The position numbers and the translations under genes were made by a program. Under the pieces are notes generated by a model, which saw only the letters and a list, made by a program, of their open reading frames with translations, made no database searches and was not told where the DNA came from. 64,000 bases of DNA, from positions 1-64,000 of the forward strand of contig JANXEN010000003.1 of assembly GCA_025058345.1 (NCBI GenBank). The letters run 5' to 3'. Shown here piece by piece: positions 1 through 64,000 of this stretch. Numbering within the stretch: the first letter of the stretch is position 1; each line of letters opens with the position of its first letter. This DNA comes from Sulfolobales archaeon. Lineage in GTDB: Archaea; Thermoproteota; Thermoprotei_A; Sulfolobales; NBVN01.

Positions 1-231
1 ACTTAACTTCTATAATCCATCATAATTGTCTACGTATATAGGCCTGTTAGGTATTTTTGTAGATTATTAATGTTTTTGAATGGTCGGAAGCCTAGTTTTG
101 CTTATGAGGTTCTAATTTTTAGGTTGGGAGTTACGTGGCTTAAGCTTCCCTATAGGGCTTTTAGGGAGCTCCCTATACTTCATTGTTTATATTTTCTCTT
201 GATGGTGGTGCCTAACTACTTTGTGTAGGTG

Positions 232-1152
232 TTAGTGATGTTTGTTTAGTTCATCTAGTTTTCTCAGTATCCTTAGTTCTATCCTCTTTACGTAGAGTGT
301 TATTATTGCTGCTGCGAGTGATTGGAGTCCTGTTAGGGTTAGCATTATAGCTGCTAGGCCTCTGACGTAGTGTTTTGCGCCGGTGAAGATGTAGTGGTAG
401 GCTACCCAAGCCCCTATTATTAGGCCAGGTATTAGTAGTAGGGATCCTATGATGAATATGAGGAATACTGGGTTATATCTCCAGGTAAGTCTAATCATGT
501 CCGTCGCTATTTTAAAGCCGTGTAGTACTCCGAGCTTCTTCTTACCTAGCCTACGTCTGTAGTCTATTGGCACCTCACTTATCTTCCCAGCGGTGCTTGC
601 TGTATGTGCTACTAGCTCAGCCTCTATGCTGAAGCCTTCCATCTCGAAGTTTAGTTCACGTAGTCTTGAGGTTTTGACGACGTACATACCGCTTAGCACG
701 TCTCTTAACTTAGTGTTGAAGAGTAGGTTGAAGAACTTTGTTAGTAAGTAGTTACCTACCCTGTACTTAATGGGTTGAGTTAACTTACCTCTTCTCACAC
801 CAATAACTAAGTCGTAGCCCTTAAGAGCTTCGTTGAGTAGCTGCGGTATGTAGTTAGCTGGGTAGGTGTAGTCACCGTCTAATACAGCAACGTAACTCGT
901 ATTAATATGTTTGAGGGCAGTAGCTATAGCTGCAGCCTTACCCCTCCCCTCCTGCTCGATGACCCTAACACCCTTAGACCTAGCGATATCTACACTACCG
1001 TCTTTAGAGCCTCCATCAACTACCAGCACGTTATCCCTACTTATACCCAACGAGAGGACCTCCTCTATAACTAAGCCGATGCCCTCAGCCTCATCAAGTG
1101 TTGGGATTATAACCGTAAGCAATTCGCTTAGCTCCCTACAACTCATATCCAT
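232..1152 (-). CDS. Family 2 glycosyltransferase, dolichyl-phosphate-sugar synthase-like, with C-terminal membrane helices
   Basis: This protein of 306 residues probably transfers a sugar from a nucleotide donor to a polyprenyl phosphate at the cytoplasmic face of the membrane. The N-terminal GT-A domain shows VIIPTLDEAEG (residues 14-24), VDGGSKDG (45-52) and the metal-binding DGD at 92-94. A charged stretch near 195-210 precedes two hydrophobic segments at about 232-252 and 268-290. The layout matches Dpm1/AglJ-type enzymes with a membrane anchor, which feed protein N-glycosylation. The ATG at 1152 has a TTTATAAA box about 28 bases upstream, so the message is probably leaderless or nearly so. 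Donor and acceptor cannot be read from the sequence. Confidence 0.85.
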   Translation of the reverse strand: MDMSCRELSELLTVIIPTLDEAEGIGLVIEEVLSLGISRDNVLVVDGGSKDGSVDIARSKGVRVIEQEGRGKAAAIATALKHINTSYVAVLDGDYTYPANYIPQLLNEALKGYDLVIGVRRGKLTQPIKYRVGNYLLTKFFNLLFNTKLRDVLSGMYVVKTSRLRELNFEMEGFSIEAELVAHTASTAGKISEVPIDYRRRLGKKKLGVLHGFKIATDMIRLTWRYNPVFLIFIIGSLLLIPGLIIGAWVAYHYIFTGAKHYVRGLAAIMLTLTGLQSLAAAIITLYVKRIELRILRKLDELNKHH

Positions 1153-1177
1153 ACTAACTATATCTAATAAGATTAAG

Positions 1178-1187
1178 TTTTATAAAC
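1178..1187 (-). promoter_or_regulatory. TATA box of the upstream glycosyltransferase gene
   Basis: TTTATAAA on the minus strand lies about 28 bases before the ATG at 1152. That is the spacing expected for an archaeal promoter firing a leaderless transcript. Confidence 0.5.
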
Positions 1188-1547
1188 TTTCATAAAGAGG
1201 TTAGCAACTCTTACTACCTACTTGGTTTACATAATACTTTAAAAGATAAGTACTTAAGCAACTCCTAACCTCAAAATACTCATTAACCTTAAAACTGAAA
1301 GTACTCCAGCATATACAACGACACAATAACCTGCCTTAAAGACTACAACACCATACTTAGATAGGGTCACCGTAATTGGTTACCGAACACTGGGGTTTAT
1401 GTCCCTAAGGCTTCATGAATTGTTTTGCTGACCATTAAGCATTAACGGTAACGACCTACGCGTTGACGGGACAACTTAAGCTACTTTAAGAGGGATGTAA
1501 GTCGTGTTTTACTTAGCATTAAGGACCTTGGATTTAGGTAGCGTAAG
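1188..1547. other. Intergenic stretch without a recognisable gene
   Basis: About 360 bases separate two minus-strand genes. All frames carry frequent stops and only very short open stretches. I see no tRNA-like arms, no repeat array and no good SD-plus-start pair. It contains the 3' untranslated region of the DUF1616 operon and upstream DNA of the glycosyltransferase gene. A non-coding RNA cannot be excluded by eye. Confidence 0.4.
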
Positions 1548-2087
1548 CTATTTTAACGTATAGCCACTATTTAGTGCCTGACGCTTCCTATAGAGTCCTA
1601 CAGCTGCAGTTAATATTGAGTAGGCTGTAAGCGTTATCATTACGGGCGTTAACCTAATGCCCCACGGTGAGTAGTTGAGTAGGAGCCCTATTAGCGGTAC
1701 TAGAGCAAGCGATAGTCCTATTGAGAATGCTAGTCTCTCTAAGGGGGTTAAATCCCTTTCCCTCGGATATAGGGCCTCAACAGTTACGTACCCAGGTATG
1801 AATAGAACGTATATGGTGCCGAATACGTACCTAACGTATTTAAGTAGCCATACATAGTCTGAAAGCGCTACAGATAGAATAGTTACTGAAGTTACTGCTA
1901 CTACAGACCAGAACCATAGGCTGTATTCTAACCTGATAATATGTCCTAGGAAGTCGTTAGGGGGATTAACATCTACTAACGTTAAACGACCGCTACGTAC
2001 CTCATCGTAAAGCTTCCTAAGCTCTCTATATCTAATACCCCCAAACTTAGACTTAACGTATTCCTCGAGGCTTAACTCCTTAACCAC
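1548..2087 (-). CDS. DUF1616-like integral membrane protein, N-terminal membrane module only
   Basis: The 179 residues start with a soluble basic helical segment (1-50), followed by four hydrophobic helices at about 57-77, 87-106, 122-140 and 150-167. The signature around LFIPGYVTVEALYPRE and LERLAFSIGLSLALVPLIGL, followed by YSPWGI, is characteristic of the archaeal DUF1616 membrane family. The usual extracytoplasmic C-terminal domain is absent here and appears as the separate upstream gene at 2072-2590, with which it overlaps by 16 bases. It is the last gene of the moxR operon. Its role is unknown; the context suggests an envelope complex assembled or remodelled by the MoxR ATPase (inference). 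Confidence 0.7.
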   Translation of the reverse strand: MVKELSLEEYVKSKFGGIRYRELRKLYDEVRSGRLTLVDVNPPNDFLGHIIRLEYSLWFWSVVAVTSVTILSVALSDYVWLLKYVRYVFGTIYVLFIPGYVTVEALYPRERDLTPLERLAFSIGLSLALVPLIGLLLNYSPWGIRLTPVMITLTAYSILTAAVGLYRKRQALNSGYTLK

Positions 2088-2590
2088 GGTACCGGAGCCT
2101 CCCTAACCTTAACGTATAGATGTACCCACCTACCGCTATACACCCAATCACCTACCCCTAAATCATATAGCCATAACTCAAATATCATTGCCACCTCCTT
2201 ACCAACTAAATCGCTATTAACCGGTATCGGAACCCTTATAGGTGACGTTGTATTACCTCCGTGTTGGATTAAGTATTCGAATGACTTAATAGCTACTTCG
2301 GAGCTTGGCGACGTGTTAGTAGGTAGTGAATCTTTACTACCGACCTTATACTTAACCATCATTAGCTGAGGGTGCCCTAAGTGGTTGTATACGAAGATAC
2401 ATAGTTTAAGCTCCTCACCCTCAAACACTTCCTTAGGGTAGTCACCAATCCTACATTCACTGTTTAACAACCCTATAGCTGTGAAAGGCTCAATCACTTC
2501 AGGCCTCATGACCTGGGCTATACCTAAAACTGACCCCACTACAGCTAAAGCAATGACTACAGCAAATACCTCCTCATCAAGTATGTCCAT
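2072..2590 (-). CDS. Single-pass extracytoplasmic protein, matching the soluble domain of DUF1616 proteins
   Basis: A single N-terminal hydrophobic helix (about 8-26) is followed by about 140 residues rich in beta-type sequence. The pattern FTAIGLL, then EDYP-like GDYPKEVFEGEELKL and YNHLGHPQ, resembles the exported domain usually found at the C-terminus of DUF1616 proteins. NTS and NTT sequons suggest an exposed, possibly glycosylated domain. The gene overlaps both neighbours by 14-16 bases, so it is translated as part of the operon. With the next gene it probably makes one split DUF1616 unit, which is an inference from order and resemblance. Confidence 0.55.
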   Translation of the reverse strand: MDILDEEVFAVVIALAVVGSVLGIAQVMRPEVIEPFTAIGLLNSECRIGDYPKEVFEGEELKLCIFVYNHLGHPQLMMVKYKVGSKDSLPTNTSPSSEVAIKSFEYLIQHGGNTTSPIRVPIPVNSDLVGKEVAMIFELWLYDLGVGDWVYSGRWVHLYVKVREAPVPWLRS

Positions 2591-3011
2591 GCTTAACTAC
2601 CCACCTTCTCCTAACCATAAACCAAATCCTTAAGTAAGCCCTAGGCAGTAGGTAGTAGGTGGCTAACGGAATTAGGGCTAGGATCGCGACCGATGAATAC
2701 TTAATTAAGTTTTTGTAGATCACTTCGTAGTTAGCTTTAGACCTAACTACCTCTAACCTCCTCCTAACATCCTCGAGGATCGACTTAGCCTTGGTTAACG
2801 ACTCACCGCTACCGTCGTTAATCAACTCTAAAGCCATGGATAGATCTTTAACTAGGTCGTCGACATTAATGCCTAGCTGACTTAGCCTAACTAACTCCTC
2901 ATATATGCTTAAGAACTCATCCCTAACACCTTCTACTGTTGTAGCGGCGTTAACTACTAAGAGTGTTAGGAGTGGTACTAACATCAATGTATGTAATTTA
3001 ATACCTACCAC
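2577..3011 (-). CDS. Small exported/membrane protein with central coiled-coil
   Basis: The 144-residue product has an N-terminal hydrophobic signal-like segment (5-23) and a charged helical region with heptad-like leucine spacing (30-100). A second hydrophobic helix (about 106-124) and a basic tail follow. The arrangement predicts an extracytoplasmic coiled coil held at both ends by the membrane. It starts 14 bases inside the preceding DUF58 gene and overlaps the following gene, so it belongs to the moxR operon. I do not recognise the family; it may be a scaffold or partner of the DUF58 protein. Confidence 0.6.
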   Translation of the reverse strand: MVGIKLHTLMLVPLLTLLVVNAATTVEGVRDEFLSIYEELVRLSQLGINVDDLVKDLSMALELINDGSGESLTKAKSILEDVRRRLEVVRSKANYEVIYKNLIKYSSVAILALIPLATYYLLPRAYLRIWFMVRRRWVVKHGHT

Positions 3012-5520
3012 CTGAGTTAGCTATGTGTTGAGCTAACTTACGAAGCTCCACATCTGTGTAACCGTATCTACTTAACTCATACCTAACTAATCCGTACCTA
3101 ACACTCAACACATCACTGTGGAGTATCGTGATCGGTCTCGGCGGTGTTAACTCGTTCATCACTAAAGCCCTAACTACTTCTTCAGCGAAGTATTTATTAG
3201 CATTTAATAACTTACTGAAGTACCTAAACCTATCTGAGTAAGTTATTAGGTTCTTAACGTATTCGACGCTGACTTCAGTCTTCATGGGTTCGTAATCATA
3301 TATTAGTTTAGGCATGACGTTACTTAAGGCTCTATAGAGTCTGTACAGCACATCTAATGCCTTACCCTTCATAACTAGTACGAACTCATTACTAACTATT
3401 ACTAGGGGCGCCTTAACATCAGGACTTACCCTAATTAAGCTTAAATATACGTTAAGTAACGTGAGTATGAGCCTATCAAGCGATGCTGCATCACTTACGG
3501 TTAAGTCAACCATTACAGCAGGTTCTAAACCACCGCCTCCAGTCAAATAGTCCTTAACACCTGAGGCTGTGAATTCCTTAATCATGAGTTTCTGAGCACT
3601 TAACGACTTACTCCAATGGATATGCCTCACCTCATCCCCAGGTATGTAAGGCCTAACACCAACGTACTCACCTAACCTACCCCTACTACCTAATTTATCA
3701 CTAAATACCTCAGTCTCTAAAGCGGTTAGAGATCTAATCAACTCAGCTAGAAACACGTTTACACCGCCCCTAACTAATAAGCCGCTTAAGACCTTAGAAA
3801 TTCCTTCAGAACCTACACCAACTAAGCCGCTACCCAACTCAGTAAAGCTTAACTCAACACCACTAAGTAAGTCCTTAACGTCTCTACGGGAGAATACTTC
3901 AGACCTTAAGCGTTCAATGAGCTTCATAGTACTAGGCACTACTAAGTACCTAACGCTAATAGGCGTTAACAATCTCTTAGCGAAGCATGAGCTATCCATA
4001 ACCACTGGGTTTAAGACCGCATTCTGAGTCCCTAAGTGGTTTGACGGCAGGTCATACCTAATTATTGAGTAGTCCTTAAGTTCGAAGAACCCACTGCTAA
4101 ATCCGGTCAAAGCTAAGTAGGTAGTGTGTCTGGAGTAGGTGTTTAGGAGTAGTGAGGCCTTACCCTTAAGGACTACCTCCTCAGGAACTTCAAGTAACTC
4201 TACCCTAACACCGTATAATCTTACGTAATGTACTAAGCAGTTAATTATTGATACAGCCATAATTAAGGATAGAGGTAGTAGGGTGTTTAAGTTTATGAGT
4301 GACACGAGTAGCATGAGGCTTAAGTACTTAATTAAGTTTATCGTTGAAGGACCAACAAAGTTATTTAAGCCTACATCCGGCTCCAGGATCATCAAGTAGG
4401 GTATCAGTAAGTAAGTAGGTATTAAGTAGAGTAGGGTTTCTAAACTCAATGATGAGTAGTATATTAACGTAGCAGTCAGTACATACCTAATAACTGAACC
4501 CACATTAAATAAAGAGATTGCGAAATTAGCTAATGCTGGAATAACTAGATATGGGTTATCAGTGATGAACGCTACGTAAGTAGCGATAGCTCCGACGTAG
4601 GAGCTGCATATGATGGTGTAGGACTTAAACCTCTTAACCGATTTAAGAGTTCTATACCGATAGGTCAGGTAGTAGGATATCGCGGAGACGGCTACAGTGA
4701 TCATGTATGGGATTAAAGAACCCTCAACACCGCTGCGGTACCCTATAGGCAGTGTCTTAGTGAGTAAGTACTTTAGGAGGTCAGTACTGCTTAACCCTAA
4801 GTAACCGATAGCTATGTATGTTGGGTTAGTGATTAACTTACTAAGCGCCCCATAGTTCATATCTATTAACTCATTACTAATTACGTCTAGGTCTGAGACG
4901 ATGGTGAGGTAGCCGTCACCTATACGGGATTGGACGATTATCGGGTAGGACCTCATATACTCACCCAATGAGTAGTAGTTATTGCGGTCTACGTCAGCAT
5001 AGGAGTACTTAGAGCTCTCAGCAACTACTTTAGCTAAACCACTAACCTCTACGTAGGTAGGTCTATACGTAATTAACTCGGACTTCAAACCAGCTGAAGT
5101 GATTATGGGGTACTCCCTACTAACGTATTTGAAGACCTCATCAAGAACTACGTAGTTAGTTATAGATGAGGTAATACCTAGGTGCTTAAGTAGGTTGTTT
5201 GAGTAACCACCCTCATCTAATATAATTACTTGAGCACCACTACTCAGTAGGCGCTCAACCCTTAAGTACTCGCTAGGCGGTAGCTCGGCTTGAAGCACTA
5301 ATAAGACAGTGCCTTTAAATCCTTCAGGCAATTCGTTAAACCCGTATATGAGGTTATTGCTGATTAATTCAGTAATTCTTGAAGTACCTCTAGCACCTGT
5401 GTTGAATGGACTGTAGGGAGTGCTGGTTGGTACGTTACTTATTACTGCTAAGATTGATACGGCAATAGCCGTAAGTGATATCAACACCAACACTCTATAA
5501 CTTCTTAACAACCTTACCAA
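2998..5520 (-). CDS. Large membrane protein joining a DUF4350-like exported domain to a cytoplasmic DUF58 domain
   Basis: The 840 residues begin with a hydrophobic helix (9-28), followed by a region with YSPFNTGARGTSRI and VIILDEGGYSN, typical of DUF4350 (GATase-like, extracytoplasmic). A cluster of hydrophobic helices lies at about 265-420. The C-terminal half carries the DUF58 signature GRLGEYVGVRPYIPGDEVR and HIHWSKS near residues 612-640, then a VWA-like region with AVMVDLTVSDA. DUF58 proteins are the usual partners of MoxR ATPases. In many archaea DUF4350 and DUF58 are separate genes, so this is a fusion. It overlaps the genes on both sides. The ligand is unknown. Confidence 0.75.
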   Translation of the reverse strand: MVRLLRSYRVLVLISLTAIAVSILAVISNVPTSTPYSPFNTGARGTSRITELISNNLIYGFNELPEGFKGTVLLVLQAELPPSEYLRVERLLSSGAQVIILDEGGYSNNLLKHLGITSSITNYVVLDEVFKYVSREYPIITSAGLKSELITYRPTYVEVSGLAKVVAESSKYSYADVDRNNYYSLGEYMRSYPIIVQSRIGDGYLTIVSDLDVISNELIDMNYGALSKLITNPTYIAIGYLGLSSTDLLKYLLTKTLPIGYRSGVEGSLIPYMITVAVSAISYYLTYRYRTLKSVKRFKSYTIICSSYVGAIATYVAFITDNPYLVIPALANFAISLFNVGSVIRYVLTATLIYYSSLSLETLLYLIPTYLLIPYLMILEPDVGLNNFVGPSTINLIKYLSLMLLVSLINLNTLLPLSLIMAVSIINCLVHYVRLYGVRVELLEVPEEVVLKGKASLLLNTYSRHTTYLALTGFSSGFFELKDYSIIRYDLPSNHLGTQNAVLNPVVMDSSCFAKRLLTPISVRYLVVPSTMKLIERLRSEVFSRRDVKDLLSGVELSFTELGSGLVGVGSEGISKVLSGLLVRGGVNVFLAELIRSLTALETEVFSDKLGSRGRLGEYVGVRPYIPGDEVRHIHWSKSLSAQKLMIKEFTASGVKDYLTGGGGLEPAVMVDLTVSDAASLDRLILTLLNVYLSLIRVSPDVKAPLVIVSNEFVLVMKGKALDVLYRLYRALSNVMPKLIYDYEPMKTEVSVEYVKNLITYSDRFRYFSKLLNANKYFAEEVVRALVMNELTPPRPITILHSDVLSVRYGLVRYELSRYGYTDVELRKLAQHIANSGGRY

Positions 5521-7303
5521 TCCTCCTTAAAACCTCACGCATACTGCCTACATCAACACTATGGTTTGAGTATAGGTCTAGCTCATAACCATGTATGAAG
5601 TGGGATATAAGTCCGTATAAGTCCTCAGTCAGTGAGTTCTTAATCCTCAATAAGAACTCACGTAAAGTCTCGTGATGTTTAGGCGGCTCTACGAGTTTAG
5701 ATACTATTGCTACGAACCTACGGTAGAGCCTATATAGTTTAGGCTTCCTAAAACTAATGCCTGACACAGCAGTCACCGCAGCATCACCTCTAAGTACGTT
5801 AACCAGCGGTACGTATCTAGGGGGCGTCAACAACCGCTTAATACGCCTACGTATGTTGCGTGATAGGAGTATTAGCGAGGTAGCCGTACTCAATGATGTA
5901 AGTAGCGGTACGTTAACTACGTAGATACGTACTACCCCGTTAGAGGAGCTGTATGTAGGGTCTGAAGGCTCTACGAAGTACCTGACATCGCCCCAAATTA
6001 ACGTAGTCCACGGAAGTGTGATAGCTAGCGAGGTAGCTGTGGAGTTCACTAACTCATCGTAGATGGTATTGCCACCCACAACTAACTTAAGCCTGTATGG
6101 GGCTGTATCGACGAATACGTTTAATAATGTATTGAACGGCGGGCCTAGGGGGATATGCTGAGGTGTTACTGAGGCCTTAGGCGTTACCTGACCTACTATT
6201 AAGTCGTATCTTAGGGATAGACCCATGTAGCGGGCTTTAGGTTCAGTAACTACTCTTAAAACATGCTTCCCTGGAAGTAAATCGATACCCAACGCAACTT
6301 CATTAGCGCCCCTCAATAACTCTGCAGTAGTTATTAACTTATCATCAACGTATATTGAGGCGTTTAGCGTGTGGGGGATTGAGGCATCGATTATTAAGGA
6401 CTCCAACCTACTACCATTTAAGTACGGAGTTACCTTCAGATCAGGTTGTAGGAACCTCAAAACACCCTTAAATGATGTCTGACCCAAGTATGCCGCACCA
6501 TCGACATCTGCGAATACCCTAACCAACACTTCATAACTTAACTCACTACTTAACCTAAACCCGCTTCTTACGAAGTGCTCAGCAGGTGGGGCCTTAAGAA
6601 CTAACTCAACGTACTCGTTAGTTATAATAGACGTGTTTAAGTATGAGTAAATGCCTCCGTAGTTTACGTATATTAAAGCGTTGACGAAATCAACAAAATC
6701 AGGCGTAGATACATGTAGGCGTAGTACGTACTCGCTATTGCCGTAGATAGTATTCGGCGCCTCAGCGGATACTTCAACTACACCCGATGCGGTCCCTAAG
6801 TACCTTAGTACTGCATCGCTTATTACTTCATTAACTGCTTTGTGGAAGTTAATGAGTGATCCGCTAACCCTACTTAAGTAGTAATCCCTTAACTTAACAT
6901 CTGTGAAGTGTTTAGGTAGTGAACTAATGTATGAGTTAATGCTTGAGTTTAGGTCGTAGTGGGCACGATTTAAGTCATATATAATCGATCTTAAGTAAGT
7001 TGTATTGACGTAGTTCCCTAACGACTTGGAAGTCTTCATAAGTTCTACCACATTCCTCAACCTGAGGTATGTAGTTCTATGTATGTAAGCGATATCTGAG
7101 GGTAGTTCAACATCTAAGGCAATACTTAATAACTTATTAGCCGATTCATAATCTCCTACAGCTACAGCATCTAGAGAGTCTTTAAGTAGTTCGAAAAGTG
7201 GTGACGGATCTATAGATGCTTTGAGGACTACAGCATGTGGTAGGGGAAGGAGGAGTATGATGTATGCAGCTAGGATGAGGCACTTAATACTTAATCTCAT
7301 CAC
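5495..7303 (-). CDS. Exported membrane-anchored protein with C-terminal DUF4129-like segment
   Basis: A signal-like segment (about 8-28) starts a 602-residue protein. A long extracytoplasmic part follows, with an N-terminal helical region (30-190) and beta-rich repeats (190-460) bearing several N-x-S/T sequons. A hydrophobic segment lies near 458-482. After a basic stretch (RRRIKRLL) the cytoplasmic tail has HETLREFLLRIKNSL and a tyrosine-rich helix, resembling DUF4129, a domain often found in MoxR-DUF58-transglutaminase operons. The gene overlaps the DUF58 gene by 26 bases. A role in envelope or glycoprotein maturation is plausible, but no catalytic residues are visible. Confidence 0.6.
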   Translation of the reverse strand: MMRLSIKCLILAAYIILLLPLPHAVVLKASIDPSPLFELLKDSLDAVAVGDYESANKLLSIALDVELPSDIAYIHRTTYLRLRNVVELMKTSKSLGNYVNTTYLRSIIYDLNRAHYDLNSSINSYISSLPKHFTDVKLRDYYLSRVSGSLINFHKAVNEVISDAVLRYLGTASGVVEVSAEAPNTIYGNSEYVLRLHVSTPDFVDFVNALIYVNYGGIYSYLNTSIITNEYVELVLKAPPAEHFVRSGFRLSSELSYEVLVRVFADVDGAAYLGQTSFKGVLRFLQPDLKVTPYLNGSRLESLIIDASIPHTLNASIYVDDKLITTAELLRGANEVALGIDLLPGKHVLRVVTEPKARYMGLSLRYDLIVGQVTPKASVTPQHIPLGPPFNTLLNVFVDTAPYRLKLVVGGNTIYDELVNSTATSLAITLPWTTLIWGDVRYFVEPSDPTYSSSNGVVRIYVVNVPLLTSLSTATSLILLSRNIRRRIKRLLTPPRYVPLVNVLRGDAAVTAVSGISFRKPKLYRLYRRFVAIVSKLVEPPKHHETLREFLLRIKNSLTEDLYGLISHFIHGYELDLYSNHSVDVGSMREVLRRIGKVVKKL

Positions 7304-7388
7304 ATATGCTCCGCTAGATCGAATTGATAAGGATTTTTAAGTCTTAGTACGGCTGCTTCAGCACTGCAGAAGTCCTAAATACGTAGCC

Positions 7389-7628
7389 TTACCTAAGGAT
7401 TTCATACACCCTATATGAAACTATACCTATGAATAAAGCGATGAAGGCGATATCCACTACTTTAAGGTTTACCCTAGACCTAAAGCTGTAGTTTACTGAC
7501 GTATATATGAAGTATATTAAGATTGTTACAGCTAGGTAGGCATCATATCTTACCTCACCCACATATACAAGCATAGATATGGCTATGAACATTAATGCGG
7601 TGAGTATCATTAAATCCCTCTCAATCAT
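7389..7628 (-). CDS. Small membrane protein of the moxR operon
   Basis: The 79-residue product has three hydrophobic segments at about 7-23, 29-45 and 57-75 with a basic loop (RSRVNLK) between the second and third. Its ATG overlaps the stop of the preceding gene, so it is co-translated. I recognise no family. Being inside the operon and fully open, it is very likely real. Confidence 0.6.
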   Translation of the reverse strand: MIERDLMILTALMFIAISMLVYVGEVRYDAYLAVTILIYFIYTSVNYSFRSRVNLKVVDIAFIALFIGIVSYRVYEILR

Positions 7629-8299
7629 TAAACCACCCTAACCTTAACGACGTAATTACTACCCACTAACTCCTCATTAACTAACTCAACATCCCTACCT
7701 AGGAACTTAGCTATCAGAAATAGGGTGAGGATCTTAACGTAGCTTAACGGTATTTTAATGAAGTCATATATGGTTTGGTTAATGGTGTTAAGCTCTACTA
7801 CATACTCATCACTGCTACTCAGAATTCTGACATACCTACATACCTTAAACCTCCTAGAGAGGACCTCACTTAGGAATCCACTTAAGTCATCCCCCACAAC
7901 CTCAGTAATCCCCACCTTACCCAGATCTACTGGGAGAGCTACGTATGGTGAGTCGCTAGCTAGGCCGAATCCCAACGTAATGTCTGAGCACTTAACAGGC
8001 TTTAACGATAATACAACCCTCAGATCGCTTAAACAAACCCTAAGTCTGTAAGCGTTTAATAGGCCTGAGTCCTCTAAGACTTTAGAGATGGTTCTACTTA
8101 AGTCGTTAACGTATAGCTTAAGTAGCTCTACGTTAGGTTCATTGAATGTGACTCCACTTACTAACACCACTACCCCTAACGCTAGCACAGCTAACGAAGG
8201 ACCTAAAACCAAACCTGCATTACTGACTAAGGAATAGATTACGAAGATTGCTGAGGTTGAAGTGATTATTGTTCCAGCTACTACATACCTTAAGTCCAT
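7628..8299 (-). CDS. Membrane-anchored protein of unknown function in the moxR operon
   Basis: Two adjacent hydrophobic helices (about 8-26 and 30-50) anchor a 170-residue soluble domain that should face the cytoplasm if the helices form a hairpin. A conserved-looking FNEPNVELLKLYVNDL segment follows the second helix. The gene begins four bases after moxR and ends overlapping the 79-residue gene. It has no recognisable catalytic motif. Similar two-helix proteins often sit between moxR and DUF58 in archaeal operons, so an adaptor role is possible. Confidence 0.6.
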   Translation of the reverse strand: MDLRYVVAGTIITSTSAIFVIYSLVSNAGLVLGPSLAVLALGVVVLVSGVTFNEPNVELLKLYVNDLSRTISKVLEDSGLLNAYRLRVCLSDLRVVLSLKPVKCSDITLGFGLASDSPYVALPVDLGKVGITEVVGDDLSGFLSEVLSRRFKVCRYVRILSSSDEYVVELNTINQTIYDFIKIPLSYVKILTLFLIAKFLGRDVELVNEELVGSNYVVKVRVV

Positions 8300-8303
8300 T
8301 TAA

Positions 8304-9257
8304 TCACTCCTTAGGGACGGTAACCTTACCTAAAGCCTCATTGATGACGTCATTGGATGTCTTACCCTCAACCTCAGCCTCCTTCTTAAGCACTATCCTG
8401 AAGTTCATTACTTCATTAACTAATTCCTTAACATCGTCTGGGGTTACGTAATCCCTGCCGTTAATAATTGCTAAGGCTTTAGAAATCCTGTATAGGTGTA
8501 TGGAGCATCTATGGCTAGGCCCTAGCCTAACTAGGTGGTGATTCCTTACGTAGTTAATTAAGTCAACTATGTATTTAGTAACTCTCTCATCAACGTATAT
8601 CGACTTACCTATAAACGCTTGTAACTCACTGAAGCGGTTGAGCTCTACTACCGTCTCTATGTTAGCTACATCCGCTAAGTAGAGCCTATCAGCCCTCTTA
8701 ACGATTTCGAACTCCTCATCAACGCCGCTATAATATACTGAATACTTAATCCAGAACCTATCCCTTAAAGTGAGGGTTAATGGGTAAGTGCCGAACTCCT
8801 CCTCAGTAGGTACCTCAGTAGCTATCACGTGGAAGGGCTTTGGAATATCATATGTAGTCCCATCAATACTTACTTGATGCTCAGCCATAGCCTGAAGTAA
8901 TGCGGACTGGACCCGAGTAGGGGTTCTATTCAACTCATCAAACATTAGCACGTTAGTGAATACCGGCCCCTTAACAAACCTAGAACTGCCGTCTAACCCA
9001 CGTATATAGTAGCCTGTAAGGTCTGTAGGCAGTAGGTCAGGATTCCCTTGAACCCTCCTAAACTCACCGCCTACGGCCTTAGCGACTGACTTAGCGAGTA
9101 AGGTCTTAGCAGCCCCAGGAGGGCCTTCAATCAATACATGCCCCCCAGCAACTAATGTAGCCACTGTATGCTTTATGAGGTTCTCCTTACCTACGATGAC
9201 CTTACCGACCTCCCTAATTACACCTAACATGGAATCCCTAACATAGTTAAAGTCCAA
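8304..9257 (-). CDS. moxR: MoxR-family AAA+ ATPase
   Basis: This 317-residue ATPase shows Walker A GPPGAAKT (residues 45-52), Walker B VLMFDEL with LNRTP after it, and the MoxR signature QSALLQAMAEHQVSIDG. A sensor-1 region (FHVIATEVP) and a C-terminal lid with VRLGPSHRCSIHL complete the fold. MoxR proteins act as chaperone-like ATPases that remodel partner proteins with VWA or DUF58 domains, here the downstream fusion. Translation likely starts at the TTG at 9257; a perfect inverted repeat at 9259-9276 lies immediately upstream and may control the whole eight-gene operon. Confidence 0.9.
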   Translation of the reverse strand: MDFNYVRDSMLGVIREVGKVIVGKENLIKHTVATLVAGGHVLIEGPPGAAKTLLAKSVAKAVGGEFRRVQGNPDLLPTDLTGYYIRGLDGSSRFVKGPVFTNVLMFDELNRTPTRVQSALLQAMAEHQVSIDGTTYDIPKPFHVIATEVPTEEEFGTYPLTLTLRDRFWIKYSVYYSGVDEEFEIVKRADRLYLADVANIETVVELNRFSELQAFIGKSIYVDERVTKYIVDLINYVRNHHLVRLGPSHRCSIHLYRISKALAIINGRDYVTPDDVKELVNEVMNFRIVLKKEAEVEGKTSNDVINEALGKVTVPKE

Positions 9258-9258
9258 C

Positions 9259-9276
9259 TTAAGTCACATGACTTAA
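9259..9276. promoter_or_regulatory. Inverted repeat (putative operator) before moxR
   Basis: TTAAGTCA and TGACTTAA form perfect 8-bp arms around a CA spacer, ending two bases before the moxR start codon. An AT-rich box on the minus strand (CTTTAAATTTTC, about 9287-9298) would place the transcription start within or next to this repeat. That position suits a repressor operator; a short leader hairpin is the alternative. Confidence 0.45.
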
Positions 9277-9507
9277 TTGCTGGTATGAAAATTTAAAGCT
9301 TTATATCCGCAAATGTTCGTCTCAAAATCGCGAGCTAATTAAAAACATTTTCAATAACCTAACCTCATTCCGCTAATTTGATTGACTTCTCAATATAATG
9401 ATGTAATAGTGTAATCGATGAATGAATTAATCCAACTTTCAGGGGTGTCTTCATTACGTTGGAGGTAGTTTCTGGAATTATGGTTGGTGGATCGCTGTTT
9501 TCTCAAG

Positions 9508-9516
9508 ATATATAAG
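9508..9516 (+). promoter_or_regulatory. TATA box of the permease/glycosyltransferase operon
   Basis: ATATATAAG preceded by purines lies 33-41 bases before the ATG at 9549. It predicts a short leader of about ten bases containing a GAGG-type SD. Confidence 0.45.
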
Positions 9517-9548
9517 TTTGAGTTCTTAAACTATAGGTAGAGGACGCT

Positions 9549-10115
9549 ATGGCTTATTTGTTGAGACTAGCTTTAGGTGATTTGAAGTTGATGATTGTTG
9601 AGGTTGTCACTATTTCCTCAATAATATCGTTAGCTGCAGGGGTTAGAGCCCTCACGAACGTTGTTGAGGGTTTTAGAGATGTCGGGTTTCACGCATTATG
9701 GGATTACCTAATTACGGTTGTTTACTGGGAGTTAAGACTCATCACGTACTTGTGGGCCGCACCGATATGGGTTTTATTTCTAATATCTACCTATTTGACT
9801 AGTAGTTACTTATTAAATGATTTAATACCGACGTGTAAGGTGTTGACGTGTTTAGGTGCTTCGAAGTATTTCGTGGTTAAGTTGTTGGTGCTTCGGTATC
9901 TATTGATTTCACTACTGAGTTGGCTTATAGGTTGGTCTGCAGGGCTCACGGCCTCCCAGATGTTTTTTAGGTTCACCGCCTACTTCCTTAAGGCTCCTTA
10001 TGAAATACCTTATCTGAACTTATATGACTTAGTTGAGTTAGCCCTCACATCGCACTCGCTAATTCTACTGGGCATCACACCTACGGTAATTAAGATCGTT
10101 AGGTGGTCGTTTTGA
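9549..10115 (+). CDS. FtsX-like permease fragment protein (four membrane helices)
   Basis: The 188-residue product has four hydrophobic helices at about 17-36, 60-90, 105-125 and 150-178. Segments such as LTCLGASKYFVVKLLVLRY recall the loop before the last helices of FtsX-domain permeases. It ends four bases into the next gene, a MacB-like permease, so the two are translated together and probably form a heterodimer. The expected ATPase partner is not adjacent; a LolD-like ATPase lies at 14848-15510 on the other strand. The substrate is unknown, though a cell-envelope or lipid-linked glycan is suggested by the neighbouring glycosyltransferases. Confidence 0.55.
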   Translation: MAYLLRLALGDLKLMIVEVVTISSIISLAAGVRALTNVVEGFRDVGFHALWDYLITVVYWELRLITYLWAAPIWVLFLISTYLTSSYLLNDLIPTCKVLTCLGASKYFVVKLLVLRYLLISLLSWLIGWSAGLTASQMFFRFTAYFLKAPYEIPYLNLYDLVELALTSHSLILLGITPTVIKIVRWSF

Positions 10116-11227
10116 GGTCTAAGCTAATTCCTTTAAGTAAATTCAAAATTGTGGTAGTAATAAATTTAGTGACTTCGATAGCCATATCTACTACCGGGAT
10201 CTACGTACTCAGCGTGACAGCATCGATATCTAGGTCTATATCTTTAGGGTTAGATGGAGATGTATTGCTGTACTCATCAGCGTCTAAGGTCCCCCACACG
10301 GGCTTAATTAATGTTAAAGCAGTAAATCTAACCGGAGATGATGAGTTCCTAGTGTTGAGTCCGGAGGTGCTGACGCCGGTAATAGTACATGGTAATCCAC
10401 TCTTCCTCAGAGGCCTAAATCTTACCTTACTAGATAGACTTCTTAACTACTCACTCGTAGGGAGGTTACCTAGGAGCGGAGATGAGGTCTTAGTCGGCGT
10501 TAGGTTAAGTAATCGCCTAAACATATCCGTAGGTGAGGTGATTAACGTTAATGCCATACCTACCGGTAATGAAGTAGCTGTATTAGTAACTGGTTTAATT
10601 ATAAGTAACACACCGTTAGATGATGAGTTAGTGAGTAATTTACAACTCTCTCGAAGGTTACGTGGTGTAGGCGACGATTACGTAACCGTGATAAGGCTTA
10701 GGGTTAATAACTCACACAGCATTACTAAGCGCTTAGAGGAGTTACCACCTCTTAAGCGGCCTTCAGCCCCCTATGTTGTAGTTAATAAATTCTTAATAAA
10801 CCGTAGTTTAGGTGATGTAGAGTTAGTTGATGAAGCAATAAGTAGGGGCATCAATATATCGAGCACTCTGTTATGGGTTTCAATACTACTCGTGCTCTCC
10901 ATATCTGTTTTATCTATATACTTCGGTATGCGGTGGACTTTAAACACATTAGAGGATGTATTGAAGGTATTGAGATCTATTGGATTGAGTAGGTTTAGAC
11001 TGGCATCGATGCTTATATACAGGGTTATGTTGGTCGGTATGTTGTCCGGAGCTACTGGATACGCAATTAGTTACCTACTACTTAACGAAGTATTTAATGC
11101 TCTGTCGGTAAGCATACTTCTACATAGGGTTGAACCTATTAACGACCTTACGGTCCTCCTTACATCAACCACGTTACCACCAGCAGTCTCATCAATATCG
11201 ATATACTTCAGCGTTAAGGATATGTAA
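10112..11227 (+). CDS. MacB/FtsX-family ABC transporter permease
   Basis: One N-terminal helix (about 14-34), an extracytoplasmic domain of some 210 residues and three C-terminal helices (about 250-272, 303-328, 345-365) give the MacB permease topology. VLRSIGLSRFRLASMLIYR is the typical FtsX cytoplasmic loop. I place the start at the TTG at 10112 because AGGTGGT lies four bases before it; a GTG at 10103 is also open. MacB-type permeases do not import; they transmit force from a LolD-type ATPase to export or lift envelope lipids or proteins. Its natural partner here would be the ATPase at 14848-15510. Confidence 0.7.
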   Translation: MRSKLIPLSKFKIVVVINLVTSIAISTTGIYVLSVTASISRSISLGLDGDVLLYSSASKVPHTGLINVKAVNLTGDDEFLVLSPEVLTPVIVHGNPLFLRGLNLTLLDRLLNYSLVGRLPRSGDEVLVGVRLSNRLNISVGEVINVNAIPTGNEVAVLVTGLIISNTPLDDELVSNLQLSRRLRGVGDDYVTVIRLRVNNSHSITKRLEELPPLKRPSAPYVVVNKFLINRSLGDVELVDEAISRGINISSTLLWVSILLVLSISVLSIYFGMRWTLNTLEDVLKVLRSIGLSRFRLASMLIYRVMLVGMLSGATGYAISYLLLNEVFNALSVSILLHRVEPINDLTVLLTSTTLPPAVSSISIYFSVKDM

Positions 11228-11266
11228 CTATGTCCGGCGACATCACATCTCTATAGGTGTTTCGAG

Positions 11267-12442
11267 TTGTTAGTTCAATTGTTGACGGTTATTTCAGCAC
11301 TATCTACCTCATTAATAGTGTGCTTTATGATTTACGCGTTAATAATCACCCTATTCGGTAGTAAGGACGCATCCACACGTAACTACGGCATCCTTACTGA
11401 ATTGCCCGAGGTCTCAGTAATTATCCCAGTTAAGGATGAATTTAACAATCTTAGGTTGAGCTTAAGTCAGTTAACGCGCGTTAACTACCCAGTAAGTAAG
11501 CTTAAAATTTATGTCGGTGTTGATGAGGGCTGCCCGCAATGTTTAGATGTATGTAAGGATTTCGGACAGCGGGTAACGCCAGTAATCGTCAGCTCTAAAA
11601 CTAAGCCTGCAGTACTTAACGAATTGATACGTCTAGTAAGCAGCGAATACGTGTTATTACTCGACTGCGATTCACTAGTTACCCCGAACTCTATAATCAA
11701 CCTTGTTAGTGCTGTCGTTAAGTACGGTTCATGCGGTGCTACAGGCATTCCAAAACCTAGTAATCCATGTATGGGTATGTTACCTAAGTTCTTTATAGTG
11801 GAGACGTTTCTGTGGCGTAAGCTCATGAAAGGTAAGGATTATTTAGGGCTATTAGTTCAGGCTCCAGGATATTTCACACTGCTTAAACGTTCCTGCATTA
11901 CCTCAGTTGGTTACTGGGATGAGACGTCGTTAGCTGAGGATAACGACCTAACGTTGAGGATATACGTAGTTGGTGGGAGAATCAAACTAGTTGATAGTGA
12001 GGTATACGTCGAATCTCCGTCAGATATTAAGGTTTTGATTAAACAGAGGATTAGATGGTATAGAGGTACTCTCGAAGTACTTAGTAGGAGGTGGGAATTA
12101 CTTGGAAGGTTAAACCTTAAGTTGAGGTTAGATGCTTTCGCAACATATATATCTCCTATATCACCTACCCTCCTAATACTTGCGATGATATCTAATGCGG
12201 TGTTAGGAGGTTTTTATAACTTACTCACCGTGTTGTTGATGATTCCTCAGGTAATTACCCCTCTAGCTGTTGGTAAGGGATTAACGTGGGCTGATAGGGT
12301 TAAGTTATCATCACTTTCAATACCGTATGTGTTGGTTAATTCACTAGCGTCGTTAATTGCAGTAATTACCTTACTTCTACGAATTAAGCTCGGTTGGCAG
12401 AGGACTGAGAAACGCGGCTACCTAGGCGGTTGCGATGATTAA
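11267..12442 (+). CDS. Processive-type family 2 membrane glycosyltransferase
   Basis: One N-terminal helix (about 5-30), a GT-A domain and three C-terminal helices make up 391 residues. Visible motifs are VSVIIPVKDE, the metal-binding DCDS, the acceptor-site EDNDL and QRIRW, which together define cellulose-synthase-like processive GT2 enzymes. The polymer or glycolipid made is not predictable. TTG 11267 follows an AGGTGT. The gene overlaps the next one by eight bases and shares the cluster with a GT-C-like protein and a UbiA prenyltransferase, which suggests synthesis of a lipid-linked glycan. Confidence 0.85.
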   Translation: MLVQLLTVISALSTSLIVCFMIYALIITLFGSKDASTRNYGILTELPEVSVIIPVKDEFNNLRLSLSQLTRVNYPVSKLKIYVGVDEGCPQCLDVCKDFGQRVTPVIVSSKTKPAVLNELIRLVSSEYVLLLDCDSLVTPNSIINLVSAVVKYGSCGATGIPKPSNPCMGMLPKFFIVETFLWRKLMKGKDYLGLLVQAPGYFTLLKRSCITSVGYWDETSLAEDNDLTLRIYVVGGRIKLVDSEVYVESPSDIKVLIKQRIRWYRGTLEVLSRRWELLGRLNLKLRLDAFATYISPISPTLLILAMISNAVLGGFYNLLTVLLMIPQVITPLAVGKGLTWADRVKLSSLSIPYVLVNSLASLIAVITLLLRIKLGWQRTEKRGYLGGCDD

Positions 12443-14027
12443 TTACTTGATAATCTTAACAATAACAGCAACATCGTTGACAAGACTATTACCGTACTTA
12501 CTGACCGGTATTCCCTACCATACAGATACTTACGCATTACTACCGCTTATGGAATTACTGAAGCATAGGACACCAATCGAACTAACCCCTGAGGCTGGAT
12601 TTGATAAATACAACATCTACTGGCCTGGAGTAATTACTTACGCTGTAGTGCATTCGGAGGTAACTGGTTTAAGGCCGAGTGATTTAACCGTTATCGCCGT
12701 ACCCGTAGTTAATTCCTTAAGTGTTTTAATCCTCACGGTCTTCTTAAGAGTTTTAGGTATGCCTAAAAAGCCCTCAATCATAGCGTCACTTATTTACGGC
12801 TTAGCAGGTAGTGAGGCAGTAATAGGTGCTGGTGTAACTAAGGAAGGTTACGCGTTTACCTTATTGCTATTCACGTTAGCCTTATCAGCTTACACCATAT
12901 TCAAAGGTTGCAATCGTTCCGCGTTCCTGACCTTAATTACTTACGTCACTCTAACATTCACTCATCACCTAACAAGTGTGGTAGCGGCTTTGCTCATCTA
13001 CTATCTACTTATTTCCTACTTAGCTGGTGATGTCTTAATGATGAGGTTGTTGAAGGCTTCAGCTCTAGTAGCTACTAACGTATTAATATTAGCTACTTAC
13101 GTATTCGTTTATTCAGGGAGGGCATTACCCACGCTCACACTCTTCAGTGAGTCCGACATGATCTCACTATTTGCTTATAAGTTGGTGACTCCATTACCGA
13201 TATGGCTGTCTTTAATTACGCGTAAGCCGCTAATCAAGTTGATTAAGCTGTGGTTCGTGTCCATCTACGTTCTGACAGCATCTCTAGCTGTTTTAAGCAC
13301 TAGGGTCAGTTTAGTCTTCGGCGCCCCTACAGTAAGTGATTACGAACTATTACTCTTCACTCCTTACCTACTGCATTCATTAATAGCTATTACGTTTGTT
13401 GGTAAAATCCTCTCACATATCCACTTAAGCTTTTTCACGTACTTAACGCTACTAGGGCTACTAGGGGTAGAGTATTACTTAATCTTCGGTTCCCCCGCCC
13501 TCATCAGCGAAGCCTACAGGCTCAGTACGTTTATTTACTTAGGTATTTCAGTACTCGCGGCCTACAGCTTCTACGTAGTCAAGGTTAAAAAACTAAAGAT
13601 ATTATTAAGCACCGTATTGTTATTTACTTCCTTAGCATGCATTTACGTAGTCCCGTACACAGCCCTTCATTCAGGCTACGTCGGTGGCTCTCAGAGAATT
13701 TACCACTATTCGGACTTAATTACTGCAGACTATGTGAGTGCTTATGGAGGGAGCTCTAACGTATTCTGCGGTGATTTGAGGCTTAGTTACCTACTATATC
13801 TTAGAAAGGAGGTTGACGTCTACGGCGGGCTTAAGTACTTAACACGTATGTCGGGACTTAATTGCTACTTAGTAGTTAACGAGTTATTTAGGGATGTTGG
13901 TTATGTAGCGTTCGATTACGGTATACCGGTGTATTTAGGTGATGATACCTTCGTTAATAATCAGAAAATATACGTAGGTGGCAGGAACGCTATAGTTGCC
14001 CCTAAGTCGATTGTTGGAGGTAGGTAG
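12435..14027 (+). CDS. Polytopic membrane protein, probable GT-C glycosyltransferase
   Basis: About twelve hydrophobic segments span the first 420 residues of 530, and a roughly 110-residue exported C-terminal domain follows. The first loop has PYHTDTYALLPLMELL with acidic residues after the first helix, and TKEGYAF in a later loop, a pattern like GT-C enzymes that use polyprenyl-phosphate sugars. It overlaps the preceding GT2 gene by eight bases. I do not recognise a specific family (PMT, AglB or DUF2206), so the glycosyltransferase call rests on topology and context. Confidence 0.5.
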   Translation: MINYLIILTITATSLTRLLPYLLTGIPYHTDTYALLPLMELLKHRTPIELTPEAGFDKYNIYWPGVITYAVVHSEVTGLRPSDLTVIAVPVVNSLSVLILTVFLRVLGMPKKPSIIASLIYGLAGSEAVIGAGVTKEGYAFTLLLFTLALSAYTIFKGCNRSAFLTLITYVTLTFTHHLTSVVAALLIYYLLISYLAGDVLMMRLLKASALVATNVLILATYVFVYSGRALPTLTLFSESDMISLFAYKLVTPLPIWLSLITRKPLIKLIKLWFVSIYVLTASLAVLSTRVSLVFGAPTVSDYELLLFTPYLLHSLIAITFVGKILSHIHLSFFTYLTLLGLLGVEYYLIFGSPALISEAYRLSTFIYLGISVLAAYSFYVVKVKKLKILLSTVLLFTSLACIYVVPYTALHSGYVGGSQRIYHYSDLITADYVSAYGGSSNVFCGDLRLSYLLYLRKEVDVYGGLKYLTRMSGLNCYLVVNELFRDVGYVAFDYGIPVYLGDDTFVNNQKIYVGGRNAIVAPKSIVGGR

Positions 14028-14028
14028 T

Positions 14029-14862
14029 TTGGGCCTACTCATTTCTTGGATTAGGTTGGTAAGGTTTCATGAGTATGGACCTCTCTCGATTATGGTGTGT
14101 TTATCTGGTGCCTTACTAGCTACTGATGACTTAGACTTTAGGTTGGTTCAACTAGTTGCTTATACGGTATTCGGGTCTATATCAGCGTTCGTTATTAATG
14201 ACTTATCCGACATCTCTGATGATTTAGCAGCCCGTAAGTTTAGGAATCCCCTGGTTACTGGTGATTTAAGCATGAGGGCTGTATTAGCGTCATTTACTCT
14301 AACCGCATCCCTATCCATAACCTCATTAGTAGGTCTAAACATATATGCCTATGCTTTAGGTCTGACAACACTGGCTCTCTCTTATCAATACTCGATAGGC
14401 TTTAGGCTTAAGGGTTTAGTTCCAGCTGACTTAATAACACATGGCCTAGTACCCTCATTACTATCTATAACGTCCTACGTTGCGTATAGGGATGTAGGTA
14501 TTGACGCCCTAATACTCGCATCAATGACTTTCACAGCATCATGTGTGGCTGAGTTACTTCAGGAGATCCGTGACTTAAGCACATCAAGTACTGCAAGCTA
14601 CTTAGGTGTTAAGCGGAGTAAGGACTTAGCACTCATCTTAACTATAATAGCATCAACACTGTATGCATCACTAACAATTATTAGAGCTGACTTAAGTTAC
14701 TTAATAATATATTTACCGTCTTCATACCTAGTCATCAACCCATTATTAAGGTTTAGGAAAGGTTATATAAGTTCTGAGGAGGTGATTAACGAATTAAGGC
14801 ATAGGATAACGCTGATCGCTGTGGCCATATTAACCACCTACTTAACCCTAAAACTCCTTTAA
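14029..14862 (+). CDS. UbiA-superfamily membrane prenyltransferase
   Basis: The protein has about eight hydrophobic helices and the two Mg-prenyl-diphosphate motifs of UbiA enzymes: NDLSDISDD, followed by KFRNPLVTG, and a second motif near QEIRDLSTS. Such enzymes attach a prenyl chain to an acceptor within the membrane. The spacing and the NPLVTG variant differ from typical digeranylgeranylglyceryl-phosphate synthases, so the acceptor is unclear. I choose TTG 14029, one base after the previous stop and seven bases after GGAGGT, rather than the upstream TTG at 13996. It is convergent with, and slightly overlaps, the ABC ATPase gene. Confidence 0.8.
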   Translation: MGLLISWIRLVRFHEYGPLSIMVCLSGALLATDDLDFRLVQLVAYTVFGSISAFVINDLSDISDDLAARKFRNPLVTGDLSMRAVLASFTLTASLSITSLVGLNIYAYALGLTTLALSYQYSIGFRLKGLVPADLITHGLVPSLLSITSYVAYRDVGIDALILASMTFTASCVAELLQEIRDLSTSSTASYLGVKRSKDLALILTIIASTLYASLTIIRADLSYLIIYLPSSYLVINPLLRFRKGYISSEEVINELRHRITLIAVAILTTYLTLKLL

Positions 14863-15510
14863 AGAGCCGCTTCCAAGTAAATACTTCCTACAACTAATCA
14901 ATATCTCATCGTAGTTCGTAGCTGTAATGATTACTGCTGAGTTAGACTCACTAACCAGTTCTTCGAACATCTTATAAATAACTATCGCGTTATCGACATC
15001 AAGGTATGCTGTCGGTTCATCCGCTAGGACTAATTTAGGTTTGTTGATGAACGCTCTGATTGCGAGGACCCTCTGCTGCTCACCACCACTTAATTCATGT
15101 GGATATCTACTAGCTAGGTGTTGAAGATCAAACCTTCTAAGAAGTTCTAAAGCTCTAGCCCTCCTATAGGTCTTCCCAACCCCCCTAAGGTAGAGAGGTA
15201 ATTCAACGTTCTCGATGACAGTTAAGTGAGGTATTAAGTTAAAGGACTGAGGTATTATCCCAATTAAATTAAGTCTAAGTCTAGATGCCTCATGCTCGCT
15301 TAACCCATTCACATCCCTACCTAAGATTTTTATCGAGCCTGAGTCAGGGGCCTCTAAAAGACCTAATATCTTAATTAAGGTGGTTTTACCGGTGCCAGAC
15401 CTACCAACTATACCTACTACATCTCCCTCTCTAACCGATAAGTTAAGACCTCTTAGAACGCAGTTACTTCCGTAGGACTTCCAGATATCTCTAGCTTCTA
15501 TTACCTCCAT
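14848..15510 (-). CDS. LolD/MacB-type ABC transporter ATP-binding protein
   Basis: Walker A GRSGTGKTT, Q-loop IPQSF, signature LSGGEQQR and Walker B LVLADEPTAYLD are all intact in 220 residues, the usual LolD size. This class works with FtsX/MacB permeases, which are encoded at 9549-11227 on the other strand. No permease gene is next to it on its own strand, so pairing with those is the simplest reading. Its 3' end overlaps the UbiA gene by 15 bases in convergent orientation. Confidence 0.9.
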   Translation of the reverse strand: MEVIEARDIWKSYGSNCVLRGLNLSVREGDVVGIVGRSGTGKTTLIKILGLLEAPDSGSIKILGRDVNGLSEHEASRLRLNLIGIIPQSFNLIPHLTVIENVELPLYLRGVGKTYRRARALELLRRFDLQHLASRYPHELSGGEQQRVLAIRAFINKPKLVLADEPTAYLDVDNAIVIYKMFEELVSESNSAVIITATNYDEILISCRKYLLGSGSLKEF

Positions 15511-15675
15511 ATCACCAAATCCGTAGAATAAGGATTACGTCAATATATATGGGTTATTGAAGTGGTAGATAGTATCTGAGCTGCTAATACTCGAGGGTAG
15601 CTAGTTAGTAGTCGATTTCATAGATCCGTAGTTAGTGTTTTAAGTATGGTTACCTATTTCTTGGTTGGGGATTAG

Positions 15676-15816
15676 ATGCTTAGTGTTGAGGAGAAGGAGA
15701 GGATCTTAAGTGCTCTTGAGGTTGATAGGGAGTTTAGGTATGCTTTGATGGGTTTGTTGGGGTTTAAGGAGGTCTTGGAGAGGGTTACTAAGCTTGAGGA
15801 GAGTCTTAAGGGTTGA
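15676..15816 (+). pseudogene. N-terminal part of a DUF3782-type nuclease, separated from its C-terminal part by a frameshift
   Basis: This 46-codon open frame begins with ATG after GGGGATTAG. It encodes the N-terminal cap I know from crenarchaeal DUF3782 / PD-(D/E)XK coiled-coil proteins: VEEKERIL, then DREFRYALMGLLG, then VLERVTKLEE. It runs into TGA at 15814 while the next frame (15794-16225) continues with the coiled coil and nuclease domain. Skipping one base near the CTTAAGG before the stop joins both frames smoothly. So this is a frameshifted gene, a programmed frameshift, or a two-part protein. Confidence 0.6.
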
Positions 15817-16225
15817 GGAAGAGTTAGTGAACCTCGGCAGGCTTGTTAAGAGCATAGCCCATATGTACGGACTCATAACGGAGGAGGGGTTTAGGGAGGC
15901 TGTGAGGTTCGTTATTGAGGAGGTTCTCGGCGTTGCTAAGGTATCTAAGTGGGTGTACTACGACGCTAAGGGAGTTGTTTATCAGAGGCCTTCAAATGTT
16001 GAGGTAGATGTAGTCATTAAGGATGGGGAACACATACTTGTTGAGGTTAAGTCTAGAGTTGATAAGGGGGACCTCGTAGAGCTCTATAACATAGGTAAAC
16101 TATACAGTGAGGTAAGTGGTGTGAAGCCTAAATTACTGATACTGAGTGCCTTCTTCGCTAGGGGGGTTTTAGACCTAGCTAGGGAGTTAGGTGTGGAGTT
16201 AGTGCCTATAGTGAGGGAATACTGA
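15794..16225 (+). CDS. PD-(D/E)XK nuclease-like protein (DUF3782 type), C-terminal part
   Basis: After a short helical segment (1-22) comes a compact nuclease-like fold. The putative active site is E70, D72, then E84-x-K86 in VEVDVV and LVEVKSR. DUF3782 proteins usually carry a long coiled coil between the N-terminal cap and this domain; here that linker is almost gone. The frame opens at TTG 15794 but has no clear SD, which supports reading it as the continuation of the frame at 15676. Its role is unknown; such proteins are multicopy in hyperthermophilic crenarchaea. Confidence 0.65.
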   Translation: MRRVLRVEEELVNLGRLVKSIAHMYGLITEEGFREAVRFVIEEVLGVAKVSKWVYYDAKGVVYQRPSNVEVDVVIKDGEHILVEVKSRVDKGDLVELYNIGKLYSEVSGVKPKLLILSAFFARGVLDLARELGVELVPIVREY

Positions 16226-16365
16226 GCTAGGATCGATGAGACCCTCATACAGCCGTGGGAGGTAACACTAACTTCTGAAGCCTTACTCAATAATGAGAAC
16301 TACGTGGGTAGATTATCCACTATTGCCTTAGAGGTTGTGTAGTAAAAAAGGTGTTGTTTGATTGG

Positions 16366-16854
16366 TTAATCGCCTGCAGGGGTTCCGTGGTAGGGGCTGT
16401 CCTTCCATACGAGGGTCCATATAGCGTCCTCAGTCAGAGTTGCGTGCTCAGCTATAGCTTTCTTAATACTTAGAAGTAGCTTGTGATGTATTACCTCATC
16501 GTTATGTATGGCGCTTAATATAAGTTTAAACCTATCATCCTCAACAGTCTTAAGTAACTCCTTAGTGTTTTCAATCATCATCTCCTCAACCTTAATATGG
16601 CCATCTATCACAGTAGACAACGTCTTGAACTCCTCTTCAGATAGCGCTACGCCCTTACCCTCAAGTAACGTAATTAAAGATCCGTAGAAGGTTGCATGCT
16701 TCTCAGAGTCGAATGATATCCCATACATTAAGGTCTGAAGTATGGGGTGATAGATCTTTGAGATAACTGACCTTAGGTCCTTAACGTAATTTAACTCCAT
16801 ACTCCTTAAATATTCTAATACGTTCTTCAATTTGGTAGCGGATTCTTTACTCAT
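16366..16854 (-). CDS. Ferritin-like four-helix protein
   Basis: The 162 residues form four amphipathic helices. Candidate di-metal ligands are E51 and H53 in SEKHATFYG, H86 and E90/E91 in HIKVEEMM, and E120 with H123/H124 in NDEVIHH. The pattern resembles rubrerythrin/bacterioferritin-like domains in archaea of similar length. It may take part in iron or peroxide handling, but the ligand set is not a textbook match and the metal content is uncertain. It stands alone on its strand, with AT-rich DNA upstream. Confidence 0.6.
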   Translation of the reverse strand: MSKESATKLKNVLEYLRSMELNYVKDLRSVISKIYHPILQTLMYGISFDSEKHATFYGSLITLLEGKGVALSEEEFKTLSTVIDGHIKVEEMMIENTKELLKTVEDDRFKLILSAIHNDEVIHHKLLLSIKKAIAEHATLTEDAIWTLVWKDSPYHGTPAGD

Positions 16855-16949
16855 TTTAACGCCTCAAATAATATCTTAAATAACTGGAATATAAATTCGT
16901 TGACCTAATGAATGGGTTAATCTCCATGAGTTGATTCGAAACTTAAACC

Positions 16950-17846
16950 CTAACTAAGCAGATCTTTAATGCTTACGTAATTCTTAGATAATTCAGCCCT
17001 AACACCCTTCAACTTATTGACTACTTGATTAATCCTAAGCTCCACAAGTATACTAGACAGCATATACGCTTCCTGGAAGGTAGTGTTTAAAGCCTTCATC
17101 AACACCTTAACGGACTCCTCTACAGCCCTATAGACAGCCTCATCTAGGTCTGTACCTGAGGTGATTATGGAGTACGTATCCTCTAACTCAACTATCGGGT
17201 ATGTAGGGCTCCTACCCTTAATCACCTCTAACCTAACCATCACCTCACCATCAACCTCCACAGGCGTTATTCCTGACTCACCGTCTGACTGAACCGCATG
17301 TAGGTCACCCATAGCGAGTAACGCACCATCAGCGAAGACTGGGAGGTAGATCCTCGTTCCTTTCCGCAGTATTTTAAGGTCCATGTTACCTCCGTGAGGT
17401 CCGCAGAGCGGTGTAGGTATTTCACCATCAGTTGGTGCGACGCCTATAGTCCCAACCATAGGCTTTATAGGTATTTTAAGGTTGTTGAACGTTACGTAAC
17501 CTCCCTCAACACTCACTATCTTGATCTTAGGTTGGAAGTTCTTATCGTGTAATGCACCGCCTCCAGGGAATACACGTATCCAACCCCTATTCCCTACCTT
17601 AACATCAAGTATGTCAACAACTAAGGTATCCCCAGCCTCAGCACCTTCAACGTATAGGGGCCCTGTGCAGGGATTCCTCTTCCCAATATCTATAGCCTCT
17701 AGAGGTGTTTCCTCACTTCTTATCTGACCACTTAAATTATCCATAACTTCGAAAACAACTACGTCTCCAGGCCTTGCGTAAGCGGCTGGAGGTACGTATT
17801 TTGAGAACTTGTAGGTAAACCTATCTTTAGGGATCTTAATAACCAT
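16950..17846 (-). CDS. Acetamidase/formamidase family amidohydrolase
   Basis: At 298 residues it matches the FmdA/AmdA family, which hydrolyses short amides to the acid and ammonia. Recognisable segments are NPCTGPLYVEGAEAGDTLVV, GTIGVAPTDGEIPTPLCGP with HGGNMD, and ADGALLAMGDLHAVQSDGE with the metal-binding Asp/His residues. It is cytoplasmic and stands alone next to a divergent MFS carrier that could bring in the substrate (inference). Confidence 0.88.
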   Translation of the reverse strand: MVIKIPKDRFTYKFSKYVPPAAYARPGDVVVFEVMDNLSGQIRSEETPLEAIDIGKRNPCTGPLYVEGAEAGDTLVVDILDVKVGNRGWIRVFPGGGALHDKNFQPKIKIVSVEGGYVTFNNLKIPIKPMVGTIGVAPTDGEIPTPLCGPHGGNMDLKILRKGTRIYLPVFADGALLAMGDLHAVQSDGESGITPVEVDGEVMVRLEVIKGRSPTYPIVELEDTYSIITSGTDLDEAVYRAVEESVKVLMKALNTTFQEAYMLSSILVELRINQVVNKLKGVRAELSKNYVSIKDLLS

Positions 17847-17952
17847 ATATATCCATTAAGTATCTGAGGTCTAAGTAAATAATCCTTAATGAATTGCGGT
17901 CAAACTTACTTAAATGGCATCTCTAACTTTATTAATGTGCGGTGGATGTGGT

Positions 17953-19110
17953 TTGGCTGAAGTTAGGGATATGTGGAGGCGTATGTATGCGTTGGGGGCT
18001 GCCTTAAACACAGCTAATTGGGGGCTCTACTTCTCCTTCTCGAGGCGTTACTTAAGCGTTGACTTAGGTGGGGGAACTCAATCAGTACTCCTCATCACGG
18101 GTCTTGAGTGGGTGTTCACGCTTTTCGCCATAGCCTCAGGTAAGTTAGTTCAGGTGTTGGGGGGTAGATACGTCGTCTTTCTGGGGGTTACTGGCTTCAT
18201 ACCGTTCATCGCTGCGTTAGGGATCCACAACCCAATGACGTTAGCGGTAGTTCTAAGTTTTGCAAGCTTTTCGTGGGCTATTTCATGGCCTTCAATACTT
18301 TCAGCAGTATTTAGTGGCGGTATATCTCCAGGTAAGGCGTACAGCTACTTCACGTTAGGCTCTGGGCTTGGATACAGCTTCGGGTCTTTGGCTATGGGCC
18401 CTATCTACAGTGCCTTAAGGGCTGAGGGGGTCTTCACAACTATGGCTGTGATATACCTACTGACGTACCTAATTTTCTTCATACAATACCCCACTAAGGG
18501 GCCTTCAAGGCATGGGTTGAGAGACGTTAGTGAGTCACCTAACGCTATCCTTAAACTAATTCCTGTGCTGACAGCATTTTCCTTCATAGTGTTTGCTAGG
18601 GAGTTGCTTTACTCCATAGCTCCGTTAAAACTTACTTACGAGATTAGGGAGGTCTTCACACCAACGTCTGAGTTGGTTGAGTACACTTTATTCGGGACGG
18701 TTTTCGGCGGTATAACTGCCCTACTCTCAGTGCCTGCGAGGGTCTTAGCGGGTAAGCTCTCAGATAGGTATAACCCCGCAAAGATCTTGTTCGCAATCAG
18801 TATAGCCTACCTAATCACTTACTGGCTATTCGTAACCACTGAGGGGTTGATACCGATAATTGTGTGGCAGCTACCCCTATACCCATTCCTAGACGTATCC
18901 ATAAACACATACATAGCTAGGTACGTACCTAGACATGCGGTGACATTAGGCTTCGGAACTGTATTGACGTTTAGCGCTATAGGCGGTTTACTACTGCTTC
19001 CTATTCTCGCGAACCCAGAAATAACTACAGAGTTTATAGGTAGTTTAGTGACTTCAGCGGTGATAGTTTCAATAGCGTTAATCGCGCCTAAGCTTAGGGT
19101 AAAGGGTTAA
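17953..19110 (+). CDS. Major facilitator superfamily transporter
   Basis: About twelve hydrophobic helices lie in roughly 385 residues, with a basic loop after helix 6 (TKGPSRHGLR) and an A-loop-like LAGKLSDRYNPAK after helix 8, both typical of MFS carriers. I prefer the TTG at 17953, which has GGTGG seven bases upstream and a TTACTTAAA box about 50 bases away. An ATG at 17914 lies within the likely promoter. The substrate is unknown. Confidence 0.8.
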   Translation: MAEVRDMWRRMYALGAALNTANWGLYFSFSRRYLSVDLGGGTQSVLLITGLEWVFTLFAIASGKLVQVLGGRYVVFLGVTGFIPFIAALGIHNPMTLAVVLSFASFSWAISWPSILSAVFSGGISPGKAYSYFTLGSGLGYSFGSLAMGPIYSALRAEGVFTTMAVIYLLTYLIFFIQYPTKGPSRHGLRDVSESPNAILKLIPVLTAFSFIVFARELLYSIAPLKLTYEIREVFTPTSELVEYTLFGTVFGGITALLSVPARVLAGKLSDRYNPAKILFAISIAYLITYWLFVTTEGLIPIIVWQLPLYPFLDVSINTYIARYVPRHAVTLGFGTVLTFSAIGGLLLLPILANPEITTEFIGSLVTSAVIVSIALIAPKLRVKG

Positions 19111-19193
19111 GAGATGATATAGGTGTCTAAGCACACCTAATTCGTCACCTAATTCTTAATTAAAGTTCTCCAAGTGTTAAACAGGTGGGTTAG

Positions 19194-19892
19194 TTGAGGA
19201 GTCTTAAGGTAGTGGTGTTCGACCTAGATGGGGTTTTAGTACCTTTTAGGAGTTCTTGGGAGTTCCTACATAGGTACTTCGGAGTTGATGATGAGGGGAT
19301 TAGGAATGAGAACGTAGAGCTCTTCTACAGTGGGTTGATATCATACTATGAGTGGATGCGGAGGGATTTAACGCTTCTCACATCTAGAGGCTGCATAACG
19401 AGGGATGATGTGCTTAAAGCCTTCAGGGCTGTTGAGTTAGTTCCAGGTGGGAGGGAGCTTTGCAGCTATCTCATAAGCAGAGGTTTTGAGTTGGCGATCG
19501 TGAGTGGCGGTATAGACCTCTTGGCTTTGGAGGTTGGTTATACATTAGGGATTAAGAGGGTGTATGCGAATAAGTTACTGTTTAACGAGTATGGATGTCT
19601 CCTACCCTATGGTGTGGAGGTAGTAAATCCTTTGAAGAAGGAGGTAGTCCTAAGTAAGATGTCTTCTGAGTTAGGCGTACCGCTTAGCGAATTCATGTAT
19701 GTCGGCGACACCTTATGGGATGTCAGCGCCTTTAAAGCAGTAGGTTATCCAGTAATATATAATTGTAGGGAGTGTGAGGACGTGCTTGATGAATGTGGGA
19801 AGGAGTACTTAGTAATTAATGAGTTGCTGGAGATAATACCTTTCGTAGAGGGTTTGGTGTTGGAGTCATCCTCTAAGTCAGTCATATATTAA
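19194..19892 (+). CDS. HAD-superfamily phosphatase, phosphoserine-phosphatase-like
   Basis: Motif I FDLDGV gives nucleophile D10 and D12. Motif II is VSGG, motif III the lysine in NPLKKEV, and motif IV YVGDTLWDVSAF. An alpha-helical cap lies between motifs I and II, as in SerB-like phosphatases. It therefore hydrolyses a small phosphorylated metabolite, not identifiable from sequence. The TTG start follows AGGTGGG. Its 3' end overlaps by 11 bases the end of the convergent unknown operon. Confidence 0.8.
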   Translation: MRSLKVVVFDLDGVLVPFRSSWEFLHRYFGVDDEGIRNENVELFYSGLISYYEWMRRDLTLLTSRGCITRDDVLKAFRAVELVPGGRELCSYLISRGFELAIVSGGIDLLALEVGYTLGIKRVYANKLLFNEYGCLLPYGVEVVNPLKKEVVLSKMSSELGVPLSEFMYVGDTLWDVSAFKAVGYPVIYNCRECEDVLDECGKEYLVINELLEIIPFVEGLVLESSSKSVIY

Positions 19893-20754
19893 CTCCAAGT
19901 AACTTCCGCATACTTCCCTCAAGAGCCTTCAAGTAATTATCTACGAAGGCATTGACCGCGTCGTAGGTGCCTCTATCCCTTAAGTCCTCAGCGAACTTCC
20001 TACATATATCTACCTCAGGCCTGCTGAGCATCTTGACATGGATTTCAGAAGTACATATCTTTAGTAAGTCATCCTCAGCTTTCTTAGCCTCTAACGGTTG
20101 GTTAGTGAGGTTTGCTAGCTCAGTACAGTACGCTAGAACTACAAGGCTGAGTAGGGGGGTGAGGTCCTCAAACGTAAGTAATGTCTTAATGTATTCGTCT
20201 ACGAGCCGTGTCATATTGAGGGCTAAGCTCCTAATGGAGTTTTTGACAGCGTTAACGCTTCTACCTTCATAAGCGTGGTTTAAAACATCTATGTAGTGCC
20301 TTATATTTATGTCATATCTCATTAAGTTTCGTGAGATGCTGTACAGTTCATTAACGTACTGCGGTAGTAGAACCCATCTACCCACGTAGTCCTCCTGGAA
20401 TGTCTTGATAATGTTCGTAAGTATTCTGTATGCGTTAGACATGTTAAGGAGTACGTCCTTAATTATTATCGATAACTCCTGATACCTTATCTTAAGCTCT
20501 AACGCCCTCCCAATATCTTTAATCATCGGCGACGTCCCGGAATTGCTTATGAATACCTTCACTTTAGAAGTCTCTATAACTAGAGTATTACCCTCCTCAT
20601 ATACGCCAATCACGTCTGAGACCTTAATCTCGTGAAGTAAGTCTTTATAGGCGTTATGGATTATTATCCTCCCACCCACTAGGGAGACATCACATATAAA
20701 AGCCTCATTCCCAATAACGCACCTAGTTAGGGCCAACTCCCTTACCCCCCACAC
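19882..20754 (-). CDS. Soluble protein of unknown function, third gene of a three-gene operon
   Basis: The N-terminal 90 residues look beta-rich (GGRIIIHNA, then VIGVYEEGNTLVIETS), perhaps a PH-like fold. The remainder, about 200 residues, is helical. There is no membrane segment and no recognised motif. Its start lies 32 bases inside the preceding membrane-protein gene, so the two are translationally coupled. With the genes at 20723-22891 and 22878-23843 it forms a conserved-looking unit whose function I cannot name. Confidence 0.55.
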   Translation of the reverse strand: MWGVRELALTRCVIGNEAFICDVSLVGGRIIIHNAYKDLLHEIKVSDVIGVYEEGNTLVIETSKVKVFISNSGTSPMIKDIGRALELKIRYQELSIIIKDVLLNMSNAYRILTNIIKTFQEDYVGRWVLLPQYVNELYSISRNLMRYDINIRHYIDVLNHAYEGRSVNAVKNSIRSLALNMTRLVDEYIKTLLTFEDLTPLLSLVVLAYCTELANLTNQPLEAKKAEDDLLKICTSEIHVKMLSRPEVDICRKFAEDLRDRGTYDAVNAFVDNYLKALEGSMRKLLGVNI

Positions 20755-22891
20755 TCCTTAAAACATTCCCCTCAACGACTACATCCCTTCTAATACTCCT
20801 GTATACGTTTAAGAACCACTTCAGAGTGTCCTTAGATAGAGGTAAATCATCTAACACTACATCCCCGCGCTGAAGCATGTTATCGAAGTAATTAGTAAGT
20901 AGCTGTATGTAGGCAGTACTGCGTAGGACTTTAACGTACATCTCGATGTAGAATAGGTGCTCGTAAATTAGGCCTACCCCCCTAGTGTTTAGCCACTTCA
21001 TCAGTTCTGAGCAGGTTGAAGCGTTTTTAAAGCTTAGAAAATCCTTCAACGATTTAGTGATGGCTGTAGGGGGTATCGGTACCAGATCGCTGAACTCTAG
21101 TCCTAACTTATCTGAGGCTGACTTAATGAGCTTCTCCTCACTTTCTAACTCCTCCCTTACCAACTCGACAAATTCGTGGAGGTCGTCCCTCAACTCCCTA
21201 CATCTGGTTTTAAGGTCTTGGACGTCCTTACATGATGAGACCTCCATTTGTTGAATTGCCTTTACATCGCTGGCTATCGCCTCGGCTGACCTTAATAGCT
21301 CTTGATGTAACGTACCTCTATACTCATCGATGAGTTTGCTGAGTAACTGCGTTGTTTGGGATGCATTCCTGGTGAGGTTAGCTAAACTCAAGGTAAGAGC
21401 TTCACTACTCAATACGCCCTTCACTGCCTGCCTATAGGCCTTCGACGTATTCAGTAAGAGGACATCCTCAGAACACTTAAGTGAGGTATCAACACTTGCC
21501 TCAATCTCCACTACCTCACTTAAGTTGCTTACGAGGTCGTTAATCAGCTTGAGGTAAGACTCACATATCCTCCTAAGAGCTCTGCTTAACCCTATACTGA
21601 CGCTTGGGATGTCTTCGAAACGGTTAACACTCTCCATAAGCCTGATGAGTTCATCCAACTCAGCGTCTTTGAAGCCACCTAAGCTCACTAAATCATCGTA
21701 GATTTCACTAATATCCTTAAGCGTTGATTTATACGTATATATCACCTGCTTCTTAACGTTAATTAATTCCCCCCAAACATTATCTAACGTCTCCGCAGTG
21801 CTCTTCATATGGCTTAGCGAGAGTGCTGGCTTACTTAAATACTTCTCAACGACGTTTAACTGCTTACTTAACTCCTCTAAGGTTTCGCTGTACTTACTGA
21901 CTTTAACCCCCAATAAGGTGTTGGTAATTAACTCACTTAGGACCGACTTACATGAGTTTAACTCCTCTTGAATCCTACGTAGTGCCTTAATGTTATTGGA
22001 TTTAAAGGACTCTAAATCCGTCATTAACGTCCAATAACTTGCTATGAGTGACATGAGTAGAGATGGTATCGACGCATATAATACGCTGTAGTAAGGTATT
22101 TGTGATTTAGTCGGTATTAGGGAGTTAATCAATGTAGGGACTGGTAATACAGCAGCTAAGGAAATTACGTAGAAGATTAGTGAATTCCTTATAAGGTGGG
22201 TAGGTTCAGTCACCTTAGGCAGGTAGTGCTTTATAACCCTATGATAAAGTACGTCAAAAACCATGATGAATGCGAGGACTACGGCGAAGGCCTTAGCGAG
22301 GTTTAACTCATGTCCCGAAGCTCCGTAGAACACGTTACATATGTTTATCTGTGGGAGGAATTCCAAATTAACTAGTATTACTGGAAGGAGTATATACGGT
22401 AGGTATATCAAGAGTGATGCAGCTACAAATCGTAAGCTGTCACTAGCCTTCTTAAGGAATAAAGTGTGGGAGAGCATAGCACCTACAGGCGCTACGCCCC
22501 AAGGATCTAAGAGGGTTGTAGGCAGTGATAAAACCGTAGGTACGTAGGTGAAGGAAATTTCACGTGCTGAACGTAGTGTTAAGGCTGCCGCAACTAAGCT
22601 GGCGGCTATAGGGATGAGTGACATTAAATAAGGCCCTAAGTAAAATCTATATAAAACCCCAGGGAATGAGCCATAGGCGTATATGAACGTAAATCCGAGG
22701 AAGAGATAAGTTACAGCTAATCCATTCCTTAAATCCTTATATATTAGGGCTGATGTAATGGATAGCGATATAGCGTAAATAGTTGATAGTATTATGAAGG
22801 TGAGTACTTGGTGAGGAAGGCCTAATAGATATAGATGTAGGTTGTAGGAAATTACAATTATAATCAATCCTAAAAGTTCATGGAACCTCAT
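20723..22891 (-). CDS. Polytopic membrane protein with long cytoplasmic coiled-coil domain
   Basis: The first 290 residues of 722 contain about eight hydrophobic helices. The remaining 430 residues are charged, almost free of glycine and proline in long stretches, and show heptad-like leucine spacing (for example around 305-420 and 520-620), indicating extended coiled coils. No histidine-kinase, methyl-accepting or ATPase motif is visible. It overlaps both neighbours (14 and 32 bases). Topology recalls a membrane sensor or scaffold, but this is inference; the family is unknown to me. Confidence 0.6.
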   Translation of the reverse strand: MRFHELLGLIIIVISYNLHLYLLGLPHQVLTFIILSTIYAISLSITSALIYKDLRNGLAVTYLFLGFTFIYAYGSFPGVLYRFYLGPYLMSLIPIAASLVAAALTLRSAREISFTYVPTVLSLPTTLLDPWGVAPVGAMLSHTLFLKKASDSLRFVAASLLIYLPYILLPVILVNLEFLPQINICNVFYGASGHELNLAKAFAVVLAFIMVFDVLYHRVIKHYLPKVTEPTHLIRNSLIFYVISLAAVLPVPTLINSLIPTKSQIPYYSVLYASIPSLLMSLIASYWTLMTDLESFKSNNIKALRRIQEELNSCKSVLSELITNTLLGVKVSKYSETLEELSKQLNVVEKYLSKPALSLSHMKSTAETLDNVWGELINVKKQVIYTYKSTLKDISEIYDDLVSLGGFKDAELDELIRLMESVNRFEDIPSVSIGLSRALRRICESYLKLINDLVSNLSEVVEIEASVDTSLKCSEDVLLLNTSKAYRQAVKGVLSSEALTLSLANLTRNASQTTQLLSKLIDEYRGTLHQELLRSAEAIASDVKAIQQMEVSSCKDVQDLKTRCRELRDDLHEFVELVREELESEEKLIKSASDKLGLEFSDLVPIPPTAITKSLKDFLSFKNASTCSELMKWLNTRGVGLIYEHLFYIEMYVKVLRSTAYIQLLTNYFDNMLQRGDVVLDDLPLSKDTLKWFLNVYRSIRRDVVVEGNVLRSVGGKGVGPN

Positions 22892-23843
22892 TACTAACCC
22901 AGGCCTTAGTCAGATCTGTTAAGGAGATATTTAACCCCATATCCTTAATTAATTCATAAGATTTAGTTATAAACTTTCCTAACTGCTGGAGGAGGCCATT
23001 ATTAGGTTCAACGATCATTATACTTAACTCCCTACCATCGGATTTAACGCTTATCAACTCTAGCTCCCTGATCTTTAGGCGGCTTTTCATGTAATTTACT
23101 TCTGAATTCAGGTCCTTCAGGCTGTGGGTGATGGTGAGGAGGGCTGAATCTATCGCTTCACTGTAGTCATCCATTAGGTGGTGGGTAAATCTCACGAGGT
23201 TTGTTAGGTTGCCGAAGATCTCTATATCTGCCTTCGGAAAACACGTTAATACCCCTACCCGCCTATACTTAAGTAAGTATTTCTCAATATTTGATGAGAA
23301 TTTTAAGACGTTGTTGAGGCATTGGGTGAGGGAGTGTTCACCCATGAACAGCTTTAGCTGATTTAATAGTTTAGAGCTAATGATGAGCGTGAAGTTTGCC
23401 AGGCTCTCGTGATTAAGAACTGATATATAGGTAAGTAAGTTCATATAATCATGTTCTGAGAGGGTGGGGGGGACTTTAAGAATAACTACCGCTTTGAAGC
23501 CCTTACCCACCCTCTTAAGCTCTCTCAACACCTCATATGAGGTAAGTAAGTAGGTACTCCTCAGTTCTACCAGTATCAGTGCTTCGGTAACCTCACTTAT
23601 TACGTAGTGCTTAACCCGCGTTAGGGAGTTGCTTGGAGGTTCAATTAATTTACGGATCCATAACTCGTCTTGGGTAGCGGATTTACCAACATTGTTTATG
23701 AGTAAGTACATGACGTTACTGCTGCCTAAGAGGCTGGCTAAGCAGTTAAGGTCCTCTCTACTTGATGTAAGAACTAACTTAGAGTAGCTTTTGAAGTCTG
23801 CAGAATCTATTAGCCTGATGAACCTGTCTAAGTCTGAGCTCAT
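22878..23843 (-). CDS. Soluble protein of unknown function, first gene of the three-gene operon
   Basis: This 321-residue protein alternates hydrophobic strands (SNVMYLLIN, EALILVEL, FKAVVILKV, FTLIISSKL, VGVLTCFP) with helices, suggesting a Rossmann-like alpha/beta domain up to about 205, then a helical tail. An NVGKS segment (51-55) resembles a weak P-loop, but the leading G-x4 is missing. It has no membrane helix. Its stop overlaps the membrane coiled-coil gene by 14 bases. Confidence 0.55.
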   Translation of the reverse strand: MSSDLDRFIRLIDSADFKSYSKLVLTSSREDLNCLASLLGSSNVMYLLINNVGKSATQDELWIRKLIEPPSNSLTRVKHYVISEVTEALILVELRSTYLLTSYEVLRELKRVGKGFKAVVILKVPPTLSEHDYMNLLTYISVLNHESLANFTLIISSKLLNQLKLFMGEHSLTQCLNNVLKFSSNIEKYLLKYRRVGVLTCFPKADIEIFGNLTNLVRFTHHLMDDYSEAIDSALLTITHSLKDLNSEVNYMKSRLKIRELELISVKSDGRELSIMIVEPNNGLLQQLGKFITKSYELIKDMGLNISLTDLTKAWVSNEVP

Positions 23844-24013
23844 CCTACCACACCTTGTAAGCGTTAACTCTACCTCTAAAGCAGCTGTAATTAATGTATG
23901 CTATAATTACCAAGCCCTAGACATTATTGATGTGGTGATTAATTAACTTTATTAATTATCTCAGCAGTCATTACTTGATGATGAGGGAGGTGATCTTAGA
24001 TAGGTGAAGATAG

Positions 24014-24700
24014 GTGTTCTCTTCTGAATCCCTAAACGAACTCGCTAAACTTTACGTTAAGTTATCGAACAGTAAGTGCGTAGGGTTGGGTGAAGTCCCT
24101 GATCAGCTGAGGAATTACTTAATGAGTGGTGACTTAGTATATGTTGGACTAGACAACAATTTATGCATTAAATCTACAGTTAAGTTAGCTTTAGAGTTAA
24201 TCGGGTTAGGTTTAGATGTTGAGCTCGTATCTAAATCACTTAATTGGAGGGATTTCGAATCACTTGTCGGTGAGTACTTAGGTCTAAATAATTACTACGT
24301 GATTAAGAATTTAAGATTCAGCAATCGGAGGTTTGAGGTGGATGTCTTAGGCATAGATCAGGTTTCTGCCCTAGCTGTTGCCATAGACTGTAAGCACTGG
24401 AGCCCTGGATACGGTAAGAGAGGTAGGATTACTAATATAGCTAGTGAGCATCGAGCTAAAGTTGAGGAACTCTCTAAGGGATGTAGGCAGCTACTCAGTA
24501 AGCATAGATTGTTGAGTTCTGTGGAGGTGTTTATACCGATCATAGTTACGTTAACTGACATCGTACGCGGCTACGTAGGTGGGTCTTTCGTAGTTCCTAT
24601 ACTAAGGTTTAATGACTTCATAGCTAATGTTAGATATTACTTGGAGGCACTGACTGAAGGTTCAGGAGGAATTACTAATAAATGCTTCGATAGGGTTTAG
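24014..24700 (+). CDS. Mrr-like restriction endonuclease-fold protein
   Basis: The C-terminal half carries a PD-(D/E)XK core: W78-x2-F-E82 in NWRDFESLVGEYLG, D110 in RFEVDVLG and D125-C-K127 in AIDCKHW, the arrangement of Mrr/DUF2034-type nucleases. The N-terminal 75 residues are helical and unknown. The GTG at 24014 directly follows a TAG and has GGTGA six bases upstream. No methyltransferase or helicase is nearby, so a restriction role is uncertain; DNA repair or transcript turnover are alternatives. Confidence 0.7.
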   Translation: MFSSESLNELAKLYVKLSNSKCVGLGEVPDQLRNYLMSGDLVYVGLDNNLCIKSTVKLALELIGLGLDVELVSKSLNWRDFESLVGEYLGLNNYYVIKNLRFSNRRFEVDVLGIDQVSALAVAIDCKHWSPGYGKRGRITNIASEHRAKVEELSKGCRQLLSKHRLLSSVEVFIPIIVTLTDIVRGYVGGSFVVPILRFNDFIANVRYYLEALTEGSGGITNKCFDRV

Positions 24701-24766
24701 GCTGTTCTATCATGAAGTAATAAGACATCTGTAAGCAGTGTCTAAAGCGCGGCATTGAATGAGTTC

Positions 24767-24985
24767 TCAAATCCTTAACGTAGTTGTTGATGTATTTACC
24801 GCTCTCGAATCCCCACCTGTTTGTGTAGTGTTTATGGGCTGCGTTTGAGTCACTGTTGGTGTTGAAGTTGATGCGGAGCTCTTTTCCTCTAACGTACCTA
24901 TGACGGCTAAAGCTACTGTAGCTATCATTAATATTGCTAGCAGTAAAATACCTCCAAGCGACCTATGTTGAGGTGTTCTAGACAT
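24767..24985 (-). CDS. Short single-pass membrane protein with Thr/Ser-rich exported tail
   Basis: About 72 residues: a short basic N-terminus (SRTPQHR), a hydrophobic segment LGGILLLAILMIATVALAVI and a tail very rich in Thr, Ser and Gln with N-x-S/T sequons. The basic-then-glycine-then-hydrophobic start resembles class III (pilin-like) signal sequences in archaea, but the product lacks a pilin domain. ATGs at 24988 and 24985 are both possible. Its start is within 13 bases of the divergent protease start, so the two genes share control DNA. Confidence 0.5.
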   Translation of the reverse strand: MSRTPQHRSLGGILLLAILMIATVALAVIGTLEEKSSASTSTPTVTQTQPINTTQTGGDSRAVNTSTTTLRI

Positions 24986-24997
24986 CATACACACCTA

Positions 24998-26257
24998 ATG
25001 AGTAAAGCATTACATCCCTTAATAACTGTAACTCAACAACGAATTTTAACGTACGTCATAAACATAATTAGAGGTGTACTCAGCGTGGTCTTAGAGTCCC
25101 TAATCACGTTACTAGTTATTGAATTCCTACTTTACTTGATTTACAATTACTGGGGAGGACTATCCTCTAAGCTTAAGGGGAGAGGTATCACCGTAAGCGC
25201 CTTCACCATAACGTTCGATGTCGGGAAATCCATGAAGCCTAGAGCTAAGAGGTCGGAAGTCCTTAGTAAAGCCTTAGGTATCTCTGGGGTGATTAACGTC
25301 GCCTTACTGATGCTTATCTTCTACTGGATAATCATCCCCTCAGCCATCGACATCGTGAGGACCTTATTAGGCGTTCGTGAAGCGGTTTCAACACCTTTCG
25401 TCCCAGTAGTTCCTGGAGTAACTATAAAGGGTAGTAACGTACTTTACTTCTTAGTAGGTGTTAGCATAGCTGTAGTGGCTCACGAGTTCTTCCACGCATT
25501 GACGGCACTGAATGAGGGTATTAAAGTAGAGTCATGGGGTCTAGGCCTATTCCTAATATTCCCATTCGCATACGTCAAAATCGATGATAGGGACTACAGT
25601 AAATCATCACTGAGTAGTAGGGTTAAAGTCCTTTCAGCTGGGGTCCTCTCCAACACAGCATTAGCTTTAATCCTCTTAGCGTCGATAAGCTCCATATCCA
25701 CTGTAATTGAGCAGCACTCGATGGTAGTGATCTATGAATTAGATAGGAGTTTAGGGCCTGAGGCTCCAGCAGTAGTTGCTGGAGTTCCAACCCCTTCAGT
25801 CCTCTACGACATCAACGGCACTAAAATCGGTAGCTTATCAGATTTAAGGAATTACTTAACGTCAATAGCTGATAAACCTGCAACACTGGTGTTAAACATC
25901 TCGAAGTTTAAGTCATTGGTTGATGACGTAGTTATAGAAGGTTTGCAGAGGCCTGAATTGATAGAGGTTGTTAAACCATCCAACATGTCTAGGCTGGGCA
26001 TACTTGTTGTCGAAGCCCTCTCACCATCAACCCCACTCCATCTCTACTACTTAAACAGGGTTTTCTACTGGACTTATGTGGTGAACATAAGCTTAGCTGT
26101 ATTTAACGCAGCCCCGTTAATAATAACTGACGGCGGTAAAATCCTGCAGGAGGTTCTGAATAGATATGGTTTAAAGAAGTTAGGCTATGTAGTTCAGTGG
26201 GTGACTATAGTTATTACGGTGTCGCTACTGGTCATAGGGCTCTTACGCTTCATATAG
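24998..26257 (+). CDS. Site-2-protease-like M50 intramembrane metalloprotease
   Basis: A zinc site HEFFH (H162, E163, H166 counting from ATG 24998) lies in a hydrophobic helix, and the second conserved motif NAAPLIITDGGKIL is near the C-terminus. Between them is a PDZ-like exported domain (about 240-330). About six hydrophobic helices are visible. S2P enzymes cut membrane-bound regulators or signal peptides. An in-frame ATG at 24965 is also open, but it would overlap the divergent small gene further. A TAAAATAC box near 24945 fits a leadered transcript starting near 24970. Confidence 0.85.
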   Translation: MSKALHPLITVTQQRILTYVINIIRGVLSVVLESLITLLVIEFLLYLIYNYWGGLSSKLKGRGITVSAFTITFDVGKSMKPRAKRSEVLSKALGISGVINVALLMLIFYWIIIPSAIDIVRTLLGVREAVSTPFVPVVPGVTIKGSNVLYFLVGVSIAVVAHEFFHALTALNEGIKVESWGLGLFLIFPFAYVKIDDRDYSKSSLSSRVKVLSAGVLSNTALALILLASISSISTVIEQHSMVVIYELDRSLGPEAPAVVAGVPTPSVLYDINGTKIGSLSDLRNYLTSIADKPATLVLNISKFKSLVDDVVIEGLQRPELIEVVKPSNMSRLGILVVEALSPSTPLHLYYLNRVFYWTYVVNISLAVFNAAPLIITDGGKILQEVLNRYGLKKLGYVVQWVTIVITVSLLVIGLLRFI

Positions 26258-26360
26258 GCTTTAAACAATCCGCAGGTTGTTCCAGCCGCGAATTAACTAA
26301 ACCATATTTGCTTAAATACCCAGTTTAAATCACTTTAAGGAGTCATGAGATGTATTAGTC

Positions 26361-26373
26361 CCCAGCTGGGTGG
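26361..26373 (+). promoter_or_regulatory. Palindrome overlapping the ribosome binding site of the flavoprotein gene
   Basis: CCCAGCTGGG is a perfect 10-bp palindrome whose last three bases begin the GGTGGT used as SD for the ATG at 26380. Binding of a regulator or pairing of the arms could hide the SD. Confidence 0.3.
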
Positions 26374-26379
26374 TCAGCC

Positions 26380-27081
26380 ATGGTTAAGGTGTTAGGGATT
26401 AACGGATCTCCTAGGTCCTACGGCAATTCAATACAGGCATTACGTCTTGCGTTAAAGGCTGCTGAGTTGGAGGGAGCTGAGGTAAGCCTCATAAACCTAT
26501 ATGACTACGATATCAAACCGTGTTTAGGCTGCGTAAGTGATGACGTCATGGCCTGCACCTACCCATGCCCTATAGACGATGGTATGGTGAAGATATATCC
26601 GGAGATAACTTCGGCCGACGGGTTGATCATATCGTCACCTATATATTGGTTCGGCATCAGCGGACTTCTTAAAAACTTAATAGATAGGTTAACCGTTCTT
26701 GAGAACATGATTTACGTTGATGGGAAGAGCTGGCTTGAAGGTAAGGTAGCAGGTTTTATCGCTTTAGGCAACGACGAAGGTGCAACTATGGTGATCTCCC
26801 ACCTAATGAGTGTAGCTAATAGTTTCGGAATGGTCATACCTCCCTGGGCATTAGCTTACTACGTTGGGGAGGGTAACGCGTTAGAGGAAGTTAAGCTCCT
26901 GATGGATGCAGCTAACGTTGGTAGGGCGGTTGCGTTAATGGCGCAGGTACTTAAAGGTTTGAGGGGTCAGCCGAAGATCTGGTATAGGGCGGACGATAAG
27001 TATAGGGAGTACATTAAGAACTTAGCTAAGGAGATTATGGCGGAATTCGATGAAAAGATCATGAAGTCTGATACGCTGTAG
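26380..27081 (+). CDS. NADPH-dependent FMN reductase / iron-sulfur flavoprotein-like protein
   Basis: The flavodoxin-like fold opens with LGINGSPRSYGNS (FMN phosphate loop), and SSPIYWFGISGLLKNLIDR is the second family signature. Cysteines in CLGC and the following CTYPC-PIDDGM resemble the compact cysteine motif of iron-sulfur flavoproteins, so an Fe-S cluster is possible. It is 233 residues and cytoplasmic. Typical reactions are reduction of quinones, metals or small electrophiles using NAD(P)H. It stands alone, with TATA-like TTTAAATC upstream. Confidence 0.82.
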   Translation: MVKVLGINGSPRSYGNSIQALRLALKAAELEGAEVSLINLYDYDIKPCLGCVSDDVMACTYPCPIDDGMVKIYPEITSADGLIISSPIYWFGISGLLKNLIDRLTVLENMIYVDGKSWLEGKVAGFIALGNDEGATMVISHLMSVANSFGMVIPPWALAYYVGEGNALEEVKLLMDAANVGRAVALMAQVLKGLRGQPKIWYRADDKYREYIKNLAKEIMAEFDEKIMKSDTL

Positions 27082-27091
27082 GTAGGGCAGA

Positions 27092-28399
27092 TTACTTAGA
27101 CCTTCTAAACCTACTAACAAGTCTCTGGACCTTAATTAACTTCTCGAACGTAAGTACTTTGGAGGTCAGCACTATTAGCGTGATGGAGAACGCTAACGAC
27201 GACGCCAACCAGACCGGCATTAATTTATCCGGCTGCGATAACATGAGTTCCTTAGACATAACCATCGGTTGGGTGAACGGAACTGCATACAGTAATGACT
27301 TTACCGTTGGACTTAACTTACTTATGTCTGTAAACATTACGTAGTAGCTTGGGATTATCACAAACATAGATGCAGGGCCTGAGACTGTTGTAGCTATCCT
27401 CACGTCACTACTTAACACACCTATCGTAACACCTAACGTAGCCATAGCGAATGACGCTAAAACCAAGCTTACTGCTAAATACAGCACTGATTCAGGCGTT
27501 ATTAAAATTAATGTGGGGGCAATGAATTCAGTCCCACTACCTAAGGAGGTAGAGAACCCTACAGAGAAAATATAGAAGTATAGGAGGAAGCCAGCTATAT
27601 TTAACGCAGAACCCAGTAAAGCCACGCTGAACGAACCTAATAACTTACCCAACAATATCTTAAACCTACTTATAGGTAACGTAAGCAGTACTTCAAGGGT
27701 CTTCTCCTCATTCTCAACAGCTGTTGAGGTAGCAGCCATCTGAAGCACTCCAAGAGTAATTATCATGAAGGCTATTGGGAGCATAAAGGAAGTAATGCTT
27801 AGTTGGGCGAAGATCGCGGAAGTGCCGGGTAGGGTCTGGTTACGTGTAACTAAGTAAGTTAACGTAGTAACGCTTGCTGGAGATTTGATGAACTGGGAAC
27901 TTAAGTTGACGCCGTAACTTCTAAGGAGGTAATCACTCAGTAATTCATTAATTGCTGCAGCAATAAGAGTTGATTTAAGTGAAGGTACGAAGGATATGGA
28001 TTTAACGACATCTACTGCTGTGATGTTAGGCCTAACCCCACCTTTGATATTGGCCGTGAAGCCTTCACTGAAGACCACTATAACCTCGTAGTTCTTACTT
28101 AGCGCTAACTCAGTTAGAGATGCGATCTCAGGCACCTTCACTACCTCAACACTGGAGGCAAGTCCTAAAGCCTTCAAACCCCTTACGACGTAGTCAGTTA
28201 GTTCGGTATTATCTAAATCGCTGATTAAGATGTTGGATGGTGAGGTAATCCCGGCTACTGACTCCCTAACACCTAATGAGAGTATAAGGCCCATAAAAGG
28301 CAGTATAAGAGCTGATATTATGAAGGGTAACCATATACGTGGGTCACGCACTAGGTCCTTAAACTCCTTCTTAATTAGTTCTATAAGCAATTTAAGCAC
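27092..28399 (-). CDS. ABC-2 type exporter permease
   Basis: One N-terminal helix (about 22-42) and an exported domain of some 150 residues precede five C-terminal helices from about 205 to 425. This is the layout of NatB-like ABC2_membrane_3 permeases. The motif VENEEKTLEVLLTLPISRFKILLGK is typical of the family. Its start overlaps the ATPase gene by eight bases; the two make one exporter. The substrate could be sodium, a drug or a peptide. Confidence 0.85.
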   Translation of the reverse strand: MLKLLIELIKKEFKDLVRDPRIWLPFIISALILPFMGLILSLGVRESVAGITSPSNILISDLDNTELTDYVVRGLKALGLASSVEVVKVPEIASLTELALSKNYEVIVVFSEGFTANIKGGVRPNITAVDVVKSISFVPSLKSTLIAAAINELLSDYLLRSYGVNLSSQFIKSPASVTTLTYLVTRNQTLPGTSAIFAQLSITSFMLPIAFMIITLGVLQMAATSTAVENEEKTLEVLLTLPISRFKILLGKLLGSFSVALLGSALNIAGFLLYFYIFSVGFSTSLGSGTEFIAPTLILITPESVLYLAVSLVLASFAMATLGVTIGVLSSDVRIATTVSGPASMFVIIPSYYVMFTDISKLSPTVKSLLYAVPFTQPMVMSKELMLSQPDKLMPVWLASSLAFSITLIVLTSKVLTFEKLIKVQRLVSRFRRSK

Positions 28400-29117
28400 C
28401 TACTAACTTGATGAATAGCTCTTCAAGGTTTTTAACTCCGTAGATGTTAATTAAATTACTTACTGTGCCTTCAGCAAGTATCTTACCCTCAGAAATCAAC
28501 GCAACCCTATCGCATAAGCCCTCAACCTCAAGCATGTTGTGGCTGGAAATCAAGACAGTAGTTTTATACGTTCTTACGAAGTCCTTCACTAACTCCCTAA
28601 TCATGTGGGAATACATCACATCTAATCCGGCGGTCGGCTCATCTAATATAGCTATTTTAGGCTTAACCATTAAAGCCCTCGCAATCTGCACTCGCCTCTT
28701 CATACCCTTGCTGTAGGTCTTCATCTTATCGTGTGCTTTATCACCTAGGCCGGATAGCTTTACACCCAACTCCAACGCATCGGTAAAATCGCTGGTTGTG
28801 TTGAAGTACATCTTAGCAACTAATTTAAGGTATTCGTAAGCCGTTATGTTCTTGTAGACACCTGCATCCTCCGGTAAATAGGAAATTAACTTCCTCACCT
28901 TATGGGAGTCCTTAACTACGTCATACCCATATATTTTAGCGGACCCTGAAGTGGGGGTCAGTAAAGTCGCTAATATCCTGAAGGTAGTTGTCTTACCTGC
29001 GCCGTTAGGTCCTATAAGCCCGAAGACCTCCCCTTCATCGACTTCGAACGTTATCCCCCTCAGCGCTTGGAAACTTCCATAGCTCTTAATTAGGTTCTTT
29101 ACCTCAACAGCCATCAT
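28392..29117 (-). CDS. ABC-2 exporter ATP-binding protein
   Basis: Walker A GPNGAGKTT, signature YSKGMKRRV (the variant normal for ABC-2 / NatA-type ATPases), Walker B IAILDEPTAGLD and the H-loop SSHNM are intact in 241 residues. It pairs with the permease downstream. MAVEV, one codon later, is an equally possible start. Confidence 0.92.
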   Translation of the reverse strand: MMAVEVKNLIKSYGSFQALRGITFEVDEGEVFGLIGPNGAGKTTTFRILATLLTPTSGSAKIYGYDVVKDSHKVRKLISYLPEDAGVYKNITAYEYLKLVAKMYFNTTSDFTDALELGVKLSGLGDKAHDKMKTYSKGMKRRVQIARALMVKPKIAILDEPTAGLDVMYSHMIRELVKDFVRTYKTTVLISSHNMLEVEGLCDRVALISEGKILAEGTVSNLINIYGVKNLEELFIKLVGA

Positions 29118-29215
29118 TCCTCACGAACCACCTAAGTATAGAAGTTCTATAAAATTATTAAGATTATTTAAGTAAACTATATTTACGGCCCCGTACAATA
29201 TTTCACGGGCTTAAT

Positions 29216-30499
29216 ATGTTTAGCATTAAACCTAAGGTTTATGTGATGCCTATAGGCTCAATAACTAATGCTGAAGTACGTAACGACTACGAAGGTATGT
29301 TGAACTCACTTAAGAAGCTAGATATGGAGTTAGTCATCGGCTCACCTCTAAATGATGAGGTGAGCGTAATTCAGAGAGCTGAAGAGATTAGGAAGTCAGA
29401 CTTCGATGCTGTTGTAGTGCTATCGCTTCACGGCTTCACAGGACATCTCCAGGCAACCTTCGCAGATTCGGTAGGCTTACCCACAGTTATTTGGACATTA
29501 CCTACTAGGTATTCGCTCCCTACAGCTGCAAGTGCTGTAGGGTACTTAAGGGAGAGAGGTCTTAAGGTAAGGTTAGTGCACGGTCCCCCTACAGACCTAA
29601 GTGCGATTAAGAGAGTTGAGCAATTCATTAAGGTTGCCTCAACAATCAATAAACTAAGTAACGTCAGGATAGGTGTTGTAGGGGGTATAATACCGCCTAT
29701 GGTTGCATCCCATTACGATAGGACAGTGCTTAAGAGTAGGTTTGGTGTTGATGTAGTTCATATACCGTTAGGTGACTTAATTAAGACCTATAACGAAGTC
29801 ACCGACGATGAAGTTAGCAGTAAGTTTAAGGAAGTAAGTTCTAGGTATTCGGTTGAGGCACCTGAAGAAGGTGTGAGGAAGGCGTTGAAGCTTTACTTAG
29901 CTATTAAGAAGCTGCAAGGGGTTCTTAAGTTAGATGCTATAGCGCTTGAGTGCTATACAGAGTTATTCCAGATGTTTAGCGTTAATCCATGCTTCGGGTA
30001 TATAGACAATCAGATAATCGGATGTGAGGGGGAGGTGCTAAACGTCGTAGGTTTATTCATAGCCCGCTTACTATCTGGTAGGGAAGCACTCATCTCAGAC
30101 CCGTTCTCAGTTAGTAAGGATGGAGTACTGACCTTCATGCATTGCGCTGCTCCATCATCTATAGCTGAATCAGATTCCAAGGTACATGTGAAGTTAGCTG
30201 AACCCCCATCCATCATTAAGGTTAGGATCCCAGTAATTCACTGCCGTCCTGAAATCCCTTTAACTGAGGTAACGATATTCAGAATTTACGGTAAGTCAAT
30301 TGATAAGGTGCATGTAACGCATGGCAACGTAGTTAGCTACGACTTAAGTAAAGCGTTACAGATAAACGTTAAGATAGATGACCCTGCAGGATTTATAGAC
30401 GGAGTTGTAGGTAATCACTACGTAATATCGTTCGGCGACATTAGGGAAGAGCTGAGGCTCTTATGTGGTTGGTTAGGTATGAAGTACGTTGAGACTTAG
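29216..30499 (+). CDS. L-fucose/L-arabinose isomerase-family protein
   Basis: The 427 residues match the FucI-like fold. The N-terminal domain has VVLSLHGFTGH and LPTVIWTLPTRYSLP, a middle segment IGVVGGIIPPM introduces the second domain, and ECYTELFQMFSVNPCFG carries the conserved glutamate of the metal site. The C-terminal beta domain is complete. Members isomerise aldoses to ketoses, but archaeal homologues are mostly uncharacterised, so the substrate is open. It is monocistronic. Confidence 0.75.
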   Translation: MFSIKPKVYVMPIGSITNAEVRNDYEGMLNSLKKLDMELVIGSPLNDEVSVIQRAEEIRKSDFDAVVVLSLHGFTGHLQATFADSVGLPTVIWTLPTRYSLPTAASAVGYLRERGLKVRLVHGPPTDLSAIKRVEQFIKVASTINKLSNVRIGVVGGIIPPMVASHYDRTVLKSRFGVDVVHIPLGDLIKTYNEVTDDEVSSKFKEVSSRYSVEAPEEGVRKALKLYLAIKKLQGVLKLDAIALECYTELFQMFSVNPCFGYIDNQIIGCEGEVLNVVGLFIARLLSGREALISDPFSVSKDGVLTFMHCAAPSSIAESDSKVHVKLAEPPSIIKVRIPVIHCRPEIPLTEVTIFRIYGKSIDKVHVTHGNVVSYDLSKALQINVKIDDPAGFIDGVVGNHYVISFGDIREELRLLCGWLGMKYVET

Positions 30500-30576
30500 A
30501 TTAAGTTAAATCACTTTAGGTAAGTCTTTTCCACATATTTATAACTAAATGTAGTACAGTATCATGTGGTTGTGGT

Positions 30577-31083
30577 ATGGTAGGTGATTTAGATAAGATT
30601 CTGAATGATGTAGAAACATTAGCTAAGGATTTAGACCTTAAATACCATGGGTGCTCTCAAATGGCTTTGAAGGCTTTACAGGAAGTCCTAGGTATTGAGG
30701 ATGGGAATGCGTTTAAAGCGGCTTCAGCCCTTGCAGGTGGTGTTGCTAGGGGTGGTGAGGTATGCGGTGCCTTGCTAGGGGCTTTAATGGCTGTCAGCTT
30801 AGTCTACGGTAGGGATAAGTTAGAGCCTACCTACCTATCTAAAAATTATTTGAAGGCTATGGAGGTAGGTTATAAAGTTTTTGATGGGTTTAAAGAACAC
30901 TTCGGTAGTGTCCGATGTAGGGACATCCATATGAGGCTGTTCAATAGGTACTACAACTTAAGGGATCCTGGAGAGGCGGGTGAGTTCTTCAGTAGCGGTG
31001 CGATAAATAAGTGTGCAGATGTGGTGGCTGTAGCTGCTAGGCTGGCTGCAAAGGCAATAATAGAATCTAAGGATCTGTACTAG
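30577..31083 (+). CDS. C_GCAxxG_C_C family redox protein
   Basis: A protein of 168 residues with the family pattern: C26 in YHGCSQMAL, GGVARGGEVCGALLGALMA with its cysteine, and later cysteines in VRCRDI and INKCADVV. The family is widespread in anaerobes and thought to bind a redox cofactor or metal through these cysteines, without proven function. SD GGTTGTGG lies near the start. It precedes the hydrogenase operon by 160 bases of AT-rich DNA. Confidence 0.8.
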   Translation: MVGDLDKILNDVETLAKDLDLKYHGCSQMALKALQEVLGIEDGNAFKAASALAGGVARGGEVCGALLGALMAVSLVYGRDKLEPTYLSKNYLKAMEVGYKVFDGFKEHFGSVRCRDIHMRLFNRYYNLRDPGEAGEFFSSGAINKCADVVAVAARLAAKAIIESKDLY

Positions 31084-31270
31084 ATATTGGCTTTAAATTA
31101 TTTAAACTGCGTTACCTAATTAATTAAATTTATTTTTAAATATATCCTAAATTAATTCGAAATGGCTTTTAAGAGTTTATACAGTAATTAACTTCTTAAT
31201 ACTTAAATTCCTTCTCACCCTATATAGCTTAGGTAAGGCATAACTCGTGGAGATGGGGTCAGGTGGTTGG

Positions 31271-31792
31271 ATGGATTCCGTTAAGGAAAGAAGTGTGGAT
31301 GAGGTAGTGTCAACTATTCTAGGTAAGTATAACCAACGCCATCACCTCATGAGGATTCTTCAGGAGGTTCAATCCAATTACGGCTACCTCCCACGTGAGG
31401 CTCTTGAGAAAATATCTCAGAGCACTGGAATACCTTTAAGCGATATAATTAACGTAGCTACGTTCTACCACCAATATAGGCTTGAAATCCCCGGGTACTA
31501 CATATTCCTTGTATGTATGGGTACTGCCTGCCACCTGAAGGGTAATCAAGACAACTATAACGTCTTAAGAAATACGTTAGGGATTAAGAAAGGCAACACA
31601 TCATCTGATGGACTAGTAAGTGTTGAGAAAGCTCGATGTTTCGGTTGCTGCTCTTTAGCACCTGTAATGATGGTTGTTAGCAGGGACGGCTGTGAGAGAT
31701 ACCTACACGGCAACGTAGATATTAAGGAAACCAAGAAGTTAGCACTCACATATAGGTCCATGGCTTCAAAGAAAGTGAGGAGTGGTGAGTGA
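31271..31792 (+). CDS. NuoE-like [2Fe-2S] subunit of a hydrogenase/diaphorase complex
   Basis: A helical N-terminal domain ([18 protein letters not shown], typical of NuoE/HydC/HndA) is followed by a thioredoxin-like ferredoxin whose cysteines lie in [11 protein letters not shown] and [11 protein letters not shown]. This subunit carries a [2Fe-2S] cluster next to the flavin of the NuoF-like partner. ATG 31271 follows GGTGGT by three bases; GTG 31247 is also open. It is the first gene of the five-gene operon ending at 37101 and overlaps nothing upstream. Confidence 0.87.
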
Positions 31793-31793
31793 G

Positions 31794-33752
31794 ATGGCTG
31801 AATGGACTTTAATGGATAGGTGCTGCGATAAGTGCTGGCATACCGTTGAATATCCCTGTAAGCACTTCATTAGATGCACGGTTGAAGGCCCTCTATGTCA
31901 CGAAAGCGCTGAATGTAGGGTTAAGAGGAAGAGGAGGATTGAGGAATTAAAATATGGGAAGTACGGCATTAAGATTAAGGTACCGATTTCAAGCTGTACG
32001 CTTGCTGCTGGAGCTAAGGAGGTCTACGACGCTGTCAGTAAGGAAGTTCTATCAAGTGGTTTGAATGCCGACATAACGATTAGCGGATGTATGGGTCTCT
32101 GCTATCTAGACCCTTGGATTGAATTATCGAAGAAGGGGTTACCTACAGCGATCTACGTTAACGTCAAACCTGGGGACGTACCTAAGATACTTAAGGAGTA
32201 TTTAAGCGGAGATCTCTCAAACGCATTCGCGTTGAGGGCAGATCCTGAAGGAATCTACAAGAACTACAAAGTTCCTTTACTGAATGACTTAACGCTTTGG
32301 TCTAATCAGGTTAGGTTCGTATCGAGGGGATGCGGGGTTTTAAATCCTGAATCCATAGAGGATTACATCATTTCGAATGGGTTTAGAGGACTTGATAAGA
32401 TCTTAAACATGCATCCTAAGAACGTTATAGAGTTTGTTAAGAAGTCAGGGCTGAGGGGCCGTGGCGGTGCTGGATTCCCTACATGGATGAAGTGGGAGAT
32501 AGCTCAGTCACAGGTTAGCGACATTAAGTACTTCATAGTGAATGCTGATGAGGGAGACCCTGGAGCGTTCATGAATAGATTATTAGCTGAGTCAGACCCC
32601 TACAGAGTTATTGAGGGTATGATAATAGGTGCTTACGCCGTAGGTGCTTCGAAGGGATACATCTTCGTAAGGGCTGAAAAGCCGTTGATGGCTGACAGGC
32701 TTTCTAAGGCGGTAGAGGAGATAAGGAAGTACGGCTTACTAGGTAGGAATATTCTGGGCAGCGGCTTCAGCTTCGATATAGAAGTCATATTAAGTGCTGG
32801 AGCGTTCGTATGTGGTGAGGAAACAGCTTTAATATCAGCTATTGAGGGTAGGACTAGACCTAGGCAGAGGCCTCCCTACCCAGCAACAAGGGGTTTATGG
32901 GATAAGCCTACAGTCATAAATAACGTTGAGACAGTCGCGCACGTAGCTACAGTATTTCAAGTTGGTGTAGAGGAATTCACGAAATACGGGACTGAGAAGA
33001 GTAAGGGAACTAAGATGTTCTGCGTTACAGGATGTGTCAGTAGGACTGGAGCTTATGAGGTCCCAATAGGTATGAGTTTAAGTAAGTTGGTCTACGACCT
33101 AGCAGGAGGTCCCCCAGACGGTAAGAAAGTTAAGGCCGTTCAGATAGGAGGACCTAGCGGTGGATGTGTACCCAGCAACTTACTGAACACTCCAGTAGAC
33201 TACGAATCCCTTCAGAGTGCTGGAGCCATAATGGGTTCGGGAGGTGTCGTAGTTATTGATGAGGATAGCTGCATGGTTGACGTCGCTAAGTTCTTCACAA
33301 GCTTCACGCTGGCTGAATCATGCGGTAAGTGCTTCACCTGCAGGGTTGGCATGAAACTACTTTACGATATACTTAAAAATATAACTGAAGGTAAGGGTAG
33401 TGAGGAGGATTTAGAGCTCCTCAACGAGTTGAGCGATGTTATAATTGGTAGTAGTCTATGCGCTCTCGGAGGCACCGCACCTAATCCAATTAAATCCACC
33501 TTAAGGTATTTCAGGGATGAATACGTTGCCCATATTAAGGATAGGAAATGTCCGGCTAAGGTCTGTCCAAACCTCGTTGAGTACTGGATAGATCCGGCTA
33601 AGTGTGTTGGGTGCGGATTATGCGTTAAGGCATGTCCCACGAACTTCATCACCGGTGAGAGGGGTAAACCCCACTCAATAGATCCATCTAAATGTATTAG
33701 ATGTTCGCAGTGCTTCATCACATGTCCTCAGGGAGCCGTCATCAAGAGGTGA
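31794..33752 (+). CDS. NuoF-like NAD(P)H-oxidising flavoprotein subunit with extra N-terminal and C-terminal Fe-S domains
   Basis: Order of domains in 652 residues: a cysteine-rich N-terminus (CCDKC, then PLCHESAEC), a thioredoxin-like [2Fe-2S] domain (CTLAAGAKE and SGCMGLC), the NuoF core with [13 protein letters not shown] (NADH/FMN site) and [13 protein letters not shown], the N3 cluster motif [12 protein letters not shown] with a later cysteine, and a 2[4Fe-4S] ferredoxin ([12 protein letters not shown] and [12 protein letters not shown]). This matches HydB/HndC of bifurcating hydrogenases. ATG 31794 lies just after the NuoE stop, with GGTGAG four bases upstream. It delivers NAD(P)H electrons to the hydrogenase, or the reverse. 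Confidence 0.92.
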
Positions 33753-33756
33753 GCGT

Positions 33757-34425
33757 ATGGTTAAACTGTATATAAATAATAAGGAGGTTCAGGTGGAGGC
33801 CGCATCCACTCTACTAGACGCTATAGTGCGGGCTGGGTTTAAGGTACCGACTCTATGTTACCTGAAGGATATGTTCAATGAAGCTACCTGCAGGGTATGC
33901 ATTGTTGAGTTAAGTGGCGGTAGATTAGTTCCCTCATGCTCGTACCCAGCGTCTGAAGGTTTGAGAGTCCTCACAGACAGTGAGCGGGTTCTTAAGTACC
34001 GCAGAGCTATAGTGGAGATGATATTAGCGTCGCATAAGATTAAGTGCCAATCATGTAGTATGAAGGGAGGGTATTGTCAACTCCTTAAGTTATCAAAAGA
34101 ATTTGGAGTTGAGGGAATACCTGTATGTGCTGAGTGCCCGCTCTACGGAAGTGAATGCCTGCTTAACCTAGGCATTGCTTGCTTAGGCCCTGTCACTATA
34201 GCTGGTTGTGACGCTATATGCACTAAGGAAAGATCACCTTGCATAGGCTGCAGAGGGCCTGCATCACCAGATGATGTCCTGGAGGAAGGTATTAAGACCT
34301 TCATAAAGTATAAAATCAACATAGATGAGGTAGTTGGTATATCTGAACTGTTTTGGGGTTCGAACCCCTTAACTCAAACTATACGTAAGTTATTTACAAA
34401 TCTACATGAAGGTGGTAGGGTATGA
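33757..34425 (+). CDS. Chimera: HydA/NuoG-type ferredoxin N-terminus joined to the C-terminal half of a [NiFe]-hydrogenase small subunit
   Basis: Residues 1-80 are a plant-type [2Fe-2S] ferredoxin (C34, C45, C48, C61). Residues 93-107 give the His-Cys3 [4Fe-4S] ligand set of NuoG/HydA (H93, C97, C100, C107). From 121 on, the sequence switches to the small-subunit cysteine array of group 3 [NiFe] hydrogenases: [25 protein letters not shown] and CIGCRGP (C124, C127, C134, C142, C151, C155, C162, C165), enough for two [4Fe-4S] clusters. A short helical tail follows. It thus carries the medial and distal wire of the hydrogenase fused to the entry clusters of a diaphorase. It ends four bases into the large-subunit gene. 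Confidence 0.85.
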
Positions 34426-35705
34426 GTATTAAGGTTGATTTTAAGGTGGATAAGGTTTTCGGACATCTAGAGCTTCAGATAGATTTACATGGAGATGAGG
34501 TGAAGACTAGGTTTGTATCTAGTGAGGATTTGAGGTACTTCGAACACATGGTTGTTGGCAGGAAATACTACGAGGTACCCTACATTGTTTCGAGAATATG
34601 TGGTGCCTGCAGTATTTCCCACTTCTTAACATCTGTAAATGCTGTTGAGAATGCCTTAAACGTTGAATTAGATGAGGAGGTGATAACCCTTAAGGAAGTT
34701 ATGCATAAGTTGGAAATAGCTCAAAACACAGCAGTTCACCTCTACTTCCTCGCATTGCCTGACTACCTTAAGGTTAGGAACTTAAGCGAGCTCATGTCAG
34801 CTAAGCCAGATATTGTTAAGTCGGCAATGATGTTGAATTCGTTAACGCTTCAGGCAGTTAACGTCTTAGCTGGTAGGATAGTTAATCCCCTTACATATAG
34901 GGTAGGTGGATTCACAAGAGGTATACCTAAAGAAACCATTGATAGGGTTATTAAGACGTTGGATAGAGCTGAGAAGCTGGCTGAGGCTTTATCCGACCTA
35001 ATACTCGGTCTAGATTTACCTAGGCTTTCAGATTCTGAGTTGAATTACTTGACAGCAGATCCTCCGACAGAATATTTAACGATCGGCGATTACTTAGTAG
35101 GAAGTGACGGAAGTAGATTTAGGGGCATGGATTACATGCAGTTTATCTCGGAAGAGATCAGTGATTATTCAACCACTAAATACTGCCGATACAGAGGTAG
35201 AGTCTTCTTCGTGGGGCCTAGAGCTAGGCTTCTAGCATTTGGTGAGAGGTTACCTGACTACGCTGGGCTCATTTACGACGTTAGGAAGGAGTTACATAAC
35301 CCCTTCAGCAACCTTAAGGCTAAGGCTGTAGAACTCCTTTACTGTATAAGTAATTCTAAGGCAGTCCTAGGAGGTCTTAAGGAGAAGAACTTCAGTGCGC
35401 CGAAAGAAGTTAGGGTTAGACGTGGGGAGGGTGTAGGCATTATGGAAGCCCCTAGAGGGTTACTAATACACCACTACGTAATTAACGATGATGGCGTAGT
35501 AGAGCGCTCGAACATAATAACCCCTACTGTAATGTTTTCTAAACACGTTGAGGTAGCTGCGAAGACGCTTAGTGAAGAATTAATCAATAATGGTGCTAGT
35601 TTAAATGAAATAGAGTTGAAGGCAGCTATGTTAGTGAGGGCTTATGACCCATGTCTCCCCTGCTCGGTACATTTAATTGTTAAGGAAGGTGATAGTCGTG
35701 AGTGA
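34422..35705 (+). CDS. [NiFe]-hydrogenase large (catalytic) subunit
   Basis: The two CxxC pairs that hold the Ni-Fe centre are intact: [10 protein letters not shown] (C60, C63, H67) and DPCLPCSVH (C411, C414, H417). A ten-residue tail after H417 ([10 protein letters not shown]) would be removed by a maturation endopeptidase, as in other [NiFe] enzymes. At 427 residues it has the size of group 3 (soluble, NAD(P)- or F420-linked) subunits. It starts by a four-base overlap with the chimeric ferredoxin gene and overlaps the next gene by eight bases. It should produce or consume H2. No maturation genes (hyp) lie in this window. Confidence 0.92.
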
Positions 35706-37101
35706 GAGGAATTTAGTCATAGCTATATATAGTTTCGGCGGCTGTGAGGGCTGCCGTCATGAGATGTTAAATTTAGGTGAAGAACTCCTAAACCTATTAG
35801 CTAAGTACGGGATTACCGTAGCGTATGAACCTCTACTAGGCTACGTTGATGAGAAGGAGGAATACGATGTAGTGTTTATAGAGGGTGCGGTAACTTCAAC
35901 TAAGGAAGTTAAGAAGTTGATGGAACTGAGGAGTAAGGCTAAGATCCTTGTAGCGTTAGGCTCCTGCAGTTACCTAGGAGGTATACCAGCTTTGATGAAG
36001 GATGTTAAGGACGAATTAACTAAAAAGTTTACTAAGTCACCAGCCATTATCCCTGTTACAGCATCACCGATAGGTAAGTATGTTAAAATTGATTACTGGC
36101 TTAGGGGATGCCCTATAAACAAGTTTGAACTCACAGCACTCCTAAAAACCATAGCAGAGGGTAGGTACTTCAGGCAAGGCATTAAGAGGTTTAACTTCTG
36201 CCGCGACTCAGTAGTAGACATTAGAGGTAAGTTAATAGGTTTAGACGGTGAGAAGTGCTTAATCTGCGGTAGGTGTGTAGGGATCTGCAGCAACATAGGT
36301 GTTAATGCCTTAGGACACGTTAATAGAGGCATCAATATAGCAGTCGCAACACCTTTCCAGGAACCTCTAGATAATACCACATGCATTACATGCGGTTTAT
36401 GCACTGCTTACTGCCCGGTAGGGGCTATAAACTACACCAACAACATACAGTTAGTTCAGGACATGTTTAAGAATGGTGAGAAGTTAGTGGCTTACGTTGA
36501 GTACGAGGCTCTAGCGGCATTAGCTGAGGCGGAAGAAACCCACCCGAATAAATTAGTGACTGCGATTAAGAAGCTTGGTTTCGATAAAGTCGTGCTATGG
36601 ACGCCTCTAGCTAACGTAAGGCCATCCGCTGATCTAAGTATATTACCTATGAGCCATGCGGAACATAAGTACATATCTCAGTTCTACCCAGACTTAAAGA
36701 AATACTTAACTCAACCTCCCTCTATGAGGATACCTTACCGCGGGGTACTCATAACTCAATGCGTTGCGAGGAAGGTTTACAGTGACTACGTCCTTACTGC
36801 TAGAGAGCTCCAGATGATGATTAAGAAATTAAACATTAGCGATTTAGAATCCTCAGAGCCTGACCACGTCTTCAAACCAGCGATATACGGTTACTTAAAG
36901 GCAGTTGGTCCCTACGAATTGAAGGGCGTGTTAGAAACTGTTAGGAGAGGTGTTATAAAGTCCGGTGTAATTGTTACGTACATATGCCCGAACGGCTGTT
37001 TGATGGGTGGTGGACAACCGCATTCCAAGCTACCTTTCGAAGTTTGCGTGGAGTGTCGTGAGAGTTACTTCGATAAATTTATGAAGGCGTACATACTATA
37101 A
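35698..37101 (+). CDS. Chimera: N-terminal half of [NiFe]-hydrogenase small subunit joined to ferredoxin and [FeFe]-hydrogenase H-cluster-like domain
   Basis: Residues 1-160 are a HoxY-type small subunit with proximal-cluster cysteines C16, C19 (GGCEGC), C90 (GSCSYLGG) and C138 (RGCP). Residues 185-245 hold two [4Fe-4S] motifs (C187, C190, C193, C197; C229, C232, C235, C239) separated by the NALGHVNRGINIAVATPF segment known from HydA/NuoG. Residues 260-445 align with the HydA catalytic domain: KLVTAIKKLGFDKV, TQCVARK (C355), VLTARELQMMI and CPNGCLMGGGQP (C430, C434). The first-loop cysteine motif (TSCCP) is replaced by LPMSHAEH, so a complete H-cluster is unlikely. I use GTG 35698, with AGGTGA five bases upstream. 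Confidence 0.88.
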   Translation: MSERNLVIAIYSFGGCEGCRHEMLNLGEELLNLLAKYGITVAYEPLLGYVDEKEEYDVVFIEGAVTSTKEVKKLMELRSKAKILVALGSCSYLGGIPALMKDVKDELTKKFTKSPAIIPVTASPIGKYVKIDYWLRGCPINKFELTALLKTIAEGRYFRQGIKRFNFCRDSVVDIRGKLIGLDGEKCLICGRCVGICSNIGVNALGHVNRGINIAVATPFQEPLDNTTCITCGLCTAYCPVGAINYTNNIQLVQDMFKNGEKLVAYVEYEALAALAEAEETHPNKLVTAIKKLGFDKVVLWTPLANVRPSADLSILPMSHAEHKYISQFYPDLKKYLTQPPSMRIPYRGVLITQCVARKVYSDYVLTARELQMMIKKLNISDLESSEPDHVFKPAIYGYLKAVGPYELKGVLETVRRGVIKSGVIVTYICPNGCLMGGGQPHSKLPFEVCVECRESYFDKFMKAYIL

Positions 37102-37253
37102 CTTTTATCCAATAACTTAGGCAGAGTTAAAAAATCAAGGTATTTTATGATAATTACAATTATAATTTATTTACATAACTTATACTTAGTTTTCAAATAA
37201 ATTTTTCATGATAATTTATATTTATTTGGTTAGAATAGTTAACGGGATTTGAT

Positions 37254-38243
37254 TTGTTAACCCAAGATAAATTACTCGATATGTATTATAGGATGGTATT
37301 GATTAGGGCTTTTGAGGATAGGGTTCATGAGCTCTTCACTCAGGGTAAAATACCTGGCTTCGTACATCTCTACGCTGGTGAGGAGGCTGTAGCAGTAGGT
37401 GTTATATCTCATTTAAGGAGAGGTGATTACATAACTAGTACCCATAGGGGACATGGTCACTGTATAGCTATGGGTGTTGATGTCAAGGGAATGATGGCTG
37501 AGCTTTATGGTAAGAAGACGGGGACTTGTAGGGGGAAAGGCGGTTCTATGCATATCGCTGACTTTGAGGTTGGGATGTTAGGCGCTAACGGTATTGTTGG
37601 TGCTGGGGGTCCTTTAGCTGTGGGGGCTGCTTTAGCCGCTAAGTATAAGGGGGGTGGGGGTGTAGTTGTATGTTTCGCCGGTGATGGTGCTCAAAATCAG
37701 GGTGCGGTGCTTGAATCTCTTAACGCTGCCGCTATTTGGAAGTTGCCAATAGTATTTGTTGTGGAGGATAACCAATACGCTATATCGTTGAGGAGTTTAT
37801 CATCTACTAAGCTTCAGCCGAGGGTTTCTACCGCGAGGTCTGTTGCTGAGAGGGCAGTTGCGTTCGGAATACCTAGCGTCACCGTCGATGGTATGGATGT
37901 ATTAGCTGTGTATGAGGCAGCTAAGGCCGCTGTTGAGAGAGGTAGAGCTGGTGAAGGTCCTTCACTCCTCGATTGTAAGACGTACAGATATTATGGGCAT
38001 TTCGAAGGTGATCCGATGGTTTATAGGAGTGTTGAAGAAATAGATGAGTGGAGGAAGAAAGATCCGATAAAGCTGTTTGAGGAGAAGTTGCTGAAGAGTG
38101 GAATTGCTACTCAAGCGATTCTCAGCGACTTACGTAGGAAGGCAGCACTAGAGGTTGATGAGGCAGTCAAGTTTGCTGAGGGGAGCCCATATCCGGAGCC
38201 TAGTGAGGCGTATACAGATGTGTTTACAGACCCGTATTACTGA
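37254..38243 (+). CDS. 2-oxoacid dehydrogenase E1 component, alpha subunit (pyruvate/acetoin type)
   Basis: The 329 residues carry the thiamine diphosphate motif from GDG (143-145) to N173 (CFAGDGAQNQG to VVEDNQYAIS), and THRGHGH and GKGGSMHIAD upstream, typical of PDH and acetoin dehydrogenase alpha chains. With the beta chain it decarboxylates the 2-oxoacid (or cleaves acetoin) and passes the acyl group to lipoyl-E2. The start is TTG 37254, behind AT-rich promoter-like DNA; 150 bases separate it from the hydrogenase operon. The AcoX-like gene in the operon favours an acetoin or broad-range substrate. Confidence 0.9.
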   Translation: MLTQDKLLDMYYRMVLIRAFEDRVHELFTQGKIPGFVHLYAGEEAVAVGVISHLRRGDYITSTHRGHGHCIAMGVDVKGMMAELYGKKTGTCRGKGGSMHIADFEVGMLGANGIVGAGGPLAVGAALAAKYKGGGGVVVCFAGDGAQNQGAVLESLNAAAIWKLPIVFVVEDNQYAISLRSLSSTKLQPRVSTARSVAERAVAFGIPSVTVDGMDVLAVYEAAKAAVERGRAGEGPSLLDCKTYRYYGHFEGDPMVYRSVEEIDEWRKKDPIKLFEEKLLKSGIATQAILSDLRRKAALEVDEAVKFAEGSPYPEPSEAYTDVFTDPYY

Positions 38244-38254
38244 AGGTGATTAAG

Positions 38255-39238
38255 ATGAGTGGAGTAAGGGAAATCACGTTTGTAGAGGCTTTAAATGAGG
38301 CGTTACTCCAGGAGATGGAGAGAGATCCTACAGTAATAGTTATGGGTGAGGATGTAGGAGTTTATGGCGGCATATTTGGAGTCACTAAGGGTTTACTAGA
38401 TAGGTTTGGGCCTGATAGAGTTGTAGACACCCCAATCTCTGAGACTGCGTTTATCGGTGCTGGAGTCGGCGCAGCTGCTGCTGGATTAAGACCTGTAGTA
38501 GAGCTGATGTTTGTCGACTTCTTCGGAGTTTGTATGGACCAGATCTATAACCAAGCCGCGAAAATGCGTTACATGTTCGGAGGTAAAATAAAGATTCCCC
38601 TAACCGTAAGAACTACGATAGGTGGCGGTGTTTCAGCTGCAGCGCAGCACTCGCAGGTACTCTACTCAATCTTCGCACACGTCCCAGGACTTAAGGTTAT
38701 AGTTCCTTCAACACCCTACGACGCTAAGGGACTTCTAATAAGTGCTATTAGAGACGATAATCCTAAGATGTTCTTCGAGCATAAGTTGCTTTACGGGGTT
38801 AAAGGTCCTGTACCTAAGGAGCCTTACACCATACCCTTCGGAACCGCAGATGTTAAGGTGGAGGGAAGCGACGTAACGGTGGTTGCAGTTGCCTACATGG
38901 TGCATGAAGCTGTTAAAGCTGCTAATGAGTTGAAGATGAATGGGATAAGTGTTGAGGTCATAGACCCGAGGACTATAGTACCTTTCGATAAGGATGCGGT
39001 ATTCAAATCTGTTAAGAAGACAGGGAGGTTGGTAGTAGTTGATGAGGACTACGAGAGGTGTGGATTTGCTTCATGGGTAGCGGCCTTAGTTGCTGATGAA
39101 TGTTTCGCCTATCTAGACGCACCTATAAAGAGAGTAACTACGCCGACAGTACCTATTCCCTTCAGCCCAGTATTAGAGAAGGAGATCTTACCGAACGCCG
39201 AGAAGATAATTAAGGCTGTAAAGGAAGTAGTTAAGTAA
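38255..39238 (+). CDS. 2-oxoacid dehydrogenase E1 component, beta subunit
   Basis: About 327 residues with beta-chain signatures: VIVMGEDVGVYGG, DTPISETAFIGAGVGAA, GG.SAAAQHSQ and VPSTPYDAKGLL in the first domain, and VEVIDPRTIVPFD in the C-terminal transketolase domain. GGTGAT four bases before ATG 38255 fixes the start over the upstream GTG at 38246. It forms the alpha2beta2 E1 with the preceding gene. Confidence 0.92.
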   Translation: MSGVREITFVEALNEALLQEMERDPTVIVMGEDVGVYGGIFGVTKGLLDRFGPDRVVDTPISETAFIGAGVGAAAAGLRPVVELMFVDFFGVCMDQIYNQAAKMRYMFGGKIKIPLTVRTTIGGGVSAAAQHSQVLYSIFAHVPGLKVIVPSTPYDAKGLLISAIRDDNPKMFFEHKLLYGVKGPVPKEPYTIPFGTADVKVEGSDVTVVAVAYMVHEAVKAANELKMNGISVEVIDPRTIVPFDKDAVFKSVKKTGRLVVVDEDYERCGFASWVAALVADECFAYLDAPIKRVTTPTVPIPFSPVLEKEILPNAEKIIKAVKEVVK

Positions 39239-39296
39239 CACTCGAATTAAAATAACTTGTTTTCTTATACTGCCTAAACTCATTTGGTGTTAAGTA

Positions 39297-40304
39297 ATGA
39301 GTACTAGGGTTGGTTTAATTATAAATCCGGATGCAGGTAAGGACATTAGGAGGCTAGTATCATCAGCTAGCTATACCAGTAACTTCACTAAGGTTGAGTT
39401 AGGTAAGAGGGTTGTTATGGGGTTGAACGCCAGCGGTGTTGATGAGGTGCTAATCATGCATGATAATTACGGCCTAGGGGAGGACGTGGTCAATATGCTA
39501 TCTACACACATAAATACTCGATTAACGTTAGTTGAGACTAAAGGCTCTGGAACCGTTCAAGACACCTTAGTAGCTGCTGAGAGGATGAGGAGATCGGGGA
39601 TTAAGGCAATTGTCGTTGTCGGCGGTGACGGCACTCTGAGGGCGGCCTTCAAGAGCTGCGGCAGTGATTTACCGATGGTGTGTGTGGCTGCTGGAACTAA
39701 TAACGTGACCGGTGCTTACTATGACGCTACATTGGCTGGATATGCTGCAGGGTTAGTGGCTACAGGGGTAGTTGGAGGTGAATGCTTGAGGAGTGCTAAA
39801 GCTCTTGAAGTCTTAATCAATGGGCGAAGCTCAGATGTTGCGGTCATTGATGTAGCATTTATGAGAAAGTCTTACGTAGGTGCTAAGGCGATCGTAGATG
39901 TGAGTGACATTGTCTACGCAATCTTCAGTAAGGGCGAGCCTACAGACATCGGCTTAGCATCTATTTTAGGCTTTTTAGACCCTACACCGTTTGAAAGCGA
40001 TCGTGGATGCTTCGTAGAGTTCGGTGACGGCGGTTTAGAAGTTAAGGCCATCATAATGCCAGGTGAGTTTAGGGTAGTACGCATTAAGGACTACAAGAAC
40101 TTGAACGTTGATGAAGTAGTTTCGATACCTTCCGGTAGATATGTAGTGGCTTTAGATGGGGAGAGGGAGTTGGAGGTTTATGAGGGTGACTCAGTCTCGG
40201 TTAGAATTACTCGTAAAGGGCCGCTCTTAATAAACGTCTATAAAGTTTTGAACACTGTTTCAGGGGCCTGCAAGAGAGGTGCTTCATTTGGTCGTCGAAG
40301 TTAG
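39297..40304 (+). CDS. AcoX-like ATP-NAD kinase family protein
   Basis: The NAD-kinase fold is shown by INPDAGKD (9-16) and VVVGGDGTLRAA (107-118), with AAGTNNVTGAYYDA after it. The length (335) and the NPxAG start match the AcoX branch found in acetoin and other 2-oxoacid dehydrogenase operons, whose true reaction is not established. It sits between E1beta and E2 and overlaps E2 by 17 bases, so it is co-expressed with the complex. A cofactor-related job, such as phosphorylating NAD or a small metabolite, is inference. Confidence 0.82.
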   Translation: MSTRVGLIINPDAGKDIRRLVSSASYTSNFTKVELGKRVVMGLNASGVDEVLIMHDNYGLGEDVVNMLSTHINTRLTLVETKGSGTVQDTLVAAERMRRSGIKAIVVVGGDGTLRAAFKSCGSDLPMVCVAAGTNNVTGAYYDATLAGYAAGLVATGVVGGECLRSAKALEVLINGRSSDVAVIDVAFMRKSYVGAKAIVDVSDIVYAIFSKGEPTDIGLASILGFLDPTPFESDRGCFVEFGDGGLEVKAIIMPGEFRVVRIKDYKNLNVDEVVSIPSGRYVVALDGERELEVYEGDSVSVRITRKGPLLINVYKVLNTVSGACKRGASFGRRS

Positions 40305-41484
40305 GATGCCTAAGCTAGGGTTAACGATGACTAAAGGGACTGTTAAGAAGTGGTTGAAGTCTGAAGGAGACCGAGTGAGTAAGGGTGAACCGTTGTTCGT
40401 TATAGAGACTGAGAAGATATCGTCTACCGTAGAGGCCCCTGCTTCCGGATATCTCCTAAAGATATTGGCTCAAGTAGGTAGTACATTACCTGTGGGGGCT
40501 CCAGTAGCTTATATAGGTGAGTTTGGTGAGGCTCTACCGGAGGTTACTCCACCTCTACCGGTTTCTGAGGCAGCTAAACCAGTAGAGAGGGAGGCAGAAG
40601 CGGTGTCTAAACCAGTTACCCCAACACGTGTGAGGGCAACGCCGAGAGCTAAAGCATTAGCTGAGAGGGAAAGGATAGACTTGACAGCAATAAGGGGTTC
40701 AGGGCCTGGGGGCTTAATAGTTGAGGAGGACGTCATTAAGTACTTACATGAGGTTAGGGCTAGGACTAAGTCTGGATTAAGGGTTAAGGAGGTAATACCT
40801 CTGACATCTCTGAGAAGAACTATAGCGGAGAGGATGACCGAAAGTTTGAGGTCTATGGCTCAAGTAACAATTATGAGGGAGGAAGTTGTCGATGCGTTAA
40901 TCAAAGTTAAGAACGAGTTACAGCAACAGATTGAGAAGGATACGAATATCAGATTAACTTACACCCCTATACTGGTTAAAGTTGTTGCTGAGGCTATTAA
41001 GAAATTCCCAATAGTGAATTCCACGCTTGAGGATGATAGCATTAAAATCTTAGATGAGATTAATGTGGGATTCGCTGTAGCTGTAGATCATGGATTAGTC
41101 GTTCCGGTAGTTAAGGATGTAGATAAGAAGAGGTTAAGGGAGATAGTGGTTGTTTGTAATGACTTAGCTCGTAGGGCGAGAGAAGGTCAACTAACTATGG
41201 ATGACGTCTCAGGCGGGACCTTCACCATAACCAACTTAGGTATGTTTGGAGTTGATGCGTTCACACCTATAATTAATCCACCTCAAACAGCTATATTAGG
41301 GGTGGGAAGGTTTATACCTAAGCCGGTGGTTATTGATGATAAGGTCGCAGTCGCTAACACATGCGTATTCAGCCTGACCTTCGACCACAGAGTGATGGAT
41401 GGCCACACAGCTGCACAGTTCCTCAACGAGTTAATTAATCTAATCAAAGATGAACATAGATTGAGGGCTGTTTTAAGTGAGTAG
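40288..41484 (+). CDS. Dihydrolipoamide acyltransferase (E2)
   Basis: One lipoyl domain with the lysine at K43 (ETEKISS), a Pro/Ala/Val-rich linker (about 80-118), a peripheral subunit-binding domain (TPRAKALAERERIDL and GSGPGGLIVEEDV) and the catalytic domain ending with DHRVMDG (H about 367, D about 371). It is the core of the complex and transfers the acyl group to CoA. I use TTG 40288, seven bases behind GAGAGGT; GTG 40279 is less well placed. It overlaps AcoX upstream and E3 downstream. Confidence 0.92.
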   Translation: MVVEVRMPKLGLTMTKGTVKKWLKSEGDRVSKGEPLFVIETEKISSTVEAPASGYLLKILAQVGSTLPVGAPVAYIGEFGEALPEVTPPLPVSEAAKPVEREAEAVSKPVTPTRVRATPRAKALAERERIDLTAIRGSGPGGLIVEEDVIKYLHEVRARTKSGLRVKEVIPLTSLRRTIAERMTESLRSMAQVTIMREEVVDALIKVKNELQQQIEKDTNIRLTYTPILVKVVAEAIKKFPIVNSTLEDDSIKILDEINVGFAVAVDHGLVVPVVKDVDKKRLREIVVVCNDLARRAREGQLTMDDVSGGTFTITNLGMFGVDAFTPIINPPQTAILGVGRFIPKPVVIDDKVAVANTCVFSLTFDHRVMDGHTAAQFLNELINLIKDEHRLRAVLSE

Positions 41485-42823
41485 TGAAGAATTCGATGCA
41501 TTAGTTATTGGTGGTGGACCAGCTGGTTATTGGGCGTCTCTAATAGCATCTATTAGAGGACTTAAAGTGGTGTTGGTTGAGGAAGGTAGGGTAGGTGGTA
41601 CTTGCCTAAATTACGGGTGTGTGCCGTTAGTCACTTCAATGAATTACTTATCCACTGTAGACTTAATTAGGAAGCTGTCTTCGGAGGGTTCAGGCATATT
41701 TGTTAAGGATCTGGAGGTGGATATCGGTAAGGTATTCGAGTATGTTGAGAAGAACGTAACGACGCCTATATCTGAGGGTATGAGGAAGACTTTAGAGGAC
41801 CTTGACGTAAGGATAATTTCTGGCAGAGCAACCCTCATAAACGAACGTACTGCTAAGGTTGGGGATAAAGTCATCGGGTTTAAGAGGGCGGTAATCGCCT
41901 CAGGGCTGAGTTGGAAGTCCCTTGAAGGGGCTCTACCATGTGTGGAGTTCACTAGGATTAGGGAGAAGCCCAGTAAGGTGTTAGTGGTTGGTGGTAATCC
42001 CTTCGGCCTTTCAATCGCATCGCTCTTCAGCATGTTGGGTTGTGAGGTGTTAGTGGTTGAGGGATCTACGAACGTGTTAGAGGGATTTGACACGGAGGTA
42101 TCTGAGTACTTACTAATGATGCTGAGGGAGAAAAACATCGAGGTCATGTTGAATACTAAAGTGGTTAAGGTTGTTCTTAGTGGTGACGGTAAGAAGGTAC
42201 GTCTAAGCACTCCTGAAGGGGAACTTCATTTAAGTGTTGATGTAGTGTTTGATGCTGTGTCATACTCTCCTAGGCTGGATTCTTTGGGTGGGGTTAAGGT
42301 AGATCTGGAAAAAGGCTATATCCGCGTTGACGAACGCTTAAGGACTAGCGTAGGTAACATCTATGCTGCGGGTGACGTTACAGGCACATCACAGTATGCC
42401 AACGTTGCCATAGTTCAGGGAATCGTAGCTGGTGAAAACATTTCAGGGAATGACTTGAGGATTAATCTGAAGTTGTTGCCGAGATACTTGTTTACCTATC
42501 CTGAAGCGTTTTCAGTAGGTCTCACGGAGAGTGAGGCTAGGAAAGCAGGATACGTGGTTTCTGTGGCGCGTCAATCCTTAGCAAGCAACCCGATCTTAAG
42601 AAGTGTTGGCAGTGCGGGAATGGTTAAGGTTGTTGTTGATGCTAATTACGGCGGCATTTTAGGGGTTCAGGCTGTCGGTCACGGAATTACTGAGCTAATA
42701 AATGAGGGGATATTAATGGTTGCCCTAGAGTCTACATGCGGCTCCATAATAAATACGTACCTTGCACATCCAACGGTAGGTGAAGTGCTTAGAGACTCTC
42801 TCATTCAGGTATATAGACCATGA
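41477..42823 (+). CDS. lpdA: Dihydrolipoamide dehydrogenase (E3)
   Basis: FAD-binding VIGGGPAGYWAS (10-20), the redox disulfide GTCLNYGC (C43, C48), NAD-binding VLVVGGNPFGLSIAS, a second FAD motif IYAAGDVTG and the C-terminal catalytic pair in LAHPTVGEVL define the enzyme. It reoxidises lipoyl groups on E2 with NAD. After the second cysteine the usual IPSK is VPLV, and the central dinucleotide loop is GNPFG rather than GxGxxG, small departures that may affect cofactor choice. The gene overlaps E2 by eight and the ligase gene by four bases. Confidence 0.9.
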   Translation: MSSEEFDALVIGGGPAGYWASLIASIRGLKVVLVEEGRVGGTCLNYGCVPLVTSMNYLSTVDLIRKLSSEGSGIFVKDLEVDIGKVFEYVEKNVTTPISEGMRKTLEDLDVRIISGRATLINERTAKVGDKVIGFKRAVIASGLSWKSLEGALPCVEFTRIREKPSKVLVVGGNPFGLSIASLFSMLGCEVLVVEGSTNVLEGFDTEVSEYLLMMLREKNIEVMLNTKVVKVVLSGDGKKVRLSTPEGELHLSVDVVFDAVSYSPRLDSLGGVKVDLEKGYIRVDERLRTSVGNIYAAGDVTGTSQYANVAIVQGIVAGENISGNDLRINLKLLPRYLFTYPEAFSVGLTESEARKAGYVVSVARQSLASNPILRSVGSAGMVKVVVDANYGGILGVQAVGHGITELINEGILMVALESTCGSIINTYLAHPTVGEVLRDSLIQVYRP

Positions 42824-43527
42824 TGTTTAGGGTTTTAAGTGACTTAACTCCGTCAGACCCTTACGAAAATCTAGCTGTTGAGGAAGCATTAAGTAACGTT
42901 AAAATCACTTCACCTATAATCAGGTTTTGGGTAAACGTTCCGTCAGTTATTCTAGGAATGTTTGATAGGGTTGAGGATGAGGTCAACTTAGATTACTGCA
43001 TAGATAATGAAGTGATTATAGCTAGGAGGCATACAGGTGGGGGGACGGTCTATCATGATGAGGGAAACTTAAACATATCGTTAATAATCCCTAAAACCAC
43101 TTACTTAGATTTAGGGACGTGCTACAGGGTGTTAGGTTCGTTATTAATTCAAGCGATTAATTCTTTCGGAGTTAGGGTTGACTACGTCGATTCTAACGCA
43201 TTGATGATAAACCGTAAGAAGGTCTCCGGCATGGCTGGATCTTTAACTAAATATTCGCTTCTATGCCACTCTACGTTCCTAGTAAATAGTGACTTAGTAG
43301 CTCTTAGGAACTCGTTAAAGAGATTAAAAAGTGATGTAACGAACCTATCGGATGAGGTGGGGGAGACATTAAAACCATACGACATACACAAGGCGGTGCT
43401 TAACGCACTCCGTAACGTATTTAATACAGATTTAATTACGGACTCATTAGGTAGCCATGAAGCAACGTTTGCTAGGAAATTATACCTAAGTAAATACTCC
43501 CGCGATTACTGGATATATAGGGCTTAA
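42820..43527 (+). CDS. lplA: Lipoate-protein ligase A, catalytic domain
   Basis: RRHTGGGTVYHD (69-80) and NRKKVSGMAGS are the lipoyl-AMP binding motifs of the LplA/BirA fold. It attaches lipoate to K43 of E2, and its four-base overlap with E3 couples its synthesis to the complex. The length (235) fits archaeal LplA without the C-terminal accessory domain; in Thermoplasma that domain is a separate gene (LplB), which I do not see next to it. Activity may therefore need a partner encoded elsewhere. Confidence 0.88.
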   Translation: MMFRVLSDLTPSDPYENLAVEEALSNVKITSPIIRFWVNVPSVILGMFDRVEDEVNLDYCIDNEVIIARRHTGGGTVYHDEGNLNISLIIPKTTYLDLGTCYRVLGSLLIQAINSFGVRVDYVDSNALMINRKKVSGMAGSLTKYSLLCHSTFLVNSDLVALRNSLKRLKSDVTNLSDEVGETLKPYDIHKAVLNALRNVFNTDLITDSLGSHEATFARKLYLSKYSRDYWIYRA

Positions 43528-43594
43528 TATGCGATGAATCTAACCTAAATGAATAGCTATAAACGCCACCTCAACATGTTAGATTGTTTAACAA

Positions 43595-43602
43595 TTTATA
43601 AA
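43595..43602 (+). promoter_or_regulatory. TATA box for the membrane-protein gene at 43639
   Basis: TTTATAAA lies 37-44 bases before the ATG at 43639. It predicts a leader of about 15 bases containing GGAG. Confidence 0.45.
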
Positions 43603-43638
43603 CTCCCCCGCAAATATTGTTTAGGTATAGGAGTTAGG

Positions 43639-44043
43639 ATGAACGTAAATAACCTCCCCCTTCTGGTTAGTAGAGTGAAGCTTCTGCTATACATAGCGTT
43701 GTATTCATTCCTATGTGTAGGTTTAGTACTACTCTCTTTCTCGGTAGTGATCATCATAACAACCTCAGTGCTAAGCATGACTAACTTATTTGGCTTTGAA
43801 CTTCTGGACTTACCTAGAATAGTTTATCTTATGCTATCCGGCGTGATCTCTGTCTACGGATACATTGAGGTGGGTGATATGATTAATGCTTTAGATAGTG
43901 GACGTTTTGAAGGTTTGAAGGAAACCTTAATTATCTGGGGGTTTCTAGGGCTGGTATTCGGCCTTGTATTGCCAGGTCTTACAATACTAATCGTGCTAGT
44001 TAGGTATTATGGTATGCTTATAAAGGCAACTGCAGTTAAGTAG
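43639..44043 (+). CDS. Small membrane protein of unknown function
   Basis: Counting from ATG 43639 there are 134 residues with three to four hydrophobic segments (about 15-42, 55-70, 90-120). A longer open frame begins at 43549, but its first 30 codons would cover the TATA box at 43595; the inner ATG has TAGGAGTTAGG just upstream. The GRFEGLKETLIIWGFLGLVFGLVLPG segment resembles loops in small archaeal DUF973-like proteins, only weakly. It is followed at 15 bases by another membrane protein gene. Confidence 0.5.
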   Translation: MNVNNLPLLVSRVKLLLYIALYSFLCVGLVLLSFSVVIIITTSVLSMTNLFGFELLDLPRIVYLMLSGVISVYGYIEVGDMINALDSGRFEGLKETLIIWGFLGLVFGLVLPGLTILIVLVRYYGMLIKATAVK

Positions 44044-44057
44044 TCATAGGTGCTTAC

Positions 44058-44792
44058 ATGTCCTACGTGTACAGTAAAAAGTTCATGGTGTTTAGCCAGA
44101 TATATGGGCAGGCAATAATTTTCATACTCGCGATAACCAACACGTACTATCCTCAGTACCTCAACTACACGTTCCTAATATTCATTATATCTATGTTTAT
44201 AATGATGTATGTTACCTTCAGAACTTCATTGAAGCACGTTGTAGGTTCTGAGTCTAGGGAAATACGGGGAGGCAGGAAGTTACTAGAAGTTAAATACGAT
44301 GATGTTATGAGCGTCGTTAAGTATGATGCTAAGTTAAATGAAGAGCTTAAACCAATGATGAAGACCACACTATTAAGCTTAATCAATACGTTCATAATAC
44401 TTGCATGGTACTACATATACTTTAACGTAGTTATACATAGCTTCGAAGGTGCGGACTTAACCATTAAGTTCTTTGGTTTTCTACTAGGCTACGAGATACC
44501 GTACGTTGCTGTAACAGTTGTTAACCTATTCACTAGGAAGTCTGTTAGATACATGATCCAAGTAATCAGGGATTTCACGATTTACGACAGAGGCATTGTG
44601 GGGTCTGGAGTATCGATTAAGTTCCCCCTTGCAAGTAATTACGAAGTTAAGGTTGAGGCCGGTAGGAAGTTCGTCGAAATAGCTAAAATTGATAAGAACT
44701 CGATAATTAGGTACAGATTCTACAGTAAGAGTTACGACCGGATAGCCGATATAGTGAATAAGTATGGTAAACCTAAGAGTGAGACGAAGTAG
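44058..44792 (+). CDS. Membrane protein, possibly DUF2208-like
   Basis: The 244 residues have two N-terminal helices (about 14-30, 36-54), a charged cytoplasmic stretch (GSESREIRGGRKLLEVKYDD), two more helices (about 100-122, 132-160) and a C-terminal beta-rich domain of about 80 residues. The arrangement and the FYPQY-like YYPQYLNY start recall archaeal DUF2208 proteins, a family of unknown function. It overlaps the next gene by 29 bases. Confidence 0.5.
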   Translation: MSYVYSKKFMVFSQIYGQAIIFILAITNTYYPQYLNYTFLIFIISMFIMMYVTFRTSLKHVVGSESREIRGGRKLLEVKYDDVMSVVKYDAKLNEELKPMMKTTLLSLINTFIILAWYYIYFNVVIHSFEGADLTIKFFGFLLGYEIPYVAVTVVNLFTRKSVRYMIQVIRDFTIYDRGIVGSGVSIKFPLASNYEVKVEAGRKFVEIAKIDKNSIIRYRFYSKSYDRIADIVNKYGKPKSETK

Positions 44793-46146
44793 TTATTTTA
44801 CTTTTACATCCCTACTGACATTATTCATAGCGTTATCGATGAGCATACATCTTCAAACCTCACCATCACATTACGAACTACCAATTAACATATCGAGGAT
44901 ATATTCTGCAGGATTTCTGTCTGCAGATACTTTACTAATAGCTACTGATTTAGGCGTCTACTTTCTAGGAGTTGATAAAGGCTTATTTTACGGAATTCCA
45001 ATAAAAGGCATTTACGATGTAGAGGTTGTCGACGTTATTGATGGAATTCGATTATTAGGTGTTGGTGAAAGTTTCGGTAAGGCCAGCATATTGATCTTCA
45101 ATCAACCTGAATTAATTACTTTCATCAAGTACTTGGTGAACTCTACATTATACGATGCTGTAGTAATCAACAATACGGTAATAGGTGTTGGGTACGTTCA
45201 AGTAAACTCCTCCTACAGCATGCTCCTTACGGTACGTAATTTAAGTTCTTTAGAGAATTACGTAGCTTTTTGTCAATCAGCATGTTATGGAAGGAAATTA
45301 ACGGTAACCAACGATGGGATGATTTACTTATTTGGGTCATATTACGTGAGAGGTCAGACCTATCAATGGAGTTATGACGTGTTCTTCAGCGTATTGAGAG
45401 ATAACCTACTGTCTGGGAGGTTGTTAAGTTTAGATGGTAATGATTACGTAATTAACGCATTCTTAACGAATGCTTCAATTTATCTAATTATTAATTCTGA
45501 GTTGGCAGGGCTTCATGTCATTGTAATAAATCAGGACGACCTTAATGCATCGCCATATAGGGTATTAGTGAGTGGTGATAAGGTCTTAGGCACCGGAGCT
45601 ACCCACCATAAGGATTTGCTACTGATTGGGGCTAGGGACCGAACTCAGAAGAACATGTATGTAATTTTAATCAATACTACCTCATTAGATATCAATTCAT
45701 ATTACCTAGGTAGCAACTCATTGGACATGTTGGTAGTTGATGAATGGATATTGATTCTAAATAATTCACCTATTTACGGAAACAGCATACTATCCATGTT
45801 TAGCTTTAAGGACTTTTTAACTCATCTAAAAAGATTTAATTCAATAAGTTCAACACTTACGGTTGTCAACACATACATAACAGATTTCGAATCTCTCCTC
45901 ACTAAGCATAGTATTGGATATGATGAGGGAGCTATCTCCGTATCCCTATCGCGGATTAACGTTACAGCTACAAGAAATCTATACGACGTTACAGGTACTT
46001 CAAGTACTGCTAATTATGTGGATAAACCCCTTTATGTATTTAAGGATGCGGAACTCAAGTGGGGTAAAATCGCGCTCCTGGTTTTTGGCTCTATCTTCTT
46101 ATTATTGTCTATAATGCTTAAGTTTTTAATGAGGGCTAGAAGTTAA
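44764..46146 (+). CDS. Exported protein with C-terminal membrane anchor, unknown function
   Basis: An N-terminal signal-like helix (about 12-27), some 400 residues of repeated beta-strand-like blocks and a C-terminal helix (about 436-455) with a basic end (RARS) give the layout of an S-layer-side or archaellum-side anchored protein. Blocks such as LLIATDLGVYFLG, GVGYVQVN and LLLIGARD spaced at about 45-60 residues suggest a beta-propeller. Several N-x-S/T sequons support export. No family was recognised. It overlaps the preceding gene. Confidence 0.5.
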   Translation: MVNLRVRRSSYFTFTSLLTLFIALSMSIHLQTSPSHYELPINISRIYSAGFLSADTLLIATDLGVYFLGVDKGLFYGIPIKGIYDVEVVDVIDGIRLLGVGESFGKASILIFNQPELITFIKYLVNSTLYDAVVINNTVIGVGYVQVNSSYSMLLTVRNLSSLENYVAFCQSACYGRKLTVTNDGMIYLFGSYYVRGQTYQWSYDVFFSVLRDNLLSGRLLSLDGNDYVINAFLTNASIYLIINSELAGLHVIVINQDDLNASPYRVLVSGDKVLGTGATHHKDLLLIGARDRTQKNMYVILINTTSLDINSYYLGSNSLDMLVVDEWILILNNSPIYGNSILSMFSFKDFLTHLKRFNSISSTLTVVNTYITDFESLLTKHSIGYDEGAISVSLSRINVTATRNLYDVTGTSSTANYVDKPLYVFKDAELKWGKIALLVFGSIFLLLSIMLKFLMRARS

Positions 46147-46156
46147 GGAGTTGGTG

Positions 46157-46846
46157 GTGGATTCGTTAACTAAGGCGATTAAATTATTTGCGTCAGGCAA
46201 GCCTATATTTATTTATGACTCCCATAGTCGTGAAGATGAAGTCGATATGGTTTACCACGCATCATTTATTACTTATAAAGAAATCTATTTATTGAGAACA
46301 GTAGCTGGAGGCTTAATATGCTACGTAATGCCGTTCGAAGTAGGTCGGGAGTTAGGTCTTAAATTCATGGATGAGATACTCAGTGCTATAGGGTTAAGAG
46401 ACCTAGCAACTAAGAGGCTAGGTTACGGTGATAAACCAGCCTTCAGTTTATGGGTTAACTACCTAGGTGTTAAAACCGGTATATCAGACGTAGATAGAGC
46501 TTTAACCATAAATAAGCTTTACGAAGTTACATCACTTATCTATAATGGGTATGTAAGTGAGGGTAGGAAAAAGTTCTATGAGGGATTCATGAGTCCAGGT
46601 CACGTACCAATACTTATGAGTAGAGGAATCAGTAGTAGGAAAGGACATACAGAGTTAAGTGATGCGTTATCTAGACTAGCTAACCTTACGCCTGCAACAG
46701 TTATTACTGAAGTGCTTGATGAAGGAACTTCAATGACTTTAGGTAAAGTTAAGGAACTCGCTGAGAGGTTAGATACGGTTTTAGTTGATGGGAATGACAT
46801 ACTTGACGCTTATTTACGCAACATCCATCGGGAATCCCCGTACTAA
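46157..46846 (+). CDS. ribB: 3,4-dihydroxy-2-butanone 4-phosphate synthase
   Basis: The 229-231 residues carry the archaeal RibB pattern: DSHSREDEVDM (acidic loop with substrate Glu/Asp), TVAGGLICYV and SPGHVPILMSR with RKGHTELSDAL (catalytic His and Glu). It makes the four-carbon unit of riboflavin from ribulose 5-phosphate. AAGGAG at 46145-46150 points to the GTG at 46154 or 46157 rather than the TTG at 46151. It is the only riboflavin gene here; flavin is needed by the neighbouring E3 and NuoF-like proteins. Confidence 0.88.
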   Translation: MDSLTKAIKLFASGKPIFIYDSHSREDEVDMVYHASFITYKEIYLLRTVAGGLICYVMPFEVGRELGLKFMDEILSAIGLRDLATKRLGYGDKPAFSLWVNYLGVKTGISDVDRALTINKLYEVTSLIYNGYVSEGRKKFYEGFMSPGHVPILMSRGISSRKGHTELSDALSRLANLTPATVITEVLDEGTSMTLGKVKELAERLDTVLVDGNDILDAYLRNIHRESPY

Positions 46847-46914
46847 GGTAACGATTCGAATCCTATAATGATATGTTTTTAAGAACTCAAACCGTATAGA
46901 TTTTTTGGCGTCGA

Positions 46915-47604
46915 ATGAGGATGTTTAGGGATTTCAAAGTAGTTGACGATGTTATAGTAGACATACCGTTTGGGAGGATACTGTTTAACAGAGTTGATTT
47001 AAATTACGTGAAAATAGTTAAGACATTAAACTCATCTACCAGCTCTAAACTCATCAACCTAAGTACTAATGAATTTATACGTTTAAGACCTAAGCAACCC
47101 TCAGGAAACACCATCAATACTTACTACGCCTTAGTTAAATTCTCTGAACCAATTACATTACTCCCTAAATCATCATTTGTTTTGAACCTCAAGCTACCCA
47201 CTGATTTAGGTATTTACGTAAAGGACTCATTAGTGGATACAGCCCCTCTAAGTAAGGTTAAATACTCCCTATACGGCCCCTCAGATATAGGAGACCTATG
47301 TAGATATATAGATAAGGGTATCGTCGATTCAACCCCTAGGGATTTTCTAGGCAGGATGCACCTCACAGTTAACTCAGTCAGTGATGATACTATAAACATG
47401 AGTAAAGTAGTTATACCTATAGATGGTTTAGCTATATTTGTCACCTCAGAGGGAGAGATATTCTTCAACGATGTTAGCGTCAGAGCCACATCTCAAAACC
47501 ATTTTGAAGTCAGCACTAGGTCGAATGCATCACAACTTCATGGTGAGATAACGTATAGTAGTAAAGTTAAGGAGTCAACATATGTCATGAGGTATGGTGC
47601 TTAG
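46915..47604 (+). CDS. DUF432 protein paired with a mechanosensitive channel
   Basis: The protein has 229 residues, soluble and beta-rich, with FGRILFNRVD near the start and YALVKFSEPITLLPKS in the middle, matching archaeal DUF432. This family is habitually encoded next to MscS channels, as here, where the channel starts two bases after its stop. It may cap or regulate the channel (inference). Confidence 0.7.
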   Translation: MRMFRDFKVVDDVIVDIPFGRILFNRVDLNYVKIVKTLNSSTSSKLINLSTNEFIRLRPKQPSGNTINTYYALVKFSEPITLLPKSSFVLNLKLPTDLGIYVKDSLVDTAPLSKVKYSLYGPSDIGDLCRYIDKGIVDSTPRDFLGRMHLTVNSVSDDTINMSKVVIPIDGLAIFVTSEGEIFFNDVSVRATSQNHFEVSTRSNASQLHGEITYSSKVKESTYVMRYGA

Positions 47605-47606
47605 TA

Positions 47607-48410
47607 ATGCTCCTGGACGTTATTTCCGGCGGTATTGAGTTATTCATTCGGATACTACTTGCGTTGAGTTCCATAGCTATTTCTTACTACTTAGGCATAG
47701 TGTTCAGCAACTACATAAAGAAGTCTAAATTGCGGGCCCCACCTGAATTAGTGTATAATATAATGAAGTCGGTTAGGCTTATAATGCTCTTCATAGGGAT
47801 TTTAGTAGGTCTATCTATAATAGGTTTAGACCTCTCAGGCATCTTAGTCGCAGCTGGTTTTGCAGGTATAGTTGTTGGTTTAGCAACTCAGCAAACGTTA
47901 AGTCAGGTTTTTGCAGGACTTTCTATGCTTATTGAAGGTAGGGTTAAGGTAGGGGATTCAGTTAGGGTAGGGGATGATTGGGGTGTAGTGGAGTCGGTGG
48001 GGATAATGTCAACTCAGATTAGACTGTGGAGTGGTGAGGTAGTGACGATCCCCAACAACGATTTAATGGCCTCTAAAATCTACAACTACTCTAAACCCAT
48101 AGCTAGGAGGATTGAGGTTTCTATAGGTATTTCCTATAAGTCAGATATCGAGAAAGCCCTAAAGACCATAAGAGAGGTATTAGATAGTAAGGAGCTTGTA
48201 CTAGCGGAGCCTGCACCATCACTCATAGTTGATTCGTTAGGCGAAAGTTCTGTAAACATTAGGATACTGTTTTGGGTTCCTTCACAGGAGTTCTGGACTA
48301 TTAGAAGGGAGATTATTAAAGAGATTAAGGAGGCGTTAGAGAGGTCTGGTGTTGAGATACCCTTCCCGCAGAGAGTTGTGTGGATTCAGACTAAGTGGGA
48401 AGGTAAGTAG
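47607..48410 (+). CDS. MscS-family small-conductance mechanosensitive channel
   Basis: Two hydrophobic helices (about 10-28, 50-72) precede the pore helix and the family core: AAGFAGIVVGLATQQTL, then GLSMLIEGRVKVGDSVRVG, and VTIPNNDLMAS in the beta domain. The C-terminal alpha/beta domain is complete (267 residues). It releases solutes under membrane tension. It is co-transcribed with the DUF432 gene. Confidence 0.92.
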   Translation: MLLDVISGGIELFIRILLALSSIAISYYLGIVFSNYIKKSKLRAPPELVYNIMKSVRLIMLFIGILVGLSIIGLDLSGILVAAGFAGIVVGLATQQTLSQVFAGLSMLIEGRVKVGDSVRVGDDWGVVESVGIMSTQIRLWSGEVVTIPNNDLMASKIYNYSKPIARRIEVSIGISYKSDIEKALKTIREVLDSKELVLAEPAPSLIVDSLGESSVNIRILFWVPSQEFWTIRREIIKEIKEALERSGVEIPFPQRVVWIQTKWEGK

Positions 48411-48471
48411 CCTAAAGCCTTAAGTTGTTTGTTTTGAATGGACATACATCATTTGCTGCTTTGAATTAAAG

Positions 48472-49554
48472 CTACGTTAATTTCGTTACTACTGAAAGCG
48501 CCACCTCATCGGTTCTTGCTACTCCCCCAAGATCTGGTGTTAGGGATTTACCTTCTTTAAGTGTTTCGTAGACAGCGCTATTTATTGATTCGGATGCCTT
48601 GATACAGCGTCCGTCATTATATTTGGCACCTAACCATTCAAACATTAAAGCTGCTGACAATATCATCGATATCGGATTAGCTATGTTTTTCCCAGCTATG
48701 TCGAAAGCCGCACCATGTATCGGTTCAAATATTGCGTAGTTGTAGCCGAGATTACATGATGGAGCTAGACCTAAGCTACCGGCTACTTGAGCAGCTTCAT
48801 CAGATAATATATCCCCGAACATATTTGTGGTAACTATTACGTCGAATGTGTGAGGTTTCCTGACAAGATTAGCGGCGCATGCATCTACGTAGGACTCCTC
48901 ATAGGAGATGTTTGGGTATTTCTGAGCTACTTCCCTACAGCATCGTGCAAATAGTCCGCATGTAGTCTTAAGTACGTTAGACTTATGTACGGCAGTTACC
49001 TTCTTCTTCCTCCCAAGTGCTAGTTTGAAAGCTACGTCTGCAATCCTTATTGATGCGTCGTACGTTATAACTCTTAAGGCTACTGTCGTATTGTTACCTA
49101 AGGCAAATTCTAAGCCCTTATATAGGTCTTCAGTGTTCTCTCTAACGACAACCATATCTATGTCGCTTCGTAGCGATTGCGTATTTGGGTACGCTTTTAC
49201 AGGCCTAATATTTGCGAAGAGGTCAAACATCATTCTAAGCTTAACTATAACATCTGCTGAGGTCTCACCGACTGGAGCTTTAAGGCATGCATGGGATTTC
49301 TTTATCGATTTCAAACTTTCATCCGGCAGTGCCTCACCGTATTTACTCATAGCGTTGTCGCCTGCCTCAACTCTATTAATTTTTAGTGGGATTCCGAACT
49401 TTTCCGAAACAGTATTAAGGACCCTTAGCGTGGCGGCAGTTAGTTCAGGGCCTATACCGTCGCCTGGCATCAAAGCTATTACGTATTCGGTAGGTCTTGA
49501 CGCACTCCCTGCGTATATGTCCTTAAGGGAACCCAATACTGAGCCCAATTCCAT
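48472..49554 (-). CDS. Isopropylmalate/isocitrate/homoisocitrate dehydrogenase family enzyme
   Basis: Beta-decarboxylating dehydrogenase signatures are clear: ALMPGDGIGPE, VVVRENTEDLYKG (substrate-specificity helix), HKSNVLK, and NMFGDILSDEAAQVAGSLG with FEPIHGAAFDIAGKNIANP (NAD-binding loop). At 360 residues it fits the NAD-dependent branch. Which 2-hydroxyacid it oxidises is not decidable, and no leu or lys genes are nearby. The ATG at 49554 lies 32 bases inside the preceding gamma-glutamyltransferase gene; a later start is possible. Confidence 0.85.
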   Translation of the reverse strand: MELGSVLGSLKDIYAGSASRPTEYVIALMPGDGIGPELTAATLRVLNTVSEKFGIPLKINRVEAGDNAMSKYGEALPDESLKSIKKSHACLKAPVGETSADVIVKLRMMFDLFANIRPVKAYPNTQSLRSDIDMVVVRENTEDLYKGLEFALGNNTTVALRVITYDASIRIADVAFKLALGRKKKVTAVHKSNVLKTTCGLFARCCREVAQKYPNISYEESYVDACAANLVRKPHTFDVIVTTNMFGDILSDEAAQVAGSLGLAPSCNLGYNYAIFEPIHGAAFDIAGKNIANPISMILSAALMFEWLGAKYNDGRCIKASESINSAVYETLKEGKSLTPDLGGVARTDEVALSVVTKLT

Positions 49555-51082
49555 CTCCTCTAATATCTGAGGCTCCGAGTTTAATATTTCCTCCCATCAC
49601 CTCTAGAATAGCTGCGACTCCTAATCTGCTTGGATACTTTACGTACTTCACATTTGTTGCATCTACGTTAGGCGACTTAAATCCCTCCTCAATAATCAAT
49701 TCATCAGTTGTGGGGTCCCAGAGAAATCTGGGTAGCTCAACAGATGTTTGGGGGTCTAACCCGTAATCAATGAGGTTTGTAATTAATTCAGCATGAATTT
49801 GAGGTCTGTAATGGCCTCCCGAAGTACCTAAAGCCCACTTAAGTGTTTTATTAGCGTCTAGTATTACAACAGATGATAACGTGTGGAACGGATATTTCCG
49901 AGGCGCTAATTCGTTTACATCTCCCGCAACTAAGTTGAATGAGGAACCCCTACAGTTTAATGTAACGCCGTATTTAGGTTCAGTGATGCCGGAGCCGAAT
50001 GAGTAAAATACGCTTTGAATTCCGGAAACTACGTTACCATACTTATCTGATATTACGTAGTATGTAGTATCTCCTGACGGTTGAGCTTTACGATGTTTTG
50101 AAATCAACTCCTCATTTAATGCCTTACGGAGTTCCTCAATAACTTCACTACCTAATAAGTCCTTCTTCACATATCTGGGATCCCCAACATACTTATCCCT
50201 AATGCGGTAGGCGGCTCTAAACATCTTAAAGAATGCTTCAACCCTACCACTGCTTAAAGCTTCGAAGTTCTTAACATCCATATCTGACAGCAAGTGTAGT
50301 AGGTGTAAGGTGGTGATGCCTTGAGTGTTCGGCGGGGTCTCAAAAACTGTGTAGTTCCTGTACTCCGCCGTGAGTGGGTCATCCCAAAATGATCGGAAGT
50401 CCCTAAAATCACTTACGTCCATGAAGCCTCCCTTACTGTTTATGTAGCTCACTACAGCTTCCGCTACATCACCGTCATAGAAGTTCCTATAATTCTCCGC
50501 GATTAGGTTTAATGCCCTGCCGAGATTAGGAAACTTAATTAGATTCCCAACACCAACCTCACTCGCTAAGTACGTAATTCTGGAACCATCATCACGCATT
50601 AATTTTTCGTAGTTATCCTTTATAGACTTAACGAGTGATGGGTATTGGGGGAATCCCTTGTTGGCTAAGGTAGCGGCGGGATTCACTAAAGCTCCCCATT
50701 CAAGTGTACCGAATCTACTCCACATATTGTAGAGTGCGTCAACCATACCTGGCACTGTGATGCTGTAGGGGGAGTTCGGGGGAATTTCATTTATTCCTAA
50801 GGACCTAAATAAATCAGCGCTAACTAACTTAGATGAATAGCCGCTGCCATTTATGAAGTAAACCCTCCCGCTGTCAGCTTTATATATGAGGGCGAAGTAA
50901 TCTCCCCCCAAACCACTTAATTGAGGTTGAAGAACGCTTAAGGCGAAGGAAGTAGCTACCGCAGCATCTATAGCGTTTCCTCCAGCGTTTAATACCTTAG
51001 CACCTATGACGGACGCTATTGGATGTTCAGACACAACTAAATCAGATGTAGATATGAAGGGGGTCCTAAACATTTTAATCAA
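49523..51082 (-). CDS. Gamma-glutamyltransferase family protein
   Basis: Family features in 519 residues are ASVIGAKVLNAGGNAIDAAV, LSGLGGDYFALIY and TVPGMVDALYNMW, the autocleavage site where SGDTTYYV supplies the new N-terminal threonine, and ALGTSGGHYRPQ. No signal peptide is present, so it is probably cytoplasmic, as in other archaeal members; these may be amidases or acylases rather than glutathione enzymes. MFRTPF (51073) is an alternative start. It is divergent from the DUF401 carrier by 67 bases. Confidence 0.85.
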   Translation of the reverse strand: MIKMFRTPFISTSDLVVSEHPIASVIGAKVLNAGGNAIDAAVATSFALSVLQPQLSGLGGDYFALIYKADSGRVYFINGSGYSSKLVSADLFRSLGINEIPPNSPYSITVPGMVDALYNMWSRFGTLEWGALVNPAATLANKGFPQYPSLVKSIKDNYEKLMRDDGSRITYLASEVGVGNLIKFPNLGRALNLIAENYRNFYDGDVAEAVVSYINSKGGFMDVSDFRDFRSFWDDPLTAEYRNYTVFETPPNTQGITTLHLLHLLSDMDVKNFEALSSGRVEAFFKMFRAAYRIRDKYVGDPRYVKKDLLGSEVIEELRKALNEELISKHRKAQPSGDTTYYVISDKYGNVVSGIQSVFYSFGSGITEPKYGVTLNCRGSSFNLVAGDVNELAPRKYPFHTLSSVVILDANKTLKWALGTSGGHYRPQIHAELITNLIDYGLDPQTSVELPRFLWDPTTDELIIEEGFKSPNVDATNVKYVKYPSRLGVAAILEVMGGNIKLGASDIRGDGIGLSIGFP

Positions 51083-51149
51083 CCTTATTAATATCTACAC
51101 CACAGGTTTTTAAGCTGGGACTCCCCTATTTAATTGTCATATACGGGGG

Positions 51150-52355
51150 TTGGTGGAAACGCTGATTAACCCTCTGTACGCTACAGTAATCGCGATAATT
51201 ATTCTTTTTACCCTACTCTACCGTAGGGTTAACCTAGCAAAATCTTTGCTTACAGCATCGTTCACTCTCGCAGTGCTTACCCTAAGCCCTCAGCAAATAC
51301 CTTTAGCGTATTATCAAACAGCTGTAAGAACAATAAACATCGACGTAATCCTTGCAAGCGCTGTCATAGCAGCTATGGCCAACCTCTATAGGGAGTCTGG
51401 AATCATAACCAAACTTAGTAATGCTATAATGTCTCTCCTTAAGAAGACTTGGGTAGCGATAACGATAATCCCAGCAATATTCGGTTTCCTTCCAGTACCT
51501 GGTGGAGCGTTAATGTCCGCACCTTTAGTGTCAGAAATCTCTAATAAGGTCCCAATAGACCAGGATAAGGCAGCATATATCAATGTTTGGTTCCGTCACC
51601 TAATAGCTCCTATCTACCCATTAACTCAAATAGTTATCCTAACCGCAGCCCTATCCGGGTTTGACGTAGTTCAGATAGCTCTTTATGACCTGCCTTTAGC
51701 TCTAGTCATGTATTTGGTTGGTTTTATACCTATTTATAAAGATTTAAGGAATAAATCGGTAAGCATCGTTAATGAGTCGTTAAGTAGCTTATTATTCATA
51801 GTACCGCTTATAATATCAGTATTCGTAGTTATTTCAGGCATTAACGTAGTTATATCTACTCTAGTCGGTCTGTTGGTTTTGACTTTAATAATTAGACCTA
51901 AAACCTCAGTTCTTAAAAAGTCTATACTCAGTAAAGATGTAGGTATGGTTATCGTAACTTCATACGCTGCGCTCTCCGTACGTGAGGTATTAGTACTGAG
52001 TAAGTTTCCCGAAACATTCATCTCATTATTCAGCGATTCATCATCATTGTTCTTAGTAGTATCTATCATCCTAGTATCTGCTGTCTTAGGGTTTATGCTC
52101 GGCATCCCGACAGGGGCCTTAGCAGTTACTATACCGATAATAGCAAGTATAGCTCCTGATGTTAGGTTCGTAAGCCTTACGTTAGTCATCACATATCTAG
52201 GTTATATGATTTCACCATCCCATCTATGCTTGGTTCTTACCCTGAGGTTCTTTAAAACACACCTAAGTAACATCTATAAGTACTTAATACCTAGTACGTT
52301 GATAACGTTATTACTCACCATGTCACTATATATAATCGTTTTCACGGTCACTTAA
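51150..52355 (+). CDS. DUF401 family integral membrane permease
   Basis: About eleven hydrophobic helices lie in roughly 400 residues. The IFGFLPVPGGALMSAPLV segment and NVWFRHLIAPIYPL are hallmarks of DUF401, a family related to anion/gluconate-type permeases. The start is TTG 51150 or GTG 51153. A TATTTAAT box about 20 bases upstream suggests a leaderless message. The substrate is unknown; divergence from the gamma-glutamyltransferase gene hints at an amino-acid or peptide derivative. Confidence 0.78.
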   Translation: MVETLINPLYATVIAIIILFTLLYRRVNLAKSLLTASFTLAVLTLSPQQIPLAYYQTAVRTINIDVILASAVIAAMANLYRESGIITKLSNAIMSLLKKTWVAITIIPAIFGFLPVPGGALMSAPLVSEISNKVPIDQDKAAYINVWFRHLIAPIYPLTQIVILTAALSGFDVVQIALYDLPLALVMYLVGFIPIYKDLRNKSVSIVNESLSSLLFIVPLIISVFVVISGINVVISTLVGLLVLTLIIRPKTSVLKKSILSKDVGMVIVTSYAALSVREVLVLSKFPETFISLFSDSSSLFLVVSIILVSAVLGFMLGIPTGALAVTIPIIASIAPDVRFVSLTLVITYLGYMISPSHLCLVLTLRFFKTHLSNIYKYLIPSTLITLLLTMSLYIIVFTVT

Positions 52356-52387
52356 AGATATAAACTTTAAATTTCCTACGGCTATTA

Positions 52388-53503
52388 ATGACTGGAGGCC
52401 TTGCTTGTAGTATGAAGGCTATTGTATTGGCTGGTGGGTTTGCAACACGCTTAAGGCCGTTAACCCTAACAAAACCTAAGCCATTACTCCCAATCTTAGA
52501 TAAGCCACTGCTTGATTGGATATTGGATTCTTTAACTAAAAGCGGTTGTAACGATGTAGTAGTATCCGTTAAATATTTAGCGGATGTTATTAAGAAGTAC
52601 CTAAATAGTAATTCCTATGGGATGAACTTATCATTTGCTGAGGAGGTTAGGCCCTTAGGTGATGCTGGGCCTATAAGATTAATAAATGATTTATACGGGC
52701 TCAGCACCACTTTCCTTGTTGTGTACGGTGATATATTCTCAAACATTGATTTCGGTGAAGTCATTGAGTTTCATAGAAGTCACGGCGGGCTTGCAACGAT
52801 GGTAGTTACTGAAGTCGATGATCCCTCTAGGTACGGGGCAGCTATATTCAACGAAGAGGGTAAAGTAGTTAAATTCGTTGAGAAGCCGCCTAAGGAGAAA
52901 TACGTCTCAAACAACGTCAATGCAGGTGTGTACGTTTTCGAACCTGAAGTCCTTAAATACATACCTGAAAGCCCTTCAAAGTTAGCTAGAGATGTACTTC
53001 CGAAACTTGTCAGTGATGGAGTGCTATACGCGTATAAGCATGAAGGGGTATGGATGGATATTGGGTTACCTTCCGACTACTTGAAAGCTAATTTTGAGGC
53101 TATGAGGCATTACTTCCCGAACGGCTACGTATCTAACTCAGCCTCAATCGATGGTGCTGAACTCATTCAACCATCGTATATTTCTGCTAATGTTAAGCTT
53201 GGTAAGATGTGTAAGGTAGGGCCTTACGCAGTAATCGGCGGTAATTCCGTCATAGGTCCAGCAGTTAGGATTAAGAATAGCTTACTATTCAATAACGTGA
53301 TTGTGGATGAGGGAGTGTTAATAAGTAACTCCCTAGTTGGTGAACGTAGTATAGTGGGTAAGTGGGTTAGAATTGAGTCAGGCTCAGTCATCGGGGATGA
53401 GGTAATTATAAGGGATGAGGTGTTAATCCCTAGGAGAACTATAATCCTACCCTATAAGGAAGTAGATTCAAATATCGATAAAGAAGGTGATGTTCTGCTA
53501 TAG
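52388..53503 (+). CDS. Sugar-1-phosphate nucleotidyltransferase with left-handed beta-helix
   Basis: The N-terminal GT-A domain has LAGGFATRLRPLT and KPKPLLPI (nucleotide binding), VVYGDIFS (metal Asp) and VEKPP. The C-terminal 130 residues carry hexapeptide-like repeats (KLGKMCKVGPYAVIGG, VIGPAVRIKN). This is the architecture of mannose-1-phosphate guanylyltransferase and glucose-1-phosphate thymidylyl/uridylyltransferases. Substrate and nucleotide are open. ATG 52388 fits a leaderless transcript from TATAAACT near 52360; ATG 52412 begins the conserved domain. Confidence 0.85.
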   Translation: MTGGLACSMKAIVLAGGFATRLRPLTLTKPKPLLPILDKPLLDWILDSLTKSGCNDVVVSVKYLADVIKKYLNSNSYGMNLSFAEEVRPLGDAGPIRLINDLYGLSTTFLVVYGDIFSNIDFGEVIEFHRSHGGLATMVVTEVDDPSRYGAAIFNEEGKVVKFVEKPPKEKYVSNNVNAGVYVFEPEVLKYIPESPSKLARDVLPKLVSDGVLYAYKHEGVWMDIGLPSDYLKANFEAMRHYFPNGYVSNSASIDGAELIQPSYISANVKLGKMCKVGPYAVIGGNSVIGPAVRIKNSLLFNNVIVDEGVLISNSLVGERSIVGKWVRIESGSVIGDEVIIRDEVLIPRRTIILPYKEVDSNIDKEGDVLL

Positions 53504-53539
53504 CAATTCCTTTAAATATTACCCCAGCTAATATACTTA

Positions 53540-54217
53540 CTAACTAACTTCTTCCGTAAACTTCCACTTCTTACTTATTGAATCGTAATAAATGAGGCCT
53601 CCCTCCCATAGAGTCTTAAGTAAATTATAACCTACCTTCCCTAACTTATCTCTAAGTTCTGACTCATTACTAGTAGTTAGGGACTCTAACTGACTCCTAA
53701 ATTCGCTCCAGTAACTTGGTTCGATAGCTACCCTCTGGCCCTTAACCTCAAACACTAAAGCACCATCTCTCCTTAACCTATCGAAGAACGCGTCCCTATT
53801 CCTTATCTTAGAAGCGATATCCCTCTCATACATAACCCTCTGATCCTTAAGTACATCTATAGCGGATTTCTTAACCTCTCTAGGTTGTTGGGGAGGTAAT
53901 TGGGGTTCAGGCTTCCCCTTAATAGATTTCACATCTTCCTCAAGGTTCTTAACCTTCTCAGAGAGTTCATCGAGGACTTCGAACACGTTACTTAACCTCC
54001 TAGCAACTTCATCTATCTTAGCTGTAAACGGATTAACCATATCTTGGAGGAACCTCTGGACTTTACTTATGTCAGACTGTGACTGAGGGATAGGAATTTC
54101 ACCACCTAGGGAGTCTATGATAAACCTCCTAACAGCATCTTCCATAAGTATCCCTGGATATGCCTTCACGATCTTCTCTAATACCTCATACGGTAAGTCG
54201 ATCGTTACCTTAGGCAA
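53540..54217 (-). CDS. Ribbon-helix-helix-like protein with coiled coil, unknown function
   Basis: Residues 1-40 (KVTIDLPYEVLEKIVK and DAVRRFIIDSL) look like a ribbon-helix-helix or Arc-type DNA-binding domain. Residues 60-110 form a coiled coil, residues 110-120 are a proline/glutamine-rich linker, and the last 100 residues are a helical, winged-helix-like domain (LLKTLWEGGLIYYDSISKKW). A DNA-associated role is likely. No family is recognised. It stands alone and is convergent with the nucleotidyltransferase. Confidence 0.55.
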   Translation of the reverse strand: MPKVTIDLPYEVLEKIVKAYPGILMEDAVRRFIIDSLGGEIPIPQSQSDISKVQRFLQDMVNPFTAKIDEVARRLSNVFEVLDELSEKVKNLEEDVKSIKGKPEPQLPPQQPREVKKSAIDVLKDQRVMYERDIASKIRNRDAFFDRLRRDGALVFEVKGQRVAIEPSYWSEFRSQLESLTTSNESELRDKLGKVGYNLLKTLWEGGLIYYDSISKKWKFTEEVS

Positions 54218-54267
54218 TACAAACCCTATTTAAACTAGATTTAATTCAATAAAAACACTACCTCACG

Positions 54268-55512
54268 TTAACTTAACATGCTATAAGCCCTCTTAATTAA
54301 ATCACTCATAAGTTTAGACATTAAGAAGTTACTTGCTTTTTCACGTGCTTTCCTAGATAGAGAATCTCTCCTATCAACGTTCTTAATTAAATTTTCTACC
54401 GCCCGCGCAGCCCCTTCAACATCCTCAGGGCCTCTGACGTGGATTCCCTCAGTGCCGTCTGTGATTAACCATTTCTGCCCGTAAGCCGCGCTAGTGATGA
54501 CTGGAACGCCCCCGTACATGAATTCTATCTGAGTTAATCCCAGAGCCTCCATTCTAGACATTATTATGTTGAGGTATGATGCTTTAATTAAGGATGCCTT
54601 AACCTCCTCACTCAACTCCCCTGTAATGATGACGTTCTTCATGTGCCTTGATTCCTTAACTACTTCATCCCACTGATCTCCTGGCTTACCGGCAATTACG
54701 AAAACCACATCTCTTAAATTCCTTAATTTCTTCGCGATTTTTACCACAGATAATGGATTCTTCCTATCTTCCACAGTTCCTAGATAGGAAATCAGTAAAG
54801 CGTTTTCCCTCACCCCGTACTTACTTCTGAAAATTTCGGGTTTTGCAGAATCTATTAATGCTGCCGTATCATCGTCTAAACCCCCTGGAAATAAGTGTAT
54901 TTGGTCAGGCCTAGCTCCATGCATAACCATCTCCTCAGCCTCAATACTTGTCACACATAGAATTAAGTTAGCAGCTTTGAAGATTGATTGGAAAGCTGTT
55001 GAGTTCCACGCCATACGGAACGCCCTTTCTATAGGATCGTATCTACTTGGGTCTGGGGGTTGGTAATGAGACATATGGCCATAGATAGATGTTGAAATGT
55101 TTTCACCCAAGCTCTTCATAAGCCTTTTCCATACTACCCACCTAGCTGCTTCTTCAGGACCGTTCCATAGGGTTGAATGTGTTATTAAGAAGTCAATGCC
55201 TAATGAGTCGTCCAGATTTTTAAGTATGGTAATACAGTCCCTAAACATTATCCTTCTAGGTGGCCAGAAGGTCTTAGTACTGTCTACACGAACTACTGGT
55301 AACTCAACTTTAGGGTCTCTGTCAAACTTTATGTAACCCTCTATCCTCTTTAGAACCTCACTTAAGGGGATGACCGGTTCCCCATCATGGTATATACTAC
55401 TTATTACCCATGCATCTAAGCCTAACTTCCTAGCATACTTCACCATTCTTTGAGCCACTAGTTCCTGACCTTTAGTGCTGGAAGTTTGATACATCATTGA
55501 GAAAAGCTTCAT
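54268..55512 (-). CDS. Family 4 glycosyltransferase
   Basis: A two-domain GT-B enzyme of 414 residues. The C-terminal donor domain shows YLGTVEDRKNPL, the glycine-rich VFVIAGKPG, and the retaining-enzyme E-x7-E in MEALGLTQIEF. The N-terminus lacks a signal. TreT-like trehalose synthases have a similar size, and a HAD phosphatase is encoded two genes upstream in the same operon, so synthesis of a small glycoside or compatible solute is possible; glycan assembly is the alternative. Confidence 0.82.
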   Translation of the reverse strand: MKLFSMMYQTSSTKGQELVAQRMVKYARKLGLDAWVISSIYHDGEPVIPLSEVLKRIEGYIKFDRDPKVELPVVRVDSTKTFWPPRRIMFRDCITILKNLDDSLGIDFLITHSTLWNGPEEAARWVVWKRLMKSLGENISTSIYGHMSHYQPPDPSRYDPIERAFRMAWNSTAFQSIFKAANLILCVTSIEAEEMVMHGARPDQIHLFPGGLDDDTAALIDSAKPEIFRSKYGVRENALLISYLGTVEDRKNPLSVVKIAKKLRNLRDVVFVIAGKPGDQWDEVVKESRHMKNVIITGELSEEVKASLIKASYLNIIMSRMEALGLTQIEFMYGGVPVITSAAYGQKWLITDGTEGIHVRGPEDVEGAARAVENLIKNVDRRDSLSRKAREKASNFLMSKLMSDLIKRAYSMLS

Positions 55513-55515
55513 TAT

Positions 55516-56139
55516 TTACCTCCTAATTATCTGCTGTATTATTTCTGCAAGTATTATGAGAACCATAGCTACAGTTAGACCCCAGATAACAGGCATTAAG
55601 AGGATGTTCAGAGAGTATATGTTTAGGCCGCCTTGCTCTAGCGCAAATACCACGACCGCTAAGTAAATCATTATCCTTAAATACTCAGCCACAGGCGTAA
55701 GTAACTTAATCTCACTTCTTAACTCGCTGCTCTTGTATATGTAACTAATGAATGTATCGGTGAAGATGAAACCAGTAACTACTATTAGGAAGGTCTTGAC
55801 AAAACCTACAATGTACACGAATACTACGGCGTTTAATGATTCTGAAAGCCATGTAATACCTAAGTTTGAGGCCATTGAAGCTACAGCCATTAATAGAAAT
55901 GATAAATATATTATCCATGAAGAAACTAATCCGAAGAACTCACTTGCTGAATAGCCGCTTCTTAATATCGCCTTACCAACGGCGAACTTCTTAAACCACT
56001 CATCGAAGCCGATCTTAGTGAGTAGATATAATAGCAAACGTCTTGCGACGATACCAAACACGTAACCAGCAACGATGATTAGAGCTGAAATACCTATAGT
56101 CGTTACTACGTCAAAGTAATCCGGTAGTTCATAACTCAT
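55516..56139 (-). CDS. Membrane protein like the N-terminal helices of mechanosensitive channels
   Basis: Five hydrophobic helices lie at about 12-38, 66-88, 95-125, 148-168 and 177-203. A conserved-looking loop GFDEWFKKFAVG followed by SASEFFGLVSSWIIYLSF resembles the repeat of TM_helix/CmpX-type proteins that precede an MscS domain. No MscS beta domain is present. It overlaps the HAD gene by 11 bases and precedes the GT4 gene by three bases, so all three share one transcript. Confidence 0.6.
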   Translation of the reverse strand: MSYELPDYFDVVTTIGISALIIVAGYVFGIVARRLLLYLLTKIGFDEWFKKFAVGKAILRSGYSASEFFGLVSSWIIYLSFLLMAVASMASNLGITWLSESLNAVVFVYIVGFVKTFLIVVTGFIFTDTFISYIYKSSELRSEIKLLTPVAEYLRIMIYLAVVVFALEQGGLNIYSLNILLMPVIWGLTVAMVLIILAEIIQQIIRR

Positions 56140-56836
56140 TCATTAACCACCTATGTAGTTCTTCGTAGGGTACTTCATGATCTACATCAGCAGTTAACCC
56201 TTCATTATACTCATGTCTTACAAGTACTGCTCTATCGCATACCTTGAAGGCTGGTATGTCGTTCTCACCATCTCCTACGTAAATAACCTCACCCAGCTCT
56301 AGCAACGATTTTAGCGCTTTAACGGCATCACCTTTATTTTTATTCGATATGTAGATATCTATGAACGGGTTTAAGGAGTACTCTATTACTGTAAGACCTC
56401 CACCTCTAGCAGCCGTAATAACTTCATCTAGGCCTTCAGGGGCTTTATTTATTTCCACCCATTCCACACTCAGTCCTAATAAAGCTTTGGTAAGCGATCT
56501 CTTCTCCTCAACATACACCTCCGGCATCTTAGATGCTAAGGACTTAACATTATTTACCGCGTCCACTAGATGCTTTCTCGTTAGTGATGGGTCAAGGAGT
56601 ATGTAATTGTTAGTTAAGATTTCAAGGCCGTTGACGCATATGTAGCTGTGAAAGAATGGTGCCTTACTCATGAGGAAATAGCAGTCCTTACTACTTACTA
56701 CTACGAGGGTATAACTACTTGATAACTTCATCAACACATCAGTCAATTCCTTCCGTATCCCTGCCTCATCTCTTCTGACGTTGAGCGGACTTAATGTACC
56801 GTCAAAGTCGAAGAAAAGACCAACATCATTAACTAT
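56129..56836 (-). CDS. HAD-superfamily phosphatase with unusual or shifted start
   Basis: Motif IV (YVGDGENDIPAF) and the Cof-type cap identify a HAD phosphatase like phosphoglycolate or mannosyl-3-phosphoglycerate phosphatase. The first ATG/GTG/TTG in frame is TTG 56746, but that would remove the catalytic loop. The same frame upstream encodes FFDFDGTLSPL (nucleophile D at about 56807-56809) and stays open to a TAA at 56876-56878. No canonical start lies in between; GGTGGT at 56840-56845 precedes ATA (56836) and GTT (56833). An in-between ATG at 56829 is in another frame. So the start is non-canonical, or a frameshift is present. Confidence 0.65.
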   Translation of the reverse strand: MVNDVGLFFDFDGTLSPLNVRRDEAGIRKELTDVLMKLSSSYTLVVVSSKDCYFLMSKAPFFHSYICVNGLEILTNNYILLDPSLTRKHLVDAVNNVKSLASKMPEVYVEEKRSLTKALLGLSVEWVEINKAPEGLDEVITAARGGGLTVIEYSLNPFIDIYISNKNKGDAVKALKSLLELGEVIYVGDGENDIPAFKVCDRAVLVRHEYNEGLTADVDHEVPYEELHRWLMNEL

Positions 56837-56905
56837 ATAACCACCTAACCTAGATAAGCTTCTAAGTTTAAATACTTAGTAATGAATGTAGAGCTAAGGA
56901 TTAAG

Positions 56906-57865
56906 TTACTGCCTTACTAAACACCTTCTTAGGAGGTCTTCCCATAAGGCATCCACATATGTTTGGAGTTCCTTAATTATTTCCAAGTCCTCAGTTACTG
57001 CATGTCTATACCTCTCCTGAATTTTGATGAACTCATCAATAGGCTTCTTCAACGTCGGGTTTCTTGCGATTGTCAAACTCCTATCGGTCAGCCTCCAAGT
57101 ACCTCTCTCGTACTCCCATAATGGGAAGTAGCAGGTATCTACCGCAATCCTACAAATCTCTATAGACATGCTTGGGTCAAACCTCCATCCACGAGGGCAT
57201 GGCGACAGCACGTGTAAGAATTTAGGCCCCTCTATAGTTAGTGCCTTCCTCACCTTATTTATGAGGTCAACCCAATGCGCAGGAGTTGCAGTAGCTACGT
57301 AGGGAGCTTTATGAGCAACTACTATATCTGCTATCGGTTTCTTATGTTGAGGTTTCCCAGGAATTAACTTCCCGTGAGGTGAGGTAGTTGTTGAGGCACC
57401 GTAGGGTGTCCCACCACTCCTCTGTATACCGGTATTCATGTAGGCTTCATTATCGTATAATACGTAAAGTACGTTATGTCCTCTCTCGATCATCCCGCTT
57501 AGTGATTGAAATCCGATATCGTATGTACCTCCATCACCTCCAAACACCAAAACGTTGACCTTATCATCACTTACAGCTCCCCTCCTCTTAAGGGCTTTAA
57601 ACGCTGCCTCAACCCCTGACGCCGTCGCCGCAGCGTTTTCGAAGGCGTTATGTATCCATGGAACTAACCATGAAGTATAGGGGAATATGGAAGTACCTAC
57701 TTGTAGGCATCCCGTCGCATTAACAACGACTATAGGTTCGTCAATTATTGAAAGCACTAACTTAACTATTATAGGTGTAGTGCATCCAGGGCAGTGTCTA
57801 TGTCCAGGAAGTAGTTTGGGAGGAGTCTTAGCCAGTTCCTTAATGTTTATGTTTGATGAAGACAT
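56906..57865 (-). CDS. porB: Pyruvate:ferredoxin oxidoreductase, beta subunit
   Basis: The thiamine diphosphate motif runs from GGDGGTYDIGFQSL to YDNEAYMNTG. Cluster-binding cysteines are visible in GHRHCPGCTTP (C25, C28) and in NATGCLQVG and the later SPCPRGW. At 319 residues it is standard for archaeal four-subunit enzymes. It decarboxylates pyruvate and sends electrons to the delta-subunit ferredoxin. The ATG overlaps the alpha stop. It is last in porGDAB. Confidence 0.93.
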   Translation of the reverse strand: MSSSNINIKELAKTPPKLLPGHRHCPGCTTPIIVKLVLSIIDEPIVVVNATGCLQVGTSIFPYTSWLVPWIHNAFENAAATASGVEAAFKALKRRGAVSDDKVNVLVFGGDGGTYDIGFQSLSGMIERGHNVLYVLYDNEAYMNTGIQRSGGTPYGASTTTSPHGKLIPGKPQHKKPIADIVVAHKAPYVATATPAHWVDLINKVRKALTIEGPKFLHVLSPCPRGWRFDPSMSIEICRIAVDTCYFPLWEYERGTWRLTDRSLTIARNPTLKKPIDEFIKIQERYRHAVTEDLEIIKELQTYVDALWEDLLRRCLVRQ

Positions 57866-59091
57866 TACTGCCTCACCCCAACGTATTTTACATAAGTGCT
57901 TGGCTTGACGCCCTTCACGGCCTCTAGTAAGTCATCGAATATTTGCTTAACCGTTGTTGGCTCTAGCTCCCTCCCACCTATACCGTATACGTAATTAATG
58001 AATGTGGGTTTGATATCTAAGTCGTAGAAGACGTTACGCATCTCATTAAAGAGAGGAGCGCCATAAGCGCCAGGCGATGTAGCCCTATCCATTACACCGA
58101 CAGCCTTCACATGACTTAACGCCTTAATTAATTCCTCATATGGGAATGGTCTGAAGGATCTTAACTTAATAAGACCTACCTTCATACCCTTCCCCCTTAA
58201 GTCCCTGACAACATGTTTTACGGTACCTGAGGCGGAGCCCATTACAACTAAGGCAGCATCAGCATCATCAACTCTGTAGAGATCAACTAAACCATCGCCG
58301 AATCCTCTACCACTTATCCTTCTGTACTCGTCATGCACCTCCTTAATAACGTATTTAGCTCTTTCCATTGCGTCGATCAACATCTTCTTGAATTCGTAGT
58401 AGTAGTCGGAAAGTGCTATTATCCCTAAGGATATGGGTGTATGCCCATCTAGTATTGCAGGGACTTCATGGTTAAGGTACTCTACCTTAACCTTGACATG
58501 TTTTCTAAACCCTACGAAATCGCTGACTGTTGAGTCAGGCATCATGTTAACACGTTCCAGTGTATGGCTTAGGTGAAATCCATCAAGGTTCACCATAACT
58601 GGTAGTTGGATATCGCTATGTTCAGCGACTCTGTATGCCTGTACTATTGTGTCGTATGCTTCCTGCGAGTTCTCCACGTAGAGTTGAATCCATCCAGAAT
58701 CTCTAGCACCCATAGAATCACTATGATCGCAATGTATGTTTATTGGCGCTGATAACGCCCTATTTACAACAGCCATAACTACAGGTAGTCTAAGCCCTGA
58801 AGTCACGTAAAGCAATTCCCACATCAATGCTAGTCCTTGAGATGAGGTTGCCGTAAACGTCCTTGCACCTCCTGCAGCAGCACCCATACAGACGCTAAGG
58901 GCTGAATGTTCTGACTCAACATTAACGTACTCCGCATGAGTTTCACCGTTAGCAACATACTCTGAAAGCCTTTCAACGATGATCGTTTGAGGGGTTATCG
59001 GATATGCTGATATGACGTCCACATTACACTGTCTCACAGCGAGAGCAACTGCCTCTCCACCATTTAAAGCCCTAACTACACTTAAAGACAT
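57865..59091 (-). CDS. porA: Pyruvate:ferredoxin oxidoreductase, alpha subunit
   Basis: 408 residues with the family start AVALAVRQCNVDVISAYPIT-type segment, THAEYVNVESEHSALS, GAAAGGARTFTATSSQGLAL (CoA/TPP domain) and the transketolase C-terminal region with VMGSASGT and DRATSPGAYGAPL. A valine- or 2-oxoisovalerate-specific enzyme cannot be excluded, but PorA-type motifs favour pyruvate. It lies four bases after porD. Confidence 0.92.
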   Translation of the reverse strand: MSLSVVRALNGGEAVALAVRQCNVDVISAYPITPQTIIVERLSEYVANGETHAEYVNVESEHSALSVCMGAAAGGARTFTATSSQGLALMWELLYVTSGLRLPVVMAVVNRALSAPINIHCDHSDSMGARDSGWIQLYVENSQEAYDTIVQAYRVAEHSDIQLPVMVNLDGFHLSHTLERVNMMPDSTVSDFVGFRKHVKVKVEYLNHEVPAILDGHTPISLGIIALSDYYYEFKKMLIDAMERAKYVIKEVHDEYRRISGRGFGDGLVDLYRVDDADAALVVMGSASGTVKHVVRDLRGKGMKVGLIKLRSFRPFPYEELIKALSHVKAVGVMDRATSPGAYGAPLFNEMRNVFYDLDIKPTFINYVYGIGGRELEPTTVKQIFDDLLEAVKGVKPSTYVKYVGVRQ

Positions 59092-59095
59092 AACT

Positions 59096-59377
59096 TCATC
59101 CCTCAGGGATCATTTCAATTGCATTCACAGGGCATTCTCGGTGACATATCCCACAGCCCTTACAGAAGTTATAGTCGATGCTCAGAGAAATACCATCCCA
59201 TTTAATACTTGATTCTGGGCAGTAAACCCAGCATATTAAGCATTTAACGCACTTACCTGAGTTTATGATAGGTCTCTGAACCCTCCAGGAACCAGTTTTA
59301 AATTCCGTAGAGAGCTTTACCGTAGTCGGCACTAAAGGTAATTCCTTAATATGTTCAGTCTCCGACATATGCAACAC
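59096..59377 (-). CDS. porD: Pyruvate:ferredoxin oxidoreductase, delta (ferredoxin-like) subunit
   Basis: The 93-residue subunit has two [4Fe-4S] motifs, CVKCLICWVYCPE and CKGCGICHRECPV, separated by about 20 residues, the normal PorD arrangement. It passes electrons to soluble ferredoxin. Its start overlaps the gamma gene by 23 bases. Confidence 0.93.
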   Translation of the reverse strand: MLHMSETEHIKELPLVPTTVKLSTEFKTGSWRVQRPIINSGKCVKCLICWVYCPESSIKWDGISLSIDYNFCKGCGICHRECPVNAIEMIPEG

Positions 59378-59921
59378 TTCCGTAGGAGTTCTTTAAGATT
59401 TCGATGTTTTTCTCAGCTACAGGTCCCTTAAACCGCTCCTTGATAATTTCTTCAACGCTCTCAATCTTAACTACAGGCAGAACTTTAAGTAAAGCACCCA
59501 ACATTGCGGTATTAGTTATCGGTCTACCTAAGGTCTTAAGAGCTATATCGGTAGCTGGAAGAACGTAAACCTTATACATACTTAAGTCATGTCTAATTAA
59601 TTCAGACAGCTTCCTGATACTGACTCCTGAATGATAGTTAAGCAGTAAAGTACCCTCTTGCTTTAAACCACTTACGAAGTTTTCTGAACCTATTAATGAG
59701 CTGTCTAGAATTACTACCGCATCAGGTTGGTAAATCCCAGAGCGGATGTATATTTCCTCATCTGAAATTCTGGTGAAGGCAGTTACTGGAGCACCCATTC
59801 TCTCAGGTCCGAATGTAGGGAATGACTGAGCGTATTTACCCTCTTTAATAGATGCTTCAGCGAGAATGTTGCTGATGCTCCAAACACCCTGACCACCCCT
59901 ACCATGCCATCTAATCTCAAT
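59355..59921 (-). CDS. porG: Pyruvate:ferredoxin oxidoreductase, gamma subunit, with apparent ATT start
   Basis: From the first canonical start (ATG 59798) the protein would begin at MGAPVTAFTRI and lose its N-terminal 41 residues. The same frame upstream encodes the conserved PorG start EIRWHGRGGQG and AQSFPTFGPER, with no ATG, GTG or TTG, back to TAG at 59922-59924. The first codon after that stop is ATT (59921-59919), which aligns exactly with the usual initiator Met of PorG, and GGTGGT (59930-59935) lies eight bases before it. I therefore call an AUU start and 189 residues, the normal length. The gamma subunit binds the CoA-side domain of the complex. First gene of porGDAB. Confidence 0.85.
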   Translation of the reverse strand: MEIRWHGRGGQGVWSISNILAEASIKEGKYAQSFPTFGPERMGAPVTAFTRISDEEIYIRSGIYQPDAVVILDSSLIGSENFVSGLKQEGTLLLNYHSGVSIRKLSELIRHDLSMYKVYVLPATDIALKTLGRPITNTAMLGALLKVLPVVKIESVEEIIKERFKGPVAEKNIEILKNSYGSVAYVGD

Positions 59922-60029
59922 CTATAATAACCACCAGTAATTAATATTATTGAAACCTAATATTTCTTCATTAAAGTTATAGATAAAAAGTATTTATTTT
60001 ATGAAATTTCTAAGTCCTCCAGCTATTAA

Positions 60030-60122
60030 TCACTTAGAACCGAAAATACCTAATATTAGTAGCGAGACCGATGCTATTATCTCCGCCATCGCAACTGCTG
60101 AAAGTATATATTTCACACTCAT
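60030..60122 (-). CDS. Very small membrane protein (30 residues)
   Basis: ATG at 60122 follows GGGTGATAAG, whose GGTGAT is a perfect partner for the 16S end with three bases spacing, and a TTTAAAT box lies 33-40 bases upstream. The product starts MSVKYILSAVAM, has one hydrophobic helix and ends ILGIFGSK. Expression signals make it credible; no family is known to me. The rest of the 59922-60258 gap is AT-rich, with the porG promoter region and no other gene I can support. Confidence 0.4.
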   Translation of the reverse strand: MSVKYILSAVAMAEIIASVSLLILGIFGSK

Positions 60123-60154
60123 CTTATCACCCGATAATATTTTAAACAGTATAG

Positions 60155-60162
60155 TATTTAAA
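60155..60162 (-). promoter_or_regulatory. TATA box ahead of the small membrane ORF
   Basis: GTTTAAAT on the minus strand lies 33-40 bases before ATG 60122, giving a predicted leader that includes GGTGAT. Confidence 0.35.
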
Positions 60163-60258
60163 CCTATATATATTTATATATATTTTATCTATTCAAATCT
60201 TTACAGTATAGTTACTTAATCGATAAAATTGTGGTTCTAGGATTCACTACCTAAAGCA

Positions 60259-61275
60259 CTATCTAATCGGTTTCAAACTCATTAACAGGTTTACCAGGAC
60301 TTCAGATATGTCTGCAATTATTCCATAAATTCTGATTACATGGTAAGTAACTAACTCATGACCCTTTTCGTATAAGGCTTTAGTTATGTTCTCCCTCACA
60401 TTTCGCTTCCTCTCATTTATGTATATTAGTGGGCTTAGTATGGCTGGGATATTTATCTCATCATACCCCTTTGTTGTTATTTTATCTATGACTTCGAATA
60501 GTAGTCTATAATCCTTGCTGAATTCGTGAAGATATTCAGATAACTTCTCCACGTTTGAGAAGCCGTTGGAGACCTCCTTAATCAATAATACGAAGTGATC
60601 TGACAATCTCTCTAAGAGGGTTGAAATAACTGATGCTGAAATTATGTACTTAATCTTATCTACACCTACAAGTGGTTTATCAATTAATCTATAGGCCGCT
60701 CTTTCAACCTCAACTTGAGCTCTATCAACCTCATCATCGAGTTCATTAATTGATTCGTAGTAATCAATTAGAGATTTTGGCGCGCTCTCAAGGGCCTCTA
60801 TAGTGTATTTAAAAACTGTTGTCACTGAGTTAAACTCTCGTTTTAGAGCTTCGAGGATATCTTCAACACCTCCTATTTCACCTATAATCATGTAGTTCTC
60901 GCCCTCCTCGATAACGCTATACTTAGGTGTATACTTTAGGACGGATAGTACAAATCTCCTTAGCGGAAGACTTATCTTTTTATGTGAGATGAGCTTAACT
61001 CTTTCATAACCTACCACATAGAATGACGTTATTAAATACCTTAACTCATTTTCTGGAATTGAGGTAATGTCGAAGTCTATAGTTTTACCTCTAACCTTGC
61101 CTGTTTCATCAAGATCGATGCAGAGGAAATTGTTTGTATACCTTAGCGTAACCTTAGAGCCCTTGGTTATGTTATTGACTTCACACCATTCTTTAGGAAC
61201 GTAGACGGCTAGTGAGCTACCTACCTTCTGTATAGTACGTACTTCATATTTAATCTCATCCATAAATTTCCCCAT
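60259..61275 (-). CDS. AbrB-domain PhoU-like regulator
   Basis: Residues 8-50 form a SpoVT/AbrB-like swapped-hairpin domain (RTIQKVGSSLAVYVPKEW, then LRYTNNFLCI). The remainder has the long helices of PhoU, with the acidic/His metal-site-like DDEVDRAQVEVERAA and LLERLSDHF repeats. Archaeal proteins of this make-up (about 330-340 residues) are linked to phosphate or ion-transport control. Upstream lies a symmetrical AT-rich ATATATTAATATAT region (about 61293-61308) that is a likely TATA element. No pst genes are in the window, but a binding-protein gene begins at 63231. Confidence 0.82.
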   Translation of the reverse strand: MGKFMDEIKYEVRTIQKVGSSLAVYVPKEWCEVNNITKGSKVTLRYTNNFLCIDLDETGKVRGKTIDFDITSIPENELRYLITSFYVVGYERVKLISHKKISLPLRRFVLSVLKYTPKYSVIEEGENYMIIGEIGGVEDILEALKREFNSVTTVFKYTIEALESAPKSLIDYYESINELDDEVDRAQVEVERAAYRLIDKPLVGVDKIKYIISASVISTLLERLSDHFVLLIKEVSNGFSNVEKLSEYLHEFSKDYRLLFEVIDKITTKGYDEINIPAILSPLIYINERKRNVRENITKALYEKGHELVTYHVIRIYGIIADISEVLVNLLMSLKPIR

Positions 61276-61411
61276 TACTATAATTAGATATGTATATATT
61301 AATATATTTTTGGGTTTTAGTAAATTATAATTTTTGCTTAGTTTTTCTAATAAAGTTAATGTAATAGTTAAGCTTATATATTTGATTTAGAGTATTATTC
61401 GGTGGAGTAAG

Positions 61412-61951
61412 GTGTTATCAGCAGGACCTAAGAAGTACTCAAACCTTCCAGAAAAATATCCTGAAAGGCCTGAGATAAAGAACATCGATCCAGGCAAGCT
61501 TGTCAATATGCTCCTTTCCGCCTTCGCTGATGAAATACTGGCTTACTACATGTACTTAATAGCAGGTTATGCGTTGAGGGGTCACGTATCTAAAGAGCTC
61601 GAAGGTGTATTTAACGAGATAGGTAAGGATGAGCTGGAAGACCATGCTAAGAAATTAGCTGATAGACTTCAGGACTTCGATGTAGATCCCCCTGACTTTA
61701 GGGATGTCTGGGAGCTATCTAAGTGTAAATACCCTGAATTACCTGACGACGCTTTCAACGTAGATGAATGGTTATTAGCGAGCGTTAATGCTGAGAAGTG
61801 CGCTTTAAGTCACTATAGGGAGATATTCGAATACGTATTCGGAAAGGACCCAGTAACAGAGGAGATCATTGAGGATATAATTAAGGATGAAGCAGAGCAT
61901 GAGACAATCTTCCGGATGCTACTCTCTAAGGAAGGGGTCAAGAAACTTTAA
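61412..61951 (+). CDS. DPS-like ferritin (thioferritin-type)
   Basis: The 179-residue four-helix protein has diiron ligands E41, E74, H78, E128, E160 and H163 in the order of bacterioferritins. The two cysteines C105 (SKCKYP) and C130 (AEKCALSHY) near the active site define the DPS-like/thioferritin group known from Sulfolobus and Pyrococcus. Such proteins form 12-mer cages that use peroxide to oxidise and store iron. GTG 61412 lies four bases behind GGTGGAG; a CTTATATA box is about 35 bases upstream. Confidence 0.85.
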   Translation: MLSAGPKKYSNLPEKYPERPEIKNIDPGKLVNMLLSAFADEILAYYMYLIAGYALRGHVSKELEGVFNEIGKDELEDHAKKLADRLQDFDVDPPDFRDVWELSKCKYPELPDDAFNVDEWLLASVNAEKCALSHYREIFEYVFGKDPVTEEIIEDIIKDEAEHETIFRMLLSKEGVKKL

Positions 61952-62105
61952 AGTGACGTAGTAACTTAAATAAATAACTGTTTTTATTTATCGGCTTTAA
62001 CCTTCGTAAAAACGCGAATTAATACTTGAATGGGTGAGGTAGTCAGGCTTATTTACTTTAATTAAAGTATTAAATTAATTTATTGATAACATTGGTGGTT
62101 ATACT

Positions 62106-62924
62106 ATGCCTCTATTCCCCTTAGACTTTATGGACAAAAAGCCTATAGGTAAGTCAGGCGAATTCGTACCGGCAGTTGGGGTCGGTACTTGGGGAATACG
62201 AAATTACTTAAATGCTGAAAACGCTTTGAAACACGCATTAACCATCGGCCTTAACTTAGTGGATACTGCAGAAATTTACGGGTCGGGAAAGGCTGAGGTG
62301 ATTGTCGGAAAGGTTGTTAGGGAATTCAGCGGTGATGTTTTCGTAACTACTAAGTTACCTCCAGAACGTTTCGTCGATAGAGATGAGGCGATAGCTGCTG
62401 CAAGAGCCAGTCTCCGTAGATTAGGTTTAAGAAGCGTTGATTTAATACTAATTCATTGGCCGCATCCGCACTTACCGATCGATAGGCAGATAAAGTCTTT
62501 AGAGGTGTTGGCTGACTTAGGTCTTTGCAGGTATATAGGGGTCTCAAACTTCAGGGTGAACGAATTATTAAGCGCCTTAGAAGCTACCAGCAAATACGAT
62601 ATAGTCGTTAATCAAGTTAAGTACAGCATTTACGATAGAGGTATTGAGAGAGAACTCCTACCTCTATGTATTCGTGAAGGGGTAACTGTTCAAGCATATA
62701 CGCCCCTCGAGGGAGGTTTAGTCGCATCTGATAAAAGAATTGCCGACTTCGCCTTAAAGTATGGGAAGACAGCTGTTCAGGTCGCTCTTAACTTCCTAAT
62801 ATCTAGGCCGTACGTTCTAGCAATACCTAAATCCGAAAGGGTTGAAAGGATTGATGAGTTTAAAGGTGCTTTAGGGTGGAGGCTAAGCGATAAAGATATA
62901 GATCTTATCGAAAGGATCTTTTAG
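62106..62924 (+). CDS. Aldo/keto reductase
   Basis: 272 residues with the family core: GVGTWGIRNY, LVDTAEIYGSG (catalytic Asp and Tyr), VTTKLPPERF (Lys), LILIHWPHP (His), GVSNFRVNEL, and the NADPH loop IPKSERVERIDE. It reduces a carbonyl with NADPH; the substrate is not predictable. GGTGGTTATACT directly precedes the ATG, a clear SD for this organism. Confidence 0.9.
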   Translation: MPLFPLDFMDKKPIGKSGEFVPAVGVGTWGIRNYLNAENALKHALTIGLNLVDTAEIYGSGKAEVIVGKVVREFSGDVFVTTKLPPERFVDRDEAIAAARASLRRLGLRSVDLILIHWPHPHLPIDRQIKSLEVLADLGLCRYIGVSNFRVNELLSALEATSKYDIVVNQVKYSIYDRGIERELLPLCIREGVTVQAYTPLEGGLVASDKRIADFALKYGKTAVQVALNFLISRPYVLAIPKSERVERIDEFKGALGWRLSDKDIDLIERIF

Positions 62925-62934
62925 GTGAGTATCT

Positions 62935-63222
62935 TTGAGGAAAGCATTAGTCTTAAACCCTAAGGATAACGTGGCAATAGCTCTAACTAACTTAAAGAGG
63001 GACGACGTAGTGGAGGTCCAGGTTGGAGGTGACGTAGTTAAGGTTAAGGTATTAAACGAGATACCATTCGGCCATAAATTCGCTATCAGGGATATTGGAA
63101 ATGATGAACCTATTATTAAGTACGGTGAGGTTGTGGGGGTTGCAACTAAGTCCATAGGTGTGGGGGAGCATGTACATGTTCATAACGTAAGAGGTACGAG
63201 AGGTAGACCTAAGGATAAGTAG
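62935..63222 (+). CDS. SAF-domain protein, UxaA (altronate/galactarate dehydratase) N-terminal type
   Basis: The 95 residues start ALVLNPKDNVAIAL and include GHKFAIRDI and IIKYGEVVGVATKSI with GEHVHVHNV, the SAF domain that opens altronate/D-galactarate dehydratases. In many archaea this domain is a separate small subunit. The large dehydratase subunit is not in the window. TTG 62935 follows AGGTGAG. It lies ten bases after the aldo/keto reductase, suggesting joint use in sugar-acid metabolism. Confidence 0.82.
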   Translation: MRKALVLNPKDNVAIALTNLKRDDVVEVQVGGDVVKVKVLNEIPFGHKFAIRDIGNDEPIIKYGEVVGVATKSIGVGEHVHVHNVRGTRGRPKDK

Positions 63223-63230
63223 GGATTACG

Positions 63231-64000
63231 TTGTTAAGATTTAGTTCCAAGTCCTTAATCATAGCTTTTGCCACTATCGTTGTAATGCTCCTCCTATCGA
63301 ATGCTGCCGTACGTAGCGACGATGTTTTAAGGATCTCGACGACGACCTCGCTACAGCAGATCGGTTTAGTGGACGCTTTAATGAAGGACTTCATGATGAG
63401 GCAGGGAGTAAAGATTAGATATGAGGTCATAGTATCTGGTTCAGGGGAGGCGCTTAGACTTCTAGGAGACGGTACTACATGTATAGCATTCACACATGCT
63501 CCATCCCTCGAATACACATTAATTAATAAAGGAACCATACGTAGGTTAGGGTTTGTAGGCTTCAACGAATTCGTGATTGTAGGACCTAATAAAGACCCGG
63601 CAGACGTTTTAAACGCACGCAACGCTGTTGATGCATTCTCAAGAATTTACAGAATGGGTGAATTGGGATTAACTAAATTCATTAGTAGGGGTGATAACTC
63701 AGGAACACATATCCGTGAGATTCTTATATGGAATTTAAGCGGTTTAAACCCTAAGGGGAGGAGCTGGTATTTAGAGACTGGGCAGGGAATGCAGCAAGCA
63801 CTTATAATAGCGGATGATGTAGAGGGATATACCCTAAGTGACCTAGGAACTTACGTTAAGTTACTGAACGCCAATAAACTACGGAATACCGTAATTTTAC
63901 TTAAAGACTCAACGAATTTAATAAATGTTTACTCATTATATGCGTCGAATAGTGATTTATGCAGGGGATTTACACCAATTATTGATAGGATTGCCGCATA
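63231..64000 (+). CDS. Tungstate/molybdate-type ABC substrate-binding protein (TupA-like), cut by window end
   Basis: An open frame from TTG 63231 runs off the window (256 codons visible). It has a signal segment (about 7-27), then LRISTTTSLQQIGLVDAL, VSGSGEALRLLGDG, FTHAPSLE, NEFVIVGPNKDP, SRGDNSGTHIREIL and WYLETGQGMQQAL, the TupA pattern for oxyanion capture outside the cell. A tungstate uptake system fits an organism using tungsten enzymes such as aldehyde:ferredoxin oxidoreductases (inference). Permease and ATPase would be expected beyond 64000. Confidence 0.87.
   Translation, partial: MLRFSSKSLIIAFATIVVMLLLSNAAVRSDDVLRISTTTSLQQIGLVDALMKDFMMRQGVKIRYEVIVSGSGEALRLLGDGTTCIAFTHAPSLEYTLINKGTIRRLGFVGFNEFVIVGPNKDPADVLNARNAVDAFSRIYRMGELGLTKFISRGDNSGTHIREILIWNLSGLNPKGRSWYLETGQGMQQALIIADDVEGYTLSDLGTYVKLLNANKLRNTVILLKDSTNLINVYSLYASNSDLCRGFTPIIDRIAA

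Follow-up and report, generated by a model that had tools for sequence, protein, structure and literature searches.

Reciprocally joined halves of [FeFe] and [NiFe] hydrogenase subunits in an operon from a Sulfolobales archaeon

The DNA analysed here, a stretch of 64,000 nucleotides from a Sulfolobales archaeon (the window), carries five co-directional genes on the + strand between positions 31247 and 37101, in the order C-B-A'-L-S' and with overlapping frames. The source genome is a metagenome-assembled genome (MAG) that is 82.6% complete, so absences from it are soft. The genes and their parts are as follows.

31247..31792, + strand: C, HydC/NuoE-like subunit (BfuC) with a thioredoxin-like [2Fe-2S] domain (PF01257, E 6e-38; in-frame ATG at 31271)
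31782..33752, + strand: B, HydB/NuoF-like subunit (BfuB) (profile domains; 7t2r_B, E 3e-197)
33757..34425, + strand: A', chimera of HydA N-terminus and small-subunit C-terminus
33757..34122, + strand: A' residues 1-122, HydA/NuoG N-terminal part (PF13510, PF10588, NF040763)
34123..34422, + strand: A' residues 123-222, sulfhydrogenase-delta C-terminus (NF040836, PDB 9nez_A)
34422..35705, + strand: L, [NiFe] large subunit (PDB 9nez_D, sulfhydrogenase alpha, E 1e-54; PF00374)
35698..37101, + strand: S', chimera of small-subunit N-terminus and HydA C-terminal half (GTG start; alternative TTG 35677)
35698..36168, + strand: S' residues 1-157, [NiFe] small-subunit N-terminal domain (PF01058; NF045875 at 8-157)
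36211..36462, + strand: S' residues 172-255, HydA-type 2[4Fe-4S] (NF040763, PDB 8a6t_A)
36475..37038, + strand: S' residues 260-447, shortened H-domain (PF02906, 31.9 bits)

The PDB HydC chains 8a6t_C and 7t2r_C are among the matches listed for C. The large subunit shows the motifs ICGACSISH and DPCLPCSVH, with a tail of 10 residues after the His, and the four Ni-Fe-site Cys of a group 3 [NiFe] hydrogenase are present in it (ICGAC, DPCLPC; PF00374). Rfam at gathering thresholds and ARAGORN gave no matches in the window, and a plasmid search with its first 25 kb gave no match.

The two chimeras are built from the same two parents. Residues 1-122 of A' match residues 1-121 of the 571 of group A6 [FeFe] HydA (NF040763, E 4e-34), and residues 121-213 match residues 164-259 of sulfhydrogenase delta (NF040836, E 4e-13; 161-257 of PDB 9nez_A). 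Within S', residues 16-150 match PF01058 (E 3e-23), residues 172-299 match HydA 132-266 (NF040763, E 6e-34) and residues 362-438 match the final two-fifths of PF02906 (31.9 bits against a cut-off of 22.1); the match of residues 8-206 to PDB 9e15_A overlaps the HydA match at 172-299. By these domain matches the cut points of A' and S' are complementary, although BLAST matches extend somewhat past the cut in several pairs. The [2Fe-2S] ligands of A' (C34, C45, C48, C61), those of its His/Cys3 [4Fe-4S] cluster (H93, C97, C100, C107) and the eight C-terminal Cys (124, 127, 134, 142, 151, 155, 162, 165), the presumed ligands of the medial and distal [4Fe-4S] clusters, are invariant in 28/28 aligned A'. 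The proximal [4Fe-4S] ligands of S' (C16, C19, C90, C138) and the eight Cys of its 2[4Fe-4S] part (187, 190, 193, 197, 229, 232, 235, 239) are likewise invariant in all 29 aligned S'. In a single-chain model of S', pLDDT falls below 50 at 96-104, 107-119, 161-170, 188-192 and 199-220, stretches that correspond to the linker and the first ferredoxin motif.

The initial annotation had described A' as a HydA/NuoG N-terminus with these ligands followed by a group-3 small-subunit C-terminus, which the two NCBI profiles and the invariant ligands bear out. Its view that HydA and the small subunit were each cut once and rejoined crosswise around the large subunit agrees with the domain matches and the gene order, and the reading frames and domains place L between the chimeras with the HydC/HydB-like genes adjoining. 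The small subunit, expected in one chain in a group 3 [NiFe] hydrogenase, has its N-half in S' and its C-half in A'. The two observations that had been named as damaging to this scheme were looked for: the C-terminal half of S' proved to be HydA-derived instead of unrelated to [FeFe] hydrogenases, and the reading frames and domain scan gave no complete, separate small subunit within the operon. The same genome does encode an ordinary small subunit, in a 262-aa frame on a different contig. At the level of sequence, we regard the crosswise exchange as real: pieces cut from two unrelated hydrogenase types are joined in two subunits predicted to interlock.

The crosswise layout is found again in MAGs whose labels name several archaeal orders. 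A first contig scan with a single protein returned no relatives. An alignment-based scan confirmed 179 stretches, the best 80 of which were used; they comprise 29 full crosswise S' (L038-L066), the frame-broken L068 and 50 matches to the HydA-type part only, which start at query residue 158 or later and 10 of which served as canonical references. Near-full-length S' occurs in 17 of 59 other genomes and in 19 genomes of a phylum sample of 398, the window's own among them, with one additional copy broken by stops; in the phylum sample around G062, an Archaeoglobales MAG with locus L047, it occurs in 1/294, which is G062 itself. An assembly or frameshift artefact, or chance, can be ruled out: the chimeras are open frames in the 36 full-length S' examined, and their recurrence across genomes makes chance or assembly error untenable. 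The Ni-ligand motifs are found in 25/25 crosswise L. The bathyarchaeal L049 and the frame-broken L068 show C-B-A'-S' with no adjoining L, which fits poorly with an obligatory five-gene unit. Uncrossed operons, in which a whole HydA stands beside a whole small subunit, also exist (L158-L160); no HydB/HydC is found within 7 kb upstream of L158. For L159, only 0.75 kb of upstream contig is present, too little to be informative on HydB/HydC.

The description of S' given by the initial annotation stands as regards its small-subunit N-half and the HydA derivation of its C-half, but the supposed H-cluster-like part, shortened and with the L1 Cys absent, no longer resembles an [FeFe] active site. An [FeFe] hydrogenase is recognised by the motifs L1, L2 and L3 with four cluster Cys; in alignment with canonical HydA, Ser319 (36652-36654) replaces the L1 cluster Cys of S', and Cys355 (36760-36762), Cys430 (36985-36987) and Cys434 (36997-36999) are kept. 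By motif columns the L1 ligand position is Ser in 35/36 full-length S', and the crosswise relative L161 retains all four cluster Cys. It could still be argued that the H-domain of S' binds and uses an H-cluster, so that [FeFe] and [NiFe] sites would both be present. The other three cluster Cys are retained in 36/36 S', the L3 motif C-x-x-G-C-x-x-G-x-G appears in every crosswise row scanned, and the title of a cited paper calls hybrid hydrogenases active. We consider such a double hydrogenase very improbable. Besides the Ser at L1, only 2/36 S' (L065, L161) have Cys at the proton-relay position, and 3/36 have Lys at the Lys358 equivalent; the L1-L2 and L2-L3 segments are far shorter than in canonical HydA, and the PF02906 score drops from 334.8 bits in the canonical L070 to 31.9. 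Moreover, the maturases HydG and HydF never passed the cut-off: HydG gave 0/1 in the window's own, 82.6% complete genome, 0/60 in a set that includes it (with one sub-threshold match) and 0/8 in further genomes, and HydF gave 0/60, own genome included. HypD and HypF are over the cut-off in the own genome. A six-frame PF02906 search of that genome gave no match; it missed S' itself, which hmmscan of the protein had matched, and so is not a sensitive test. Taken together, the leftover iron-only part has apparently lost its catalytic site.

What the remnant might do instead is a narrower matter. It could be a working centre, for instance a Ser-ligated [4Fe-4S] whose role is to tune its branch or to trade electrons with some partner. 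The positions of Ser319 and Glu322 are kept in 35/36 S' and the Cys in 36/36, while the rest of the domain drifts, to the point that PF02906 fails to detect it in L047 and L061. No partner gene was identified, however, and the equivalent A4/A5 branch of the bacterial HydABCSL enzyme is called a dead end, most likely nonfunctional, in excerpts of PMC8880783; we find a working centre possible but rather doubtful. Such a role is compatible with the reading of the operon preferred below and differs from it at the relic site only.

The HydB/HydC core bears on the reaction. Subunit B combines a CCxxC prefix, an N-terminal [2Fe-2S] region, an FMN/NADH site and an N3-type [4Fe-4S] with an H-x5-C-x4-C motif (B2 type) and a C-terminal 2[4Fe-4S]. 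It aligns with the bifurcating HydB 7t2r_B over 71-654, that is, from residue 71 to the C-terminus, and shows the FMN motif, B1, H-x5-C-x4-C and both C-terminal ferredoxin motifs. It contains PF01512, PF10531, PF10589 and Fer4 families, which we take to be the Pfam counterparts of the InterPro domains of BfuB. The excerpted definition of the Bfu family gives these as IPR011538, IPR019554, IPR019575 and IPR017896, and places 2Fe-2S (IPR001041) and 4Fe-4S (IPR017896) of BfuA in one protein (PMC9304861). Here the ligands of B1, B3 and B4, the His-containing B2 motif and a BfuC with [2Fe-2S] (PF01257) are all present, and the BfuA domains are divided, A' having Fer2_4 and S' the Fer4 dicluster.

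An alternative would be a non-bifurcating, NAD(P)-linked [NiFe] hydrogenase of Hox-like type, in which B only relays electrons between NAD(P)H and Ni-Fe. Two features lean that way: the C-terminal 2[4Fe-4S] of ferredoxin type is absent in 3/26 crosswise B (L054, L057, L161), which means that bifurcation cannot be general, and one of the five B2 ligands (C476 in Acetomicrobium mobile) is Thr in the window's B. Yet the Thr is shared, by alignment, with the bifurcating HydB of T. kivui (8a6t_B), and the window's B has both C-terminal ferredoxin motifs together with H-x5-C-x4-C, a motif that one scan found in 26/26 crosswise B and in 2/5 bacterial HydB used as comparison. According to the same excerpts of PMC9304861, the B2 His is present in virtually all BfuB and absent from non-bifurcating homologues. 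We therefore think that a Hox-like enzyme is unlikely in the window.

In our opinion, the products of the five genes (C, B, A', L, S') likely form a single [NiFe] hydrogenase of the HydABCSL/Bfu type that couples NAD(H), ferredoxin and H2. This coupling, already proposed in the initial annotation, is the reading best suggested by the bifurcation-type ligands of HydB/HydC and the Ni-ligand motifs. The sequences, their domains, the conserved ligands, the gene order and the lack of HydG/HydF matches are observed; we infer the complex, its electron path, bifurcation and any cluster at the relic site. Production or uptake of H2 would take place at the Ni-Fe site in L. Homology with the A. mobile enzyme suggests that electrons would pass from NAD(H)-FMN and B1 in B to the [2Fe-2S] in A', then through one HydA-type [4Fe-4S] in S' to the His/Cys3 [4Fe-4S] in A', and finally through the two small-subunit clusters in A' and the proximal cluster in S' to Ni-Fe in L. 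With the cluster order B, A', S', A', S', L, the wire would weave between both chimeras. For HydABCSL the chain is given in excerpts of PMC8880783 as FMN-B1-A1-A2-A3-S1-NiFe. The N-half of A' and the C-half of S' would rebuild a HydA-like fold, and the N-half of S' and the C-half of A' a small-subunit fold, so that each chimera should need the other. The ligands that mark a bifurcating core are present in B and C, so the likely reaction would be the reversible NADH + 2 reduced ferredoxin + 3 H+ <-> NAD+ + 2 oxidised ferredoxin + 2 H2. The relic H-domain would be devoid of an H-cluster; its three Cys and Ser could coordinate a simple [4Fe-4S] located on a side branch, or the domain may only keep its shape.

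Trees were built by a quick method with SH-aLRT support only, near-duplicate loci and L159 being dropped. The crosswise rows lie on one side of a branch in the HydA-C tree (26 rows, SH-aLRT 98), the HydA-N tree (93), the HydB tree (94, with long-branch warnings) and the small-N tree (only 52). The free L tree separates L161 from the other crosswise rows and places it with ordinary sulfhydrogenases. A constraint that keeps the 25 crosswise rows together is not rejected (p-AU 0.88), and the same is true of one that joins crosswise and uncrossed rows (p-AU 0.84). In both the L tree and the small-N tree, the uncrossed L158 and L160 group weakly with ordinary sulfhydrogenases; the unrooted HydA-C tree has the three groups joining at a single point. 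These trees are compatible with one origin of the crosswise form and allow its descent from an uncrossed operon.

A tentative scheme, which we rate as plausible though somewhat short of even, is that A' and S' are the reciprocal products of a single crossover. An L160-like ancestor would have carried HydA, the small subunit and L in that order; crossover between the middle of the HydA gene and the middle of the small-subunit gene would join HydA-N to small-C (A'), followed by L, and an excised circle with small-N and HydA-C (S') would re-enter after L. Crossover and re-entry would account for the order A'-L-S', the complementary joints and the lack of any lost domain. The freed H-domain would then have lost its four-Cys site, still seen in L161, and become the Cys3-Ser site of the 35 others. 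If so, the remnant would be a fossil of [FeFe] catalysis within a [NiFe] enzyme of two chains that must interlock. The operon would also illustrate the modularity of complex-I-like electron wires, with one chain of clusters running in turn through two chimeric proteins drawn from unrelated hydrogenases. The series of canonical HydA, whole HydA with whole small subunit (L158-L160), crosswise four-Cys (L161) and crosswise Cys3-Ser (35/36) brings the changeover from [FeFe] to [NiFe] catalysis within reach of experiment. Caution is also advised in annotation, as an Fe_hyd_lg_C match in an archaeon need not denote an [FeFe] hydrogenase.

Among known systems, the NiFe-HydABCSL (NiFe-Bfu, type 3) of A. 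mobile (PDB 7t2r/7t30) likewise has five subunits, C, B, A, S and L, a HydB/C core whose homology extends along its length and whose ligands are almost identical, [NiFe] catalysis and, as proposed here, a HydA-type subunit without an H-cluster. Its HydA and HydS are whole proteins and HydS holds one cluster, as far as excerpts of PMC8880783 tell, whereas here a single cut in each has been followed by crosswise joining, and the small-subunit half belongs to the longer sulfhydrogenase type. The HydABC [FeFe] enzymes (T. kivui 8a6t, T. maritima 7p5h) share with the operon the HydA halves found in A' and S' and homologues of HydB and HydC; in contrast to them, HydA is here split over two chains, the H-cluster site is apparently lost and catalysis is assigned to [NiFe]. 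The delta and alpha subunits of P. furiosus sulfhydrogenase I (9nez, 9e1j), a group 3b enzyme, match L and both small-subunit halves, yet here the small subunit is split between two genes. HydB and HydC presumably stand where that enzyme has its beta and gamma subunits. Greening and co-workers reportedly described, in 2024, complexes of hybrid type in ten archaeal orders, built by fusing [FeFe] with [NiFe] hydrogenases; such a spread would fit the one seen here. Archaeal hybrid hydrogenases were published in that year (Greening et al., Cell 187:3357; cited in PMC11406978), and the paper also stands in the reference lists of PMC12361115, PMC11803613, PMC12578642 and PMC13104023. The archaeal operon of the window does contain a fusion of [FeFe] and [NiFe] parts, and it is probably a member of these hybrids. 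We do not claim the crosswise layout as unpublished; what this operon may add to them as new detail is the reciprocal cut and the relic with its Cys-to-Ser change.

Five adjoining + strand reading frames make up the operon, encoding a HydC-like protein (C), a HydB-like protein (B), the chimera A', the [NiFe] large subunit (L) and the chimera S'. C and B overlap by 11 bases, A' and L by 4, and L and S' by 8; a gap of 4 bases lies between B and A'. The initial annotation had divided A' into a HydA N-terminus and a small-subunit C-terminus, and S' into a small-subunit N-terminus and the C-terminal half of HydA. Pfam, NCBIfam and PDB sequence searches place the splits at the same points:

33757-34425, + strand: A', 222 aa; residues 1-122 match HydA A6 1-121, residues 121-213 match sulfhydrogenase delta 164-259
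35698-37101, + strand: S', 467 aa; N-terminal domain of the small subunit up to about residue 157, residues 172-299 matching HydA 132-266, residues 362-438 matching the final two-fifths of Fe_hyd_lg_C (31.9 bits)

Uncrossed relatives, in which HydA and the small subunit are whole, offer the obvious starting material for a crosswise cut, although descent of the crosswise form from them is not evident from the trees. In genome G241 (locus L160) the genes run C-B-HydA (549 aa)-small subunit (238 aa)-L, and G084 (L158) and G105 (L159) have HydA-small subunit-L. With L160 as BLAST reference, A' 1-123 aligns with HydA 4-126 and A' 123-180 with small subunit 166-229, while S' 173-465 aligns with HydA 135-516 and its N-terminal piece, used alone as query, matches small subunit 4-155 over residues 6-156. 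This puts the cuts at about HydA 126|135 and small subunit 155|166, each leaving 8-10 residues unaligned. With whole S' as query the match carries on as far as S' 206, at small subunit 207; the match with the L158 HydA begins at S' 132 (HydA 95). We read these weak run-ons as chance matching of Cys-rich stretches, because S' 172-299 scores as HydA in the NCBIfam and PDB searches.

AlphaFold2 single-chain models (S', pLDDT 79.3, pTM 0.63; A', pLDDT 81.1, pTM 0.73) support the predicted domain identities, as distinct from assembly. The best Foldseek match of S' is CpI [FeFe] hydrogenase (E 3.5e-15, TM 0.48 by query), piecewise given the rmsd of 10.6; sulfhydrogenase delta 9e1j_A stands lower in the list (E 1.5e-12). 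A' matches T. kivui, T. maritima and A. mobile HydA and complex I 75-kDa subunits over ~120 aligned columns.

PF02906 scores are 334.8 bits in a canonical archaeal HydA (L070), 140.4 and 129.4 in uncrossed L160 and L158, 57.3 in crosswise L161 and 31.9 in the window S'; crosswise L047 and L061 are not among the matches at E 0.01. Invariant residues are C34, C45, C48, C61, H93, C97, C100, C107, C124, C127, C134, C142, C151, C155, C162 and C165 in 28 A' sequences, and C16, C19, C90, C138, C187, C190, C193, C197, C229, C232, C235, C239, S319, E322, C355, C430 and C434 in 29 S' sequences. Adding L039, L044, L045, L141, L143, L145 and L161 gives 36 full-length S', aligned to a profile built from S' sequences themselves and leaving out the L068 fragment, which differs at the L2 position. 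All 36 keep the L2 and L3 cysteines. Ser takes the L1 cluster-ligand position in 35, with L161 alone keeping Cys, and 35 have Glu three residues further on; Ser is assigned to this position because the MAFFT alignment with canonical HydA is ungapped thence to the YP motif. The proton-relay position is Cys in two (L065, L161), and the Lys358-equivalent (CpI numbering) remains Lys in three, with Arg in 22 and Trp in 11 instead. As read from the sequences, L1 of uncrossed HydA keeps the cluster cysteine and has Ala or Glu for the proton-relay cysteine.

HydG was not found in the own genome, exceeds the cut-off in 0/60 genomes (own genome counted; one sub-threshold match) and was found in 0/8 further genomes. 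HydF is over the cut-off in none of the same 60, all of which give weak matches, probably general GTPase matches. HypD and HypF are present in the own genome; thus, among these four factors, those maturing a [NiFe] site are found and those maturing an [FeFe] site are not. Together with the fall in PF02906 score, this points to an apparent loss of [FeFe] catalysis.

CGxC and DPCxxCxxH occur in 25/25 crosswise large subunits examined. DPCxxCxxH is the exact C-terminus in eight (L054, L056, L057, L060, L061, L062, L064, L065); since these have no tail to cleave, they may be independent of the usual maturation protease. After removal of duplicates, H-x5-C-x4-C, SCGKC and GRGGAGFP occur in 26/26 crosswise B (the first in 2/5 bacterial HydB taken for comparison), and 23 carry at least one C-terminal ferredoxin motif. 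The motif scan found none in B of L054, L057 and L161, whose match ends at query residue 596, without the C-terminal 2[4Fe-4S]; these proteins are perhaps not ferredoxin-linked.

Near-full-length S' occurs in 17/59 other genomes and in 19/398 of a phylum sample (own genome counted), plus one broken copy, and a genome-contig profile search gave 29 loci (L038-L066) and frame-broken L068 among the best 80 of 179 confirmed stretches; the three samples share members. Carriers are labelled Desulfurococcales, Desulfurococcaceae, Pyrodictiaceae, Ignisphaera, Sulfolobales, Thermofilales/Thermofilaceae, Thermoproteales, Wolframiiraptor, Archaeoglobales and Bathyarchaeota, among others. C-B-A'-L-S' is complete and in order in 23 of L038-L066; at contig ends, L044 and L045 have B-A'-L-S' and L038 and L039 have L-S', and L050 has S' only. 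Bathyarchaeal L049 (2591-7197) and L068 (5241-9190) have C-B-A'-S' with no adjoining L. In each genome one large subunit encoded elsewhere matches other sulfhydrogenase-type rows at ~37%, and none of the remaining large subunits retrieved had a match at 1e-20; these operons may have another partner. G025:C1:14875-15632 contains the decayed remains of an S'-like sequence, with in-frame stops, and an ordinary-layout sulfhydrogenase delta+alpha pair lies near the crosswise operon in L041, L046/L166, L051, L055 and L058/L167.

A C_GCAxxG_C_C redox-active protein is encoded just upstream of the operon (30577-31083). Directly downstream lies:

37254-42823: 2-oxoacid dehydrogenase complex; E1-alpha, E1-beta, protein 39297-40304 (NAD-kinase-like by our reading, no NCBIfam match), E2, E3

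From gene position, this complex is a plausible NADH source for the hydrogenase. The chain of the A. mobile [NiFe] enzyme HydABCSL is given in PMC8880783 as FMN-B1-A1-A2-A3-S1-NiFe, with A1 a [2Fe-2S] cluster and A4/A5 a side branch. In our own mapping by complex I analogy (N1b, N4, N5, N7), A1 and A3 (His/Cys3) and two further small-subunit clusters would lie in A', and A2, A4 and S1 in S', so that electrons would cross between the two chains about three times.

Archaeal hybrid [FeFe]/[NiFe] hydrogenases have been published, and that work may already cover the reading as a reciprocal cut, the relic site with Ser in place of Cys, the intermediate with four Cys or the uncrossed operons; we file the window operon with these enzymes.
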